From Candidatus Iainarchaeum sp. (GTDB lineage Archaea; Micrarchaeota; Micrarchaeia; Anstonellales; Bilamarchaeaceae), in NCBI GenBank assembly GCA_028686985.1, contig JAQUBA010000007.1:1-52437 (forward strand): 52,437 nucleotides of DNA. The letters are read 5' to 3'. This document shows positions 1 through 52,437 of the stretch, one piece after another; the stretch's first letter is position 1, and every line of letters begins with the position of its first letter. Both the position numbers and the translations under genes were made by a program. Under the pieces are notes generated by a model. It searched no databases. It was given only the letters and a program-made list of their open reading frames with translations, and was not told the DNA's origin.

Positions 1-44
1 CTTTTCCCGGACCGCGATGAGCATCGGGAGATTTGCTAAGGATA

Positions 45-626
45 TTATTGCCTGGGTTTGGGGAATGAGACTCTCGTCCAGTAGTCCGTCGGTTTTGGTT
101 TTGATGGCTTCACCTTTAGGCGGATTTCGCCGCCTCCGCTGGGGTAATAGCCGGCTCGGAGCATTTCCGCCTCTACGGAGCAGCCCATTGAGTTCAGGGC
201 GGGGAGGAATACCCTATCAAAATAATCGTAGGAGGGGGCCTTGGGGTTGTGGGTTCCGCCCGTAATCTTTACTTCTGAGGGCTTGGAAGCGGAGAGAAGG
301 AGGGGGAGAACGGTTTGGGCCACGAGGATGGAGGAGCCGGCGGTCCCTATGTTGAATTCATATTTTCCCCCGATTATGCCGGAGGGGGTGTAGGAAAGTT
401 CGTGGGAGTTTTCTTCTGCTCCCTCCAAAGTTCCTCTCGCAACAGAACGGACGGCCTTTGCGGCCATCAGGTGCTGGGGGCGGAGGCCGGGCTTGTCCCG
501 CTTTGCCCTGATGTTGAAGATGCGGACCGGGGTATTTGTGAGGGCGGAGAGGGTGAGGGCCGTGCGGACTATCTGCCCCCCTCCTTCGCCGTGTGAGCCG
601 TCTATTTCAATCAAGTGGGCACCCAT
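45..626 (-). CDS. rtcA: RNA 3'-terminal phosphate cyclase, frameshifted and cut short
   Basis: The enzyme converts RNA 3'-phosphates to 2',3'-cyclic phosphates using ATP. The readable 193 residues carry family motifs: IDGSHGEGGGQIVRTAL near the start, RAKRDKPGLRPQH, GTAGSSILVAQT, TGGTHNPKAPSYDYF and GYYPSGGGEI. Family members are about 340 residues, so the C-terminal half with the catalytic histidine is missing from this frame. After KPKPTD the frame runs into TAA at 45-47. Another frame of the same strand continues with LLDESLIPQTQ and then ISLANLPMLIAVREK, which matches the expected next block, to the window edge. This points to a one-base frame change near 81-90, either an assembly error or a real mutation. 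I chose the ATG at 626 because the DGSHGEGGGQ block follows it at the usual distance. A TATA-like CTTTTTATC lies about 25 bases upstream. The longer upstream reading has no family similarity. Confidence 0.85.
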   Translation of the reverse strand: MGAHLIEIDGSHGEGGGQIVRTALTLSALTNTPVRIFNIRAKRDKPGLRPQHLMAAKAVRSVARGTLEGAEENSHELSYTPSGIIGGKYEFNIGTAGSSILVAQTVLPLLLSASKPSEVKITGGTHNPKAPSYDYFDRVFLPALNSMGCSVEAEMLRAGYYPSGGGEIRLKVKPSKPKPTDYWTRVSFPKPRQ

Positions 627-698
627 GCATGGTAAGTCGGTAGCTGATAAAAAGGAATAGGGAAACCCAACCCTGCTTCTGAGGGAGTGCAGAATTAG

Positions 699-720
699 GC
701 CAGCGCCAAGCGGCGCTGGC
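699..720. repeat. Perfect 9-bp inverted repeat in divergent intergenic region
   Basis: GCCAGCGCC at 699-707 and GGCGCTGGC at 712-720 pair perfectly around the loop AAGC. It lies between the divergent rtcA and ferredoxin genes and has no T-run after it on either strand, so it does not look like a terminator. It could be a protein-binding palindrome or part of a small structured RNA; no further sign of function is visible. The rest of 627-815 shows only promoter-like A/T stretches. Confidence 0.6.
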
Positions 721-776
721 TGGCAAGGCGACCAGTTTCCTCCCCAAAATACGCAACTCTTTATTGGTTTGTAACA

Positions 777-788
777 TCTATATAAATC
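777..788 (+). promoter_or_regulatory. TATA box for the ferredoxin/reductase operon
   Basis: CTATATAAATC fits the archaeal TATA consensus. Transcription would start near 808, ahead of a short upstream ORF (820-873) and the ferredoxin gene. Confidence 0.6.
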
Positions 789-819
789 TTGTGGCGATAG
801 TGGGCGAAGGGGAAGGTGC

Positions 820-873
820 ATGGTTTTCTCGTCTTTTCCTTTAAAAAAGTATGCGAACAAAGGAAACGCATGA
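820..873 (+). CDS. Possible 17-residue upstream ORF overlapping the ferredoxin start
   Basis: The first ATG after the predicted transcription start, preceded by GGAAGGTG, opens a frame reading MVFSSFPLKKYANKGNA. Its TGA at 871-873 overlaps the ferredoxin ATG at 870-872 as ATGA. That arrangement would allow translational coupling. The SD-like AAGGTG is only one base from the ATG, which is closer than normal, so translation is uncertain. The peptide has no recognisable family and this may be chance. Confidence 0.25.
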   Translation: MVFSSFPLKKYANKGNA

Positions 874-1055
874 TAGAAATAAATCACGATAAATGCATAC
901 AGTGCGTGGGATGCGCATCGGTGTGCCCGGTGCTCGCCATAGAATTGGTGGGGCTTAGGATGAAGACCTACCCTGAGAAGTGCATAAGCTGCAGGGCGTG
1001 CGTCCGGGTTTGCCCCGCGGACTGCATCAAGCTTGTGGAAAAGAAAAAGGAGTGA
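870..1055 (+). CDS. 2[4Fe-4S] ferredoxin paired with geranylgeranyl reductase
   Basis: This 61-residue protein has two classical cluster motifs, CIQCVGCASVCP at about residues 9-20 and CISCRACVRVCP near residue 38 onward. These bind two [4Fe-4S] clusters. It ends five bases before the geranylgeranyl reductase start, with which it must be co-transcribed, so it is probably the electron donor for lipid saturation (an inference from context; such pairs occur in archaea). I chose the ATG at 870, preceded by AGGAAACGC, because the typical MIxIxxDxC start of such ferredoxins follows. A longer GTG start at 816 would add a Lys/Phe-rich stretch not expected in the family. Confidence 0.88.
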   Translation: MIEINHDKCIQCVGCASVCPVLAIELVGLRMKTYPEKCISCRACVRVCPADCIKLVEKKKE

Positions 1056-1059
1056 GAGC

Positions 1060-2277
1060 ATGGCTGATTATGATTATGATGTCATTATCATAGGGGGAGG
1101 CCCTGCGGGCGCGAGCATGGCGAGGATTGCGGCCCAGAACGGAATGGGCGTAATGATCTATGATAAAAGAAAAGAATTGGGCGAGCCGGTGAGATGCGGG
1201 GAGGGCCTCGGCGAAAGGGAGGTGCTCTCCCAGAGGATGGACATTCCAAAACAGTGCTTCTCCACCGAGATACTGGGAGCGAAGGTCATCGCGCCCAACG
1301 GGAAGAGCATCGTCTGGAAGGACAAGGACACAAGGGGATGGGTGCTGGAAAGGAAGATGTTTGATAAATGGCTGGTAGAGCTGGCCGTGGAGAAGGGGGC
1401 GAAGGTGAAGACCTATTCGCGCGTCACGGATTTGGTGAAGAAGGACGGGAAAATAGACGGGGTAATGGTCTCACAGTGGGGGAATGAGCCGTTTGAGGTC
1501 AGGGCGCCGCTGGTGGTTTCGGCGGAAGGCATGGAATCCATAGTCGCGAGGAAGGCGGGGCTCAGGGCGATGTCCACGCTCTATGATGTGGATACGTGCT
1601 ACCAGTACGAGATGAAGCCGTATGACCACGAGAATTTGATAGAATTGTATTTCGGGACTGATATTGCGCCGAGGGGGTACGTGTGGATATTCCCGAAGGC
1701 CGCGAAAAAAGCTAATGTGGGCATAGGGATTGGCGGGCACCTCACGAACGGGAAGAAGGGCGGAAATGTGGAGGGGGCGGACCCGAAGGTGCTCATGGAC
1801 AGGTTCATAGAGGGGCATCCCCAGCTGAAGGATTCCAGCGTATTGGAGGACTTCGGGGGCGTTATTTCCGTGGGTGCGCCGATAGAATCGTTCGTGAAGG
1901 ATGGGTTCATGTGCATAGGGACCGCTGCGAGGCAGGTGGACCCGATACACGGGGGCGGGATTGCCCTCGCGATGGAGACCGGGATAATGGCTGCCGGAGT
2001 TGCGGCGAAGGCGCACTCTGCGAAGGATTATTCGGAGAAGATGCTGAAGGAGTATGAGGGCATGTGGAGGGCCGGGCCGGGCAAGAAGATGGCGAAGAGG
2101 CTGCTGCTCAGGAAGGTGATGGAGGAAGTGAACGATGACGACCTGAACCACATCTTCAACACGATTACGGACGCGGATTTGCAGAAGATTATGGATGGGA
2201 ATTTTGCGGGCCCTGTAGCGAAAGTTGTCGCGGGTCGGCCGCAGCTGCTGAGGGTGCTGAAAGCGCTAATTGCGTGA
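1060..2277 (+). CDS. Geranylgeranyl reductase family flavoprotein
   Basis: A 405-residue FAD-dependent oxidoreductase that probably hydrogenates the geranylgeranyl chains of archaeal membrane lipids (digeranylgeranylglycerophospholipid reductase family). The N-terminus has the dinucleotide-binding motif VIIIGGGPAGASMARIAA at residues 7-24. It is followed by the family's GEPVRCGEGL block and, near residue 300, DPIHGGGIALAMETG, which contacts FAD. The start at 1060 is set by AGGAGTGA just upstream, overlapping the ferredoxin stop. The 3' end overlaps the oppositely oriented GGDEF-like gene by 89 bases. Together with GGGP synthase at 47.3 kb it covers early and late steps of ether-lipid synthesis. 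Confidence 0.9.
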   Translation: MADYDYDVIIIGGGPAGASMARIAAQNGMGVMIYDKRKELGEPVRCGEGLGEREVLSQRMDIPKQCFSTEILGAKVIAPNGKSIVWKDKDTRGWVLERKMFDKWLVELAVEKGAKVKTYSRVTDLVKKDGKIDGVMVSQWGNEPFEVRAPLVVSAEGMESIVARKAGLRAMSTLYDVDTCYQYEMKPYDHENLIELYFGTDIAPRGYVWIFPKAAKKANVGIGIGGHLTNGKKGGNVEGADPKVLMDRFIEGHPQLKDSSVLEDFGGVISVGAPIESFVKDGFMCIGTAARQVDPIHGGGIALAMETGIMAAGVAAKAHSAKDYSEKMLKEYEGMWRAGPGKKMAKRLLLRKVMEEVNDDDLNHIFNTITDADLQKIMDGNFAGPVAKVVAGRPQLLRVLKALIA

Positions 2278-3619
2278 AATCCACGCGCTCAAACGCAAGT
2301 TTGTCCCCACGGACAATGGCACGCCCGACGCCGTTCCTGCCTGTTTCTTTGGTATGGTACATTGCCCCGTCCGCAAGCTGGAATATGAGCTTGGCGACCT
2401 GCTCGGCATAATTGATTATGGAGTCGGGTATTTTGTCAAGCCTTGTGCCTGCCCTGCGCGCCGCCTCCTCCGCCTCGCGCACGCGTTTCGCGTCTTCAAC
2501 TATATGGGGCTCCATGGACCTCATCTTGGAAACAATTTTGCTTATCGATGTACCTGCAGGGCTTGCGGGGTAGCGCCCGACCTGGTCCAGAAGCAGGCGA
2601 ATTATGCCCGCGGACGCGGCGCCGAAGCTGGCGGTCACCGGGACGACGCCAACGTGCTCAACGTCGCATCTCAATGGGTTGAATGTATCATGAAGCTCTT
2701 CCAGCCTGCGGAGGGACACCAGGCCGCCGATATCCTTCTGCAGTTGGATCAGCTCCTCGCCGCCGTACCTGTATGAGAATTCGCCCGAGCGCTTGAACGC
2801 GGAGCCGACCACGCCGAGCACCATGCTCCCGGCATCGTGGGTGATGCGGTCGTTCACCCACTTGAAATGGTCCAGGTCCATCATGACCAGCGAAAACCTC
2901 CTGCCGTGCAACACGTGGCCGGTCGCCGCCTGGAGGACGTCCTCATCATAGCGCCTCTTGTTCCACAGGGTGGTAATAGAGTCCGTGTCGCCCCTGTCTA
3001 TCACCCTTTGGGAATAGAGGACTGTGTGTATCAGGGCTGCGACGGAAACCAGGAAGTTGAGCTGGCGGTTGTCCTTTCCAGGCTTCTGGGAGACGTCCCC
3101 GTACACCGCAAGCATGTGGGTGAGCTCCATCCTGCCGTTCACAACGTTGCCAAGCGGTATCCAGTAGCCGCTTTCTTCGAATTTGATGCCATGCATGCGG
3201 TCCTTCACGGAATAGTCCCCGGGCGTGGAATTGAAGATTGTGCCCTCGTCGCCCCTGAACACGAAGACGTTGCCGGAGCACATGTTTGACGCGCGGATGT
3301 CGGAATCGTACGTTATGAACGGCCTTTTCTCAAAAACCATCTCCTTGTCCGCATTGAGGAACCTGAGGCCCTCCTTCTTCGCCTCCCAGAGCTCCACGCG
3401 GTTTATGCGGGGGTCTATCTCCGGGATGAGGCGCATCAGCCGGTCCGCGGTGCCGCTCCTGTGCACGAGCTCCCTGAACACATTCACCGCCTCCTCGTAG
3501 CCCTTCGCCCAGTCCGGCTCCATCTCAAGCAGCCTCTTGCCGAAATCCACGGCTCTCGCTGCACGCCTGAAACCGGCTTCCGAGAGCAATCGCGCTAGGT
3601 GGCGTGGTTTATTAGTCAT
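2189..3619 (-). CDS. GAF-GGDEF-like protein (putative diguanylate cyclase)
   Basis: A 476-residue protein with the sequence hallmarks of a GGDEF nucleotide cyclase, the family that makes cyclic di-GMP in bacteria. Visible blocks are DSITTLWNKRRYDEDV (213-228), MMDLDHFKWVND (246-257), RYGGEELIQL (284-293, the GG[DE]EF loop with Leu for Phe), VTASFGAAS (328-336) and ADGAMYHTKETGRNGV (416-431). The inhibitory RxxD site reads RSGE (277-280). About 75 residues, partly charged and helical, are inserted between the last two blocks. Residues about 90-210 look like a GAF-type sensor. No transmembrane segment is evident. I chose the ATG at 3619; an ATG at 3655 lies close to the likely TATA box. Activity and product are unknown, since GGDEF proteins are rare in archaea. 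The low-complexity C-terminus overlaps the reductase gene. Confidence 0.85.
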   Translation of the reverse strand: MTNKPRHLARLLSEAGFRRAARAVDFGKRLLEMEPDWAKGYEEAVNVFRELVHRSGTADRLMRLIPEIDPRINRVELWEAKKEGLRFLNADKEMVFEKRPFITYDSDIRASNMCSGNVFVFRGDEGTIFNSTPGDYSVKDRMHGIKFEESGYWIPLGNVVNGRMELTHMLAVYGDVSQKPGKDNRQLNFLVSVAALIHTVLYSQRVIDRGDTDSITTLWNKRRYDEDVLQAATGHVLHGRRFSLVMMDLDHFKWVNDRITHDAGSMVLGVVGSAFKRSGEFSYRYGGEELIQLQKDIGGLVSLRRLEELHDTFNPLRCDVEHVGVVPVTASFGAASAGIIRLLLDQVGRYPASPAGTSISKIVSKMRSMEPHIVEDAKRVREAEEAARRAGTRLDKIPDSIINYAEQVAKLIFQLADGAMYHTKETGRNGVGRAIVRGDKLAFERVDFTQLALSAPSAAAADPRQLSLQGPQNSHP

Positions 3620-3700
3620 ATTATTATACCTTCTATAACTATAATTGCACGGCATAGCTTTTTATTTGCTTCGGTGCTTCCATAGGGGCAGGTGAGCAAG

Positions 3701-3787
3701 ATGTTCGCTTTCGATGAGGACGAAGACTGGGAGGACGAAGACTTCGACGATGATGAGGAGTTTGGTGAGGACGAGGAAGAAGAGTGA
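3701..3787 (+). CDS. 28-residue hyperacidic ORF
   Basis: ATG at 3701 is preceded by GGTGAGCA and opens 28 codons made almost wholly of Asp and Glu with Phe, Trp and Gly (it begins MFAFDEDEDWEDEDF). It is followed by a hairpin and T-run at 3799-3828 that looks like a terminator. A possible TATA element (CTTTTTATTTGC, about 3657-3668) lies upstream. SD, short ORF and terminator together suggest a real micro-gene. The function is unknown; a DNA-mimic or chaperone-like acidic tail peptide is only a guess. Its length keeps confidence moderate. Confidence 0.5.
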   Translation: MFAFDEDEDWEDEDFDDDEEFGEDEEEE

Positions 3788-3798
3788 TTTTTAAATGG

Positions 3799-3828
3799 GG
3801 GCCGACCGGCGGCCCTCCCGCCTTTTTT
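3799..3828 (+). terminator. Hairpin plus T-run after the acidic micro-ORF
   Basis: GGGCCG (3799-3804) and CGGCCC (3810-3815) form a 6-bp G/C stem with loop ACCGG. A six-T run follows at 3823-3828. It separates the micro-ORF from the next gene. Confidence 0.55.
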
Positions 3829-3841
3829 GTTGAAAATTGCA

Positions 3842-3852
3842 TATTTTTATAA
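3842..3852 (+). promoter_or_regulatory. TATA box of the beta-sandwich gene
   Basis: TATTTTTATAA lies about 34 bases before the ATG at 3886, with an AAGGTG ribosome-binding site at 3875-3880. Confidence 0.5.
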
Positions 3853-3885
3853 TTACTAAGGAACAACGTTCCATAAGGTGTTCAT

Positions 3886-4353
3886 ATGGGAGTTATGGAT
3901 TTCTTTCTGGGCAAATCAAGGGACGAGCCGCAGTCCGGCATGCAGGCATCCGCGCCGATGGCAACCAAGCCGGTGCCTAAGCCGTTCTCCATATCCGCGA
4001 AGTTTGATTCCCTGAGGCTGAGGACGGGCAGGAACAGCAAGATTATGATGGACGTGGGCATCACGAACATAAGCTCGCAGAAGCAGCTCGTTTCCGTGGA
4101 CCTCACGCTGCCCCAGAGGTCAAATGTGGGGTTTGACGTCAATTGCAACCAGAACTACGTGGAGAAGAGGGTGGGCGAGATAATGCCGGGCGCGACTTCC
4201 ACATTTTCCGTCCCGATATTCGCAAACAACCTCACCCGCGAAGGGAGCTACACCGTGGAGATAAACGCGTTCTCCCATTACCTGGATTACAGGAAGGTAT
4301 TGTCGCAGATGAGGAAGAAAATCGCGCTCAGGGCCGTTTCCGGGCGCCCGTAG
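3886..4353 (+). CDS. Small beta-sandwich-like protein of unknown function
   Basis: 155 residues with no signal peptide. Residues 1-35 are Pro/Ala/Met-rich and probably disordered. Residues about 36-150 have alternating hydrophobic strands (SISAKFDSLRLRTGRNSKIMMDVGI, LVSVDLTLP, STFSVPIFA, GSYTVEINAFS), the pattern of an immunoglobulin-like beta sandwich. I do not recognise a named family. Its own TATA box and a strong AAGGTG site support this start. It ends nine bases before the convergent hydrolase gene. A role as an adaptor or binding domain would be guesswork. Confidence 0.75.
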   Translation: MGVMDFFLGKSRDEPQSGMQASAPMATKPVPKPFSISAKFDSLRLRTGRNSKIMMDVGITNISSQKQLVSVDLTLPQRSNVGFDVNCNQNYVEKRVGEIMPGATSTFSVPIFANNLTREGSYTVEINAFSHYLDYRKVLSQMRKKIALRAVSGRP

Positions 4354-4362
4354 CTATTTTCT

Positions 4363-4953
4363 TCAGGGCATCAGCGCGCGAAGTCCATCCTTTAGTTCAT
4401 CCATGTATCCTACGGATGAGAACGGCTCGCCGTGGCCCGGGAAGAATTTTCCTATTTCCAATTTTGAGAGCTTTTCATAGGATTCCATCAGGAGATGGGG
4501 GTCGCTGTACGGGAGCGAGAGGTTGGGGAGCATCAAATCCGGGAAAACCGTGTCCCCGGAGAACAGGCATTTCTTTTCCTCAAGGTAAATGCAGATTGCG
4601 CCGGGGCAGTGGCCGGGGGTGTGCAGGATGCGGAGGGTGAAGGATGGGAATTTAAGGCGCTCCCCGTCCTTGAGGGGGCGGATTTTTGTTCCTTTTATTT
4701 CGGGCAATCCAAGTTCCTTGCAGAATGAATGCCCGGTGGATATTTCCTTTATTGCCGTTGGGCTGGCGGCGATTTTGCAGGAGTGGTTCGGGATGCCGGT
4801 TACGTGGTCGCAGTGCTCGTGCGTGAGGATGATTAGCTCAGGATTGGGATAGAGGACGCCTTCGGGGGCGTCTATCGCCACTTTGCTTTCAATCAGGTAG
4901 CCGGTGGAGACGGGGCGCCGTGAGGCGCTTTTCCCCGGAAAAACCCTTATCAT
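4363..4953 (-). CDS. Metallo-beta-lactamase fold hydrolase
   Basis: A 196-residue protein with the full metal-binding set of the metallo-beta-lactamase superfamily: THEHCDH near residue 44 (HxHxDH), HTPGHCPG around residue 112, SGDTVFPDL and PGHGEP toward the C-terminus. It resembles glyoxalase II-like thioester or lactone hydrolases, but the substrate cannot be read from sequence. Its ATG overlaps the stop of the upstream winged-helix gene as ATGA, so the two form an operon and the regulator may control the enzyme. Confidence 0.85.
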   Translation of the reverse strand: MIRVFPGKSASRRPVSTGYLIESKVAIDAPEGVLYPNPELIILTHEHCDHVTGIPNHSCKIAASPTAIKEISTGHSFCKELGLPEIKGTKIRPLKDGERLKFPSFTLRILHTPGHCPGAICIYLEEKKCLFSGDTVFPDLMLPNLSLPYSDPHLLMESYEKLSKLEIGKFFPGHGEPFSSVGYMDELKDGLRALMP

Positions 4954-5198
4954 TCAAGTTTCCTCCTCAATTCCTCAACCACGTTGGCTATTTCCTTGCC
5001 CTTTTCCGTGAGGGAGACGGTCTTCTTCTTGCCCGCGGCCTGGATGGTGACCAAACCTTTCTGCTGGAGAAGGGTGGCGAGGTGGGTTATGTAGACGTAA
5101 GTGGTGCCTGTTTCCTTTGCAATATTCGAAAGATATGTGGACTTGTTCTTGAGCAGGGAGAAGACTTTTGCGGGTTTGTCGCGGAGCAGGAAGCCCAT
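4950..5198 (-). CDS. Winged-helix transcription regulator
   Basis: An 82-residue protein with a MarR/PadR-like winged helix: a recognition-helix region (TYLSNIAKETGTTYVYITHLATLLQQKGLV) followed by a basic wing (QAAGKKKTVSLTEKGKEI). I chose the ATG at 5198 because GGTGA lies six bases before it; a GTG at 5207 is the alternative. The promoter has a clear TATA box, and an inverted repeat lies between it and the start, which suggests autoregulation. It is translationally coupled to the metallo-hydrolase gene. Confidence 0.82.
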   Translation of the reverse strand: MGFLLRDKPAKVFSLLKNKSTYLSNIAKETGTTYVYITHLATLLQQKGLVTIQAAGKKKTVSLTEKGKEIANVVEELRRKLE

Positions 5199-5205
5199 GG
5201 AAATC

Positions 5206-5225
5206 ACCTAAAGGTGTATTTAGGT
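5206..5225. promoter_or_regulatory. Inverted repeat, probable operator of the winged-helix gene
   Basis: ACCTAAA (5206-5212), spacer GGTGTA, then TTTAGGT (5219-5225) form a perfect 7-bp inverted repeat. It lies directly downstream of the TATA box and over the likely transcription start, the usual position for repression by a dimeric winged-helix protein. Confidence 0.55.
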
Positions 5226-5230
5226 ATTGG

Positions 5231-5242
5231 ATATAAAAAGAA
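5231..5242 (-). promoter_or_regulatory. TATA box of winged-helix gene, possibly bidirectional
   Basis: On the minus strand this reads CTTTTTATATCC, about 35 bases from the ATG at 5198. On the plus strand the same bases read GGATATAAAAAG and could also serve the orphan gene starting at 5315, though at an unusually long distance. Confidence 0.5.
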
Positions 5243-5314
5243 ATCGGAGCGCGGGTGCATGGGAATTAAAATGTTTTCAGAAAAAAGCAGTTCCGCAATT
5301 TGGGTGGGATTAGA

Positions 5315-7180
5315 ATGGGTACGGATGGCGCTGGGAAACCAGCCCACCGGATGGAAGTCAGGAAGGGGTTCCTCGAAAAAAATCCGGTAATAGGAAAAGG
5401 CGGGAGGAGATTCACCCGCGTGCTTCTGGACACTTACGGGCAGAAAGAGAATGAACTTTTCCGGGCAGCGATAAATGTGGAGGGGCGAAAGCTCTCCGGC
5501 CTCGTGGGAAGGGAATGGAGCGCGATGGACATAACGCTCGCGATACTTGAGCAGAATGGATGTTACGCGCACGTACAGCGCGACCATAGGTATGGGTACC
5601 AGATAGACTGGATGAGCACACCGGATGGGCTGATATTACGGAATGACCAAACTAAGGGGGCGGGCCTGCAGTTCTACGCCAACGGCTGCCTTCCGTTTGT
5701 GCTGAGCGAATACAAGCGGGACGAACCCATTTGGATGAATGCGGACAACGTAGTGCCGGACACAAACAGGATTGAGATAAGGTGGCAGGTGGACAGCAAA
5801 ACCGATGAATTGCCGGAAAAAATCACATTTTCTCCAGCGCCGGAAGGCAACGGGAATGGGATAGCCCTGGGAGATGAGAAAAAAAAGAACGCATGTGCGG
5901 GATGCGCTGGCGGCAATGGGGAGAACACCGAGGGAATCCGGGTAATGGAATTCGGGGGATATGACCCGTGGAGCGGGACAAGCGCAACCTTTGTGTATGA
6001 TGACAAGCCGGCATGGCTTGTCGCTGAGAAGCCGTACGAAAGAACGGAGTTCGTTGCACCGATTTTGGTTGCCCAACCGGAGGTCCAGGCATGGATCGGG
6101 ATGCAGAACACTGCTGTCCCATATTCCAATCCCGGGGCAGCAATCACATTTGAAAAACCGTACCGGGACCCGACGGGCTCGGAATACAGAACGCACTATC
6201 CCCGTGTCATGGAGATGGTGGCAAGGAGGATGGAGCAACTGGTAAAAAAAGCCGGAGAGGCTCCAGCAAGGGCGGAATCATATCTGGGAAAAACTGCGGG
6301 ATGCCCCGTTAGGGAGCCCGTAAAGCGCGAGGTTCCGGCCCCACCCATCCAGAAGCAGCGTGCTGTGCGGCGGGATGCGGCGCCAAAAATATGGCAGTGC
6401 CATATTGCCGTGGAAAGCGGAATCAGAAAACCCGAGCAACCGGCGCCCCGTGGGCCTGAATTGAGCCGGGAAATCCCAACCGTGGGATGCTCTTATGCTA
6501 ACCAGAGCCAGCCCGCAGCGAAAAGGGATGAAATCAAACATAGGATTCTGGAAACCGGGGCAAAAACATTTGAGGCACGGGCAGGGCCACCTGCAACGCA
6601 ACGCATTGCAGAGGTGATTGAACATGCTTGCCCTTGGGCTGGAAGCACTGGCACCAGGAGGGAGAGGCAAGGATACCGGCACGCGGAAAGGGGTGAAAAC
6701 ACCCCGCGGACCCGGCGTGTGGTTTATGAAGATTATATTGGCGGCAAAAAGAAGCCCAGGCCGCCGAAACTGCCCGGGGTTCCGCAGGTGCCTTGCAGGG
6801 CGCCTGAATGCCGGGCGGCAGGCACGAGAAGGATGAGGATTGGTTCCATTGCTACGGGCAAGGAAAAAACTGCCCCACAACGCAAGCTTAGGGCAGTCCT
6901 CAAAGACAAGGTTTTTCTGGAAGAACGCTCCCGGACGCGTGCAAGAGGAGGAAAAAAATTAGGGGCGTCGGGGGTAAAAAGACCCATTCTCTTCAATGGC
7001 AAAAAAAAGAAAACCGGGGCAGGAAGAAAAGCCCGTCCTGCTGTGGCGATTCAAAAGAGCGCGCGCCGCCAGCCCGTTAGGCGTGCGAATAAGGCGAAAG
7101 GCCTCATTGAATACATCGTAATGCGCAAGAGGCTGAAGAGGCATAAAAAGAGGTATTGGGCGCCCCTCAGCAGGAGATAA
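5315..7180 (+). CDS. Orphan 621-residue protein with very basic C-terminal half
   Basis: I recognise no family. Residues 1 to about 190 look globular (strand-rich, RVLLDTYGQKENELFRAAIN, then GLQFYANGCLPFVLSEY and IEIRWQVDS). A Gly/Asn/Cys-rich linker with NACAGCAGGNG follows, then a second folded-looking stretch (about 205-325, with YDPWSG, DDKPAWLVAEKPY). Residues about 330-621 are Lys/Arg/Pro-rich, low in hydrophobics, with scattered Cys, and end in an Arg/Lys cluster (MRKRLKRHKKRYW). Such a tail suggests nucleic-acid or ribosome contact and disorder. The ATG at 5315 follows GGTGGGATTAGA; a TTG at 5300 is the alternative. The 1.9-kb open frame supports a gene, but by eye its codon use is less uniform than that of its neighbours, so it may be young or transferred. 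Confidence 0.65.
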   Translation: MGTDGAGKPAHRMEVRKGFLEKNPVIGKGGRRFTRVLLDTYGQKENELFRAAINVEGRKLSGLVGREWSAMDITLAILEQNGCYAHVQRDHRYGYQIDWMSTPDGLILRNDQTKGAGLQFYANGCLPFVLSEYKRDEPIWMNADNVVPDTNRIEIRWQVDSKTDELPEKITFSPAPEGNGNGIALGDEKKKNACAGCAGGNGENTEGIRVMEFGGYDPWSGTSATFVYDDKPAWLVAEKPYERTEFVAPILVAQPEVQAWIGMQNTAVPYSNPGAAITFEKPYRDPTGSEYRTHYPRVMEMVARRMEQLVKKAGEAPARAESYLGKTAGCPVREPVKREVPAPPIQKQRAVRRDAAPKIWQCHIAVESGIRKPEQPAPRGPELSREIPTVGCSYANQSQPAAKRDEIKHRILETGAKTFEARAGPPATQRIAEVIEHACPWAGSTGTRRERQGYRHAERGENTPRTRRVVYEDYIGGKKKPRPPKLPGVPQVPCRAPECRAAGTRRMRIGSIATGKEKTAPQRKLRAVLKDKVFLEERSRTRARGGKKLGASGVKRPILFNGKKKKTGAGRKARPAVAIQKSARRQPVRRANKAKGLIEYIVMRKRLKRHKKRYWAPLSRR

Positions 7181-7201
7181 TGTATAAAAACTGTTGTGCT
7201 G

Positions 7202-7212
7202 CTTTTATATTC
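7202..7212 (+). promoter_or_regulatory. TATA box of tRNA-Lys
   Basis: CTTTTATATTC lies about 35 bases before the mature tRNA 5' end and would start a transcript with a short leader. Confidence 0.5.
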
Positions 7213-7242
7213 TGCTTTCTGATTCCTTAGAAATATGGAATT

Positions 7243-7317
7243 GGGCCTGTAGCTCAGCTTGGTTAGAGCGCCGGACTCTTAATCCGGGTGTCGGGGGTTC
7301 AAATCCCCTCAGGCCCG
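7243..7317 (+). tRNA. tRNA-Lys (anticodon CTT)
   Basis: A complete cloverleaf with no intron. The acceptor GGGCCTG (7243-7249) pairs with CAGGCCC (7310-7316), and the discriminator base is G. The D arm is GCTC/GAGC. The anticodon stem CCGGA/TCCGG encloses loop CTCTTAA with anticodon CTT. The T arm GGGGG-TTCAAAT-CCCCT contains one G-T pair. CCA is not encoded. The AT-rich nuclease/ATPase pair begins just downstream; no repeated copy of the tRNA 3' end was found to prove integration. Confidence 0.95.
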
Positions 7318-7404
7318 CTCTTGATTTCTAATGGCAGTCAAAAAAACAGAACTAGCTACTAACAAAGAGAAAACAATTAAAGAGTGAGAGGATAGAAATA
7401 ACGA

Positions 7405-8082
7405 GTGAAGGAAATAATTTTCAAAGGATTTGTAGAAAAGGTTCTGAGGAAGCGGGGTGAAACAATAATATTTGCCCCCAACGGTACGCAGCCCCATTAC
7501 ATATGCTGGGAATTTGGAATAAACGCAGATATTTCAACTCTCAAAGGGAAGACGTTACGTATTTATGAATTAAAAAGTACTCTTTCTAATCACCAGCTCC
7601 AAAGAGGAATCGGACAATTAATGATGCTCCGGTACATCATGTGCAATCCACAAAATTATCCAAAGTTGTATGCGAGTGAAAATGACCTGGCGGAATACCG
7701 CAAGAAACAAGACAGAACTGATAAGATTAAAGAGATGTGGAAACGCGTTGATGCGATATTCGACCTAAAAATTCCTGCTAGAAAATTGAAAATTGACAAA
7801 ATTGAATATGTCCTAGCTTTCCCAAAAGAATTTGAAGAAGAGAAGTTTATCGTGACATATACTTCAAACTCCAATAAGAAATTGAAAAATGAAGATTCAG
7901 ACTATTATATCCATTGTGGGTATAATACTACAGATTTTCCAGGAAGGGTTAAGGAAAAATTTCTATCAAAAAAGCGACTTGGCGCACTAAAAAATAAGAC
8001 ATATTATGTACATACAAATTTGTTTTCTCTCCAGTTCAAAACATACTTGAAAAAACTTGGCATCAAGCTTGAATTTTACTGA
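7405..8082 (+). CDS. PD-(D/E)XK-like nuclease candidate
   Basis: 225 residues and AT-rich compared with its neighbours. Around residues 40-75 it shows a pattern like the PD-(D/E)XK nuclease core: Asp42, then IYELK with Glu55 and Lys57, then QRGIGQLMMLRY, in which Gln71 would sit on the following helix. No long-range family match is visible to me. The GTG start at 7405 follows GAGAGGATAG. The 3' end overlaps the convergent P-loop ATPase gene by seven bases. A nuclease and an ATPase side by side, AT-rich and next to a tRNA, is the context of defence or mobile cargo, but this is inference. Confidence 0.6.
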   Translation: MKEIIFKGFVEKVLRKRGETIIFAPNGTQPHYICWEFGINADISTLKGKTLRIYELKSTLSNHQLQRGIGQLMMLRYIMCNPQNYPKLYASENDLAEYRKKQDRTDKIKEMWKRVDAIFDLKIPARKLKIDKIEYVLAFPKEFEEEKFIVTYTSNSNKKLKNEDSDYYIHCGYNTTDFPGRVKEKFLSKKRLGALKNKTYYVHTNLFSLQFKTYLKKLGIKLEFY

Positions 8083-9206
8083 TTTTCAATCTTTATTCCT
8101 CGTTTTATTGCGTGGTAATATGCAATTATAGGTGGCTTCATAAGAGTGTACCTACCGCGGCTTATCTTCTTCAGAACACCCAATTGAGATAGGCGCCCGA
8201 TATATGGCGGCGCTATCCCTATGTTGCTGAGTTCTTTGCTTTGCAGGGTTGTCTTATCGCTTCTCGCTATCTTGAGGAAACTTTGGATGTCAATATCAGA
8301 AGCGGTTGAAAGCTCGTGGCTGAGCCAACCCTTGCCGATGTCAAGTGCGGCGTTTATGGATGCTTTTACCATAGGGCGGTCAATGGTTGAATCTTCCCGA
8401 AATGCTGCGCTTGCAATGCATTGTACCAAATATGGATATCCCCCGGAAAATTTCTGGACTTCTCGCATTCCGTCCTCGCTCCATCGGGTGTTGCTTCCAA
8501 CCAAAGGATTTTGCAATACTTCTTTAGTTTCCTCGGGCTTGAATTCACCGAGATTAAAACTTGCTCCAGAGAAAATTCTTGCTATGGGGGAATAGTCTGC
8601 AACCAATCGTTCCTCGAACTCAAAACCGCCCGACACCACGAGTACGACAGGTGTATTGTTATGCTCCTCAACAACCGTTTTTAACTCGCCGAGTGCTTCG
8701 GCGGACAAATAATCCGCATCATCAATAGCGATAAGGATAAAATCCGCGTTTTGAATATTCCTGACGAGGGAACGCCATCGGTGGTATGGCGTTTTTTCAG
8801 ACCAGTTCGCATCCCTGACAAATTCTATGTCCATTATCTTTGCTGAGTTAATCATATCTGGCACTGACTTTAGTTTCTGGACAACGGTTTTTCTCTGCTG
8901 AATTTCTTCGTAGAGATCTTCAGTTATGATATGATAAAACTCGGAGTCGGAAGTTGTTTTGCCCAGCCGCCGGTAAATGGAAATTGTATTGCTTGACGGC
9001 TTTGATGGGTCCGGCGATATTATACTCCGTATTTTTGTGAGTAGGGAGGTCTTTCCTACGCCTCTATAGCCGTATACAAGAATGCCACCGGATTGCTTCT
9101 GTGTTTTGGCTTTCTCTATCCTCTCCGCCACAGCATCAAGGATGTGCCTCCTTCCTCCGAAAAAGTTCGGCTTTACCGGGTTCTGGGGATCGTAGGGATT
9201 TGTCAT
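8076..9206 (-). CDS. Archaeal P-loop ATPase with C-terminal winged helix
   Basis: A 376-residue AAA/STAND-type ATPase. Walker A is GYRGVGKTS (46-54) and Walker B is FILIAIDDAD (156-165). SGGFEFEERL follows as a sensor-like strand, and FSGGYPYLVQ is the segment typical of archaeal ATPase/Orc-like proteins. Residues about 305-370 look like a winged helix (SKELSNIGIAPPYIGRLSQLGVLKKISRGRYTL). Family members couple nucleotide binding to DNA or partner signals; the role here is unknown. It is convergent with the nuclease-like gene. Base use is less G+C-rich than in the housekeeping genes around it. Confidence 0.82.
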   Translation of the reverse strand: MTNPYDPQNPVKPNFFGGRRHILDAVAERIEKAKTQKQSGGILVYGYRGVGKTSLLTKIRSIISPDPSKPSSNTISIYRRLGKTTSDSEFYHIITEDLYEEIQQRKTVVQKLKSVPDMINSAKIMDIEFVRDANWSEKTPYHRWRSLVRNIQNADFILIAIDDADYLSAEALGELKTVVEEHNNTPVVLVVSGGFEFEERLVADYSPIARIFSGASFNLGEFKPEETKEVLQNPLVGSNTRWSEDGMREVQKFSGGYPYLVQCIASAAFREDSTIDRPMVKASINAALDIGKGWLSHELSTASDIDIQSFLKIARSDKTTLQSKELSNIGIAPPYIGRLSQLGVLKKISRGRYTLMKPPIIAYYHAIKRGIKIENQ

Positions 9207-9253
9207 GTTATAGTATTGTTAAGAAAGATTAATTAATGTTTCTAAACGTCGTA

Positions 9254-10657
9254 CTACCTTTTCTCCAGCCTCCACTTGACGCCCTTGCCGCCGTCCTCAA
9301 GCACGACGCCAAGTTCGCTTAAGCGCTCCCTTATCTCGTCCGACATCCCGTAATTCTTTTCCTTGCGGGCCTTTTCCCTCAAATCAATCAGCAGCGAAAC
9401 CAATTTCTCGGTCATTTCCGGCATTTCAATCTCCTCCTTCTTCAATCCAAGAATCCAAAGCATCTGCTCAAGCTTTTCGCGGACCTTGCCCAATTGCCCT
9501 AGGTCCGGCTTTTCCTTTTCCAATTGTGAGAATGAGAGGGAGGCGAGGCTGAAGAGGTGCGCAATAGCGCCCGGGGTGTCAAAGTCGTCGTCCATGCATG
9601 CATGGAACCCGGATATTTCCGCATCCGAATCCTTGCGGAAAGATTTGTCCGGGGCTGAGGATTTCTCTTCGGAAAGCGCCTCATCCAGCATCGCCCATAG
9701 GTTGAAGATGCGCTTCAGGGACTCCTCCGCGGAGCGTATGGAGTCCTCGCTGTAATCAACCGGGCTCCGGTAATGGCTGCGGAGGAAGAAGAGGCGGACG
9801 GAGTTGGGCGAATGGCGGGAAAGGAGGTCTTTAAGAGTGATGAAATTGCCCAGGGACTTGCTCATCTTCTCCCCATTTACGGTCAGGAAGCCTGTGTGCA
9901 TCCAGAAGCGGGAGAACCCATTTCCGCTGGCGCCCTCCGCCTGCGCGATTTCGTTCTCGTGGTGCGGAAAGATCAAATCGCGGGCGCCGCCGTGGATGTC
10001 AAGGGGCTTCCCTCCGGTGTATTTCATCGCCATGGCCGAGCATTCTATGTGCCAGCCGGGCCTCCCTATGCCCCATGGGGAATCAAAGGTGAGCACGTCC
10101 TCGCCCTTTTTCCAGAGGGCGAAATCCTCGGCATGCTCCTTTGTTTCGTCCGGAGCTATGCGCGAGCCCTTCCTTATCTCGTCCATCCTCTGGCCGGAGA
10201 GCTTCCCGTAGTTGCGGAATTTCTTTACGGAAAAATAGACCCCGGTCTCGGTTTCGTAGGCGAGGCCGTTCTTCTGTATTTTTTGTATCATCCCTATTAT
10301 CTCCGGGATGTGCCCGCTGACAGTTGGATAGACGTTTGCGCGCAGGACGTTCAGGAGGTCGAACAATTCCAAAGCCTCGCCCTGGAAGCGCTCGGCGAGG
10401 TCCTGTGGAGGGATTTTGGTCTCCCGGCTGCGGTTGAAAATCTTGTCCTCCACGTCCGTGACGTTCTGGATGTGGAAGACGTCCGCGCCCTTGTGGAGGA
10501 GGTAGCGCTTCACCGTGTCAAAGGCGACGTAGGTGCGGGCGTGGCCCACGTGGGCGTGGTCGTAGGGCGTGAGGCCGCATACGTACATGTAGAGCTTGCC
10601 GCCTTCCCCTGCCTTGAGGGGCTCCTTTTTCCTTGAGAGCGAGTTGTATGCGAACAT
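9254..10657 (-). CDS. cysS: Cysteinyl-tRNA synthetase
   Basis: A 467-residue class I aminoacyl-tRNA synthetase charging tRNA-Cys. The HIGH signature is HVGH (36-39, in TPYDHAHVGHART) and KMSKS is at 264-268. Zinc ligands typical of the family are visible: Cys27, Cys206 (GWHIECSAM) and His/Glu in PHHENE (231-236). The length is normal. Start: ATG at 10657 preceded by GAGGTGCATAA. The ribosome-binding site lies inside a 6-bp palindrome, and the TATA element upstream is shared with the divergent membrane-protein gene. Confidence 0.96.
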   Translation of the reverse strand: MFAYNSLSRKKEPLKAGEGGKLYMYVCGLTPYDHAHVGHARTYVAFDTVKRYLLHKGADVFHIQNVTDVEDKIFNRSRETKIPPQDLAERFQGEALELFDLLNVLRANVYPTVSGHIPEIIGMIQKIQKNGLAYETETGVYFSVKKFRNYGKLSGQRMDEIRKGSRIAPDETKEHAEDFALWKKGEDVLTFDSPWGIGRPGWHIECSAMAMKYTGGKPLDIHGGARDLIFPHHENEIAQAEGASGNGFSRFWMHTGFLTVNGEKMSKSLGNFITLKDLLSRHSPNSVRLFFLRSHYRSPVDYSEDSIRSAEESLKRIFNLWAMLDEALSEEKSSAPDKSFRKDSDAEISGFHACMDDDFDTPGAIAHLFSLASLSFSQLEKEKPDLGQLGKVREKLEQMLWILGLKKEEIEMPEMTEKLVSLLIDLREKARKEKNYGMSDEIRERLSELGVVLEDGGKGVKWRLEKR

Positions 10658-10660
10658 TTA

Positions 10661-10674
10661 TGCACCTCGGTGCA
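10661..10674. promoter_or_regulatory. Palindrome covering the cysS ribosome-binding site
   Basis: TGCACC-TC-GGTGCA is a 6-bp perfect inverted repeat. Its minus-strand reading includes the GAGGTG ribosome-binding site of cysS. It could be a DNA operator or an RNA hairpin hiding the site. Confidence 0.4.
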
Positions 10675-10681
10675 CCGGGAA

Positions 10682-10691
10682 AGGTTTATAA
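10682..10691. promoter_or_regulatory. Shared TATA element between cysS and a divergent membrane gene
   Basis: AGGTTTATAA is TATA-like on both strands (CTTATAAACC on the minus strand). It is about 40 bases from the ATG at 10727 and about 30 from the cysS ATG at 10657. Confidence 0.45.
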
Positions 10692-10726
10692 GGCGCATAT
10701 ATATAATCCATGCAGGTGATTTTTCA

Positions 10727-11128
10727 ATGGTGGAAGAGAAAAAAGCCGAGAAAAAGGCGCCGGAGCCGGCGCAGAGCTCAGGAAGCGGGGACCAGGGGTT
10801 TCTTGCCGCGCTTTGCTACATAATAGGGATACTTGTTCCTCTCTTCGTGATATTCACGGACAAGAAGAACGACAAGTTCCTGCTGTTCCATGCGTACCAG
10901 TCCCTGCTGTTCACGGTGGCGTTATTCGTGATATTCTTCGCTTTCGGAGTGCTCACAATGGTTGTGAGCGTCGTGAGCGGGGGCATCGGGAGCCTCCTGA
11001 GCTGCCTGATGCTGCCAATCTGGCTTGTTGCCTTCGTGGCCGTGTTGTATGCGGCATACAGGGCGTACAAGGGAGAGAGGTACAAGCTGCCCGTCATCGG
11101 CGACATGGCGGAAAAATACGCCAGATAA
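10727..11128 (+). CDS. DUF4870-like (Tic20-like) small membrane protein
   Basis: 133 residues. A Lys/Glu/Pro-rich cytoplasmic N-terminus is followed by helix 1 (FLAALCYIIGILVPLFVIF), a short loop with KNDKFLLFHAYQS, helix 2 (LLFTVALFVIFFAFGVLTMVV) and helix 3 (LPIWLVAFVAVLYAAYRAY). The FHAYQS element and three-helix layout are typical of DUF4870/Tic20-like proteins, whose function is not established in archaea. The start is set by GGTGAT at 10715-10720. A T-rich stretch (11130-11160) after the stop may end transcription. Confidence 0.78.
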   Translation: MVEEKKAEKKAPEPAQSSGSGDQGFLAALCYIIGILVPLFVIFTDKKNDKFLLFHAYQSLLFTVALFVIFFAFGVLTMVVSVVSGGIGSLLSCLMLPIWLVAFVAVLYAAYRAYKGERYKLPVIGDMAEKYAR

Positions 11129-11174
11129 TCCTTTATTTTTTTCTTCTTCTTATTTTTCCTTCCATCAGCTTTTG

Positions 11175-14100
11175 CTACATGAAATCGGAGAGCCCCTTCT
11201 GCTCCACCTTCTCGTCGCGGAAGACGCTGTCTATCTCCTTCTCCACGAGCTCAAGGCGCTGCTTCAGGTAGGACGGGAGCCCGTACTCGTCAATCATCCT
11301 CATGGAGACCTTGAGGTATTTCTCTATCCCGCCCTTGTTTATGGTGAGGAGGATTTTGCCCCCGCAGCGGGAGCATTTGCCTATGAGCGGGGGGCGGCGG
11401 TAGATCTCGTTGCAGTCAACGCAGCGGAAGGACTGCCGCGAGAAGGAGCGCAGGTTTCCGTAGATGTCCGGGATGAAATGGGAAAGGATGAGGCGCTCGG
11501 CCGCGTCCTTGGAATCCACCGCCCGGAGGATTGAGTGGAGGCGGAATTCCGCCTCTATCTTCTCCGGAATGGAATCCAGCTTTATGTAATTGGTGACCAT
11601 CGGGCCCTCGTTCAGCGAGGTGGTGTCAAACATGAAACGGAGGTCGCCGTACTGCTCCGGCTTCCCGAGGAGGTCCTTCACGGTGGCGAGCTTGATGTCC
11701 CCGGGGAAGGCGAGCCTCTCGCAGGCCTGGTAGAAGTCAAGGGGATATTTGCTGACCACTTCCATCCCGTGCACCTCATCATCAACCTCAAGCGGGTTTA
11801 TGACGGGCGTGAGCAGGAGCGGGGCGTCCATCGTACCTCCCCTCTTGCTTGAGAGGTAGGAGCGGGAGAAGTTCAGGAGGGCGTCCATGAGCAGCATTAC
11901 CGCATCTTCATCCCCGTCGCAATTCCTCCTTTTTGCGGTGTGGAAGTAGGGGTGGGCGTAGCCGACGTTCGCATCCGTGTATCCGATGATGCGGGCGAGG
12001 ACGCACGCGGAGGTGTGCGGGGAGAGGCCAACGACCATGTGGCCTATGAGGCCCCTCTCATTCTTGAGCTTGTAGAAGGGGTGCAGCCCATAGAGGTTCA
12101 CCAGGGTGTCGTCTATGAAATTCGCAACCCTTGCGAGGTAATCCATCCCGTGGCGCGAGACAAGGATGTCCTGGGGCATGAGCGCGACTATCTGGCTGTC
12201 CGAGGTGATGGGCTTCCCGAGATGGTCGTGCGTGTAGCCCAGGGCCTTTATGCCCTCAACGGTCTGGTTTATCTCGGAGATGCGGAAGTGCGTGATGGGG
12301 ACGTCCGTGGCGTCAAAGCGGGAGGTGCCGTCCTTGTACACATAGACGGAGTGCTTGGCGCGCAAGAAGCCCTTCTCCAGGCGCTCCGGGATGCGGGAGT
12401 CGCTGAACAGCCCCTTCACCCCCTTGAGGTCCGGGGGCATGAAGCCGAGCCCGGTGCGCACTTTCTCCATTATGGATATGAGCTCAAGCGGGCGGTAATC
12501 GTAGGCCTGGGTGGGGAGGCCGCAATGCTCCTTCTCCGGGGTCACCACGCCGCACTTGTGGCAGACCTTCTCCGGGAAGGCTGGGGCGCCGCATGAGTGG
12601 CAGCGCGTGGAAAATGTGGGCTTGCCGCAGCCGCTGCAGCGTAAGCGGGCTATCTCAACATTTATGCCCCGCTCCTTTTCCCTGCCCTTCAGGGATTTGT
12701 AGAGCTTTACGAGGCTGCGGTTCTTGGGCGAGCCCGTGGGGAAGAGGATGTTGGGGCTTCCGGGCATTATCCTCTCCTTGGCTTTTTCGGGCCTGCCCAT
12801 CCTTGCGCCCACATATGTGGGGCATTTCCGCCTTATCGTGATTCCGGAGAGGCGGCACACGTTCTCCATCACGTCCTTTTCCGCATCCATGGAAAAGGAG
12901 GACTGGTCCAGCTTCTGGCCCATGAGCAGCCCGAGGGAGGAGAGGAGGGCGAACGCGTCGTCGCCGGAAAGGGTCATGTTCTGGCCGTCGGCCCTGTGCT
13001 CAACGTAAAGGTTCTCCAGGATGTATTTTTCCTTGTCCAGCGGAAGGGTGAACTCGCGGAGGCGGTTGCCTTCCCAGGACGGCTTCCCTTTTGAGAGATA
13101 ATGGGCGAGGGAGGTGATCTCCTCGTGCGTGAGGTCGTGCCAGGGATATGTGTAGTCCGGATGGAGCGGGATGCTGCCCTTGCGTGAGAATTCAAAGGCC
13201 TCCGGGGCGCCCTGGGTTTGCGGGATGGCGAGGTCCGCGGCCTCTATCTCCGCCTCCCACCATTCCCTGCAATAGCCGGACGGCATGAGCGGGTGGTTGG
13301 ATTTGAGGAAATCCCCGAAGGTGACGAGCATGTCCCCGAGGAACAGTATCTTCTCCACGTTTGGGTGGATGGAGTGCGCCTCCTGTGCGCTCCTTACCCT
13401 CATTACGGAGCCGTTCTTCAGCCGGACGACCGGGGGCTCTATGGAGTCGCAAACGCTGACTATGCAGCCCTTGCCCGGGCGCTCAACCTTCATGTGCGTT
13501 CCGTTGGCAGGGAAGGAATCAAGGAGCACCATCGCGGCGGGATGGATGTTCCGCGCCATTATGCCGTTGGTGCGGCTCCTCCCGTAGCGGAGGCGGAAGC
13601 CGCCCTTTGCCATCGGGTAGCTGAACACCGGGCGGCCGGCGACCAGCCCTTCCAGGTACGTGAAATCCGGCTTTACCTCCACCTTGTCCTCCTTCTTCTT
13701 CACTTTTATGACGTCTTGGAGCCAGTTCCAGTCCAGGCCGTACTTGCCCGCCTGCTTGAGGACCTTGGGCGCCTTCTGCGCAATCCCCTCGCAGAGGACG
13801 AGCGGGATGCCTCCGCGCACGCGGTTGCTCTTCACGCGCTCAAGGTCGCGGTGCACGGATACTTCAACGTCTTCCGTTGGGTCGCCGTCTATGCACACCG
13901 GGCAGTTGCGGACTATGTGGGCGACGTGCTCGTCCGGGGGCTTGTACTGGAGGTGGTTGCACCGGTTCTCGTAAACATTCACCTCCTCCACGTACCGGGC
14001 TACTTCGGTCTCGGTGGGGCGGTAGTTGCCTATGCCGCACCTGCTCCTCGCGATGTCGGCGAATACCACGCTGAGCGCGGCAACGGTCCCGCCCGCAGAG

Positions 14101-14516
14101 CGGATGGGGCCCGCGAAATGCAGCGAGACGTAATCGGTGCCGTCCGGGTTTTCGTTTATGCTGAGCTCGGTTATGCCCTCGGTTGGGGCGACGAGGACGC
14201 CTTCAGTGAGGAGGCCGACCGAGGTCCTCACCGCCTGCTCCATGAGCTTCTGCGGGGTGCCCTGGGAAAATTCCCCGGCTGCAATCCTGCCGGCGAGGTC
14301 AAACGCTATGGAGGTGCGGGAGTGGCCCTCGGATTCCATCCCTCTTATCACGTCCGCAATCCCTGCCGGGCCCACAAGCCCCTCTACCCGGGCGGCGACG
14401 TCCTTCGCAATGAGTATCTCCACCCTGTCGGAAGGGTCGAAGCCCCTGCTGCGTGCCTCTGAGGCGACCGCATGCGCGCGGTCCAGCTCCTTCCTCAGCG
14501 ACTCAAAGTAATCCAT
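11175..14516 (-). CDS. polC: DNA polymerase D large catalytic subunit DP2
   Basis: The 1113-residue catalytic subunit of the archaeal replicative polymerase PolD. The active-site motif NCDGDED is present, with the metal-binding aspartates at about D867 and D869. Two zinc-binding regions are visible: CSGCGK through CHSCGAP to CHKCG in the middle, and CVDCNEI with CSRCGG near the C-terminus. A third Cys/His group, CNHLQYKPPDEHVAHIVRNCPVC, lies in the N-terminal quarter. No intein is present. The ATG at 14516 follows GAGGTAGGAAA; the longer reading to 14567 overlaps the DP1 gene and adds no conserved sequence. It follows DP1 by four bases in the same operon. Confidence 0.96.
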   Translation of the reverse strand: MDYFESLRKELDRAHAVASEARSRGFDPSDRVEILIAKDVAARVEGLVGPAGIADVIRGMESEGHSRTSIAFDLAGRIAAGEFSQGTPQKLMEQAVRTSVGLLTEGVLVAPTEGITELSINENPDGTDYVSLHFAGPIRSAGGTVAALSVVFADIARSRCGIGNYRPTETEVARYVEEVNVYENRCNHLQYKPPDEHVAHIVRNCPVCIDGDPTEDVEVSVHRDLERVKSNRVRGGIPLVLCEGIAQKAPKVLKQAGKYGLDWNWLQDVIKVKKKEDKVEVKPDFTYLEGLVAGRPVFSYPMAKGGFRLRYGRSRTNGIMARNIHPAAMVLLDSFPANGTHMKVERPGKGCIVSVCDSIEPPVVRLKNGSVMRVRSAQEAHSIHPNVEKILFLGDMLVTFGDFLKSNHPLMPSGYCREWWEAEIEAADLAIPQTQGAPEAFEFSRKGSIPLHPDYTYPWHDLTHEEITSLAHYLSKGKPSWEGNRLREFTLPLDKEKYILENLYVEHRADGQNMTLSGDDAFALLSSLGLLMGQKLDQSSFSMDAEKDVMENVCRLSGITIRRKCPTYVGARMGRPEKAKERIMPGSPNILFPTGSPKNRSLVKLYKSLKGREKERGINVEIARLRCSGCGKPTFSTRCHSCGAPAFPEKVCHKCGVVTPEKEHCGLPTQAYDYRPLELISIMEKVRTGLGFMPPDLKGVKGLFSDSRIPERLEKGFLRAKHSVYVYKDGTSRFDATDVPITHFRISEINQTVEGIKALGYTHDHLGKPITSDSQIVALMPQDILVSRHGMDYLARVANFIDDTLVNLYGLHPFYKLKNERGLIGHMVVGLSPHTSACVLARIIGYTDANVGYAHPYFHTAKRRNCDGDEDAVMLLMDALLNFSRSYLSSKRGGTMDAPLLLTPVINPLEVDDEVHGMEVVSKYPLDFYQACERLAFPGDIKLATVKDLLGKPEQYGDLRFMFDTTSLNEGPMVTNYIKLDSIPEKIEAEFRLHSILRAVDSKDAAERLILSHFIPDIYGNLRSFSRQSFRCVDCNEIYRRPPLIGKCSRCGGKILLTINKGGIEKYLKVSMRMIDEYGLPSYLKQRLELVEKEIDSVFRDEKVEQKGLSDFM

Positions 14517-14520
14517 TTTC

Positions 14521-15972
14521 CTACCTCGAGAAATCCAGCGTTCGCAACGCGTCCTGCTTAAGCTCAAGGACCGGGACCCTGCCGGGCGTGGGAATGTGCC
14601 CCTGCCTCAGCTGGAAGGCCGTGGTGCCCTGGAACGTGCCGGAGTTTATCACGAGCGTGCCGCGGTATTTCGTGTAGCCGTTCTTGTGCACGTGGCCGAA
14701 ATGGAGCACGTCCGGCTCCTTCTCTATGAGCATGTAGTCCATGCGCTCGGGGACAATCGCGTTGCCTCCGAAAATGGTGGACAGGTGGCGGCGCTTGAGG
14801 CACTCCACCATCACGTGCTCAGGCCTGTCGTATGAGAGCTTGGGCATGGAGGCAATCCAGGAGTCCGTGGAGGTGCCGTGGTAGATGAGGTGGTCCGAGC
14901 ATTCTATGGTCGCGTACGCTGGGCTGCCGATCAGATGGACGTCGCTCTTCACCATGTCGGTGGGGATTGCGGGCATGGGCTCGCCCCTGCGCACGGCGTC
15001 GTGGTTTCCGGGGCCCACTATCACCTCTATGTAATCCGGGAGCGAATTGACGAATGCGTCAAACTGCTCGTACTGCTTGTAGACGTCCTTTATGGTCAGC
15101 TCCCTCTCCTGGTTGGGGTAGATGCCTATCCCATCAACGAGGTCGCCGGCTATGGAGACGTATTTCACTTTCCCGGCGAGCTCGGGGTTGCCCCTGTTCC
15201 CGTGAAGCCAGTCCACGAACCCGTCAAGGTAGGGCTGGATGAAGTTGTTGCTGCCGAAATGGATGTCCGAAAGATATGCTATGGCAACGTCCTTCTCGCA
15301 CGCCTTGCGCTCGCGGGAGATGGGCAGGTCCGGGAACTCGAACTCTTCAACCACTATGAAGGCGTTGGTGACCTTCCCGAAAACGGCGATTATGTCGTCG
15401 CGCACGAGCATCTTCGCGCGCTCAAATGTTTTTTCCTCGCGCTGGGAGAATAAAATCTTGAATTTCCCTTCCAGGTCCTCCACGTTCATCAGGACATTAT
15501 TGTTCTTGGTCTGGCGGATGTCCGTTATCATGACTATGGATTTTACCTTCTGCCCCTCCACCTTCTTCATTTCGGTGAGCGCGGCTTCGGGGTATTTGGA
15601 TGAGTATGCGGTGAGCATGCGGGAGAGGCGCTGGAACCTGTCCCGGAAATATGCGACGAAATCGTCAACCGTGCCGCTGCCCCGCGACTTGCCGGTCACG
15701 TCCAGCTTCTCGTGGAAGCGGAGGGAGGGTTCGTATTCCTTTGCGAGCGGGCGGAAATCCGAGGAAGGGATGAATTTGGCCTTTTGCTCGGCCTCCAGGG
15801 GCTCCTCTTTTTTCTTTTCATTCTTTTGCCCTATGAGCAGTCTTACGTCCTCTTCGGTAATGAAATTCTTCTGGAGGGAAAGGAGTTCCTCCGCGGAGAT
15901 GGAAGAAGAATCAGCAAGCTTTTCCGCCTCCAGAGAAATCCTGACGCCCTTTTCCAGCAGCGCCTTCATCAT
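14521..15972 (-). CDS. polB: DNA polymerase D small subunit DP1 (3'-5' exonuclease)
   Basis: The 483-residue proofreading subunit of PolD. An N-terminal helical region is followed by an OB-fold part (about 150-240) and a calcineurin-like phosphoesterase domain with all metal motifs: LSDIHFGS, AGDLVDG, VGPGNHD and FGHVHKNGY. Unlike eukaryotic B subunits, the nuclease residues are intact. The start is one of two adjacent ATGs (15972 or 15969), two to five bases after the UPF0147 stop, so translation is coupled. It forms the order UPF0147-DP1-DP2. Confidence 0.95.
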   Translation of the reverse strand: MMKALLEKGVRISLEAEKLADSSSISAEELLSLQKNFITEEDVRLLIGQKNEKKKEEPLEAEQKAKFIPSSDFRPLAKEYEPSLRFHEKLDVTGKSRGSGTVDDFVAYFRDRFQRLSRMLTAYSSKYPEAALTEMKKVEGQKVKSIVMITDIRQTKNNNVLMNVEDLEGKFKILFSQREEKTFERAKMLVRDDIIAVFGKVTNAFIVVEEFEFPDLPISRERKACEKDVAIAYLSDIHFGSNNFIQPYLDGFVDWLHGNRGNPELAGKVKYVSIAGDLVDGIGIYPNQERELTIKDVYKQYEQFDAFVNSLPDYIEVIVGPGNHDAVRRGEPMPAIPTDMVKSDVHLIGSPAYATIECSDHLIYHGTSTDSWIASMPKLSYDRPEHVMVECLKRRHLSTIFGGNAIVPERMDYMLIEKEPDVLHFGHVHKNGYTKYRGTLVINSGTFQGTTAFQLRQGHIPTPGRVPVLELKQDALRTLDFSR

Positions 15973-15974
15973 CT

Positions 15975-16220
15975 TCACTTTTTGATGGACTCCAGGGCGC
16001 TGAGGATGTTCCATATCTGCATGCGCGCATGCTGGGGCATGTTCACATCCTCGCTGACGGACTCAATTGAGTAGATTGCGGCGCTAACGCGCACGGTCAG
16101 CTCGTCCGGGGAGGTGAGCCTCCCTTTCGCCTCCTCCAGGGCACGCCTTATGTTCTTTGGGACCGTGGTGTCCCCGGCAATGCCTTCAATGAGCCCGACG
16201 ATTTCATTTACGGATACCAT
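15975..16220 (-). CDS. UPF0147 family protein
   Basis: 81 residues, all-helical, with the archaeal UPF0147 pattern (VPKNIRRALEEAKGRL, MPQHARMQIWNILSALESI). The family has no established biochemical role. It is the first gene of the PolD cluster, with an AGGAGG site before the start, and its stop almost touches DP1. Co-expression with the replicative polymerase hints at a link to replication, but this is inference from position. Confidence 0.88.
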   Translation of the reverse strand: MVSVNEIVGLIEGIAGDTTVPKNIRRALEEAKGRLTSPDELTVRVSAAIYSIESVSEDVNMPQHARMQIWNILSALESIKK

Positions 16221-16350
16221 CTCATCATCCTCCTTAGTTGCCCGAAGGGCATAACAAGCAGAAGAGTATTGGGCGTAGGGATTTTTATTATTGCTTGAAC
16301 GCCCGTTCAGTTATCCTTTTTAATCAGGAGTAACGCTATTTATTTGGAAA

Positions 16351-16521
16351 GGGCCCGTAGCGCAGCCTGGACAGCGCGGCAGCCTTCTAACCGAACCGCG
16401 GAGGGGGACACCCCCCTCCCCAGTTTGAGGGTCCTCCTGACCCTCCCCCGCGCGGGAGGTTTTTGGAGATCCTTTTCGGGAAGGAAGCTGTAGGTCGTGG
16501 GTTCAAATCCCACCGGGCCCG
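16351..16521 (+). tRNA. tRNA-Arg (anticodon TCT) with a 96-base intron
   Basis: Exon 1 (16351-16389) and exon 2 (16486-16521) form a full cloverleaf. The acceptor GGGCCCG pairs with CGGGCCC and the D stem is GCGC/GCGC. The anticodon stem GCAGC/GCTGT closes loop CTTCTAA with anticodon TCT (16386-16388). The T arm is GTGGG-TTCAAAT-CCCAC and the discriminator base is G. The intron 16390-16485 sits at the canonical 37/38 position. A textbook bulge-helix-bulge is present: bulge TA|A, 4-bp helix CTTC/GAAG, bulge GA|A, flanked by CCGA/TCGG inside the intron. CCA is not encoded. The matching splicing endonuclease is encoded at 37966-39111. Confidence 0.95.
16390..16485 (+). other. Archaeal tRNA intron
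   Basis: A 96-base, very G+C-rich insert between positions 37 and 38 of tRNA-Arg. Complementary tracts (GGAGGGGG with CCCCCCTCCCC, then GAGGGTCCTCCTGACCCTC) allow strong internal hairpins. No conserved protein is encoded; any reading frame across it is incidental. Confidence 0.88.
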
Positions 16522-16560
16522 AAGAACGCAAAGGAATTTAATTGCGGAAGGATAAAATAA

Positions 16561-16878
16561 ATGGGTGTAAGGATGGCGGCCCCGGTTGAAAAGGAAAGGA
16601 GCGTGATGGACAGGGTGAGGGCTGGGGAGCTGACGCTCGCCGAAATCACGCCCGTGAGGGTTGGGGCGCCGGAGCGCACGGGCGGGTTCAAGGCGGAGGC
16701 GCCGCGGGAGGAGAGGGCTCCTGCGCGGGAGGAAAGGCCCGCGAAACGGAACCTGTCTGCGGAAAGGCCCGTGCGAAGCGAGGAATTTGACATCGCATTT
16801 GAAGAAGAGGCGAGCTCTCCGGCGCAGAAAAGCGCGGGCAAGAAAAAGAAGGGCGGGGACGAGGATTTCCTGTTCTAG
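16561..16878 (+). CDS. Small charged protein of unknown function
   Basis: 105 residues, mostly Glu, Arg, Ala and Lys, and probably largely disordered. A short N-terminal motif (MDRVRAGELTLAEITPVRVG) could form a helix-strand peptide, and the C-terminus ends in acidic and aromatic residues (GGDEDFLF) after a Lys-rich patch. An ATG at 16561 or 16573 could be the start; GGAAGGAT upstream favours the first. The layout (short motif, charged linker, aromatic tail) suggests an adaptor, but no family is recognised. Confidence 0.6.
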   Translation: MGVRMAAPVEKERSVMDRVRAGELTLAEITPVRVGAPERTGGFKAEAPREERAPAREERPAKRNLSAERPVRSEEFDIAFEEEASSPAQKSAGKKKKGGDEDFLF

Positions 16879-16915
16879 GGAAAGGGATATAATTTTCATC
16901 TTATCCTCTTAGTGC

Positions 16916-17749
16916 ATGCGGAAACGGCTTGTGAGGTTCGCGAGCGCGGGCATACCCATCCAGTGCGAGGGGGGGAACTTGGAGGCGGTGCAGTGCTCGC
17001 GCGATTTGGGGCTCGGCGCGTTTGAGCTGGAGTTCGTGCGCGGAGTGAAGATGAAGGAGGGGACTGCGCGGGAAATTGCGGCGAGCGCACGGAAGAATGA
17101 TGTTTTGATTTCATCGCATGCGCCGTATTACATAAACTGCTGCACGCAGGAGAAGGCGAAGGTGGCGGGGACCATAAGGCACATATTCTCCTCCGCGCAG
17201 GCGACGGGGTGGTGCGGGGGGACCATTACGGTGTTCCATCCTGGTTATTATCAAAAGTTGAGTAAAGAAGAGGCGTTCCAGGCCGCGAAGAAAGTGCTGC
17301 TGATGGTAAAGGAGAAAATGGACGCGCAGAAGGTGAAATGCATTCTTGGGGCGGAGACGGTCGGGAAGAAGAGCGCATTCGGAGGGTTGGGCGAGGTAAT
17401 CAGACTGCATGAGGAGCTGGGGTTCGTTTGGCCTGTGCTGGATTTCGCGCACCTTCTTGCGAGGGGGGACTTACCGTGCAAAACTGAGGAGGATTACAGG
17501 AAACTATTTGATATGGTGGAGAAAAAAGTGAAGGGCTATGGAAAGGATTTCCATTCGCACTTTTCATCAATAAAGTATGGCGAGAAGGGAGAGAGGAACC
17601 ATCTGCCAATTTCTGCTAATGTCCCGCCTTACAAGCCTTTGATGAAGATGCTGGCGGAGAACGGAATATCGGGGAGAGTGGTCTGTGAAAGCCCAAGGTT
17701 AGAGTATGATGCGCTAATCATGCAGAAGGAGTACCTGAAGCACCTGTGA
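16916..17749 (+). CDS. Endonuclease IV-like AP endonuclease (TIM barrel)
   Basis: A 277-residue member of the AP endonuclease family 2 fold, which cuts DNA at abasic sites in base-excision repair. Metal-binding motifs appear in the normal order: SSHAPYYIN, VFHPGYYQK, LGAETVGKKSAFGG, VLDFAHLLARGD, DFHSHFSSIKYGEKGERNHLPI and VCESPRLEYDA. The N-terminus is slightly unusual, with GIPIQCEGGNLEAVQ in place of the canonical start. Bacterial Nfo is of similar length, and archaeal homologues like this one are common. No operon partner is evident. Confidence 0.85.
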   Translation: MRKRLVRFASAGIPIQCEGGNLEAVQCSRDLGLGAFELEFVRGVKMKEGTAREIAASARKNDVLISSHAPYYINCCTQEKAKVAGTIRHIFSSAQATGWCGGTITVFHPGYYQKLSKEEAFQAAKKVLLMVKEKMDAQKVKCILGAETVGKKSAFGGLGEVIRLHEELGFVWPVLDFAHLLARGDLPCKTEEDYRKLFDMVEKKVKGYGKDFHSHFSSIKYGEKGERNHLPISANVPPYKPLMKMLAENGISGRVVCESPRLEYDALIMQKEYLKHL

Positions 17750-17768
17750 ATGGCACGAGTGTAATATA

Positions 17769-17778
17769 TTATAAATCT
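17769..17778 (+). promoter_or_regulatory. TATA box of the HtrA-like gene
   Basis: TTATAAATCT lies about 25 bases before the ATG at 17798. The predicted transcript would be nearly leaderless. Confidence 0.5.
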
Positions 17779-17797
17779 TAAATTCTTCCATTGGTGC

Positions 17798-19324
17798 ATG
17801 CAGGTTTGCCCGAAATGCGGAAGAAGGTCAAAAGGGGCGGAATTCTGCCCGCATTGCGGGACTCCCTTTGAGCACCCTATGGCGGGCGGGCAGCCCCCGG
17901 CGCAGCCGGCTCCGCAGGCACCGAAGCAGGGCGGCACCCCGCTTCTCACATACGCGCTTGCGGGGGTGCTGGTCATGGCGGCGCTGATATTCATATTCGT
18001 GCTGGGCGGCATCGGGTTCGTAGTGCTCCTGCTGCAGTCGGGCACGCCAACAACCATGCAGATTTCCGCGCCGGCGCATGCCGACGTTAATTCAACCATT
18101 CCTATAAGCGCCACGCTCATGGACAGCATGGGAAACCCCGTCCCTGGCAAGACGATAACCTTTGATTACGGCAACCATGCCACGGCAGTAACCAATTCAA
18201 ACGGAGTCGCCCGCGCGAGCATCGTGCTTAACCAGATAGGCACGTGGCAGATAGTAGCGAGGTTTGCGGGGGATACCGCCTACCTGTCTTCTCTCACGGC
18301 AAGGAACGTGAGTATCACCCCGCCTTCGTGCTACGACGGGACTGTGGTGGGCGGGTGCAATGGAAATGGATTTTATTGCAGCGAGAACAGGAGCCTCGCC
18401 TACGATTGCGCGGCGTGCGGCTGCTCGGGAAATCGGGTGTGCTATGACAATTACTGCATGAGCGACGAGGAGAGGACCGGATTCCTGATAGACGACCTGC
18501 AGGAGAGCATGGTGTACGTGGCGCACACGTACGCGACGGGCTCAGGTGTGATAATCGCACAGGACGGCACCCATACGTTCGTCCTGACAAACAGGCATGT
18601 TGTCGCGGACGCGGACAGGATTTCGGACGTGCATGTGACGCTGCGCGACCAGCAGACAATCCCCGCGAGCGACATACTTGTTGCGCCCTTTGGCATGGAC
18701 CTTGCGATAATCGCCTTGCTAGGGACGTACGGGGAGCCCGTGAGCGTCAATATATCCACTCCCATCTACCAGGGCCAGGCGGTCATGGCGCTGGGCTCTC
18801 CGCTGGGGTTGCAGGGGAGTGTATCCAACGGGATAGTCTCAAATGTCATCTATGATTATACGGACAGCGATTACAGGTACATTGCGCTGCAGACGGACGC
18901 GGCGATAAACCCGGGCAACAGCGGCGGAGGGCTGTTCCTCAAGAGCACCGGGACCCTGATAGGCATAAACACGTTCGTCCTTCCGTCTGAGTACGGGGCG
19001 GAGGGGCTGGGGTTCGCGATAGATGTGAGGTCAATAGACGAATTGCCCGCGCCGGACCAGTGGCAGGGATTTGTTCCGACGCCGAAATGCTCGGATGGAA
19101 CTCCGTACAATTCGTGCTCTGTGAACACTCCTGGCAAGTACTGCTCCGGAGGCAGATTGCGGGATGATTGCACCAGGTGCGGCTGCGCTGCGGGATATTC
19201 CTGCCCGGGCAATGGCGTATGCTTCATATGCAGGCCGGGCTATTCCGCGTGGCAGACGCCCGAGGGCAGGGGGTTCTGCTGCCCCAATGGCAGGGTGGGG
19301 TATGACGACGGCACATGCAGTTAG
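17798..19324 (+). CDS. Membrane-anchored HtrA-like serine protease with zinc ribbon and Cys-rich modules
   Basis: 508 residues with an unusual domain chain. A cytoplasmic zinc ribbon (CPKCG at 4-8, CPHCG at 17-21) and a Pro/Ala linker lead to one membrane helix (49-80). A Big/Ig-like domain (about 86-172) follows, then a Cys-rich module (178-220), a trypsin-like protease (about 235-415) and a second Cys-rich module (431-507). The catalytic triad fits His267 (LTNRHVV), Asp301 (GMDLAII) and Ser375 (NPGNSGGGL). No PDZ domain is seen; the Cys-rich C-terminus takes its place. The protease would face outside the cell, perhaps in surface protein quality control or processing. The start follows a TATA box closely. 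Confidence 0.87.
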   Translation: MQVCPKCGRRSKGAEFCPHCGTPFEHPMAGGQPPAQPAPQAPKQGGTPLLTYALAGVLVMAALIFIFVLGGIGFVVLLLQSGTPTTMQISAPAHADVNSTIPISATLMDSMGNPVPGKTITFDYGNHATAVTNSNGVARASIVLNQIGTWQIVARFAGDTAYLSSLTARNVSITPPSCYDGTVVGGCNGNGFYCSENRSLAYDCAACGCSGNRVCYDNYCMSDEERTGFLIDDLQESMVYVAHTYATGSGVIIAQDGTHTFVLTNRHVVADADRISDVHVTLRDQQTIPASDILVAPFGMDLAIIALLGTYGEPVSVNISTPIYQGQAVMALGSPLGLQGSVSNGIVSNVIYDYTDSDYRYIALQTDAAINPGNSGGGLFLKSTGTLIGINTFVLPSEYGAEGLGFAIDVRSIDELPAPDQWQGFVPTPKCSDGTPYNSCSVNTPGKYCSGGRLRDDCTRCGCAAGYSCPGNGVCFICRPGYSAWQTPEGRGFCCPNGRVGYDDGTCS

Positions 19325-19401
19325 GGGCGTCGTGGAAGCGGGCGGTATTGTAACCATGGTTACATGCAAAATCTAATTAACCTATTTTTCTATCTATAGG
19401 C

Positions 19402-21117
19402 ATGCTATTCCACAAGCTCGCGAAAGTTTTTGAGGTAATAGAATCCAAAAGCGGGCGGCTGGAGATGACCGGGCTCCTTGCGGAACTATTCAAGGAAGCG
19501 AGCGCGGAGGAGGCGGAGAGGATTGCATACATAGTAGAAGGGGAGCTTCTTCCCCCATATATGGGGGTGGACATGGGGATTGGCGAGAAGTTCGTCCTGC
19601 AGGCGATTTCCGAGGGCAGCGGATATTCTCGGAAGGAAGTTGAGAAGGAGTTTGAGGCGATTGGGGATTTGGGGGGCGTTGCCGAAAAACTGCTCACCGG
19701 GAAGAAGCAGCAGTCCCTGCACTCGGAGCAGCTCACCATCGCATATGTGTACGCAGCGCTGATGAAGATTGCGAAATCCTCCGGGAAGGGGAGCCAGGAG
19801 GAGAAGATAAAGCGGCTGGTGGAGCTGTACCACAACTCCAAGCCCCTTGAGGCGAGGTACATCACGAGGTTTGTGCTGGGGCAGCTGCGGCTGGGGGTGG
19901 GCGGGCCCACCATTCTTGATGCATTGAGCTTTTCCGAGAAAGGGGACAAGAGCCTGCGTGAGGGGTTGGACCACGCGTATAATCTATGCTCGGACATTGG
20001 GTATGTCGCGAGGAAATTCAAGGAGCATCCGCACAGGATGGGCGAGTTCAAGATGGAGGTTTTCAAGCCAATAATGCCGGCGCTCGCGGAGAGATTGGCG
20101 AACGCCGGGGAGATTGTCAAGAGGCTGGGGAAGTGCGCGGTGGAGAGCAAATACGACGGCTTCCGCATGTCCGTCCACAAGAAGGGCGGGAGGGTGGAGA
20201 TATTTTCGCGGAGGCTGGAAAGGATCACCCCCTCTTTCCCGGACGTGGTGAAGGCGGTGGAGAAGCTGAAGCCGGAAGAGATTATTTTTGAGGGGGAGGC
20301 GCTCGCCTTCAACGAGAAGGAGAAGAAATTCTATTCGTTCCAGGAGACCATGCACAGGAGGAGGAAATACGGGGTGGAGGAAGCGAGCGGGAAATACCCG
20401 CTGCACCTGTATGTGTTTGACTTGCATTATCTTGATGGAAAGGATTATACCGGGAAAACGTATGCGGAAAGGAGGAAGGCATTGGAAAAGATTTTCCCGA
20501 AAGGGAACCTCATGCTCAGCGACATGAAGGTCGTGGACACTGCGGACGAGCTGCAGGGGCTGTTTGACAAGGCGCTGGGGATGGGGCTGGAAGGCATAAT
20601 CGCGAAGGACCTGAAGGCGCCTTATACGGCTGGCAAGAGAAAATTCGCCTGGATAAAGCTGAAGAAATCCTATGGGAAGACGATGGATACCGTGGATGCG
20701 CTCATAGTCGGGTATTACAGGGGGAAGGGGTCGCGCACGGAATTCGGGTTCGGAGGATTGCTGGTTGCCGTATATAATGAGAAGAAGGAGAGGTTTGAGA
20801 CGATTGCGAAGGTGGGGAGCGGATTCACCGAGGAGGAGATGGGGAAGTTCGCGGAGGAGCTGGGAAAGATGAAGACGAAGAATGCCCCTGCGGACCTGGA
20901 TTACAAACTGGAGCCGGACTTCTGGGTGAAGCCGAAAATAGTGGTGGAGATAGCTTATGATAATATAACAAAATCACCTGTGCACACCTGCGGCGAGGAA
21001 GAGGGGAAGGGATTTGCATTGCGCTTTCCCCGTCTTGTGCGCATAAGGGATGACAAGGGGCCGTATGATGTGACGACTACCAAGGAAGTGCGGGGGATGT
21101 ACAAGCAAGCTGGTTAG
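19402..21117 (+). CDS. lig: ATP-dependent DNA ligase
   Basis: A 571-residue archaeal/eukaryal type DNA ligase that seals Okazaki fragments and repair nicks. An N-terminal all-helical DNA-binding domain (to about residue 215) is followed by the nucleotidyltransferase core with KYDGFR and adenylated lysine K250. The later core motifs EIIFEGEALAF, EGIIAKDLKAPYTAG and FAWIKLKKSYG come next, and then an OB domain. The length is typical. It overlaps the convergent vapC gene by four bases. PolD and RNase HII, its usual partners in lagging-strand maturation, are also in this window. Confidence 0.96.
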   Translation: MLFHKLAKVFEVIESKSGRLEMTGLLAELFKEASAEEAERIAYIVEGELLPPYMGVDMGIGEKFVLQAISEGSGYSRKEVEKEFEAIGDLGGVAEKLLTGKKQQSLHSEQLTIAYVYAALMKIAKSSGKGSQEEKIKRLVELYHNSKPLEARYITRFVLGQLRLGVGGPTILDALSFSEKGDKSLREGLDHAYNLCSDIGYVARKFKEHPHRMGEFKMEVFKPIMPALAERLANAGEIVKRLGKCAVESKYDGFRMSVHKKGGRVEIFSRRLERITPSFPDVVKAVEKLKPEEIIFEGEALAFNEKEKKFYSFQETMHRRRKYGVEEASGKYPLHLYVFDLHYLDGKDYTGKTYAERRKALEKIFPKGNLMLSDMKVVDTADELQGLFDKALGMGLEGIIAKDLKAPYTAGKRKFAWIKLKKSYGKTMDTVDALIVGYYRGKGSRTEFGFGGLLVAVYNEKKERFETIAKVGSGFTEEEMGKFAEELGKMKTKNAPADLDYKLEPDFWVKPKIVVEIAYDNITKSPVHTCGEEEGKGFALRFPRLVRIRDDKGPYDVTTTKEVRGMYKQAG

Positions 21118-21485
21118 ATGAACCTCAGCCCTTCCACCCCCTCGTAGGGCGCGCGGTTCTTCGTATAAAGCCAGGCCCCGTTCTCTATGCAGATTGCGGA
21201 GTTCATCAACTCCCTCATGCCGATTTCCATCTTCTGGGCCTGGATGGATTCATGTATCCTGTTTGCGCGGAGGGCGGCCTTCTTCTCAAATGGGAGAAGG
21301 GTGAGGTTGTCTAAGATTGGCAGGACCCTGCCCTTCTTCTTTATCGCGGAAACTAATTCAAAGAATGTGAGCGATGTGATGGAGAGCTCGTCGTTGTCCA
21401 CGTAATGGCGGATTTTCGCCACGGCCGCCTTGTGTCCCTTGAGGAAATCCAGCACGACATCGGTGTCAAGGCATATCTTAGTCAT
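21114..21485 (-). CDS. vapC: VapC-like PIN-domain toxin
   Basis: A 123-residue PIN-domain ribonuclease. The N-terminal acidic pair is in CLDTDVVLDFL (Asp7, Asp9), the Glu is in TFFELVSAI near residue 43, and the C-terminal part ends with WLYTKNRAPYEGVEGL. The usual third Asp position appears as RELMNSA, with Glu or Asn instead of Asp, so activity is not certain. The gene overlaps its upstream antitoxin by eight bases, the normal VapBC layout. Confidence 0.82.
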   Translation of the reverse strand: MTKICLDTDVVLDFLKGHKAAVAKIRHYVDNDELSITSLTFFELVSAIKKKGRVLPILDNLTLLPFEKKAALRANRIHESIQAQKMEIGMRELMNSAICIENGAWLYTKNRAPYEGVEGLRFI

Positions 21486-21699
21486 GCTTCCACCCCTTCC
21501 TGGAGAACATGGAGGAATTCCTGTCTACGTCCCCCTCGTCTATGACTCCGACAAAATCAAGCAAACCCTTCTTGCGCACGTTATTTTCCTTGAGAAGATG
21601 GTCTATGGCCTCGCTGAAACTCATCCCGTTCTTTATCTTCAGGTCGCTGAGCTGCGCGTAAACGTCATCGCGGATGGTTATTACGCGGACCATGCGCAT
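21478..21699 (-). CDS. vapB: VapB-like antitoxin
   Basis: A 73-residue protein with an N-terminal strand-helix-helix typical of archaeal VapB antitoxins (RVITIRDDVYAQLSDLKIKNGMSFSEAIDHLL) and a polar C-terminus that would wrap the toxin. The start may be the ATG at 21699 or at 21693. An imperfect palindrome and a TATA-like CATATAAATG lie just upstream, consistent with autoregulation. Confidence 0.78.
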   Translation of the reverse strand: MRMVRVITIRDDVYAQLSDLKIKNGMSFSEAIDHLLKENNVRKKGLLDFVGVIDEGDVDRNSSMFSRKGWKHD

Positions 21700-21715
21700 G
21701 TATACAGTAAATACA
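21699..21715. promoter_or_regulatory. Inverted repeat at the vapBC promoter
   Basis: TGTAT (21699-21703) and ATACA (21711-21715) are 5-bp inverted arms separated by seven bases, directly in front of vapB. This is a plausible operator for the antitoxin-toxin complex. Confidence 0.4.
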
Positions 21716-21800
21716 TTTATATGTTTATCTTCGGTGCGGCAAAAAGAAGTGGATGGGAGTAAAAGAATGCGGAAGAAAACCCCACGTCGTAAAATAAAAA

Positions 21801-21810
21801 CTATTTAAAG
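21801..21810 (+). promoter_or_regulatory. TATA box of ftsZ1
   Basis: CTATTTAAAG is about 45 bases before the ftsZ1 ATG. A strong GGTGA ribosome-binding site (21836-21840) follows. Confidence 0.5.
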
Positions 21811-21846
21811 ATGCCGAGCGGGATTTTTCCTACAAGGTGAATAGAT

Positions 21847-22926
21847 ATGGACGACCTTATAAAATCTGTAGTGGGGGAATCCGCGCCAAAAGCGACGGAA
21901 TCCGAGGACATGAGCTCCGAGAGCATTAAAATCGTGACTGTCGGCGCTGGCGGTGCGGGCAACAACACCATAAACCGGCTCATAAAGACCGGGGTGAAGG
22001 GAACCGAGCTTGTCGCGGTGAACACGGACAAGCAGCACCTCAACCAGATACACGAGAGGTCAAAGAAGGTGCTCATCGGCAGGAGCATAACCAAGGGCCT
22101 GGGTGCAGGGGGCTACCCGGACGTGGGCGCCAAGGCCGCGGAAGTGGACAAGGCGCTCCTTGAGAGAGAGCTCGAGGGTGCACACCTGGTCTTCATATGC
22201 GCAGGCATGGGAGGGGGCACGGGCGGCGGCGCTGCGCCAATCATTGCGCAGATTGCGAAGGAGCAGGGCGCGATTACCGTTGCGATGGTCACCTACCCGT
22301 TCGCCCTGGAGAGGGCGAGGAGGAAGAAGGCGGACGAAAGCATCGCAAAGCTCAGGCAGCACTGCGACTCCGTGATTATAATAGACAACAACAGGCTCGT
22401 GCAGTTGGTGCCGAACCTGCCCATGACCGAGGCGTTCGCGGTTGCGGACGAGATTCTCGCGAGGGCGATCTCCGGCCTCGTCTGGACGATTACCCAGCCG
22501 TCCCTCATTAACATAGACTTCGCGGATGTGAGGTCAATCATGCAGGGCGGCGGAGTGGGCTTCATCGCGGTCGGTGAGGGCAAGGGCACGGACAAGGTCT
22601 CTGCGGCTGCGGAGGCGGTCATAAAGAACAGGCTGCTGGACGTGGACTTCGAGGGCGCGAAGGGTGCGCTCATCCACATCTCCGGAGGCTCGGACCTATC
22701 GCTCGGCGACGCGATAAAGGCTGGCGAGATAATCACCGAGAAGATGGACCCGGAGGCCAACGTGAAGTGGGGCGCCAGGATCATGCAGAACTACGATGGG
22801 AAGCTTGAGATAGTCGCCATCGTTACCGGCGTGAAGGGCGCATCCATACTCGGCTCCAACATGTCTGGGGACACCCAGGAGACCGGGTTCCCGACCTTCA
22901 GTGGCGACCTGGACATGCTCGGCTGA
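21847..22926 (+). CDS. ftsZ1: Cell division GTPase FtsZ (first copy)
   Basis: A 359-residue tubulin-like GTPase that polymerises at the division site. GTP-binding motifs are GAGGAGNNTINRL, NTDKQHL and the tubulin signature GMGGGTGGGAAP. The T7 catalytic loop NIDFADVRSIM carries the acidic residues needed for hydrolysis. The short N-terminal extension (DDLIKSVVGESA) resembles the one in the second copy. No bacterial-style C-terminal FtsA/ZipA tail is visible; the end is PTFSGDLDMLG. A terminator separates it from ftsZ2, so the two copies can be regulated independently. The ftsZ1/ftsZ2 label is by gene order only. Confidence 0.93.
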   Translation: MDDLIKSVVGESAPKATESEDMSSESIKIVTVGAGGAGNNTINRLIKTGVKGTELVAVNTDKQHLNQIHERSKKVLIGRSITKGLGAGGYPDVGAKAAEVDKALLERELEGAHLVFICAGMGGGTGGGAAPIIAQIAKEQGAITVAMVTYPFALERARRKKADESIAKLRQHCDSVIIIDNNRLVQLVPNLPMTEAFAVADEILARAISGLVWTITQPSLINIDFADVRSIMQGGGVGFIAVGEGKGTDKVSAAAEAVIKNRLLDVDFEGAKGALIHISGGSDLSLGDAIKAGEIITEKMDPEANVKWGARIMQNYDGKLEIVAIVTGVKGASILGSNMSGDTQETGFPTFSGDLDMLG

Positions 22927-22938
22927 AGTTTTGCGATT

Positions 22939-22966
22939 GGGGGGCTGCTGTCCCCCCTCTTTTTAA
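22939..22966 (+). terminator. Terminator after ftsZ1
   Basis: GGGGGG (22939-22944) and CCCCCC (22952-22957) form a stem with loop CTGCTGT, followed by repeated T-runs (CTCTTTTTAATTTTT). Confidence 0.7.
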
Positions 22967-23009
22967 TTTTTATTTTGATTTTTGCCTGATTTTCCGCGTT
23001 CCACAATTC

Positions 23010-23019
23010 ATTATAAATC
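23010..23019 (+). promoter_or_regulatory. TATA box of ftsZ2
   Basis: ATTATAAATC is about 35 bases before the ATG at 23048. A second A/T block, CCTATAAATA, lies further downstream. Confidence 0.5.
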
Positions 23020-23047
23020 TAATCCTATAAATAATGGCGGTGCTCAT

Positions 23048-24145
23048 ATGCTGGACCTCGTGAAGGATGTGGTTGGAGAAGCGAAGTCTAATCCTGTTTC
23101 CGTCCCGCAGAAGGACTTTGACCCGACGAACGTGAAGATAGCCGTCATAGGCACGGGGGGCGCGGGCTGCAACTCCGTTTCGCGGATTACGAAGCAGGGG
23201 ATAAAGAGCGCCACGACCATAGCGATAAACACCGACGCGAAGCACCTGAGGATAACCGAGGCACACAAGAAGCATGTGCTCGGTTACAACATCACGAAGG
23301 GGCTGGGCGCGGGGGGCGAGCCCTCGGTCGCGAGGAAGGCGGCGGAGGCGGACCTGGACAAGCTGCGCGCGCTCATCGGGGAGAATGAGATAGTGTTCAT
23401 ACTGGCGGGGATGGGCGGAGGCACGGGCACCGGGAGCGCGCCCATACTCGCAAGGATTGCGAAGGAGCAGGGCGCCATCGTGGTAGGCGTGGTCACCTTC
23501 CCATTCAACATAGAAAGGGTGAGGGTGAAGAAGGCGAGGGAGGGGCTCAAAGACTTCATGAAGGAGGCGGACACTGTCATAGTGATAGACAACAACAGGT
23601 TGCTGGGATACGCGCCGAACCTGCCGCTCAACAAGGCGCTGGAACTCGCGGACGAAGTGGCGGCTAGGGCGGTCCGCGGGATTGCGGACACAATCGTCTT
23701 CCCGTCGCTGATAAATGTGGATTATGCGGACGTCATGAGCGTCATGAAGAACGGCGGGCTCGCGATGATATCCATCGGCGAGGCAAACGGCTCGGACTTC
23801 GTGAAGAATGTCGTGGAAAACACGCTGAAGCACCCGCTGCTTGACGTGGATTACGAAGGGGCGCGCGGTGCGCTCATCCACATAGAGTCCGGGCAGAAGC
23901 TCACCCTTGGCGAGGCAATTGAGATAGGGGAGGGCATATCCTCAGGGTTTGACGAAGGCGCGAGCGTTAAGATGGGCGCCAGGATAAACGAGGAGTTCAT
24001 GGGCGGTGTGCGCGTGACCGCGATAGTCACGGGCGTGAAGTCGCTCAGCATATTCGGGCAGGCTGGCGGGAACGCGCAGGCGCAGGGCATGGTCGCATCC
24101 GCCGCGAGCACGCTCCAGGAAGGGATGGTTGACGAGTTCCTCTGA
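23048..24145 (+). CDS. ftsZ2: Cell division GTPase FtsZ (second copy)
   Basis: A 365-residue FtsZ. Motifs are GTGGAGCNSVSRI, NTDAKHL, GMGGGTGTGSAP and the T7 loop NVDYADVMSVM, all intact. The N-terminal LDLVKDVVGEAKSN parallels the other copy. The C-terminus has a Gly/Ala/Gln-rich linker and ends in STLQEGMVDEFL, a possible short partner-binding peptide. I chose the ATG at 23048, after GGTGCTCAT; the longer reading from 22982 runs through the promoter. Archaea with two FtsZ proteins use them for different division steps (known from haloarchaea; inferred here). Confidence 0.93.
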   Translation: MLDLVKDVVGEAKSNPVSVPQKDFDPTNVKIAVIGTGGAGCNSVSRITKQGIKSATTIAINTDAKHLRITEAHKKHVLGYNITKGLGAGGEPSVARKAAEADLDKLRALIGENEIVFILAGMGGGTGTGSAPILARIAKEQGAIVVGVVTFPFNIERVRVKKAREGLKDFMKEADTVIVIDNNRLLGYAPNLPLNKALELADEVAARAVRGIADTIVFPSLINVDYADVMSVMKNGGLAMISIGEANGSDFVKNVVENTLKHPLLDVDYEGARGALIHIESGQKLTLGEAIEIGEGISSGFDEGASVKMGARINEEFMGGVRVTAIVTGVKSLSIFGQAGGNAQAQGMVASAASTLQEGMVDEFL

Positions 24146-24167
24146 CCTTCTCGTTGAATTGCAAATC

Positions 24168-24185
24168 CTATTGGATTTCCAATAG
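24168..24185 (+). repeat. Hairpin between ftsZ2 and its terminator
   Basis: CTATTGG (24168-24174) and CCAATAG (24179-24185) are perfect 7-bp inverted arms, immediately before a second, longer hairpin. Confidence 0.55.
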
Positions 24186-24186
24186 C

Positions 24187-24219
24187 GGACAAAGTTTGCT
24201 AACTTTGTCCTGCTTTTTT
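24187..24219 (+). terminator. Terminator after ftsZ2
   Basis: GGACAAAGTT (24187-24196) and AACTTTGTCC (24201-24210) form a perfect 10-bp stem with loop TGCT, followed by a run of T at 24214-24219. Confidence 0.75.
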
Positions 24220-24255
24220 AACCCTTTTCTTCCAAATCAACCCGGGGTAATCCTA

Positions 24256-27216
24256 ATGATAGAATTCAGCCCGTTATACCTATTGCTTGTGCTGTTTATC
24301 GGCTTTTTTGTGCCCGGGATGCTGCTTTCCCTTGGGCTGCTCAAAAGGAAGGAACTTCCGCTCTTTGACAAGGCGGGGGTTGGACTTGGATTGGGGATAG
24401 TGGTGCCCGCCCTGATTGCTTTCTTGCTCTCGCTCGTGGGGGTGATGTTCTCCCATACCACGGCGCTCATATCCATATTCATATTCTATGCGATAGGGAT
24501 AGCGGCGTTCGTGAAGGAGAAGGCGTGGGAGCAGCTTGCGCTCCCGAAGGACTGGAAGCTGATGATTTCTTCAGTTGCGCTGGCGCTTCTGCTCCTGCTC
24601 AGCTTCTGGATAAGGATGCAGACGTACAGCCCGGTGTTCATGGAGTTGGACCCTTACTATTACATGTTCATAACGCACATGATAATCGTGCACGGCGAGG
24701 TCCCGCTTACGGACCAGACCGCGTGGTATCCCCTGGAGACCACACACAGGGGCTCCATACTGAAGCCGTATGCCGAGGCGCTGCAGTATTCCATCTACAC
24801 TAACGGTGGGGGGTATGACAAATACCTGCTGTCCGACATCGCGGGCAGTTTTCCAGCCGTGCTGGCCGCGCTGGCTGTGTTCTTCCTTGCGTTGTTCATA
24901 TCCGCGGAATACAAAAGGGAATTCGGCATAATAGCGGCGGCGGTGTTCGCGTTCATCCCGATGTTTTTGACGAAAACGCTGGCCGGGGAGAGCGAAATCC
25001 AGCCCTACGCGTTCTTCGCGCTCGCATTCTTCTTCGCCATGTATGCGCTTGCGATGAAGAGGAAGGACTATACTTTTGCCGGGCTCGCGGGGCTTGCGCT
25101 CGCATCGGTGATAATGGGCTCCGCGTCCGCGGTCGTGGCATATACAACCCTGCTCATATTCGTGCCATTGCAGGCGCTGCTGCTCTTCTACACCAAGGGG
25201 GACCTGAAAGAGTTCGTGAAGCTCAACGCGGTTGTGCTGCTGGGGGCGGCGCTGATGACGGTCATAAAGGACACCTATACGGGCGGCGCATTCAACATTT
25301 CAGGCCTGTTCGCGGGCAGCCTGCTCTTCACGATAATCGCATTCCTGGTGGCGGTCGCCCTTGCCGCCATAAAGGAGAAGGTTGCGGACGCGGAGGCAGC
25401 CTCCTATGCGATCGGGGGGCTTTTGCTCGTGGGCTTGCTGCTGCTCGCCTTCACCCCGCTGGGGGACAGGTTGGTGGGACTGGTGGGCGGCTCGCTAAGC
25501 ATAGCGAATTACAATGTGCCGCTGCAGAAGACGATTGCGGAGCAGGGGCAGGCGGACACGTCCTTTGAGGGTACGCTCGGGTTCTCCGGGCTGGTTTTCA
25601 ACGGAATAATCGGGTTCCTGTTCATAATACCGTCCGTTGTGGTGAATGCCATCCTGGGCGTGGTGGTGTGGGCGCTGAACACCGGCGCGGACGCCGGAAT
25701 CACATACGTGCCCAAGGACAACAGCATGCTGCTGTTCGTCTATTTCATGGCGATAGCCGCGATTGCGCACTCGCTCTATAGGAAAGTGAAGTTTGGGGAT
25801 TTGCGGCTCCCCCTGCTCTTCCTTGCGCTAATCTTCCCGATATCCATAGTCGGGATGCTGAAGACCAAATATACCACTTACCTTGGGTTCGCGGCCGCGG
25901 TGGCGCTCGGCGTGGTGCTGGGCGAGATCTTTGACTTCATGCTCCTGCGCTTCAGCAGCCTGAAGGATGCCGCGGAGCGGGAGAGGATGGTGAAACATGC
26001 ATTCATGGGGCTTGTGCTGCTCGGCTCGCTTTACGCGGTCATGCAGGCAACCCACCCCATAAGCGTGGGGAAGGCGCTCCTCACCAACTCCCTGCAGGAG
26101 AGGTTTGGGGACAACCCCATTGCCGCGCAGCAGAAGCTGCGTGCGGTGTGCTCCATGTACGGCCCGATGGGCAACAGCAACAGCCTGGTATGCGCGGCGG
26201 CCAGGGACCCCGTGGGGTTCGCAAACCTGGGGCTGAACTACCAGTACGACACAGAGGTGTGCGCATATTCCGTAATCTCAAACGCCCAGTCGCCCACTGA
26301 CGACGAGAGGATTGCGCTCCAGTACAGGTGCCTGTACAAGATAAGCGACTACTGGATGGACCTCATGGAATGGATGGGGACGACGCCCGAGGATTCGCGC
26401 TTCACATCCTGGTGGGACTACGGGCACTGGACCAACTATTTCGGCGAGAGGGACACGGTGCTGAGGAACGAGCACGCATCCACCGAGATGATCGGGGAAG
26501 TGGCGCACGGTTTCATATACGGGACTCCGGAGGAGCTGAAGAGCTTCATGCTGGCGCACGACTCAAAATACGTGTTCTTTGACCAGGAGATAATAGGCGC
26601 TGTGAGGAGCGACGGATACCTGAGCTTCGGCGGGAAGTTCGGGGCGCTCAACTATCTTTCATGCGCGAGGAACGGCGAGACCAGCGTGAACCAGAACCCC
26701 GGGGAATCCGTGTGCGAATTTGAGCACCTCTGGGAGAGCGTTTATGTGCCCACCGGGGCGCAGGCTGAGCAGTGCGTGATATCGCCCACGTCCGGGAAGA
26801 CCGGGGTGGTGGGATACACTGCGAAGATCGTGCAGGGGGCCGGAAGCGCGCAGAGGACGCTGGTGCAGACGTATTGCATGGGCGACGTGGCGCTTGCAGA
26901 CGGCACCGTCATTTATGGGACGTATTACCTGGATGAAAGCAGGAAGCTCCCGAACGGGGACCTCAAGCTGAACAAGGCGATATTGAGCTTTGATTACGAG
27001 GACACGGCGCAGGGAATAAAGCTATATACCGCGCTGTACGACCGTACGCCCAGGTGGGTGGACAACGGCGAGCTGAAGGACGGTTGGGAGGACAGGAAGG
27101 GCAAGTTCTACGACTCCAATTTGTATAACGGATTTGTGCTCGGGGCGATTCCAGGGTTTGACCTGGTGTATGAGACGCCGAATGGGGAAATCAAGGTGTA
27201 CAGGATAAGGGAGTGA
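24256..27216 (+). CDS. aglB: STT3/AglB oligosaccharyltransferase
   Basis: A 986-residue membrane enzyme that transfers lipid-linked glycans to Asn of surface proteins. About a dozen hydrophobic helices fill residues 1-600. The first external loop has the DxD-type motif in FMELDPYYYMF (about 135), and the soluble C-terminal half carries TSWWDYGHWTNYFGERD with the signature WWDYG near residue 720. This sequon-recognition motif is diagnostic of STT3. I chose the ATG at 24256, preceded by GGGGTAAT, because the first membrane helix starts right after it; the longer reading from 24154 crosses the terminator. A hairpin after the gene may terminate it. Confidence 0.94.
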   Translation: MIEFSPLYLLLVLFIGFFVPGMLLSLGLLKRKELPLFDKAGVGLGLGIVVPALIAFLLSLVGVMFSHTTALISIFIFYAIGIAAFVKEKAWEQLALPKDWKLMISSVALALLLLLSFWIRMQTYSPVFMELDPYYYMFITHMIIVHGEVPLTDQTAWYPLETTHRGSILKPYAEALQYSIYTNGGGYDKYLLSDIAGSFPAVLAALAVFFLALFISAEYKREFGIIAAAVFAFIPMFLTKTLAGESEIQPYAFFALAFFFAMYALAMKRKDYTFAGLAGLALASVIMGSASAVVAYTTLLIFVPLQALLLFYTKGDLKEFVKLNAVVLLGAALMTVIKDTYTGGAFNISGLFAGSLLFTIIAFLVAVALAAIKEKVADAEAASYAIGGLLLVGLLLLAFTPLGDRLVGLVGGSLSIANYNVPLQKTIAEQGQADTSFEGTLGFSGLVFNGIIGFLFIIPSVVVNAILGVVVWALNTGADAGITYVPKDNSMLLFVYFMAIAAIAHSLYRKVKFGDLRLPLLFLALIFPISIVGMLKTKYTTYLGFAAAVALGVVLGEIFDFMLLRFSSLKDAAERERMVKHAFMGLVLLGSLYAVMQATHPISVGKALLTNSLQERFGDNPIAAQQKLRAVCSMYGPMGNSNSLVCAAARDPVGFANLGLNYQYDTEVCAYSVISNAQSPTDDERIALQYRCLYKISDYWMDLMEWMGTTPEDSRFTSWWDYGHWTNYFGERDTVLRNEHASTEMIGEVAHGFIYGTPEELKSFMLAHDSKYVFFDQEIIGAVRSDGYLSFGGKFGALNYLSCARNGETSVNQNPGESVCEFEHLWESVYVPTGAQAEQCVISPTSGKTGVVGYTAKIVQGAGSAQRTLVQTYCMGDVALADGTVIYGTYYLDESRKLPNGDLKLNKAILSFDYEDTAQGIKLYTALYDRTPRWVDNGELKDGWEDRKGKFYDSNLYNGFVLGAIPGFDLVYETPNGEIKVYRIRE

Positions 27217-27245
27217 ATGGGACGGTAAAAAGGACAAGATAAAGG

Positions 27246-27270
27246 ATGGGCATCGCTTGGATGCCCATTT
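27246..27270. terminator. Hairpin between convergent aglB and giant gene 1
   Basis: ATGGGCATC (27246-27254) and GATGCCCAT (27260-27268) form a 9-bp stem with loop GCTTG. T-rich sequence follows on the plus strand. It may serve both convergent genes. Confidence 0.6.
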
Positions 27271-27284
27271 CTAATTTTACTGGA

Positions 27285-30200
27285 TTATTCGGCTGGGGTT
27301 TCCTCTGGCCATTCGTTGTAGGTGGTCCTGGACCGCCTGCCCCTCCTGGTCACGGTCCTGAGGAATTCGTGGGCTGACCTCCAGCTCGCGCTCGCCCCTT
27401 TCCATATCGCATCCCACTTGTCTGGATGCGCGTTCCAGTAGGCCTGCACAGTCTCCTCGGGCATGCCCATGAGGAATTCAACATCGTTGACTCCGGCGCC
27501 TGTTTCGGCGAACCTGGCCTCAAGGAGCGGGAGCGCCGCCTCGGTGGTCACCCACTCTATGTGGTCGCGGTCCGCAAGCTCCTCCATCTGGCTCGTGGAC
27601 GGGATTCTCCCCGCCTGCGCCGGAAGGTATGGCAGGTAAGCCAGTACCATGTCCAGAACGTTCTCTTCCCGGGTGGATTCCAGTATGGTCTGGCCGGGAT
27701 AGCGCACATTGAACTTTGCCACCAGGTACTCCGTCAGCGATTCAATGGTGGGTTGCACCCTCCCATTCTTGACCGCATCAACCACATCAAGCAGCAGGAA
27801 CACCCTCTCCGGAGAGTAATCCGGATATATGCCAAGCAGCTTGTCCACCATGCCACGCAAGGCGGGATAGCCGGAAAGGAACGCCACCATCTGCTCGTCC
27901 ACATTCCGGTCGGTAACGGAATCCAGCCCGACTCTCCTGCGGCCTGCAAAATCCGAAGCCATGCGCAGCCTGGTCATCTCTACGGAAGCCAGCTGCGTCT
28001 GGGAGCTGCCCTCAAGGAAATACGCCCTCGTTATTGGGGAAAGGTTGGGTGCAAGGTGGCCCCTGAGGTCGTTTATTGCATCCAATGTGGTGCGCCTCTC
28101 GTTGCCCGGGGTTGAGAGATATTCAAGCGCCACAGTGTAGGCATGCAGCCTCGCATCACCTTCCATATTATGGGCTATCAGGCCGGCGACGACCGCGTTC
28201 TTCTGCATGAGGTACATCTGGGCGACCCTCTCAGCGAACTGCGGGATTGCCTCCCCCGGCAGCCTCATTAAAAACGCCTGCATGAACGCCTCCATGTTCT
28301 CGCCACGGCCGGCCTCCCCAGGCGTCCTTGCGTTCACCACGTCTATCACGGGCTGCGCAAAAACCCGGAACCTTTGTATCTCAAAGAGCCTTGCGAAAAT
28401 GTCCATCTCCCGGTTCGCCGGGCTGCTCATGAGTGACTGCACCAAATCCGCATAGACGTCCCTCTGGCTGTCCGCGGGGACGAAGGCCTCTATGAGGCCG
28501 GGTACCCTGCCCGCGTTGAGCGACGGAAGCTTGAGGTATTCCCTGAAGAAGTAAATCTGCGCCGCATCCGGGTCATTGGCGTAGTTGGCGCGTATATGGT
28601 CGGTAACCCTGCTCAGGAACTCCTTTACCTCCGTGGTTGCCCGCGCCTGGCTCGCATCGGAGAAGGTTGCGAGTTGGGATGAATTTATCCCAAGAGTTGA
28701 GTGGAGATATAGGTCAACCGCAGCCCTGAGCTCGGGGTTGCTCTCCAGGAGCCTGGTGCGCGCGGTTTCCGCTGCGGTGGCGTCGGGAAGGGTGGTGGGT
28801 GTCGCCTGCTCCGCCCGCGTGCCAGTTGTGGACGGCTGCGCGGGCTGCCTTGCTTCGCTCTCTCCGGTTCCGAACGCAGTCTGATATAGGAAAGTTAGTG
28901 GGTCCCGGACATCCGTCAGGTTAGCATGGTAATCAATTGCCCATGCAATTTCAGTACAACCCAGAAGTGCAGCCCATCCGGCAAGTTTCGCTCCTCTTGT
29001 GGGGCCTGAGAACGCTTCACGCATAATGCTACTCGCCATACGCGCCGGAGCCGCAAAATATCTGGCAATGGTTACCCCTCTGGAACCTGCACCCCCGGCC
29101 ATCCTCCACGGGTCTACAAACATTCTTGCCCAAACGCTCGTGGACGGTGTGAAAGGCGCCCTGTTGATTATGGAAATATCCGCACCATTGACTTCAAGAA
29201 CGAGGATATTGTTGGCCGAACCCACACGCAAGGTCCTGTCAAGTATCCTTGTGTCTATGCCGCGCAGCACATCTATGGGGTTCCTTAAGCCCTGCTGGCC
29301 TCTGAATGCGTCCTGCATTGCAGTGCCGAAGCGACCTAGCCCCTCAGCAATCGTCAATCTATCCAACATGCCATTTATTTCAGGGTTTTGTAATTGCCGC
29401 AAAACTCTCGTAACCTCCGTGAGGTTACCTTTTTCAATCAGCTTTAACGCATCTTCAATTATTTTTGATGTATTCTCAGATAGATTTAATCCGTATTGTA
29501 AACGCAGAAGTTCACTCTTTATATCTGCCCGTAGTCCCACAGCGGTATCCAAATTCGCGCCGCCAGTGTGAATATCGTCCCTAAAACGCTCCAGAATGCC
29601 CTGCGCCCGCGTTTTTGCCTGGGTCAAGGCAGTTTCTGCAGCCTGCACCTGCTGTTGTTGGGTTGTAATTCTCTGATCTAATGCTGTGATTTCAGCTTGC
29701 TCGGCCTGGAAACCAGCCCCACGCGTGCCCGCCCTCCTCACTGCCGCAGTGTCCCTCTGGGCGGTCAGCCTGTCCAACTCCGCCTTAAGTTCATCGTATA
29801 TCTTTTGCTTCGGCTCTACCACCGCCCGCAGGACTTCGGTCCTCACGGCTGCCACCGCATTTGTGTAAGTGGAAATCCTCTGTTGGCTGAATGGGTCTAA
29901 TTCGTTTGCAATTAATGAGGATAATCCTGAGGCTAGGATTACGCTTCCCACAAAGCTCCTGACCCCGGCTATGCCTGCGGCCTGTATTTCGGGAAGGTTC
30001 GTGCCGCGGCTGGCGTATTCATTCCCGAAATTAGACTGCATGAATCCTAACGTCGCGTAGAGGGAGCGCTCCCACGCTTCCTCCATCTGGTTGGGGGTCA
30101 CCACGGACGGCATCGTGCCGCCAGCAGCGCCTATGAGCGCATTCAGCCGGTTCGAATAGTCAAGCATGAAATAGAGTGCAACCTTGTCGTCCGTGCTTAT

Positions 30201-31037
30201 GTCAGCCATGCTGAACGCATCTATCGTGCCCTCGGAAATTCCCGCTGCAAGGAGCATCTGCCTCGCTTCGGACTCGCCTATCGTGACCGTTGAGCCGTCT
30301 TCCAGCTCTACGTCAAATGTCTGCGCCGGAGACGGTACTATTGATTGAAGGGCGGATGCGAAACTGGTGCCTATCCTGGTCCAAAATCCGGGTTCTTCTG
30401 CGGCAGGCGTTTCCACCGGCGTTATCGGAGCGGCGGACGCGACCTCCCCCAGCACTCCGGTAAGCTGCTCATGGACCACCGCCTGGAGCTCGGATGTGCT
30501 GGCATTGCCATGCATGGCCTCCTCTGCGAAAAGCAGGAGCAGCCTGTCGCGCAGGTCTTCTTTCTGCGCGGCCGAAAGCGACTGGAATGCCTCCCTCTGG
30601 GAATTTATGTCGCGCTGCCTGGCGCCTTCCCCGCCCAAGAGGCTGAGGGGGCGTGCGCCCGCGGGCTGTGTGAGGTCGTCAAGCAGGCGGTTAACGTTCC
30701 TTACAACCATGTTCAGGTCATCGGTGTTGTTCAACACGGCACCATATGTTCCAGAATCAAGAATTCTCTCTGCGGCCGAGCGGTCTGCGCGGACATCTGA
30801 ACGGAAGGCTTCAACCATAGTAACACCTATATTATTGCGTGTTTCCGTATTTAAAAAGGTATCTTGAGCCGGTGCATCGGACTGGATGAGGACTGCCACC
30901 CCCAGCGCCAGGGGGGCGAGTAGCGGGCTCGCGGCTTTTATGCCGCGTATCCCGCCGGGGGAGGGGGCAAACCGGCCCTCTGCCGGCTGGGTCGCCGCCT
31001 CCGCCCTTGGGGGCTTGGGTTTTGCATCGTCAGGCAT
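27285..31037 (-). CDS. Giant orphan protein 1 (1250 residues)
   Basis: I recognise no family. The N-terminus is Pro/Ala-rich and charged, then a hydrophobic stretch at 36-52 (ASPLLAPLALGVAVLIQ) could be a signal anchor. A second hydrophobic segment lies near 360-382, and a long coiled coil follows at about 406-487 (heptad-like, Gln-rich, with ITTQQQQVQAAETALTQAK). A third hydrophobic segment is near 682-702, and a Thr/Pro/Ala-rich linker with QPAQPSTTGTRAEQATPTTLP follows it. The C-terminal 500 residues are helical repeats without a recognisable motif. Only one cysteine was noticed. I chose the ATG at 31037 because a TATA-like ACTATTTATGC at about 31081-31090 would start transcription near 31060, downstream of the longer ATG at 31073. 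It follows giant gene 2 on the same strand. Confidence 0.78.
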   Translation of the reverse strand: MPDDAKPKPPRAEAATQPAEGRFAPSPGGIRGIKAASPLLAPLALGVAVLIQSDAPAQDTFLNTETRNNIGVTMVEAFRSDVRADRSAAERILDSGTYGAVLNNTDDLNMVVRNVNRLLDDLTQPAGARPLSLLGGEGARQRDINSQREAFQSLSAAQKEDLRDRLLLLFAEEAMHGNASTSELQAVVHEQLTGVLGEVASAAPITPVETPAAEEPGFWTRIGTSFASALQSIVPSPAQTFDVELEDGSTVTIGESEARQMLLAAGISEGTIDAFSMADISTDDKVALYFMLDYSNRLNALIGAAGGTMPSVVTPNQMEEAWERSLYATLGFMQSNFGNEYASRGTNLPEIQAAGIAGVRSFVGSVILASGLSSLIANELDPFSQQRISTYTNAVAAVRTEVLRAVVEPKQKIYDELKAELDRLTAQRDTAAVRRAGTRGAGFQAEQAEITALDQRITTQQQQVQAAETALTQAKTRAQGILERFRDDIHTGGANLDTAVGLRADIKSELLRLQYGLNLSENTSKIIEDALKLIEKGNLTEVTRVLRQLQNPEINGMLDRLTIAEGLGRFGTAMQDAFRGQQGLRNPIDVLRGIDTRILDRTLRVGSANNILVLEVNGADISIINRAPFTPSTSVWARMFVDPWRMAGGAGSRGVTIARYFAAPARMASSIMREAFSGPTRGAKLAGWAALLGCTEIAWAIDYHANLTDVRDPLTFLYQTAFGTGESEARQPAQPSTTGTRAEQATPTTLPDATAAETARTRLLESNPELRAAVDLYLHSTLGINSSQLATFSDASQARATTEVKEFLSRVTDHIRANYANDPDAAQIYFFREYLKLPSLNAGRVPGLIEAFVPADSQRDVYADLVQSLMSSPANREMDIFARLFEIQRFRVFAQPVIDVVNARTPGEAGRGENMEAFMQAFLMRLPGEAIPQFAERVAQMYLMQKNAVVAGLIAHNMEGDARLHAYTVALEYLSTPGNERRTTLDAINDLRGHLAPNLSPITRAYFLEGSSQTQLASVEMTRLRMASDFAGRRRVGLDSVTDRNVDEQMVAFLSGYPALRGMVDKLLGIYPDYSPERVFLLLDVVDAVKNGRVQPTIESLTEYLVAKFNVRYPGQTILESTREENVLDMVLAYLPYLPAQAGRIPSTSQMEELADRDHIEWVTTEAALPLLEARFAETGAGVNDVEFLMGMPEETVQAYWNAHPDKWDAIWKGASASWRSAHEFLRTVTRRGRRSRTTYNEWPEETPAE

Positions 31038-31117
31038 CGTATCACGTCTACTAAACTGTTTGAATGTGTACATAATTTTGCATAAATAGTTTTAAAATAA
31101 GAGCAGTGGGGCGGGGA

Positions 31118-34100
31118 TTACTGCCCCTCCCCCAAATATTCCTCAACCTCGCCGGGGTAATACACGTTCCAGGGGAACCGCAGGTCGGACTGGCCCATGC
31201 TGAACCATAGGTTTACTATTGCCTGGGCGCGCTCGGCAGGGTCGTCGGGCATGGAAACCGTTGTTGCAAAGAGGTCGTTGGAAAACATCGTGTAAATCAT
31301 CTCAGCGCTCCAGTATTGTATCTGGTCGGGCCGGCAGCAGGAGAGGATTTGCACGCAAGCCCACATGACCCAGTCCAGCCCCTTGTCGTTTGCGAGGGCA
31401 TATGAAGCGGCGGCGGATATCACGCGGGAGGCCTGGGGATTATCTACGGGGTTGAAGTCCACCTCAAGCGAATCCGGGGTTAACTCCTCTAGCACACGCA
31501 ACAGCTTGTACGCGTTTTCCACCTTGTCCGTGCTGTCGCTGCCCGCATAGTATTCCTCCAGGAAGAAAAAGTCGCTGACACCCATCCCGCTGAGGTCCAT
31601 GCCTGCGTCCCTGAGTTCCTTGAGGCGGCTCGCGAAATTGAAGAGGGGGGTGCGGTAATCCCCTATTGCGAGCGGGTTGTCAAGCCGGCCATGGGACGCG
31701 AGAGAAAGGAAGACCGCGGCAATTATCTTTATCCTGTCCGCCTCATCGGGAAACGAATCCTTGAAGAAAGACCAGCTGGTGCCGTCCGGAGAACTCCCGC
31801 CATTGACTTCGCGGAGCAGCTCCGCCATTGTTATGGAGAAATTGGAGATGACATCAGGGCGGAAACTGCGCCGCCACATGTCCGGATAGGCGCCCGCAGC
31901 CAATGCGTCCATGAAGAAAAGCGAACCGCTGTCCAGCGAATTGAGGACGTCAAGAACCCTGCCTTGCGCCTCGTTTATCTCCCTGGCGGCAGGAAGGCGG
32001 TCGTTTATGGAATATGCGACTGCGCCTACGACGATTGCGCCCACCGCCGCAGTCCTGCCCGCGGCGAATAGGTCCCGGAGCTGTTCGGTTTTCTCAAGCC
32101 GGGTTACGAGCTGGATGGCACGCGCCTCGGAAACAGGAGTGGTGGAGGTCAGTATCCCTACGTCATCCCACACGACGGCAAGCTCGCGGTTTATCTCCTG
32201 CATCGCGCCCCTTGCCGCTTCTATATCCGCAGGATGAGTCAGATGCAACTCGGCAAGGAGGGCTTCCTCGGACTGCCTCTGTGCCGGCGCGGTAAGCGCA
32301 TACCTGCGCAGGCTCATCGCCGCCTGCGGGTCAAGGTAGATGCTCCTTCTGGCGATTTGCTCCGCGGTTTCAGATGCGCCTATCCTGGCTGCTGTGCGGG
32401 TGAGCAGCGGGTCCTGGGCCGGGACGAGCTGGGAGACTTCAATGGTCTGGCGTGCGCTTCCCCTCCCCAGGACAAGCCCGATGCCTTCCATGGTGCCGCT
32501 CAAAACGATTGACATTACGGGCAGCGCATTCCCTGCTGAGGCATAGGAAGAGCTGATGTATTCCCTCAGCGCGTCTATGCCGCCCTCCGCGTATATGGAA
32601 GATGCGATTGGGATTGTGAGCCACATGTTCCTCAATGCCTGGAAGCCTGCATGCATGCCGTAAAAGGAAAGGAAACCATGGGGGGCGTATCCCACCGAAG
32701 CCCAATTAAGCACCGTTTCGCCCACCGCGCCGAAGCTCACCTCCCCCAAGCCCGCTGCGGTTGCTGCGGAGAGGGTGCCGGAAGCCGCGCTTGCTGCATC
32801 GCGGAAGCGCATTATCCCGCTGACGCTCTTTACGAAAAGGGCGCCGCCTGTGGCAAAAACTACGGAATCAAAAACCGCTTCCCATGTGCTGCCGCGCTGG
32901 ATGTCCTCGTATACACGCGCGCCTGCGGCCGTGGTGCCGAGCCCTGCGGCGCTTGCAGCGAAAACCCTGCTGCCCAGGGATTCCGGGACAAAGCCGGCAC
33001 CTCTGCGCATAAGAAGGAAGAGCCCGGCAATTTTCAGGTCCTCATAAACTTCGTCGCTCCTCTCACCGGCGAAATATCTCATCGCATTGATCCAAACGGG
33101 CGTGCCTATGATTGCGGTCGCGGTGGTTGCCTGGCGGTATGCTATTGCCAGAGTTTGCGCATAAGAGGTGGAGGCAAGCTCGGCCAAAGCTGAGCGGACT
33201 GCACCGCGCTCGGCAACGCCAAGCGCAAGGTCAAGGCCCAGTGTAACCCCCCGCGCCACCGTGCCGATGCCCAGGGTTGCCACCGAAGCCCAGAATATGA
33301 AATCCGCCGCCCCGTATTTCATGAAGTATTTGGAAAATGAGTATGCCTTGTCCCAGAAGTCGCCGTTCCTGAACCTCTCCTGGAGGTTCCAGTCGTACTG
33401 CTGGCTTGCGAACTGCTCCACCGCCTCCTCCACGTTGTCAAAGCTGGATGCCAGGCCGGAGAGGTATTCCGAAAGGGGGCCGAACAGCATGGCATTCTCG
33501 TCAGGCTGCGCTATGTGCTCGTCCGGCGGCTGCAGTGCAGGTACGCCCCCCTCTATTGGCAAGAACGTATCCTCAAGCTGCTGGGTGGAATAAAGGGTTT
33601 GCAGGCCCCTTGCCTGCAGCTCTTTCACGAGTGTGTGCCTGATAAATTCGCCGTATGCCTGCAGCCTCCCCCCGAGGCTTGGCAATTCGGCGTAGTATTG
33701 TTCCCTGTTGGCGATAAAACGCTTCACCGCTTCGGAGTCTATTGAGGATGGAAGCCCCCCGTATGTTGCCATCTCCAGGAGGATAGTGTCGTTGGGCGGC
33801 GAGCCCTGCATGCGGCGGTACTCGTTTGCCTTCTGGTACTCTATGTAGTCTTTCAGGATGGAGTTGAACCTCGCCTTCGCTTCAAAGAGCGAGAGGACGC
33901 CGGCAAGCGAGAGATATTCCCCAAGAATGTTCGAAATATTCGGATCCAGGGCAGGCAGTTCCCTGCCCTCAAATCTGGAGCCGGGCGGCATCCCGACCAT
34001 CGCCGCGGCTATCGCGAGCCGCTGGCCTTCCTCCATGCCTGCGAGCGTGTCCCTGAGCTGCGAATACCGTTCCATCACCGAATCAAAAAGGCTCCTTTCA

Positions 34101-35098
34101 ATATCCTGGAACTCCATCGGGTGCGTGGAGGGCGACAACTCGGGCGGCAGCGTGCCGCTGGGGGTAGGCTGGAATTCCCTCGCCACATCCGCCCTGAGGG
34201 AATCAACGTCCACCGCGGACTCGCCCATGCCGGCCATGTAGCGGGAAATCCCGCGCACTGCGCCATGGTAGGCATCCTGAGCCGCGGAGAACGAAGAATA
34301 GGCGGATTCCACAAGGGCGGCGCGATTGGCCGAATTGTCAACAATTCCACGTAGGCAAGCCATAAGGCGGTTCTGTGTATTTTCGGATGCTTCAAAGAAT
34401 GCGGAGAGGGCGTCCGACACGCCGCCCTGCCCGGAAAAGTTGCTGGCCATCGCGAGGCAGGTCTGGTTGACGGTGGTCTTCAGGAAATCATACACGTAGA
34501 AGAAAGCTGCCATTGAATCGAAATCAAGGCTTTGCGCTGCCAGGAGCATCGCGCTCATTTGCTCCCGCTGCCCATTGGAGAAGTTGGTGTACCAGTTGTT
34601 CTGGAGGGTAACACTTCCATCCGCTTCGGTGAGTTCAAGCGGGGAAATGTCGTAAATCTGGCCAAAGTACTGTATCACGAGCTTGATTTTTTCAATCGCT
34701 TCGCGCTGGTGCGCCGCAATCCGCGCATCCTCGCTTATCCGTATGTTGATTAGCGGGAGCCTGCCGCCCACAAACTGGAGGATGTCTTCTGGAACCGGCC
34801 CACCCGTGTATGCCAGGTCGGAGTTTATTATTGCGCCCAAGTCGAACATTTCGGAGCGGGGCACCTGGAATCCTGCCTCCGCCATGTCCCCTCCTGAAAC
34901 GCTCAAACCGAAGGAGAGCGCGGTGCGCTCCACCGAAATCGCATCTATCATGCCCTGGCGCCTTTCCTCCGTTTCCGCAGTAGTGGGCGGGGGCCTTTCT
35001 GTGGGTGCGCGGACGATGGTGCTGCCTGTCATATAGTCGTATTCATCGGAAACATGTGCGGAAGGATGTTCCTCCTTCTGCCTGACCCTTTGGCTCAT
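31118..35098 (-). CDS. Giant orphan protein 2 (1326 residues)
   Basis: I recognise no family. The N-terminus is polar with a Pro-rich stretch (RAPTERPPPTTAETEER) and has no signal peptide. Helical, Ala/Ser/Leu-rich sequence fills most of the protein. Hydrophobic segments cluster at about 589-640 (FIFWASVATLGIGTVARGVTL), 645-675, 705-755 (VVFATGGALFVKSV) and 1018-1035 (AAVGAIVVGAVAYSI), so it could span or insert into membrane. The start follows GGTGCAGCA, with a TATA box 35128-35137. It lies 80 bases upstream of giant gene 1, which has its own TATA element. Similar composition, size and helix patterns suggest distant paralogy, not shown here. Its length exceeds every other gene in the window. 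Confidence 0.78.
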   Translation of the reverse strand: MSQRVRQKEEHPSAHVSDEYDYMTGSTIVRAPTERPPPTTAETEERRQGMIDAISVERTALSFGLSVSGGDMAEAGFQVPRSEMFDLGAIINSDLAYTGGPVPEDILQFVGGRLPLINIRISEDARIAAHQREAIEKIKLVIQYFGQIYDISPLELTEADGSVTLQNNWYTNFSNGQREQMSAMLLAAQSLDFDSMAAFFYVYDFLKTTVNQTCLAMASNFSGQGGVSDALSAFFEASENTQNRLMACLRGIVDNSANRAALVESAYSSFSAAQDAYHGAVRGISRYMAGMGESAVDVDSLRADVAREFQPTPSGTLPPELSPSTHPMEFQDIERSLFDSVMERYSQLRDTLAGMEEGQRLAIAAAMVGMPPGSRFEGRELPALDPNISNILGEYLSLAGVLSLFEAKARFNSILKDYIEYQKANEYRRMQGSPPNDTILLEMATYGGLPSSIDSEAVKRFIANREQYYAELPSLGGRLQAYGEFIRHTLVKELQARGLQTLYSTQQLEDTFLPIEGGVPALQPPDEHIAQPDENAMLFGPLSEYLSGLASSFDNVEEAVEQFASQQYDWNLQERFRNGDFWDKAYSFSKYFMKYGAADFIFWASVATLGIGTVARGVTLGLDLALGVAERGAVRSALAELASTSYAQTLAIAYRQATTATAIIGTPVWINAMRYFAGERSDEVYEDLKIAGLFLLMRRGAGFVPESLGSRVFAASAAGLGTTAAGARVYEDIQRGSTWEAVFDSVVFATGGALFVKSVSGIMRFRDAASAASGTLSAATAAGLGEVSFGAVGETVLNWASVGYAPHGFLSFYGMHAGFQALRNMWLTIPIASSIYAEGGIDALREYISSSYASAGNALPVMSIVLSGTMEGIGLVLGRGSARQTIEVSQLVPAQDPLLTRTAARIGASETAEQIARRSIYLDPQAAMSLRRYALTAPAQRQSEEALLAELHLTHPADIEAARGAMQEINRELAVVWDDVGILTSTTPVSEARAIQLVTRLEKTEQLRDLFAAGRTAAVGAIVVGAVAYSINDRLPAAREINEAQGRVLDVLNSLDSGSLFFMDALAAGAYPDMWRRSFRPDVISNFSITMAELLREVNGGSSPDGTSWSFFKDSFPDEADRIKIIAAVFLSLASHGRLDNPLAIGDYRTPLFNFASRLKELRDAGMDLSGMGVSDFFFLEEYYAGSDSTDKVENAYKLLRVLEELTPDSLEVDFNPVDNPQASRVISAAASYALANDKGLDWVMWACVQILSCCRPDQIQYWSAEMIYTMFSNDLFATTVSMPDDPAERAQAIVNLWFSMGQSDLRFPWNVYYPGEVEEYLGEGQ

Positions 35099-35127
35099 TG
35101 CTGCACCGGTATAATTCGGTTTTTTAC

Positions 35128-35137
35128 ATTTATAAAC
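35128..35137 (-). promoter_or_regulatory. TATA box of giant gene 2
   Basis: On the minus strand GTTTATAAAT is a close match to the archaeal consensus, about 30 bases before the ATG at 35098. Confidence 0.55.
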
Positions 35138-35216
35138 GTGCGCATGCGCAAGCGTGGGAAGCTTTTAATTAACACCCGTTGCTATATTAACAGCCATTAG
35201 TCAATGGGTGTCCATC

Positions 35217-36311
35217 ATGGGAAAAATAAAGGTCGGAGTTATTGGGATTGGGAACTGCTTCGCGGGGCTTGCGCAGGGGATTGAGTACTACAAGAGGGAC
35301 CCCAAGCGCGAAGTTGTTGGGATAATGCACGACAAGATTGGCGGCTATTCAATTCATGATATAGAATTCGTGTGCGGGTTTGACGTTGCGGAGAATAAGG
35401 TGGGCAAGCCGCTCGCGGAGGCTGTGTATGCTGAGCCGAACGAGGTCAAGTGGGTGGATTCCGTCTCCAACTGCTCCGGGATTGTGCACGAGTCCCCGGT
35501 ACTGGACGGGATTGGAATTTACATGCAGAACAGGATCGTGCCCGTGAAATCCACGAAAAGCGAGGGGCAGCTCAGGATGGAAGCGATTGAGGAAATCAAA
35601 GGGACCGGGGCGAGGATTTTGCTCAACTATTTGCCTGTTGGCTCCCAGAAGGCGACGGAATTCTGGGCGGGCGTGGCGCTGGATGCGGGATGCGCGTTCG
35701 TGAATAACATGCCGGTGTTCATTGCAAGCACCCCGGCATGGGCGAAGAGGTTCGCGGATAAGAAGTTGCCGGTTATCGGGGACGACATCAAATCCCAGCT
35801 CGGTTCCACTATTGTGCACAGGGTCATGGCCAAACTGTGCGTGGACAGGGGGGTAGAGATAGACAAGACATATCAAATCAATGTGGGCGGGAACACGGAT
35901 TTCATAAACATGCTGGAGCGCGAGAGGCTGGAGAGCAAAAAGATATCCAAAACCGAGGCGGTGCAGAGCCAATTGAAGGAAAGGCTGCCGGATGACAGGA
36001 TTTATGTGGGGCCCTCGGACTTCATCCCGTTCCTCGGGAATAGAAAATTAGCATTCATACGGGTGGAGGGGAAGATGTTCGCGGACGTGCCCTTTGATTT
36101 GGAGATGCGCCTGAACGTGGACGACAAGGCGAACAGCGGCGGGACCACGATAGAGGCGATAAGGTGCTGCCAGCTTGCCCTTGACCGCGGATTGGGCGGG
36201 GAGATAAATTCCGCAAGTGCATATTTGATGAAGCACCCGCCGAGGCAGATGGGGGATTCCGAGGCGCGGGATGCGGTGAATGATTTCATTGAAGGGAAAA
36301 GGAAGGATTAG
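35217..36311 (+). CDS. ino1: Inositol-1-phosphate synthase
   Basis: A 364-residue enzyme that turns glucose-6-phosphate into L-myo-inositol-1-phosphate using NAD+. The N-terminus has the Rossmann motif VGVIGIGNCFAGLAQGIEYYK. Later blocks typical of the archaeal/actinobacterial form are visible: LPVGSQKATEFWAG, FVNNMPVFIAS, GDDIKSQLGSTIVHR, NVGGNTDFINML, IYVGPSDFIPFLGNRK and LNVDDKANSGGTTIEAIR. The ATG at 35217 follows GGTGTCCATC. The next gene is a CDP-alcohol transferase, so the pair probably makes archaetidylinositol phosphate, an inositol ether lipid. Confidence 0.92.
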   Translation: MGKIKVGVIGIGNCFAGLAQGIEYYKRDPKREVVGIMHDKIGGYSIHDIEFVCGFDVAENKVGKPLAEAVYAEPNEVKWVDSVSNCSGIVHESPVLDGIGIYMQNRIVPVKSTKSEGQLRMEAIEEIKGTGARILLNYLPVGSQKATEFWAGVALDAGCAFVNNMPVFIASTPAWAKRFADKKLPVIGDDIKSQLGSTIVHRVMAKLCVDRGVEIDKTYQINVGGNTDFINMLERERLESKKISKTEAVQSQLKERLPDDRIYVGPSDFIPFLGNRKLAFIRVEGKMFADVPFDLEMRLNVDDKANSGGTTIEAIRCCQLALDRGLGGEINSASAYLMKHPPRQMGDSEARDAVNDFIEGKRKD

Positions 36312-36342
36312 GATTGATGCTGGGATTGGAAGGGCTGGACAA

Positions 36343-36939
36343 ATGATTAAATCGGGAGGGATGGCTGGCGGGGTTTCCTCTTCCCTAGGCAGATACCTGG
36401 GATGGGTTCCGCTCAGCCCGAACCAGATTACTGTACTTTCGGTCTTGTGCGCGGTTGCGGGATTTGCATTATTCTATCTGGGAAATTTTTGGTACGGGTT
36501 CGGGGCTTTTGTCCTTGCATTTGTCCTGGATGCGGTGGATGGGGCGGTTGCACGGGCGCGCGGGGAAACGAGCAAGCTGGGCGGATTCCTTGACGGGGTT
36601 TCAGATAGATTGGTGGAATTCTTTTTGCTCCTTTCACTATTGTTTATTCCTCTGGGGATGACTTTTCTTCCGGATGCGTTCTGGATTCTCCTTGTGCTTT
36701 TCTTCGGGGCGTGCATGACCTCATTTGTGAAGGCGTATGCGAATTATCAGGGGGTTCTCTCCAAAGAGGAAGCGGACGGGATGCCGGGATTTTTGGAAAG
36801 GGGGGAGAGGGGGGCGCTCCTCATGGCTTTCATGTTTTTGCTGCTACTGAACGTGGCTTACGCATGGGTTCTCTTTGCCGGGATTGCCCTGCTCTCAATC
36901 CTTACCTTCCTGCAGAGGCTCCTTTTCGTGGTCAAATAG
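36343..36939 (+). CDS. CDP-alcohol phosphatidyltransferase, probable archaetidylinositol phosphate synthase
   Basis: A 198-residue membrane enzyme with the family motif DAVDGAVARARGETSKLGGF followed by LDGVSDR (DG-x2-AR-x8-G-x3-D-x3-D). Five to six hydrophobic helices surround it. It transfers a phosphoalcohol to a CDP-activated lipid. Directly after ino1, the acceptor is probably inositol-1-phosphate (inference from context). Starts at 36280, 36343 or 36361 are possible; 36343 puts the conserved LSPNQIT block about 25 residues in, as in relatives. The 3' end overlaps the convergent RNase HII gene by 45 bases. Confidence 0.85.
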   Translation: MIKSGGMAGGVSSSLGRYLGWVPLSPNQITVLSVLCAVAGFALFYLGNFWYGFGAFVLAFVLDAVDGAVARARGETSKLGGFLDGVSDRLVEFFLLLSLLFIPLGMTFLPDAFWILLVLFFGACMTSFVKAYANYQGVLSKEEADGMPGFLERGERGALLMAFMFLLLLNVAYAWVLFAGIALLSILTFLQRLLFVVK

Positions 36940-37557
36940 CTTCCTCTGCCTGACAGTGTCCAGGGTCTTCCAGCGGTCCCGTATATACGGCTTGAGGAGG
37001 GCGAGGGCCGCCTTGTTCCGCAGCGCGGAGCGGGTTTTTTCATCGCTGGGGTAGCCGCTGCCGAAGTCCAGGGTGGATGCGCGTATCTCCGCCACCCTCA
37101 TGTCGCGGGTGACCTTCGCGCAGATGGAGGCGGCTGCCACTATGGGGTGCTTTTCGTCCGCCTTGTGCTCGGCCTCAAAGCGGGTAAGCCCGCACTTCTC
37201 CATCCTCTTCCTGAACGTCCAGGAATAGCGGTCCGGCATGTCTATCATCGCGTCGCAGTCCCCGGCCCTCTTCACGAGGTCGGCCATTGCCTTCGCCTCT
37301 ATGTCGTTGAGGGATTCTTTCCTCATCATCCGGTTGAGGTCGGCGGCGCTTAGCTCTATTGTGTGGAATGTGCAGAATTTTTCGAGCTCCACCAGGATTT
37401 CCTCGCGCTGGCGGGCGGTGAGCTGCTTGGAGTCCTTGGACGCGTATTTCTTGAGGAGGCGCTGGCTGTCCCTGCCCGAGGAGGCGCAGGAGATGACCAG
37501 TGGGCCGAGCACTGAGCCGCGGCCCGCTTCATCCACCCCTGCGATCAGGTTGCCCAT
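36895..37557 (-). CDS. rnhB: Ribonuclease HII
   Basis: A 220-residue nuclease that cuts RNA in RNA/DNA hybrids and removes misincorporated ribonucleotides. The signature GVDEAGRGSVLGPLV is at the N-terminus with acidic Asp9 and Glu10. CDAMIDMPDRYSW and HPIVAAASICAKVTRD carry the remaining active-site residues. I chose the ATG at 37557 because a TATA box (37579-37589) would start transcription about 37560, leaving almost no leader; an ATG at 37569 is the alternative. RNase HI is also present at 40.5 kb. Confidence 0.93.
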   Translation of the reverse strand: MGNLIAGVDEAGRGSVLGPLVISCASSGRDSQRLLKKYASKDSKQLTARQREEILVELEKFCTFHTIELSAADLNRMMRKESLNDIEAKAMADLVKRAGDCDAMIDMPDRYSWTFRKRMEKCGLTRFEAEHKADEKHPIVAAASICAKVTRDMRVAEIRASTLDFGSGYPSDEKTRSALRNKAALALLKPYIRDRWKTLDTVRQRKLFDHEKEPLQEGKD

Positions 37558-37578
37558 AGGCAGGTGCATCCCGCTTAA

Positions 37579-37589
37579 GGTTTATAGGA
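37579..37589 (-). promoter_or_regulatory. TATA box of RNase HII gene
   Basis: On the minus strand TCCTATAAACC lies about 25 bases before the ATG at 37557, which implies a leaderless transcript. Confidence 0.5.
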
Positions 37590-37649
37590 TTTGCTATTGC
37601 CCACGCTGGGGGCGGAAATAAACAGAAATAAGGGGCAAAAGGAAAAAGT

Positions 37650-37913
37650 TCAGGACTGGGCCGCCATCGCCCTCTTTTCGACGATTATGAAATCGCCGAC
37701 CGCGAGGACGGAGTCGTAGGGGCAGAGGATAAACCCATCCTCGTCCTTTATGGTCTCGAGGTTCGCCTTGTCCGGATTGGGGTCTACGACGAGCTCCTCA
37801 ATCTTCCCGGTTATCTCGTTGATATTCATGTCTACGAGCTTCCCGAATTCCTCACCCTCGTTGGTAATGACTTTCTTTCCCGTGAGCTGCCTTGCGAGGC
37901 TGTACTTCGCCAT
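37650..37913 (-). CDS. PRC-barrel domain protein
   Basis: An 87-residue protein that is one PRC-barrel: LARQLTGKKVITNEGEEFGKLVDMNINEITGKIEELVVDP, then YDSVLAVGDFIIVEKR. Archaeal PRC-barrels include ribosome-maturation relatives and the CdpB division proteins of haloarchaea that act with FtsZ and SepF. Either role is possible here; sequence alone does not decide. The ATG at 37913 follows AGGTGTTCAA. A T/A-rich promoter lies in the 52-base gap to the splicing endonuclease gene. Confidence 0.85.
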   Translation of the reverse strand: MAKYSLARQLTGKKVITNEGEEFGKLVDMNINEITGKIEELVVDPNPDKANLETIKDEDGFILCPYDSVLAVGDFIIVEKRAMAAQS

Positions 37914-37965
37914 TTGAACACCTGCGTGCTTTCTTAATGTTAAAAGGTTTTTAAAACTACCATTT

Positions 37966-39111
37966 TTACGGGTTGAGCCATTGGATTTCGAAATAATCGA
38001 ATTTGCTTCCGGCAAGGCCGACCTTTTTTATGAGGTAGTAGGTGACCGAGGTTTCCCGGTCCGCGATTGCGATCACCAGCTCCAAACCGCGCTCGGAGCA
38101 TTCCTCCAGCGCCTGGGCGAATTCCACGCCTCCAAGATATTCATCTTCGGTGAGGGCAAGCGCCAGGAAGGACGGCTCCCCCGTGCGCGGGTTCTCGCAC
38201 TCCGTGCCCTTCCTGTGGTATAGGGCGAAGTCGCAGGTGCGGGCGGATTTTGCCCTCTTTCCGGGAACCGCGAGTATGAACGTCTTCTTCACGGAATGGG
38301 CGAGCCGGATTGCGCGGGCCCATTCGGAGATGAGGAGCTTGCTGCGCCTCGGGAAAACGTGCAGGACATGCCTGGAGTGGAGCCATTCCGCCCCTTTTGT
38401 GGGGGAGGCGCCCGGGAAATAGACGCGGAAATGGGAGCCGAACTTGAACCCGGTCTTTATCACGAATCCCTTTTCCCTCCAGTCTTCGTATACTTCATAC
38501 ATGTCGCTGAAATAGCGGATTTGCCTTCCGCAGTGGGAGAGGATTTTCTTGAAATTGGAATGCGGGATGGAGAGGATTCCCTTCCTCAGCAGGTATAAGG
38601 TTTCAAACGCATCCAATTTTGTAACCGTTCCCTTGTGCGCCGCTTTGTATGTCCCGAACTGGCCGAACCACCCTTCTTCATACAGGGTTTTTCCTTCGGG
38701 GGAATCTATTGTGGTGAGCATGTCCTGGGGGAAGAAAATCCCCTGGGCTGAGGCGTGTGGCAATGCTGGAGCTGCGCTGGGATAGCTCACAGCCGCGCTC
38801 CTGCTGAATTTTCCTAAAATTTCTTTTGCATCCTTTGCGATTAGTCCGCGCTCCCTCCAGTCCTTGAACACGAGATAGCGGGCGAGAAGCTTGGGGAATC
38901 TGGAAAAGTGGGAGGCGAGGGAATTGAACTGGATTGCTTTTCCTTTTTCATCATTGCATTCCGCGCCCCTATTATCTACTAGATAGAGAGCTTCTTCCGG
39001 GGAGAGGAGGAGCTTGCCCCCCTTCGCCTTTCCGAAAAAGCCGCGGGCGAGGACGCCTTCGGCCTCCGCATCGCCCGCAATGATTTCTTTTCCTGTGAAA
39101 GTGAGTTTCAC
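37966..39111 (-). CDS. endA: tRNA-splicing endonuclease, fused multi-unit (ARMAN-like) form
   Basis: A 381-residue nuclease that cuts bulge-helix-bulge introns. Three units can be seen. Unit 1 (1-115) is an N-terminal EndA domain with YLVFKDWRERG. Unit 2 (about 122-285) repeats this (YEVYEDWREKGF) and has the catalytic part FKFGSHFRVYFPG through RLAHSVKK; Tyr231, His245 and Lys275/276 are the likely triad. Unit 3 (about 286-381) is a C-terminal structural repeat ending TSVTYYLIKKV and EIQWLNP. The common archaeal form is about 170-180 or 330 residues, while a three-unit homodimer was described from ARMAN. Length and order fit that class. Its likely substrate, the intron-bearing tRNA-Arg, is at 16.4 kb. 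Confidence 0.9.
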   Translation of the reverse strand: MKLTFTGKEIIAGDAEAEGVLARGFFGKAKGGKLLLSPEEALYLVDNRGAECNDEKGKAIQFNSLASHFSRFPKLLARYLVFKDWRERGLIAKDAKEILGKFSRSAAVSYPSAAPALPHASAQGIFFPQDMLTTIDSPEGKTLYEEGWFGQFGTYKAAHKGTVTKLDAFETLYLLRKGILSIPHSNFKKILSHCGRQIRYFSDMYEVYEDWREKGFVIKTGFKFGSHFRVYFPGASPTKGAEWLHSRHVLHVFPRRSKLLISEWARAIRLAHSVKKTFILAVPGKRAKSARTCDFALYHRKGTECENPRTGEPSFLALALTEDEYLGGVEFAQALEECSERGLELVIAIADRETSVTYYLIKKVGLAGSKFDYFEIQWLNP

Positions 39112-39130
39112 GGGACTATTTCTTCGGTTG

Positions 39131-39140
39131 GGTTATAAAT
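39131..39140 (+). promoter_or_regulatory. TATA box of the HExxH protein
   Basis: GGTTATAAAT is about 25 bases before the ATG at 39161, so that transcript should be leaderless. Confidence 0.5.
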
Positions 39141-39160
39141 GCTTTACGGGAAATGCGCGC

Positions 39161-39541
39161 ATGAGGAGCGAGAAGGCGCCGGACGTGCAGGCGATGCTGG
39201 ACGACATACTTGCGCGCACGAGCCTGAGGCACGTGATTTCGCCCCGCATAATATGCATGAGGAGCTTCGGGGCGCGTGCGAACGCTTATGCGCGGATATG
39301 GAGTTTGCCCGCAATCTGGAGAGAGGCGCTGGGGATTAACCCGTTTTATGTGATTGAGGTGCTGAGCGAAAATTACGACGGGCTGAGCGAGGAGAGGAAG
39401 AAGAAGGTCTTGATTCATGAGCTGCTGCACATCCCGAAAAGATTCTCCGGCGGGCTGGTGCCGCACGTGTGCGCGGGGAAGAGGATAGACGCGCGGGCGG
39501 TTGGGAAGATATATGACGAATACGCCTCTACTCAAAATTAA
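39161..39541 (+). CDS. Small putative metallopeptidase (HExxH)
   Basis: 126 residues with the zinc motif HELLHIP (HExxH) near residue 88, followed by FSGGLVPHVC with a third possible His ligand. Upstream, RIICMRSFGARANAYARIWSLPAIWREALG resembles the strand-helix lead-in of small putative metallopeptidases found in archaea and phages (COG4900-like). The substrate is unknown. The ATG at 39161 matches the position expected from its TATA box. The longer reading to 39014 overlaps the divergent endA start. Confidence 0.75.
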   Translation: MRSEKAPDVQAMLDDILARTSLRHVISPRIICMRSFGARANAYARIWSLPAIWREALGINPFYVIEVLSENYDGLSEERKKKVLIHELLHIPKRFSGGLVPHVCAGKRIDARAVGKIYDEYASTQN

Positions 39542-39992
39542 CCCGCATCGCTTTAACGAACTCTATCTTATCGCCAACGAATGCATAAACCAGCTCCTTG
39601 CGCATCTTCCCCGCGAGCTTCAGGTCCGCATGGAGGTCCGGTACTCCGGATTTGCGCAGCACGCGGATCAGGTACATGGTGCGGTCCTCGCCCACCCTTA
39701 TGCCTTTCTTATAGACGCGGAGGAAGTCTGCGGATTCGCCGGCGCGGACGATGAAGCCCGCGTTGCGGAGGTGCTTCAGGACGAGGTATTTTTCCGGGGC
39801 GAGGGGGTCGGACTTTTCCGCGAGTGAGAGGAACCCCTCTGGGCTGCCCTCCACTTCCCCCTTCTCCGCGAAGTAAGCGGCTTCTAGATAAGGAAGGCGC
39901 ATTTTTCCATCCTCCTCCATCGCACCGAGGAGGACGAGGCGCCGCACCTTCTTTTCATCTTCTATCAGGAGGGACGCCTTCATGCCTGCCAC
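39528..39992 (-). CDS. EndA-like protein lacking the catalytic triad
   Basis: A 154-residue protein with a splicing-endonuclease layout: an N-domain (RRLVLLGAMEEDGKMRLPYLEAAYFAEKGEV), then EKYLVLKHLRNAGFIVRAGESADFLRVYKKG, the block that precedes the active Tyr in EndA, and a divergent C-terminal half. A Tyr (94) is present, but the His and the VRLAHxVxK lysine region are not. It is therefore probably a structural or regulatory subunit, or a degenerate copy. Its start overlaps the PH-domain gene by 38 bases, so the two are co-expressed; the endA gene is 400 bases away on the same strand. Confidence 0.7.
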   Translation of the reverse strand: MAGMKASLLIEDEKKVRRLVLLGAMEEDGKMRLPYLEAAYFAEKGEVEGSPEGFLSLAEKSDPLAPEKYLVLKHLRNAGFIVRAGESADFLRVYKKGIRVGEDRTMYLIRVLRKSGVPDLHADLKLAGKMRKELVYAFVGDKIEFVKAMRVNFE

Positions 39993-40437
39993 CGTGTATC
40001 CTTGACTGTATGAACGTGAGCGCCTCCTCCAAATCCTTGGAGGGGATTTCGGTCATGCTTATCTCCATGCCCGAGCTTGCGAGCGTGTCCACCCGGATGG
40101 TGCCGACCATGAAAATCCTGTCAAATACGTTCCTTTCCATGCGCACGTTGTCAACCTTGCTGAAGGGGACGAAGCGCGTCTTGACGTTGATTATGCCCGT
40201 GCGGGAAGTGACGCCTTCATTGGTCACTTCAAGCGTCTGCAGCCTTGAGCGGATGAATGCGGCGATTGCTGCGAGCAGCATCAGGCCCCAGACCAGGTAA
40301 TATCCGTAAATCGGGATGGGCACGGGCAGGGTGAAGAATTTGTTTATCTGCATCCATGCGTATGAGCCGAGGACCGCGAGCACTATCGCCTTCGCGTACA
40401 TCATCCTGCCGGTTGTGTGTATCTTCCCTGGCATCAT
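39955..40437 (-). CDS. PH-domain (bPH2/YdbS-like) membrane protein
   Basis: A 160-residue protein with two membrane helices (AIVLAVLGSYAWM and YYLVWGLMLLAAIAAFI) followed by a bacterial-type PH domain (SRLQTLEVTNEGVTSRTGIINVKTRFVPFSKVDNVRMERNVFDRIFMVGTIRV). The order and the FSKVxNVR-type motif are typical of bPH2 (DUF304) proteins, whose ligand is generally unknown. It overlaps the EndA-like gene downstream. The first codons MM leave two possible starts. Confidence 0.82.
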   Translation of the reverse strand: MMPGKIHTTGRMMYAKAIVLAVLGSYAWMQINKFFTLPVPIPIYGYYLVWGLMLLAAIAAFIRSRLQTLEVTNEGVTSRTGIINVKTRFVPFSKVDNVRMERNVFDRIFMVGTIRVDTLASSGMEISMTEIPSKDLEEALTFIQSRIHGGRHEGVPPDRR

Positions 40438-40485
40438 GGGTAATGGTTATTAAGGCAAGGGATAAAATTGCTTCGGGTTGCGCAA

Positions 40486-40872
40486 ATGATCGCTTATACG
40501 GACGGATGCTGCCTCGGGAACCCCGGGAGGATGGGTGCCGGGGTGGTCGTACTGAAGGACGGGAAAGTGCTGAAGGAGATAAGCAAATATCTCGGGATGG
40601 GGACGAACAACGTGGCGGAATACACTGCAGTGCTCCTTGCGGTGGAGGAGGCGAAGAGGCTGGGGGCCAAGGGGCTCTCGGTCCGGAGCGACTCCAAGCT
40701 GCTGGTGAACCAATTGTGCGGTGAGTTCAGGGTGAAGGCGCCCCATTTGCGGGAAATCATGGGAAAAATCTGGAAGGCCGGGGAAGGAATGACGCTGCAT
40801 TTTGAGTGGATTCCGCGCGAGCAGAATGAACGTGCGGACGAATTGTCCAAGGAAGGGGCTGGGAAAGGATAG
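40486..40872 (+). CDS. rnhA: Ribonuclease HI
   Basis: A 128-residue RNase H with catalytic Asp6 (AYTDGCC), Glu45 (NNVAEYTA), Asp69 (VRSDSKLL) and Asp118 (ERADELSK). It removes RNA strands of hybrids. The protein lacks the N-terminal hybrid-binding domain and is short, as in archaeal and Sulfolobus-type forms. The start chosen is the ATG at 40486, right before the first strand. Both RNase H types occur in this window. Confidence 0.92.
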   Translation: MIAYTDGCCLGNPGRMGAGVVVLKDGKVLKEISKYLGMGTNNVAEYTAVLLAVEEAKRLGAKGLSVRSDSKLLVNQLCGEFRVKAPHLREIMGKIWKAGEGMTLHFEWIPREQNERADELSKEGAGKG

Positions 40873-40899
40873 GCGCCGGTGCTGGAGGCCGGTTTTGGG

Positions 40900-42090
40900 T
40901 TAGAGCTTTTCAAGCGCTGACCGGAAGTGCTGCGCCGCATCTTCCGGCTTTCCGTTCTGCACGCACAGGAAACCCGCCCTGAGCCCTGCTATCGTGCGCG
41001 CCAGGTACGGCTCCTGGGACCTCTCAAGCTCCGCCGCGATGAAGGAGGGGTCGCGGACGCGGAAGCGGTCGGCAAGATGCACGAGCCGCCTGCTGAATTC
41101 CCCCTTTTTGACTTCTTTTGCGTGCGATGTTATGTAGAGGCGCCTGAGCATCTTTTTCTCAGGGGATTCGGGCATCTGGTTGCCGATTGCCTCCATGCCC
41201 TCCCGCGCGGCAGGCCTCCATTCCCTTGGAGGGAGATTTTCCGCAAGCATGGCGAGGGCGCTCCCGAACTTTTCCGCCCCAAGGATTTCCCTGGATGCAT
41301 TTTCCGGGCCATCTGCAAGCCTTTCTGCGAGCCCGCCGGCCAGCCCCGCGATGTAGCGGTCCCTGCGTATCCTCAGGGAGCATTCACGCATTGCGTCGTA
41401 TGAGTCTATGCGTGCAACCTGGCGTGCGCGCCATTCGCCCATCCTGTTCCGGAATGCGGTGAGGGAGGCGCATGCGGCGGCTATCATCGCATTTGAGCCG
41501 TTGGCTTCCGCAAGGGAAAGCAGCTCCACCACCCGGTCAAGCTTGCGGAACGCGAGGTCCTTGTATGCGGAGAAGTAGGCGGCCATCTCGTCCATCGCCT
41601 CCAGGTTCGCCCTTATTTCCTTGAGCGCATCCTGGTCGCGGGTCTTGCTTGCCATGGATGTGAGGATTGCGTTTATGCGCTCAACCTGGGCAAGGGAATC
41701 GTTTGTGGAGTCCATCGCCCCGCCGTGCCTCTCGCGGATGTGGCGAAGCATCCTTACCGCCGCGAATATGTGCGCGTGGTGGATGGAACGGGCGCGTGGC
41801 ACGCGCTCGCCCTCCTTGAATCCATCCGGGAGCTTTTTTTCCCTATTGAATTGAACCGTTACGTCCGCCGGGTCCACGGCGTTTATGCCTAGCATGTCCA
41901 GCTTGAGCGTGAGCAGCCTGCGGCCCTGGGCATCCCTGCCGGTGATTATGCCTGCCTTGTTGCGGAACAGGAACCTGTTGGCTGAGAGGCGTGCGGCGCG
42001 GCCGAACTCCCCCTGCGCCTTGCCCCGCTTTGCGGCCATGGATTGTGCCGTCGCCGCTTCTCCACTTGTCAGTTCAAGCTGCCTTGGCAT
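40900..42090 (-). CDS. Orphan 396-residue helical protein
   Basis: I recognise no family. The N-terminal 40 residues are polar and then basic (AKRGKAQGEFGRAARLSANRF). Residues 60-110 hold a strand-rich patch (GIITGRDAQGRRLLTLKLDMLGI), and the rest is helical with many Arg/Ala. The last 30 residues (GLRAGFLCVQNGKPEDAAQHFRSALEKL) look like a tetratricopeptide-type helix pair. No signal peptide or membrane segment is seen. The start is the ATG at 42090, with A/T-rich promoter sequence just upstream; the longer reading to 42195 crosses into the methyltransferase gene's leader. Confidence 0.7.
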   Translation of the reverse strand: MPRQLELTSGEAATAQSMAAKRGKAQGEFGRAARLSANRFLFRNKAGIITGRDAQGRRLLTLKLDMLGINAVDPADVTVQFNREKKLPDGFKEGERVPRARSIHHAHIFAAVRMLRHIRERHGGAMDSTNDSLAQVERINAILTSMASKTRDQDALKEIRANLEAMDEMAAYFSAYKDLAFRKLDRVVELLSLAEANGSNAMIAAACASLTAFRNRMGEWRARQVARIDSYDAMRECSLRIRRDRYIAGLAGGLAERLADGPENASREILGAEKFGSALAMLAENLPPREWRPAAREGMEAIGNQMPESPEKKMLRRLYITSHAKEVKKGEFSRRLVHLADRFRVRDPSFIAAELERSQEPYLARTIAGLRAGFLCVQNGKPEDAAQHFRSALEKL

Positions 42091-42141
42091 AAAGTTTATT
42101 TGTGTAAAAATGTTTAAAAACGGAAAAGAGGAATGGAAACC

Positions 42142-43248
42142 ATGGAGACAGGGGACTATTTCACATTTGAGCCGGCTAAGGGTATCCCGGTGCATAACTG
42201 GTTTTACTATAAGGAGGCGTACTCGCCCCAGTTGGTGGAGTGGGCGCTAGGCGAACTTGGAGTTGATAAGGGGGCGATCTTCGACCCATTTTGCGGCATC
42301 GGGACGACGATGCTCTATGCGAAGGAGCACGGGATGCGCGGGATTGGGATAGATGTTTCCCCCCTTGCGGTTTTTGTCGCGAAAACAAAATGCGCGGACT
42401 ATTCGGAAAAGGACGCGGGGGAGGCGGAAAAGGAATTGAAGGGGATGTTTTCGGAAAGAAAAGAAGCTACGTGGAATTGGGATTTTGAGCTGTTCCACCC
42501 TTCAAGGTTTTTCGGGAAGAGGAATTACAACGACATATGCTACCTGCGGGAAAGGGTGGAGGGGATAGAGAATGAGAAAGTGGGTGGATTGTTCCTGCTG
42601 GCGCTTCTTTCCATACTTCCGCAGGTGGGGTTTTTCATAAAGGACGGGGGGGTGCTGAGGGAGGAGCCGAAGAAGAGCGCGATGCCCGTGAAGGACGCGT
42701 TCAAGAGGAAAGTGAAAAGGATGGTCGCGGATTTGAAGGCGGGGAGGGTTGGCGGGAAGGGGCCGGAGCTTATGCTGAAGGATGCGCGGGACTTCCTGGA
42801 CGCGGAAGCGGATGCGTTCGTCACTTCGCCGCCTTACCTGAACAATATAGACTACTCCAAAGTGTATGGATTGGAATTGAGCTTATTGACCATGCAGAAG
42901 GAGAGCACCAGAATAATGCGCGGGAGGGAGGTGCGGGGATTCATCACCGGGGAATCCTTCGGGGATGCGCCTCCGGAGGCGGCTGAGTATTCGGAAATCC
43001 CGATTGCCGGGACCTATTTCGCGGACATGGAAAGAGTTCTGCGGAACCTGAAAAGGATTGCGCCGTGCGGGTGCATGGTGGTCGGGAATTCGGTGCTGGG
43101 AGGGAGGCACATCCCGGTGGATGAGATCCTCATCAGGATTGGGGAGAGAATCGGGTTTGAGGGAAGGATTGCGGCGGTGAAGGAAAGGGTGGCGGACGTG
43201 CGGCCGCAGAAATTAAGGACCAGGGAATCCGCCATCATCTTTGGCTGA
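42142..43248 (+). CDS. DNA methyltransferase (N4-C/N6-A type)
   Basis: A 368-residue SAM-dependent methyltransferase. Motif I is DPFCGIGTT (48-56) and motif IV is SPPY (229-232, in FVTSPPYLNNIDYS), the active site of enzymes acting on exocyclic amino groups. The N-terminus HNWFYYKEAYSPQLVEWAL is typical of archaeal solitary members. No restriction enzyme gene is next to it, so it is an orphan methylase; an RNA substrate cannot be excluded. I chose the second ATG (42142), with GAGGA eight bases upstream, over the ATG at 42133. It ends five bases before the convergent RelA/SpoT-like gene. Confidence 0.82.
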   Translation: METGDYFTFEPAKGIPVHNWFYYKEAYSPQLVEWALGELGVDKGAIFDPFCGIGTTMLYAKEHGMRGIGIDVSPLAVFVAKTKCADYSEKDAGEAEKELKGMFSERKEATWNWDFELFHPSRFFGKRNYNDICYLRERVEGIENEKVGGLFLLALLSILPQVGFFIKDGGVLREEPKKSAMPVKDAFKRKVKRMVADLKAGRVGGKGPELMLKDARDFLDAEADAFVTSPPYLNNIDYSKVYGLELSLLTMQKESTRIMRGREVRGFITGESFGDAPPEAAEYSEIPIAGTYFADMERVLRNLKRIAPCGCMVVGNSVLGGRHIPVDEILIRIGERIGFEGRIAAVKERVADVRPQKLRTRESAIIFG

Positions 43249-43253
43249 GCGGA

Positions 43254-44909
43254 TCAGTCCTTCTTGTGCTTGCCGTTCCCGTTCTTTGCCTTGAGCAGGA
43301 TTCTCCGCGTTGTTCCAATGGCTGCCTTCGCTATCAGGTCCTTGCAGAGGCCTGGCGCCAGCGCCCCCCCGGCGGATGTGACGTGTACGTCCATGGAACC
43401 CGGGGGCAGGATGTCAAAGGGCCCGAATGACTGGGCGCCAACACGTACGGCCGCCTCAACCGCGGCGCCGGTTGCCGCGACCACTGCGTCTATGCCTGAG
43501 ATGGGGGTTGTGGACTCCAATTCCGCTTGCAGCTCGCCCCCCGCGTAAATGCTGTACCTGAATGTTTCGTGCCGCTCTTCCCGGAGCACGCGGGGCACGT
43601 ACGGCTCCACCACCAGGCCGCCGTTCCTGATCACTTTCAGGAAAGGCCCAAGGAGGCCGTAGAAGACTTCAAGGAGGGTGCCGTCCTTCGCCGCCTCGTC
43701 CCCGCTCTTGTAACTCAGCCTGGCCCACCTGCCGCATTGCGCCTCGTCGAAGCTCCGTTTGTCTATGACCTGCACCTCGCAGGGGATTCCGTCCGCTTCG
43801 CCGTGGCCCTCGACCTGCCTCACCTTGTGCCGCTTGTTCTTTCCGTTTATGTGGTATGCGGTGAAGCCGCTGGGGGCAGGCTCAGCATAGTGGTCGTCAA
43901 CCTGCAGCTCCGCGAATGCGCCGGGCTCGTACATGCGGATGTGCAATGCCCTGCCTATGGCGTGCGCCTCATCCGCGGTGCAGTGGAAAACAAGCCTGAC
44001 CGCGATCCTGTCGTGTATTTCATCCTTCTTCGCAAGCTTGAGCACGCAGGCTTCCGGGGTCTTCATGCGCGGCGGGTGGGTGTTGATTGTGAGGCCGCCT
44101 TCGTTGTCCCTGAGCGCCTGCATAAGTTGCATGTCCCCTAGCAGCTTCAGCCGCTCCGTCACCAGCTTCTTGAGGTCGAGCGACGCGTCTCTGAGGGCGG
44201 CCTGGTTCTCCATCTGCCACCTCTCCTCCTTCCTCAGGAGTTCCCTCCTGGCCTCGTCCTGGGACATGTGGACGCCGTTGCGCCTGAGGTCGTTCGCGAG
44301 GGTACCGAAACCGAGCGTGTCCGCGACCGGGAAATGGACGTCTAGGAGCTTTGTGGAGAGTATGCCCCTTTCCGCATCGGTGAGCCTCCTGTCCTCGGGA
44401 AGGCCCTTCTCGGCCTCCATCGGGTCCATGGAAAGGTCTATGAGGCGGATTAGGTAAGTGGGAAGTGAAAGCGTCCCTCCCCTTATCGCCGCTACGTAAT
44501 CCCCGATACCTTTGCCTTCCCGCAGGTCCAGGTCCCTGACGACTGCCTTGTATTCCATCCAGTATTGGGTTAAGCGGCTGAAGAATTCTGCCGGCGTAAT
44601 CCTGAGTTCCCTCTCAAAATGTGGTATCCTGCCCAGCGCGTTCTTTATCAGGGCGAACGCCTTGTCCGTAGCCGTTGCCTCGCTCCCTTCTCCAACCAGA
44701 TGATGCACGAGTGCGAGTGAAATAGTTGATGCTGCGAGCAGGTTGGTTTCCGGGGCGGGCTTAAGCCTCTCAAAAAGCTCGCTGACCTTGTCCGCCGCCA
44801 CCCTGCCGTGCTGCCACCTAATCTTGACGGGGCTCTGCACCGCGCGCCGTATGTCACGGCAGATTGGGGAATGTGCCGGGCCATCGGCAACGGCACACAT
44901 GTGTTTCAT
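43254..44909 (-). CDS. RelA/SpoT-like protein with degenerate hydrolase region
   Basis: A 551-residue protein resembling the stringent-response enzymes that make or break (p)ppGpp. The synthetase-like part (about 275-405) has RMKTPEACVLK (R281, K283), EIHDRIAVRLVF (D300, R305), SGFTAYH (F349 replacing the usual Tyr; H353), CEVQV (E378) and GRWARLSYK. These match the order of substrate and catalytic residues in RelA. Residues 55-215 look like a worn-down HD region: LALVHHLVGEG stands where LLHDxVED is expected, and LLDVHFPVADTLGFGTL matches the helical linker block. The hydrolase is therefore probably inactive. The C-terminal 120 residues have no recognised domain. A TATA box lies about 25 bases before this ATG. 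RSH proteins are sparse in archaea. Confidence 0.78.
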   Translation of the reverse strand: MKHMCAVADGPAHSPICRDIRRAVQSPVKIRWQHGRVAADKVSELFERLKPAPETNLLAASTISLALVHHLVGEGSEATATDKAFALIKNALGRIPHFERELRITPAEFFSRLTQYWMEYKAVVRDLDLREGKGIGDYVAAIRGGTLSLPTYLIRLIDLSMDPMEAEKGLPEDRRLTDAERGILSTKLLDVHFPVADTLGFGTLANDLRRNGVHMSQDEARRELLRKEERWQMENQAALRDASLDLKKLVTERLKLLGDMQLMQALRDNEGGLTINTHPPRMKTPEACVLKLAKKDEIHDRIAVRLVFHCTADEAHAIGRALHIRMYEPGAFAELQVDDHYAEPAPSGFTAYHINGKNKRHKVRQVEGHGEADGIPCEVQVIDKRSFDEAQCGRWARLSYKSGDEAAKDGTLLEVFYGLLGPFLKVIRNGGLVVEPYVPRVLREERHETFRYSIYAGGELQAELESTTPISGIDAVVAATGAAVEAAVRVGAQSFGPFDILPPGSMDVHVTSAGGALAPGLCKDLIAKAAIGTTRRILLKAKNGNGKHKKD

Positions 44910-44930
44910 AGTTAAATATTGTGTAAGTAG

Positions 44931-44942
44931 TATTTATATAAG
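44931..44942. promoter_or_regulatory. Shared TATA element between RelA/SpoT-like gene and epimerase
   Basis: TATTTATATAAG fits an archaeal TATA box on both strands. It lies about 25 bases from each predicted start (44909 and 44965), so both transcripts would be leaderless and compete for one site. Confidence 0.55.
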
Positions 44943-44964
44943 TATTGGTAGCTGAGTATTTCCT

Positions 44965-45909
44965 GTGAAAACCTACATTACCGGGGCTTCCGGGAAGCTG
45001 GGGAGGCATGTATTGCGGTTTATGGAGGCGGTGCCGCTTGTGCGCAGCCCGAAGGGGCTGCCTGGGGAGGTTGTTACGGACTTCTCGGCGGAAAGTTTGA
45101 AGAAGATTTTGAAGGATGCGGATTGCATAATACATCTCGCCGGCTCCATGAGGTTCTGGGATGCGGCGGAGATGCGTCAGACTAATGTGGGGCTTACGAG
45201 GAGCATAGTGGATGATTCCCCGGAAGGATGCAAGATTGTGCTGGCAAGCTCCATTTCCGTGTATGGGAAGAGGCTTGCAGAGATTCCTGCGGATGAGGCG
45301 ACGCATACCCACCCGGATTCCCCCTATTCGCGGAGCAAGATGGAGGCGGAGGAGATTGTGCGCCGGAAGAAGGGGAAGCATGCGATTCTTCGCATCGGGA
45401 CAATTTACGGGCCGGAGTTTGGGGATTACTTCCATATCCTGAGGATGCTGGAAAAGGGGAAGATGTCCATCATAGGGGACGGGAAGAACCATGTTCCCTT
45501 CGTGCATGTGGAGGATGCGGCACGGGCGGTGGCTGCCGCGGTGGGGAACGGGCAGGGCGCGTATGTTGTGTGCGGGGAGAGCAAAACGCAGATGGAGATT
45601 TATGCGCTGGCTTGCAAAGAACTGGGCGTGGCGCCTCCAAAGAAGCACATTTCTTTCTGGATGGCAAACCTGATGGGAAGGATGCAGGAAGTTGGGGCGC
45701 GTTTCGGGATGAAGCCGAAACTTACGGGGGAGCACATAAGCATCCTTGGCGAAGACAGGGTGTTCAGATGGGAGAGGGCGGGAAGGGAGTTGGGATTCAA
45801 GCCGCGCGGGATTGAGGAAGGGATTAGGGAAATGGTAAAGGAGTACAGGAAAGAGAGAATGGCTAGAGTTCCAGTTTTACGTTCTTCTTCTCCTCCTCGT
45901 TCGCCTTGA
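44965..45909 (+). CDS. NAD-dependent epimerase/dehydratase (extended SDR)
   Basis: A 314-residue nucleotide-sugar-type SDR. The N-terminus MKTYITGASGKLGRHV is the NAD-binding TGxxGxxG loop, IIHLAG and LASSISVYGK are strand blocks, and YSRSK is the catalytic YxxxK. RIGTIYGP and FVHVEDAARA follow as in sugar epimerases. The substrate is unknown, perhaps a surface sugar for the AglB pathway. A GTG start at 44965 fits the shared TATA box. The C-terminal 47 bases overlap the convergent lemA gene. Confidence 0.85.
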   Translation: MKTYITGASGKLGRHVLRFMEAVPLVRSPKGLPGEVVTDFSAESLKKILKDADCIIHLAGSMRFWDAAEMRQTNVGLTRSIVDDSPEGCKIVLASSISVYGKRLAEIPADEATHTHPDSPYSRSKMEAEEIVRRKKGKHAILRIGTIYGPEFGDYFHILRMLEKGKMSIIGDGKNHVPFVHVEDAARAVAAAVGNGQGAYVVCGESKTQMEIYALACKELGVAPPKKHISFWMANLMGRMQEVGARFGMKPKLTGEHISILGEDRVFRWERAGRELGFKPRGIEEGIREMVKEYRKERMARVPVLRSSSPPRSP

Positions 45910-46429
45910 AGTATTCCTTGTCCTTCAGCCCCATGAGGGAGGCGAAGAACATGTCCGGGAAGGAATGGATGCGCGTGTTGAGGAGGAGGACGGACTCGTT
46001 GTAGAACTCCCTCCTGTCCGCTATCTGGTTTTCTATTGCGGAAATCTGGTTCTGGAGCTGGAGGAAATTCTCCGAGGCGCGGAGCTTGGGGTAGTTCTCC
46101 GCGACCGCGAATATGGATTTCAGGGCGGAGGTGAGCGCCTCGCTGGCCTTCGCCTTCTGGGCGGGGCCCTGGGCCGATAGCATCTGCGCACGCATGCGGG
46201 TTAAATCCTGCAATGTGCCGCGCTCGTGCTTCATGTACCCTTTTACGGTTTCAACGAGGCTGGGGACGAGGTCGCTCCTCTGCTTGAGGAGGACGTCTAT
46301 GTTCGCCCAGGCGCGCTCTATGTTGTTCTTGAGCGAGATTAATCCATTATAGATGGAGAAGATGTAGAAAGCTGCAAGCGCGAATATTATGAGGCAGAGG
46401 AAACCGAGGCATGCGACCAATTCAAGCAT
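45863..46429 (-). CDS. lemA: LemA family membrane protein
   Basis: A 188-residue protein with one N-terminal helix (LVACLGFLCLIIFALAAFYIF) and the LemA core: LKNNIERAWANIDVLLKQRSDLVPSLVETVKGYM, then helices and FNESVLLLN-type LNTRIHSFPDMFFA. LemA proteins are widespread and of unclear function. It is translated right after the GIDE-like gene (eight-base overlap), a common pairing. Confidence 0.92.
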   Translation of the reverse strand: MLELVACLGFLCLIIFALAAFYIFSIYNGLISLKNNIERAWANIDVLLKQRSDLVPSLVETVKGYMKHERGTLQDLTRMRAQMLSAQGPAQKAKASEALTSALKSIFAVAENYPKLRASENFLQLQNQISAIENQIADRREFYNESVLLLNTRIHSFPDMFFASLMGLKDKEYFKANEEEKKNVKLEL

Positions 46430-47213
46430 TCAAATCCCCAAGGAATACGGTAAGGAGCATAAATAAACCTATCGCGGTGAGCGCTAGCCCGATGGCGAGC
46501 TGGACGGCCATGGACGTATTGAGCTTGTCTATTGCCCTTTTTTCGTGGGAGTCGCTTATGTACATGGGGGCGCCCTTCGGCTTCTTTACGGTTAGGTTCT
46601 CGTGCGCGACGTGGCTGGAGGCGCCCTCCAGGAGGACGGCATTGCCGAATACGTAGAGCGGGTCGCCCTCGGCTATGAAATATTCGGTTATGCGGAGGTT
46701 GTAGCTGCTGCGGGAGCGGAACTTGTTGCCTATCTCCTGGTCCCTCTCCATGAGGGCGAGGACGTTGGGGTGGAGCTGCCTCTGGGGAAGGAGGCCGAAG
46801 AACCCCTTTTCGGAAAGGTGGCCGGTGGACTGGAAATCCTGCGGTATGTCCACTTCCGCCCCTTTCGGGTCTATGAGCATCTTTCCGGTCTCGTCCTCAA
46901 GGTAGAACGGGGTGGATGAATCCTTCCGGAGAATTGTCCTCCAGCCGCCGTGCTTGCCCGGCTGGTAGTATTCGCCGTGAATCCTCCAGAAGGCGCATCT
47001 CCTCTGCGAGACCGGGCTGTCCATCCCGTCCTTGCATACCGCCTTCCCGAAAAGCTCCACCAGGCCCGCGGCGGCCGAGCGGACCTTGGAGGTGGGGGTG
47101 TTCTTTATCCTCTGGATGAGGAGGCGGCGCTGTGTGCCGTTGTATATGAGGAGGAGGCCGAAAAAGAGGCAGAAGCCGCCGATGCAGCAGCACTGCGGGA
47201 TGGGGACTACCAT
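46422..47213 (-). CDS. GIDE-domain membrane protein
   Basis: A 263-residue protein with an N-terminal helix (CCCIGGFCLFFGLLLIY), a large middle domain (AFWRIHGEYYQPGKHGGW, FYLEDETGKMLIDPKGAEV, then YFIAEGDPLYVFGNAVL) and a C-terminal helix (VQLAIGLALTAIGLFMLLTVF). The middle region matches the GIDE domain shared with mitochondrial E3 ligase MUL1, but without a RING finger. I chose the ATG at 47213, about 25 bases after a TATA element (CCTTTATTTAC); longer frames run antisense through the GGGP synthase gene. It is adjacent to lemA. Confidence 0.82.
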   Translation of the reverse strand: MVVPIPQCCCIGGFCLFFGLLLIYNGTQRRLLIQRIKNTPTSKVRSAAAGLVELFGKAVCKDGMDSPVSQRRCAFWRIHGEYYQPGKHGGWRTILRKDSSTPFYLEDETGKMLIDPKGAEVDIPQDFQSTGHLSEKGFFGLLPQRQLHPNVLALMERDQEIGNKFRSRSSYNLRITEYFIAEGDPLYVFGNAVLLEGASSHVAHENLTVKKPKGAPMYISDSHEKRAIDKLNTSMAVQLAIGLALTAIGLFMLLTVFLGDLNA

Positions 47214-47273
47214 GGATTGGGTGGGCAGGTTAAAGTAAATAAAGGTTCCCAATGAACTACTTATGGGAGACAT

Positions 47274-48032
47274 ATGCAGAAGACCGAGAAACGCATACTT
47301 GACGAGCTGGGGCGGAAGGGTGCCCTGCTCTTCTCGCTGGTGGACCCGCTGGACTACCCCTCGATAGATGAGGCGGTGGAGACCGCGAAGAACATGGACG
47401 AGGGCGGGGCGGACGTGGTGCTCATAGGGGGGAGCACGGGCGTGCAGGGGGAGATGCTGGACAACATCGCCAAAAGGATAAGGGAAAATGTGGATGTGCC
47501 GGTGGTATTGTTTCCTGGAAATATAGGGACCGTGACGAAGTATGCGGACGCGGTATATTTCATGAGCCTGTTGAACTCCAATAATCCGTATTGGATTACG
47601 CGGGCGCAGATGCTGGCTGCGGAGATGGTGAGGAAGTATAAGGTGGAGCCGCTGCCGGTCGGATATATAGTGGTGGAGCCCGGCGGGACCGTGGGGTACG
47701 TGGGGGACGTGCAGCTTGTCCCCAGGGCGAAGCCGAAGATTGCGGCGGCTTATGCGCTTGCGGCGCAGTACATGGGGTTCAGGTTCGTGCTCACGGACGC
47801 GGGGAGCGCGCCGGCTACGGGGCACATTCCCCTGGAAATGGTGAAGGCGGTTTCGTCCGTGATTGAGGTTCCGTACATCGTTGCGGGGGGGATAAGGACT
47901 CCGGAGGAGGCGAAGGCCGTGGTGAAGGCAGGCGCGGACATCGTGCAGGTCGGGACCGCGTTTGAGAAGAAAGGGGGCGTGGAGGCGGTGAAGGAATTCG
48001 TAAGGTCGGTGCGGGAAGGGTCTAAGAGGTAG
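47274..48032 (+). CDS. Geranylgeranylglyceryl phosphate synthase (group II)
   Basis: A 252-residue TIM-barrel prenyltransferase that makes the first ether bond of archaeal lipids from geranylgeranyl diphosphate and sn-glycerol-1-phosphate. Visible blocks include SLVDPLDYP, VVLIGGSTGVQG, VVLFPGNIGTV, YWITRAQM, YIVVEPGGTVGYVGD and AGGIRTPEEAKAVVKAGADIVQVGT. Loop and spacing fit group II. It is followed five bases later by pyrE. The geranylgeranyl reductase at 1.1 kb acts later in the same pathway. Confidence 0.95.
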   Translation: MQKTEKRILDELGRKGALLFSLVDPLDYPSIDEAVETAKNMDEGGADVVLIGGSTGVQGEMLDNIAKRIRENVDVPVVLFPGNIGTVTKYADAVYFMSLLNSNNPYWITRAQMLAAEMVRKYKVEPLPVGYIVVEPGGTVGYVGDVQLVPRAKPKIAAAYALAAQYMGFRFVLTDAGSAPATGHIPLEMVKAVSSVIEVPYIVAGGIRTPEEAKAVVKAGADIVQVGTAFEKKGGVEAVKEFVRSVREGSKR

Positions 48033-48036
48033 GAAA

Positions 48037-48672
48037 ATGAAGGGTGGGCTTGGAAAATTCCTCGTGAAAACAGGGGCGCTCAAGTTCGGGGACTTCACTT
48101 TGAAAAGCGGGAGGAAAAGCCCTTATTTCGTCAATACCGGGGTCATATGCGAGGGGAAGGAGTTTTTGGAACTGTGCGGATTCCTGGCTGCGAAAATTGA
48201 GGCTATGGGCGGGTGCGACGTGGTGTACGGGCCCGCGTACAAGGGGATTCCGCTTGCGGTGGGGGTGGCGATTGCGCTCTCAAAAAAGGGGAAAAAAGTT
48301 TACTGGTTATTCAACAGAAAAGAAGAGAAGGCGCACGGGGACCGGGGGATGTTTGTGGGGCACCTTCCTGCTCCGGGCGAGAGCGTGATGCTGGTGGATG
48401 ATGTCTTCACCACGGGCGGGACGAAATACGAGAATGTGGAGTTGCTGAAATCCATTGGAGTGAAATTGGCGGCGGTGGTCGTTGCGGTGGACCGGGAGGA
48501 GAGGGGGAAAGGAGGCGGCTCGGCGGTGAAGGAATTTGAGGAGAGGGCGGGCGTGCCGGTGAAATCTGTGGCGAGCATTTCTGAAATTTTTGAGGAATTG
48601 AAGGGGAAGGGAGTGAGTGAAGAGGTTTATGGAAGGTTTTTGGAATACAGGCGGGAATATGGCGGCGCTTAG
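48037..48672 (+). CDS. pyrE: Orotate phosphoribosyltransferase
   Basis: A 211-residue enzyme of pyrimidine synthesis that joins orotate to PRPP. The PRPP-binding motif is VMLVDDVFTTGGT near residue 117. GPAYKGIPLAVGVAIAL and the FNRKEEKAHGDRG loop are family features. It overlaps pyrF by 14 bases if the start at 48659 is right, so the two steps to UMP are translationally coupled. Confidence 0.93.
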   Translation: MKGGLGKFLVKTGALKFGDFTLKSGRKSPYFVNTGVICEGKEFLELCGFLAAKIEAMGGCDVVYGPAYKGIPLAVGVAIALSKKGKKVYWLFNRKEEKAHGDRGMFVGHLPAPGESVMLVDDVFTTGGTKYENVELLKSIGVKLAAVVVAVDREERGKGGGSAVKEFEERAGVPVKSVASISEIFEELKGKGVSEEVYGRFLEYRREYGGA

Positions 48673-49432
48673 GAAACTGGAAAAGACGGCGATAGAATCG
48701 GGAAGCATACTCTGCTTCGGGATAGACCCAAAGGCGGGCATGGAGGACATTGTTGGACATTACTCTGCGATAACTGACGTGCTACTTGGAGAGAATTTGA
48801 TTTCCGCGATAAAGCCGAATTATGCGTATTTTGCGGCCCTCGGGTTTGACGGGCTGCATGCGCTGAAGAGGATAATTGACAGGTATAAGGGGAAAACTTT
48901 TGTCATATTGGACGCGAAGCGCGGGGACATCGGGAAGAGCAGCGAGGCGTATGCGCAGGAGGCGTACGGGTTCTGGGGCGCGGACGCGGTGACTGTTGCG
49001 CCGTATATGGGCGGGGATTCCATTGCGCCATTCATACGGGCGGACAGGATTGCGTACGTGCTGGGGAGGACGAGCAACCCGGGCGCGAAAGACTTTGAGG
49101 AATTGAAAGTTGGAAAGGAAAGGGTTTATGAGAAAGTATGCGTGAAGGCGGCGAAGATGGGCGCCGGGCTGGTCGTGGGCGCCACGAGCGACGCGCTGCC
49201 CGGGATTGTGAAGCTTGTGGGAAAAGACGTGCCGATGCTCATCCCTGGGATCGGGGCGCAGGGGGGCGGGTTTGACGTGCTGAAGGCGCTGCGCCGGAAC
49301 CCGTTCATTCATCGCGTGAACTCATCCTCTTCCATTGCGTTTGCGCATGAGAAGAAGGGGGAGAATCCCGAAAGTGCTGCAAAGAAGGAAGCCGAGTTCC
49401 TGAATAGGGAAATAGGCAAGAGGGTCTTCTAA
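48659..49432 (+). CDS. pyrF: Orotidine-5'-phosphate decarboxylase
   Basis: A 257-residue TIM-barrel enzyme making UMP from OMP. LCFGIDPKAG, ILDAKRGDIGKSSEAYA with the catalytic Lys/Asp network, and VTVAPYMGGDSI, LIPGIGAQGG are visible; the LDAKRGDIG form belongs to the type-2 subfamily. I chose the ATG at 48659 because ALRKLEKTAIESGSILCFGIDP fits the family N-terminus; starts at 48617 and 48629 are possible. It overlaps the convergent membrane-protein gene by four bases. Confidence 0.92.
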   Translation: MAALRKLEKTAIESGSILCFGIDPKAGMEDIVGHYSAITDVLLGENLISAIKPNYAYFAALGFDGLHALKRIIDRYKGKTFVILDAKRGDIGKSSEAYAQEAYGFWGADAVTVAPYMGGDSIAPFIRADRIAYVLGRTSNPGAKDFEELKVGKERVYEKVCVKAAKMGAGLVVGATSDALPGIVKLVGKDVPMLIPGIGAQGGGFDVLKALRRNPFIHRVNSSSSIAFAHEKKGENPESAAKKEAEFLNREIGKRVF

Positions 49433-50202
49433 TTCTTGGTGCCTGTGAGGTAATAGTAGGCGGAGGATGCGGACAGGCCGGATGCGATTGAGAGGATGCC
49501 GAAGAGCGCCATGGGGATGAGGAACACCTCGCCGACCACTTGTGCGACAAGGTCCTGGCTTGCGGATATGAGGTCCATCTCAAAGGGGGTGGAGGCATTT
49601 CCCTTCGCCATGCTTATGAGATAAGGCGGGAGAAGGAAGAACGAGAGGACTGAGATTAGGAAGATGATGAAGGAGATGGCGGCGGCCGCGGAAGCCAGGG
49701 AAAATGCGAGCCCGAGCATGCCCTTGGAACCGAAATAGACGAAGGTGAATGAGAGGAAGGCGGATATCACGCATGCGGCGGCAAGGGGGAGCAGGTAGGA
49801 CTGGAACGAGGCAATCTGCATGCCGTAATCGGCGGTAATCCCGTCCGCCTTGATTGAGATGAGGGCGCGGGCGAGGCGGAGCCGGAGCTCCTCGGTGTTG
49901 GACACATAGTTGTTCTGGATGAGCGAGCACACGTATTCGTCGCTTATGCCGGCGAACTCCTGGGATACGCCGGGCCCATCGTGCCTGCAGTAGGCGGCGG
50001 TGTTCTCATAGGTGAGGGTGCTGAGCTGCGGCTCGTGGGCGAGCATGATTGGGACCATGCGCGGGGCGTACTCGTCGTTGGCAATTTCAAGCAACGAGGA
50101 TTTGGCGCCCGGCAGCGCGAAAATCAGGGTTGCGGCGAAGAGGGAGAATAGCGCTATCCCAAGGAAAAGGAACCCTATGCCCCGTAGAACCACCCTGCGC
50201 AT
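49429..50202 (-). CDS. Four-helix membrane protein of unknown function
   Basis: 257 residues. Helix 1 (IGFLFLGIALFSLFAATLIFAL) is followed by an extracellular-looking domain of about 100 residues with two cysteines (AAYCRHDGPG and YVCSLIQNN) that could form a disulfide. Three more helices follow: LLPLAAACVISAFLSFTFVYF, AFSLASAAAAISFIIFLISVLSFFL and VGEVFLIPMALFGILSIASGLSAS. I recognise no family. It shares a promoter region with the divergent dehydratase gene. Confidence 0.72.
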   Translation of the reverse strand: MRRVVLRGIGFLFLGIALFSLFAATLIFALPGAKSSLLEIANDEYAPRMVPIMLAHEPQLSTLTYENTAAYCRHDGPGVSQEFAGISDEYVCSLIQNNYVSNTEELRLRLARALISIKADGITADYGMQIASFQSYLLPLAAACVISAFLSFTFVYFGSKGMLGLAFSLASAAAAISFIIFLISVLSFFLLPPYLISMAKGNASTPFEMDLISASQDLVAQVVGEVFLIPMALFGILSIASGLSASSAYYYLTGTKN

Positions 50203-50253
50203 GGGGGGGTATCATTAGCGGGGATTTTAATTGTTGCTGGAATAACGGTTGGC

Positions 50254-50994
50254 ATGGGGAAAAAGGCATTGCCCCTTTACGTGCCGCCGAAGGGCTCGCA
50301 CAAGGGGGAGAACGGGAAGGTCCTGATTGTTGCGGGCGGCAGCAGGTACCACGGTGCTGCGGTGTTCTGCGTCCTGGGGGCGAGGAGGTTCGCGGACATG
50401 GTCTATTTCATGCCCGGGGAGATGGACGAGAAATTGCTTTTTGCGGTTTCCGGGATTCCGGAGGCGGTCGTGGTCAACGAATTGCCCGAGGCGGACTGCG
50501 TGCTTGCGGGGCCTGGGCTGGGGAATGCGGCGCTGAACCTTGCGAAACTCAGGAGGAAATATGCAAAAGTGGTATTGGACGGGGATGCGTTCAAGCAGGT
50601 GGAAGGGAATGGGCTGCGCGGATGCGTCATTACTCCCCACGAGGGCGAGTTCAGGGCGCTCTTCGGAATGGACGGGAGCCCGGAGCACGTGCGGGCGATG
50701 GCCGAGAAGTGGGGCTGCACTATACTCAAAAAAGGGCACGTGGACGTGGTTTCTGACGGGAGGAGGATTGCGCTGGTGAAGGGCGGGAATGCAGGGCTTA
50801 CGAAAGGGGGGACCGGGGACGTGCTTGCAGGGTTGCTTTGCGCCCTTTATGCGAAAAATGGGGCGATGGAGGCGGCGGTCGCGGCCTCAAGGGCGAACAA
50901 GGGGGCCGGGGAATTGCTGTTCAAGGAAAAAGGATATGCTTATTGCGCTTCGGATGTGGCGGAGAGGCTGCCTGAAACGGTCAGGTGGCGATAG
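50254..50994 (+). CDS. nnrD: ADP-dependent NAD(P)H-hydrate dehydratase
   Basis: A 246-residue ribokinase-fold enzyme that repairs damaged NAD(P)HX. Motifs are SHKGENGKVLIVAGGSRYHGA at the N-terminus, GPGLGN, VLDGDAFK, TPHEGEFRALFG and KGGNAGLTKGGTGDVLAGLL, with the catalytic Asp in GGTGD. The usual fused epimerase half is absent. No operon partner is seen. Confidence 0.92.
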   Translation: MGKKALPLYVPPKGSHKGENGKVLIVAGGSRYHGAAVFCVLGARRFADMVYFMPGEMDEKLLFAVSGIPEAVVVNELPEADCVLAGPGLGNAALNLAKLRRKYAKVVLDGDAFKQVEGNGLRGCVITPHEGEFRALFGMDGSPEHVRAMAEKWGCTILKKGHVDVVSDGRRIALVKGGNAGLTKGGTGDVLAGLLCALYAKNGAMEAAVAASRANKGAGELLFKEKGYAYCASDVAERLPETVRWR

Positions 50995-51011
50995 GATTGG
51001 CGTGGAATGCG

Positions 51012-52334
51012 CTAGCCGACCTTCATTGAGCGCACCCTTATGTGCGGCCCCCCGTCGCTGACGTTCATCGTCTGCCCGTTCTTTCCGCAGAAGCCCGGCT
51101 TCAGTTTCAGGTCCCTGCCCACCGCATCCACCTCTTTCAGCGTGCCGATTATGGTGCCGGTGATGGAGAGGTCGCGTATGCGCTCAGCCTGCTCGCCCTT
51201 TGAGATGCGGAACGCCTCCTCCGAGCGGAACATGTACTGGCCGGTTATCGTGTCCACGCTGCCGCCGTTCATCCCCTTCAGGTAGATGCCCTCCTGGACC
51301 TCCATCAGCTCCTCAAGCGAATGGTTCCCCGCCTCCATGTACGTGTTGCTCATGCGGACGATTGGCGGGACGGAGAAGGATTCGGCGCGGGCATGGCCGT
51401 TGGGCTGCTCGCCGAGGGTTTCCGCGCTCTCAGCGGAGTGCATGAAGCCGTGGAGTTCGCCCCCATGGATGAGCTCCACGGGCCTCCCCTGCATGCCCTC
51501 GTCGTCAAATGAGTATGAGCCGAATGCCCCCTCGAGCTCGGGGCGGTCCCATATGCTGACCAGCGGGGAGCCTATGCGCATTCCCTTCTTGCCCGCGAGG
51601 ATTGAGGTGCCCTCCATTATCGCGTCGCCCTCGCATGCGTGGCCTACTGCTTCGTGGGCGAACACACCTGCCATCTCGTTGTCCAGGATTACGGTATAAG
51701 TGCCGTGCGGGGGGGCGGACGCGGAGAGGGAATCCAGGCATTTCCTTTTCGCCTCCTCCGCGGAGTGGAGGAGCGCGGCCATGTCCCAGGAATTCCTGGA
51801 GCCCCATGAGTGGTGCCCCTCGCGCATCGCGTTGCCGTCCTTTCCTATGCAGGTAAAACGTGCATAGAGGATTGAGGATGTGTCTTCTATGAGCGCGCCG
51901 GCGGAATTTGCGTATGCGCGGGAGGTGTGGTTTTCGGATAGGCGGAGCTGCCTGTTGCGTATGGGGCCCGCCTCCATTGCGGAATGGAGCTCCCTGCAGG
52001 AGGAGAGGAGGTATCCGGAGTCGGGCGCCGGGGCATCCGGCTCCTCGGAATACTGCACGGAATCCCCCACTGGCGGATACCTGGAGTTCCCCTTGGAAGC
52101 CGAGGCTAGGCGCTGCGCACGGGCGAGCAGGGCTTCAAAATCTCCGGGCGTGCCCGCGGCGAAGCCCCATGAGCCGTTTATGAACGCGCGGACGGAAAGG
52201 CCGGATTCCCGTCCCTCCCTCAATTCCGGCTCGCCGTCCTTGATGCCTGCGGAAAGGGAGCGGGTGGCGGTGAAGCGCAAATCGCAGAAGAAGCGTTTTT
52301 CCCGGAGGGCGGACGCCATCCTCCCGAGGTCCAT
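51012..52334 (-). CDS. tldD: TldD-family zinc metalloprotease
   Basis: A 440-residue member of the TldD/PmbA family. The active motif HEAVGHACEGD (HExxxH) lies about residue 230, and the C-terminal third has FGSYSFDDEGMQGRP and the zinc-ligand Cys in GFCGKNGQTMNVSDGGPHIRV. TldD normally forms a heterodimer with TldE/PmbA; no partner is visible in the window, though the partly visible gene just upstream could be tested. Archaeal TldD may degrade unfolded peptides. It starts three bases after the upstream stop. Confidence 0.93.
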   Translation of the reverse strand: MDLGRMASALREKRFFCDLRFTATRSLSAGIKDGEPELREGRESGLSVRAFINGSWGFAAGTPGDFEALLARAQRLASASKGNSRYPPVGDSVQYSEEPDAPAPDSGYLLSSCRELHSAMEAGPIRNRQLRLSENHTSRAYANSAGALIEDTSSILYARFTCIGKDGNAMREGHHSWGSRNSWDMAALLHSAEEAKRKCLDSLSASAPPHGTYTVILDNEMAGVFAHEAVGHACEGDAIMEGTSILAGKKGMRIGSPLVSIWDRPELEGAFGSYSFDDEGMQGRPVELIHGGELHGFMHSAESAETLGEQPNGHARAESFSVPPIVRMSNTYMEAGNHSLEELMEVQEGIYLKGMNGGSVDTITGQYMFRSEEAFRISKGEQAERIRDLSITGTIIGTLKEVDAVGRDLKLKPGFCGKNGQTMNVSDGGPHIRVRSMKVG

Positions 52335-52337
52335 GGA

Positions 52338-52437
52338 TTATTCCCCTTTCGGCTCCAGCGCGGACTTGTACGCCTCGTACTGTTCCTTGCTGGAGATGAC
52401 GGATAGGAGGATATTCTCTTCGTCCAGGGACCTCATG
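52338..52437 (-). CDS. C-terminal end of an upstream gene, cut by the window edge
   Basis: At least 32 codons, ending in TAA at 52338-52340, with residues MRSLDEENILLSVISSKEQ and a Lys/Glu tail. An ATG falls at the very edge, so either a short ORF starts here or, more likely, the frame continues outside. The stop is three bases from the tldD start, implying one operon. The fragment is too short to identify. Confidence 0.45.
   Translation of the reverse strand, partial: MRSLDEENILLSVISSKEQYEAYKSALEPKGE

What the first reader, a model, noticed from the sequence alone, without database searches (positions are those of the whole stretch)
27285..35098. Tandem pair of giant orphan genes (1250 and 1326 codons)
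Nearly 8 kb, 15 percent of the window, encodes two unrecognised, helix-rich, cysteine-poor proteins with hydrophobic segments, each with its own TATA box, between aglB and ino1. A compact genome does not keep such length without use. Candidates are a surface or cell-contact apparatus, or membrane-scaffold proteins. Both share a patch resembling KVALYFMLDYSNRL / MAAFFYVYDFLKTT, a faint sign of paralogy.
Basis: partly seen in the sequence, partly recalled or inferred. Interest (0 to 1): 0.8.

Follow-up and report, generated by a model that had tools for sequence, protein, structure and literature searches.

The report
Hypervariable giant membrane-protein gene pair
Two very long neighbouring genes in a small, probably symbiotic archaeon encode unrelated all-helical membrane proteins that stay together as a pair but have been swapped wholesale or partly rewritten between close relatives while the genes on either side stayed almost unchanged, which is how parts facing a partner cell, rival or virus usually evolve.

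Summary
In detail: two long minus-strand genes (A, 31118-35098, 1326 aa; B, 27285-31037, 1250 aa) lie between aglB and ino1, cysteine-poor, each behind a TATA-like box. Paralogy fails: the shared patch is below chance and profile comparison is empty. A has relatives in 14 of 301 genomes of the phylum, all in one family (5 of 13 genera); a TM-bearing B-slot gene follows A in nearly all. Neither matches Pfam, NCBIfam, PHROGs or PDB beyond noise, apart from DUF6861 over two distant A relatives.

The new result is how the pair evolves. In sister species G003/G001, ino1, rnhB and aglB are 95, 96 and 83% identical, yet A is 24% identical (no BLAST hit) and B has no similarity; DNA homology ends 14 nt before A's start and resumes at the aglB stop: the whole cassette was exchanged, its promoter kept. 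Between the window and G004, A is 87% identical but B residues ~421-1237 lost DNA homology. A and aglB trees conflict (AU p about 2e-4 or less). B's main TM looks N-in/C-out, putting the variable part outside.

Best reading: a membrane-anchored, surface-exposed contact or recognition pair diversified by cassette exchange. Exchange is well supported; function is inferred.

The parts
31118..35098 (-). Gene A, 1326 aa, pI 4.65; N-terminal ~570 aa acidic region, central small-residue-rich hydrophobic region, C-terminal ~280 aa acidic region
31961..33388 (-). Conserved hydrophobic core of A (residues 571-1046), the only part detectable across five genera; alignment-averaged hydrophobic stretches near residues 592-634, 649-673, 712-730, 738-763, 858-879, 1008-1028
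27285..31037 (-). Gene B, 1250 aa, pI 5.05, one Cys; start at MPDDA
29773..31037 (-). B residues 1 to ~421: DNA homologous (82%) to the closest relative, synonymous divergence as in A and aglB
27327..29772 (-). B residues ~421-1237: replaced or hypervariable segment; DNA homology to the closest relative lost except one 182-bp piece at 73%
28929..28985 (-). B residues ~685-703: hydrophobic segment, predicted TM, N-flank +2, C-flank -2 (N-in/C-out), followed by an S/T/P-richer stretch (29% against 18% overall)
30882..30940 (-). B residues ~33-52: N-terminal hydrophobic segment (signal-anchor-like)
31051..31073 (-). 23-nt leader ATGTACACWTTCNAACARTTTAG upstream of B, one copy per genome in the four species with this type of B
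35128..35136 (-). TATA-like box (TTTATAAAT) upstream of A; this promoter region is kept even where the cassette behind it was exchanged

Best explanation
A and B are two unrelated, membrane-associated proteins encoded as an adjacent pair. A is anchored in or inserts into the cell membrane through its conserved central hydrophobic region; B crosses the membrane and carries a long C-terminal part outside the cell. Together they form an envelope structure that meets something variable outside: a host or partner cell, a competitor, or a virus. Selection from that partner drives exchange: recombination through the conserved flanking genes swaps the whole A+B cassette (or the outer part of B alone) for a divergent version, while promoter and neighbours stay. 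Shown: reality of the genes, the pairing, single copy, restriction to one archaeal family among the genomes searched, purifying selection on A between closest relatives, cassette exchange at a fixed slot, tree conflict. Inferred: membrane topology, helical folds, that A and B act together, surface exposure, and the nature of the partner.
For: Pairing: A is followed by a TM-bearing B-slot gene in all 5 same-genus genomes, in the 5 g8 genomes whose contig reaches it, and in G016 and G008; G014 has A only, with no large B gene seen. Exchange 1: G003/G001 are sisters (aglB 83%, ino1 95%, rnhB 96%) but A is 24% identical with no BLASTP hit and B is without similarity; DNA homology stops at L042:7275, 14 nt before A's ATG, and resumes at 14039 at the aglB stop. 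Exchange 2: window/G004 A 87%; B falls from about 75% to 24-38%, codon identity at unchanged residues from about 0.67 to 0.35 near residue 410-425, DNA homology absent for window 27327-29772 apart from one piece. Another genus: G028/G026 CysRS 86% but A 33%, B 36%; G011/G028 DP2 86%, A 61%, B 43%. Trees: A rejects the aglB groupings (p-AU 7e-5, 1e-4), aglB rejects the A groupings (4e-6, 2e-4). Topology: N-flank of B's main TM more positive than the C-flank in 11 of 12 (G023 only by one charge; G020 opposite). Not recently mobile or viral: GC 0.58 against 0.565, no viral-contig hit, no tRNA near.
Against: No structure: AlphaFold with two sequences gave mean pLDDT 31.8 and 43.5, unusable. No adhesion, enzymatic or secretion domain was found, no P-loop, no HExxH. 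N-glycosylation sequons are not enriched. In the window's genus B has an N-terminal hydrophobic segment as well, which makes the orientation of the main TM ambiguous; hydrophobicity of A's segments is modest. Fast-evolving cytoplasmic proteins, for example anti-viral ones, would give the same exchange pattern. The genomes are draft MAGs; mis-joined contigs could mimic an exchange, although the junctions lie inside contigs with matching flanks on both sides for G001 and for window/G004.
Confidence: 0.5

Rival explanations
1. Antagonism or predation apparatus: A is a membrane-inserting protein that acts on neighbouring cells (its small-residue-rich hydrophobic core behaving like the glycine-zipper regions of bacterial contact toxins), B is its carrier or surface anchor; diversity comes from an arms race with rivals or hosts.
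For: Cassette exchange at a fixed slot is typical of polymorphic antagonism loci (general knowledge); DUF6861 matches the A core in G008 (40-44.8 bits) and G016 (28 bits) over its cut-off; glycine-zipper segments drive effector translocation (PMC10240207) and occur in the two-protein Cdz contact-killing system (PMC5380434).
Against: GxxxG motifs in the window's A core do not exceed composition (4 against 4.2 expected; only G008, G001 and marginally G020 exceed it). No toxin domain, immunity-like gene or secretion system seen; the DUF6861 match may reflect glycine-rich composition. A is under purifying selection along its whole length, with no short variable tip.
Confidence: 0.17
2. Scaffold or structural envelope proteins (membrane organisation, cell shape or division, given ftsZ-ftsZ-aglB upstream) whose sequence turns over rapidly without an outside partner.
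For: Very long proteins without catalytic motifs; ftsZ, ftsZ, aglB on one side and inositol-lipid genes on the other.
Against: Divergence between the sister species is far too small for drift to erase similarity, and the sharp DNA edges require replacement; the pair sits beside DP1-DP2/CysRS in g8 and elsewhere in g5, g11 and g13, so the division neighbourhood is not conserved.
Confidence: 0.15
3. Intracellular or membrane-bound anti-viral defence pair diversified by virus pressure.
For: Cassette exchange, restricted distribution within one family, two-gene layout.
Against: No PADLOC match; no nuclease, ATPase or other sensor or effector domain; present in every genome of g1 and g8, unlike the usual patchiness of defence genes.
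Confidence: 0.1
4. Remnant or domesticated virus genes, for example tape-measure-like proteins.
For: Long proteins with central hydrophobic segments resemble phage tape-measure proteins in outline; a PG_binding_1 protein lies two genes downstream in G016.
Against: PHROGs gives only coiled-coil noise; no relatives in viral contigs; no virion genes nearby; host-like GC; stable slot within each genus.
Confidence: 0.05

Closest known systems
Giant 'SPEARE' surface proteins of nanohaloarchaea (PMC10266531)
   Same: Giant, presumably membrane-anchored proteins of small symbiotic archaea, variable between relatives, proposed host contact
   Different: SPEARE proteins carry a Sec signal, Ig/fibronectin-like domains and a VirB4/TraG-like ATPase and are about 9000 aa; A and B show none of these domains and are about 7-fold shorter
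DUF6861 (PF21724)
   Same: Matches the glycine-rich part of the A core in two distant relatives (G008, G016) over its cut-off
   Different: Window A does not match; only 60-88 of 194 positions over a glycine-rich stretch; homology to the window's A unproven
Cdz contact-dependent killing proteins of Caulobacter (PMC5380434)
   Same: Two-gene, surface-associated, small-residue-rich proteins (analogy only)
   Different: Cdz proteins are bacteriocin-like, exported by a type I system and paired with an immunity gene; none seen here; no sequence relation found or claimed
Tde1-type glycine-zipper effectors of type VI secretion (PMC10240207)
   Same: Glycine-rich hydrophobic segment thought to enter membranes (analogy only)
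   Different: No secretion system or toxin domain; GxxxG not above composition in the window

Membership tests
SPEARE-like giant DPANN surface proteins | Ig-like/fibronectin adhesion domains | tested here: not met
   No Pfam or NCBIfam match
SPEARE-like giant DPANN surface proteins | VirB4/TraG-like ATPase domain with P-loop | tested here: not met
   No profile match; no G....GK[ST] in 24 sequences
SPEARE-like giant DPANN surface proteins | Surface exposure | not testable with these tools
   Only topology prediction
DUF6861 (PF21724) | Score above the curated cut-off | tested here: not met
   Window A no match; relatives G008 (40-44.8 bits) and G016 (28 bits) match
Glycine-zipper toxins or effectors | GxxxG repeats beyond composition | tested here: not met
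   4 observed, 4.2 expected in the window core, p 0.62
Polymorphic toxin-immunity loci | Short variable toxic domain with adjacent immunity gene | tested here: not met
   B or the whole pair varies; only 68 bp separate B from aglB, so no small gene there
Phage tape-measure or tail module | PHROGs match and neighbouring virion genes | tested here: not met
Anti-phage defence systems | Match to a defence model | tested here: not met
A and B as paralogs of each other | Detectable sequence relation between A and B | tested here: not met
   hhalign probability under 1.5% in all A-B pairings; shared patch below chance

The most novel reading that the evidence does not exclude
A previously undescribed two-component cell-contact machine of an archaeal family with small genomes, built from two giant membrane proteins without known relatives, whose partner specificity is reset by recombinational exchange of the entire two-gene cassette behind a conserved promoter: the archaeal equivalent of a host-range or antigen cassette.
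Probability: 0.35. Interest if true: 0.85.

Novelty: new variant of a known kind. Interest (0 to 1): 0.62.

Why it matters
How DPANN-type archaea recognise and hold their partners is largely unknown. A single-copy locus that takes about 0.9% of the genome, is present in every sampled genome of its genus, yet is exchanged wholesale between sister species, singles out the proteins most likely to touch a changing partner, and gives ready-made natural allele swaps for testing partner specificity.

Tried and rejected
Paralogy of A and B (BLASTP, patch score against shuffles, profile-profile; an earlier run with the wrong global option was discarded). Homology of B across genera: only a weak profile signal between G001 and g8 (probability 30%), so 'B' outside the four window-type species names a slot, not a proven family. 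Glycine-zipper enrichment: not above composition. N-glycosylation sequon enrichment as a sign of surface exposure: none. Internal repeats: the self-BLAST was uninformative (off-diagonal matches are suppressed by the full self match) and a motif scan found only one or two similar stretches per protein. Virus or plasmid origin: no support. Functional link to aglB from adjacency: not upheld outside the genus. RNA structure in the B leader: none. I first read A's conservation between the window and G004 as plain housekeeping behaviour; the G001/G003 comparison overturned that.

Full report
What is there. The window holds two long minus-strand genes between aglB and ino1. Gene A (31118-35098) encodes 1326 aa, gene B (27285-31037) 1250 aa. 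Both proteins are acidic (pI 4.65 and 5.05), alanine-rich and nearly free of cysteine and lysine. TATA-like boxes precede both, and a TATA-like box lies between A and B in nearly all twelve genomes compared. The contig belongs to an 844-kb, 85%-complete genome.

They are genes, and they are not paralogs. Between the window and G004, A is 87% identical with pN/pS 0.155, similar to aglB (0.19). The shared patch that suggested paralogy scores 14 where shuffled sequence gives a best 14-mer of 34.6 on average, and profile-profile comparisons of A with B stay below 1.5% probability in every genus.

Distribution. A profile of the A core finds 14 of 301 genomes of the phylum, all in one family: all 5 of the window's genus (g1), all 6 of genus g8, and one each of three further genera; the 17 genomes of the large genus g12 and others lack it even at E up to 1. 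On an aglB tree the carriers need two changes, for example one gain at the base of the family and a loss. A TM-bearing B-slot gene follows A in all same-genus genomes, in the g8 genomes whose contig reaches it, and in G016 and G008; G014 has an A-like gene alone. The neighbourhood differs by genus: aglB and ino1 in g1; DP1-DP2 and CysRS in g8, with aglB about 7 kb off; a NurA-like gene (my reading of the sequence) in g5 and g13; RNA polymerase and MCM genes in g11. In the window DP2 and DP1 lie 11-16 kb beyond the pair, so g1 and g8 probably share a rearranged ancestral neighbourhood. In G016 and G008 the run of genes continues, in G016 with a PG_binding_1 protein (2.5e-5).

No known family. 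Pfam, NCBIfam, PHROGs, PADLOC and PDB give only coiled-coil or chance matches. The one exception is DUF6861 over the glycine-rich part of the core in G008 and G016; window A does not match, and its GxxxG count equals what composition gives. Structure prediction was limited to the window plus one named relative and failed (pLDDT 31.8, 43.5); the models are all-helical but cannot be used further.

The main finding: cassette exchange. G003 and G001 are sisters on aglB (100/99 support) and their flanking genes are 83% (aglB), 95% (ino1) and 96% (rnhB) identical, but A is only 24% identical with no BLASTP hit and the B genes have no similarity. BLASTN between the two loci is continuous at 86.5% through rnhB and ino1, continues at 78% through the shared promoter with its TATA box, ends at L042:7275 (A starts at 7289), and resumes at 14039, at the aglB stop codon (14036), at 80%. 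The whole 6.7-kb pair is therefore different between the sisters while its promoter is kept. Divergence at this distance is far too small for drift to erase similarity, so replacement is required. A second, partial event separates the window from G004: DNA homology is 82% through A and the first ~421 codons of B, is absent for B residues ~421-1237 apart from one 182-bp piece at 73%, and returns at the 3' end of B; codon identity at unchanged residues falls from about 0.67 to about 0.35 at the same point. Trees agree: A rejects the G003+G001 and window+G004+G002 groupings (p-AU 7e-5, 1e-4), and aglB rejects the groupings seen in A (4e-6, 2e-4). One caution: the A tree has a long G001 branch, and A still groups the genus together, so the donors were probably relatives within the same lineage. 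Genus g8 shows the same contrast: G028/G026 CysRS 86%, A 33%, B 36%; G011/G028 DP2 86%, A 61%, B 43%.

How it may work. Averaged hydropathy shows several modest hydrophobic stretches in A residues 592-763 plus two further on, flanked by acidic regions. B-slot proteins share an outline: N-terminal part, one hydrophobic segment, a polar or S/T/P-richer stretch, C-terminal part. The N-side flank of that segment is the more positive in 11 of 12 (G020 is opposite, G023 differs by one charge), which predicts N-in/C-out. In the window the C-terminal side is part of what was replaced. I conclude, with about 50% confidence, that A and B form a membrane-anchored pair with the variable part of B outside, meeting a changing partner. 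The exchange itself I hold at about 90%. An antagonism apparatus, a structural scaffold and a defence pair remain possible.

Limits. All genomes are draft MAGs; the G003 cassette is split over two contigs, whereas G001, window and G004 are each continuous over the relevant junctions. The functional reading rests on evolutionary pattern and topology prediction only.

Noticed in passing
window 31051-31073 (-): 23-nt leader ATGTACACWTTCNAACARTTTAG before B, exactly one copy per genome in four species whose B proteins share as little as 27% identity, absent from G001; no RNA fold; reads MYTF[KQE]QF[SR] as a possible upstream ORF in different frames relative to B.
   Followed up: partly
L044:11104-12759: Downstream of A and B in G016: a 346-aa ORF with a PG_binding_1 domain (2.5e-5), then a protein whose N-terminus (NPFLLNTFNSQIPMVDAMPAA after a hydrophobic segment) resembles the region after B's first hydrophobic segment.
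   Followed up: partly
window 17798-19324 (+): Trypsin-like protease (Trypsin_2 2e-23) with a bacterial Ig-like domain, possibly exported.
   Followed up: no
window 21847-24145 (+): Two adjacent ftsZ genes directly upstream of aglB; an ftsZ upstream of aglB recurs across several genera of the family.
   Followed up: no
L045:13294-18165 (-): DP2 of G023 holds what looks like an in-frame intein, and the G030 DP2 ORF is likewise about 480 aa longer than its relatives.
   Followed up: no
L021:13945-16692 (+): G011 B carries near-identical tandem ~70-80-aa repeats (SNLQAVYKPEHLDSVFKIILPKLKPGM) that a relative has once, suggesting repeat expansion in the C-terminal part of B.
   Followed up: no
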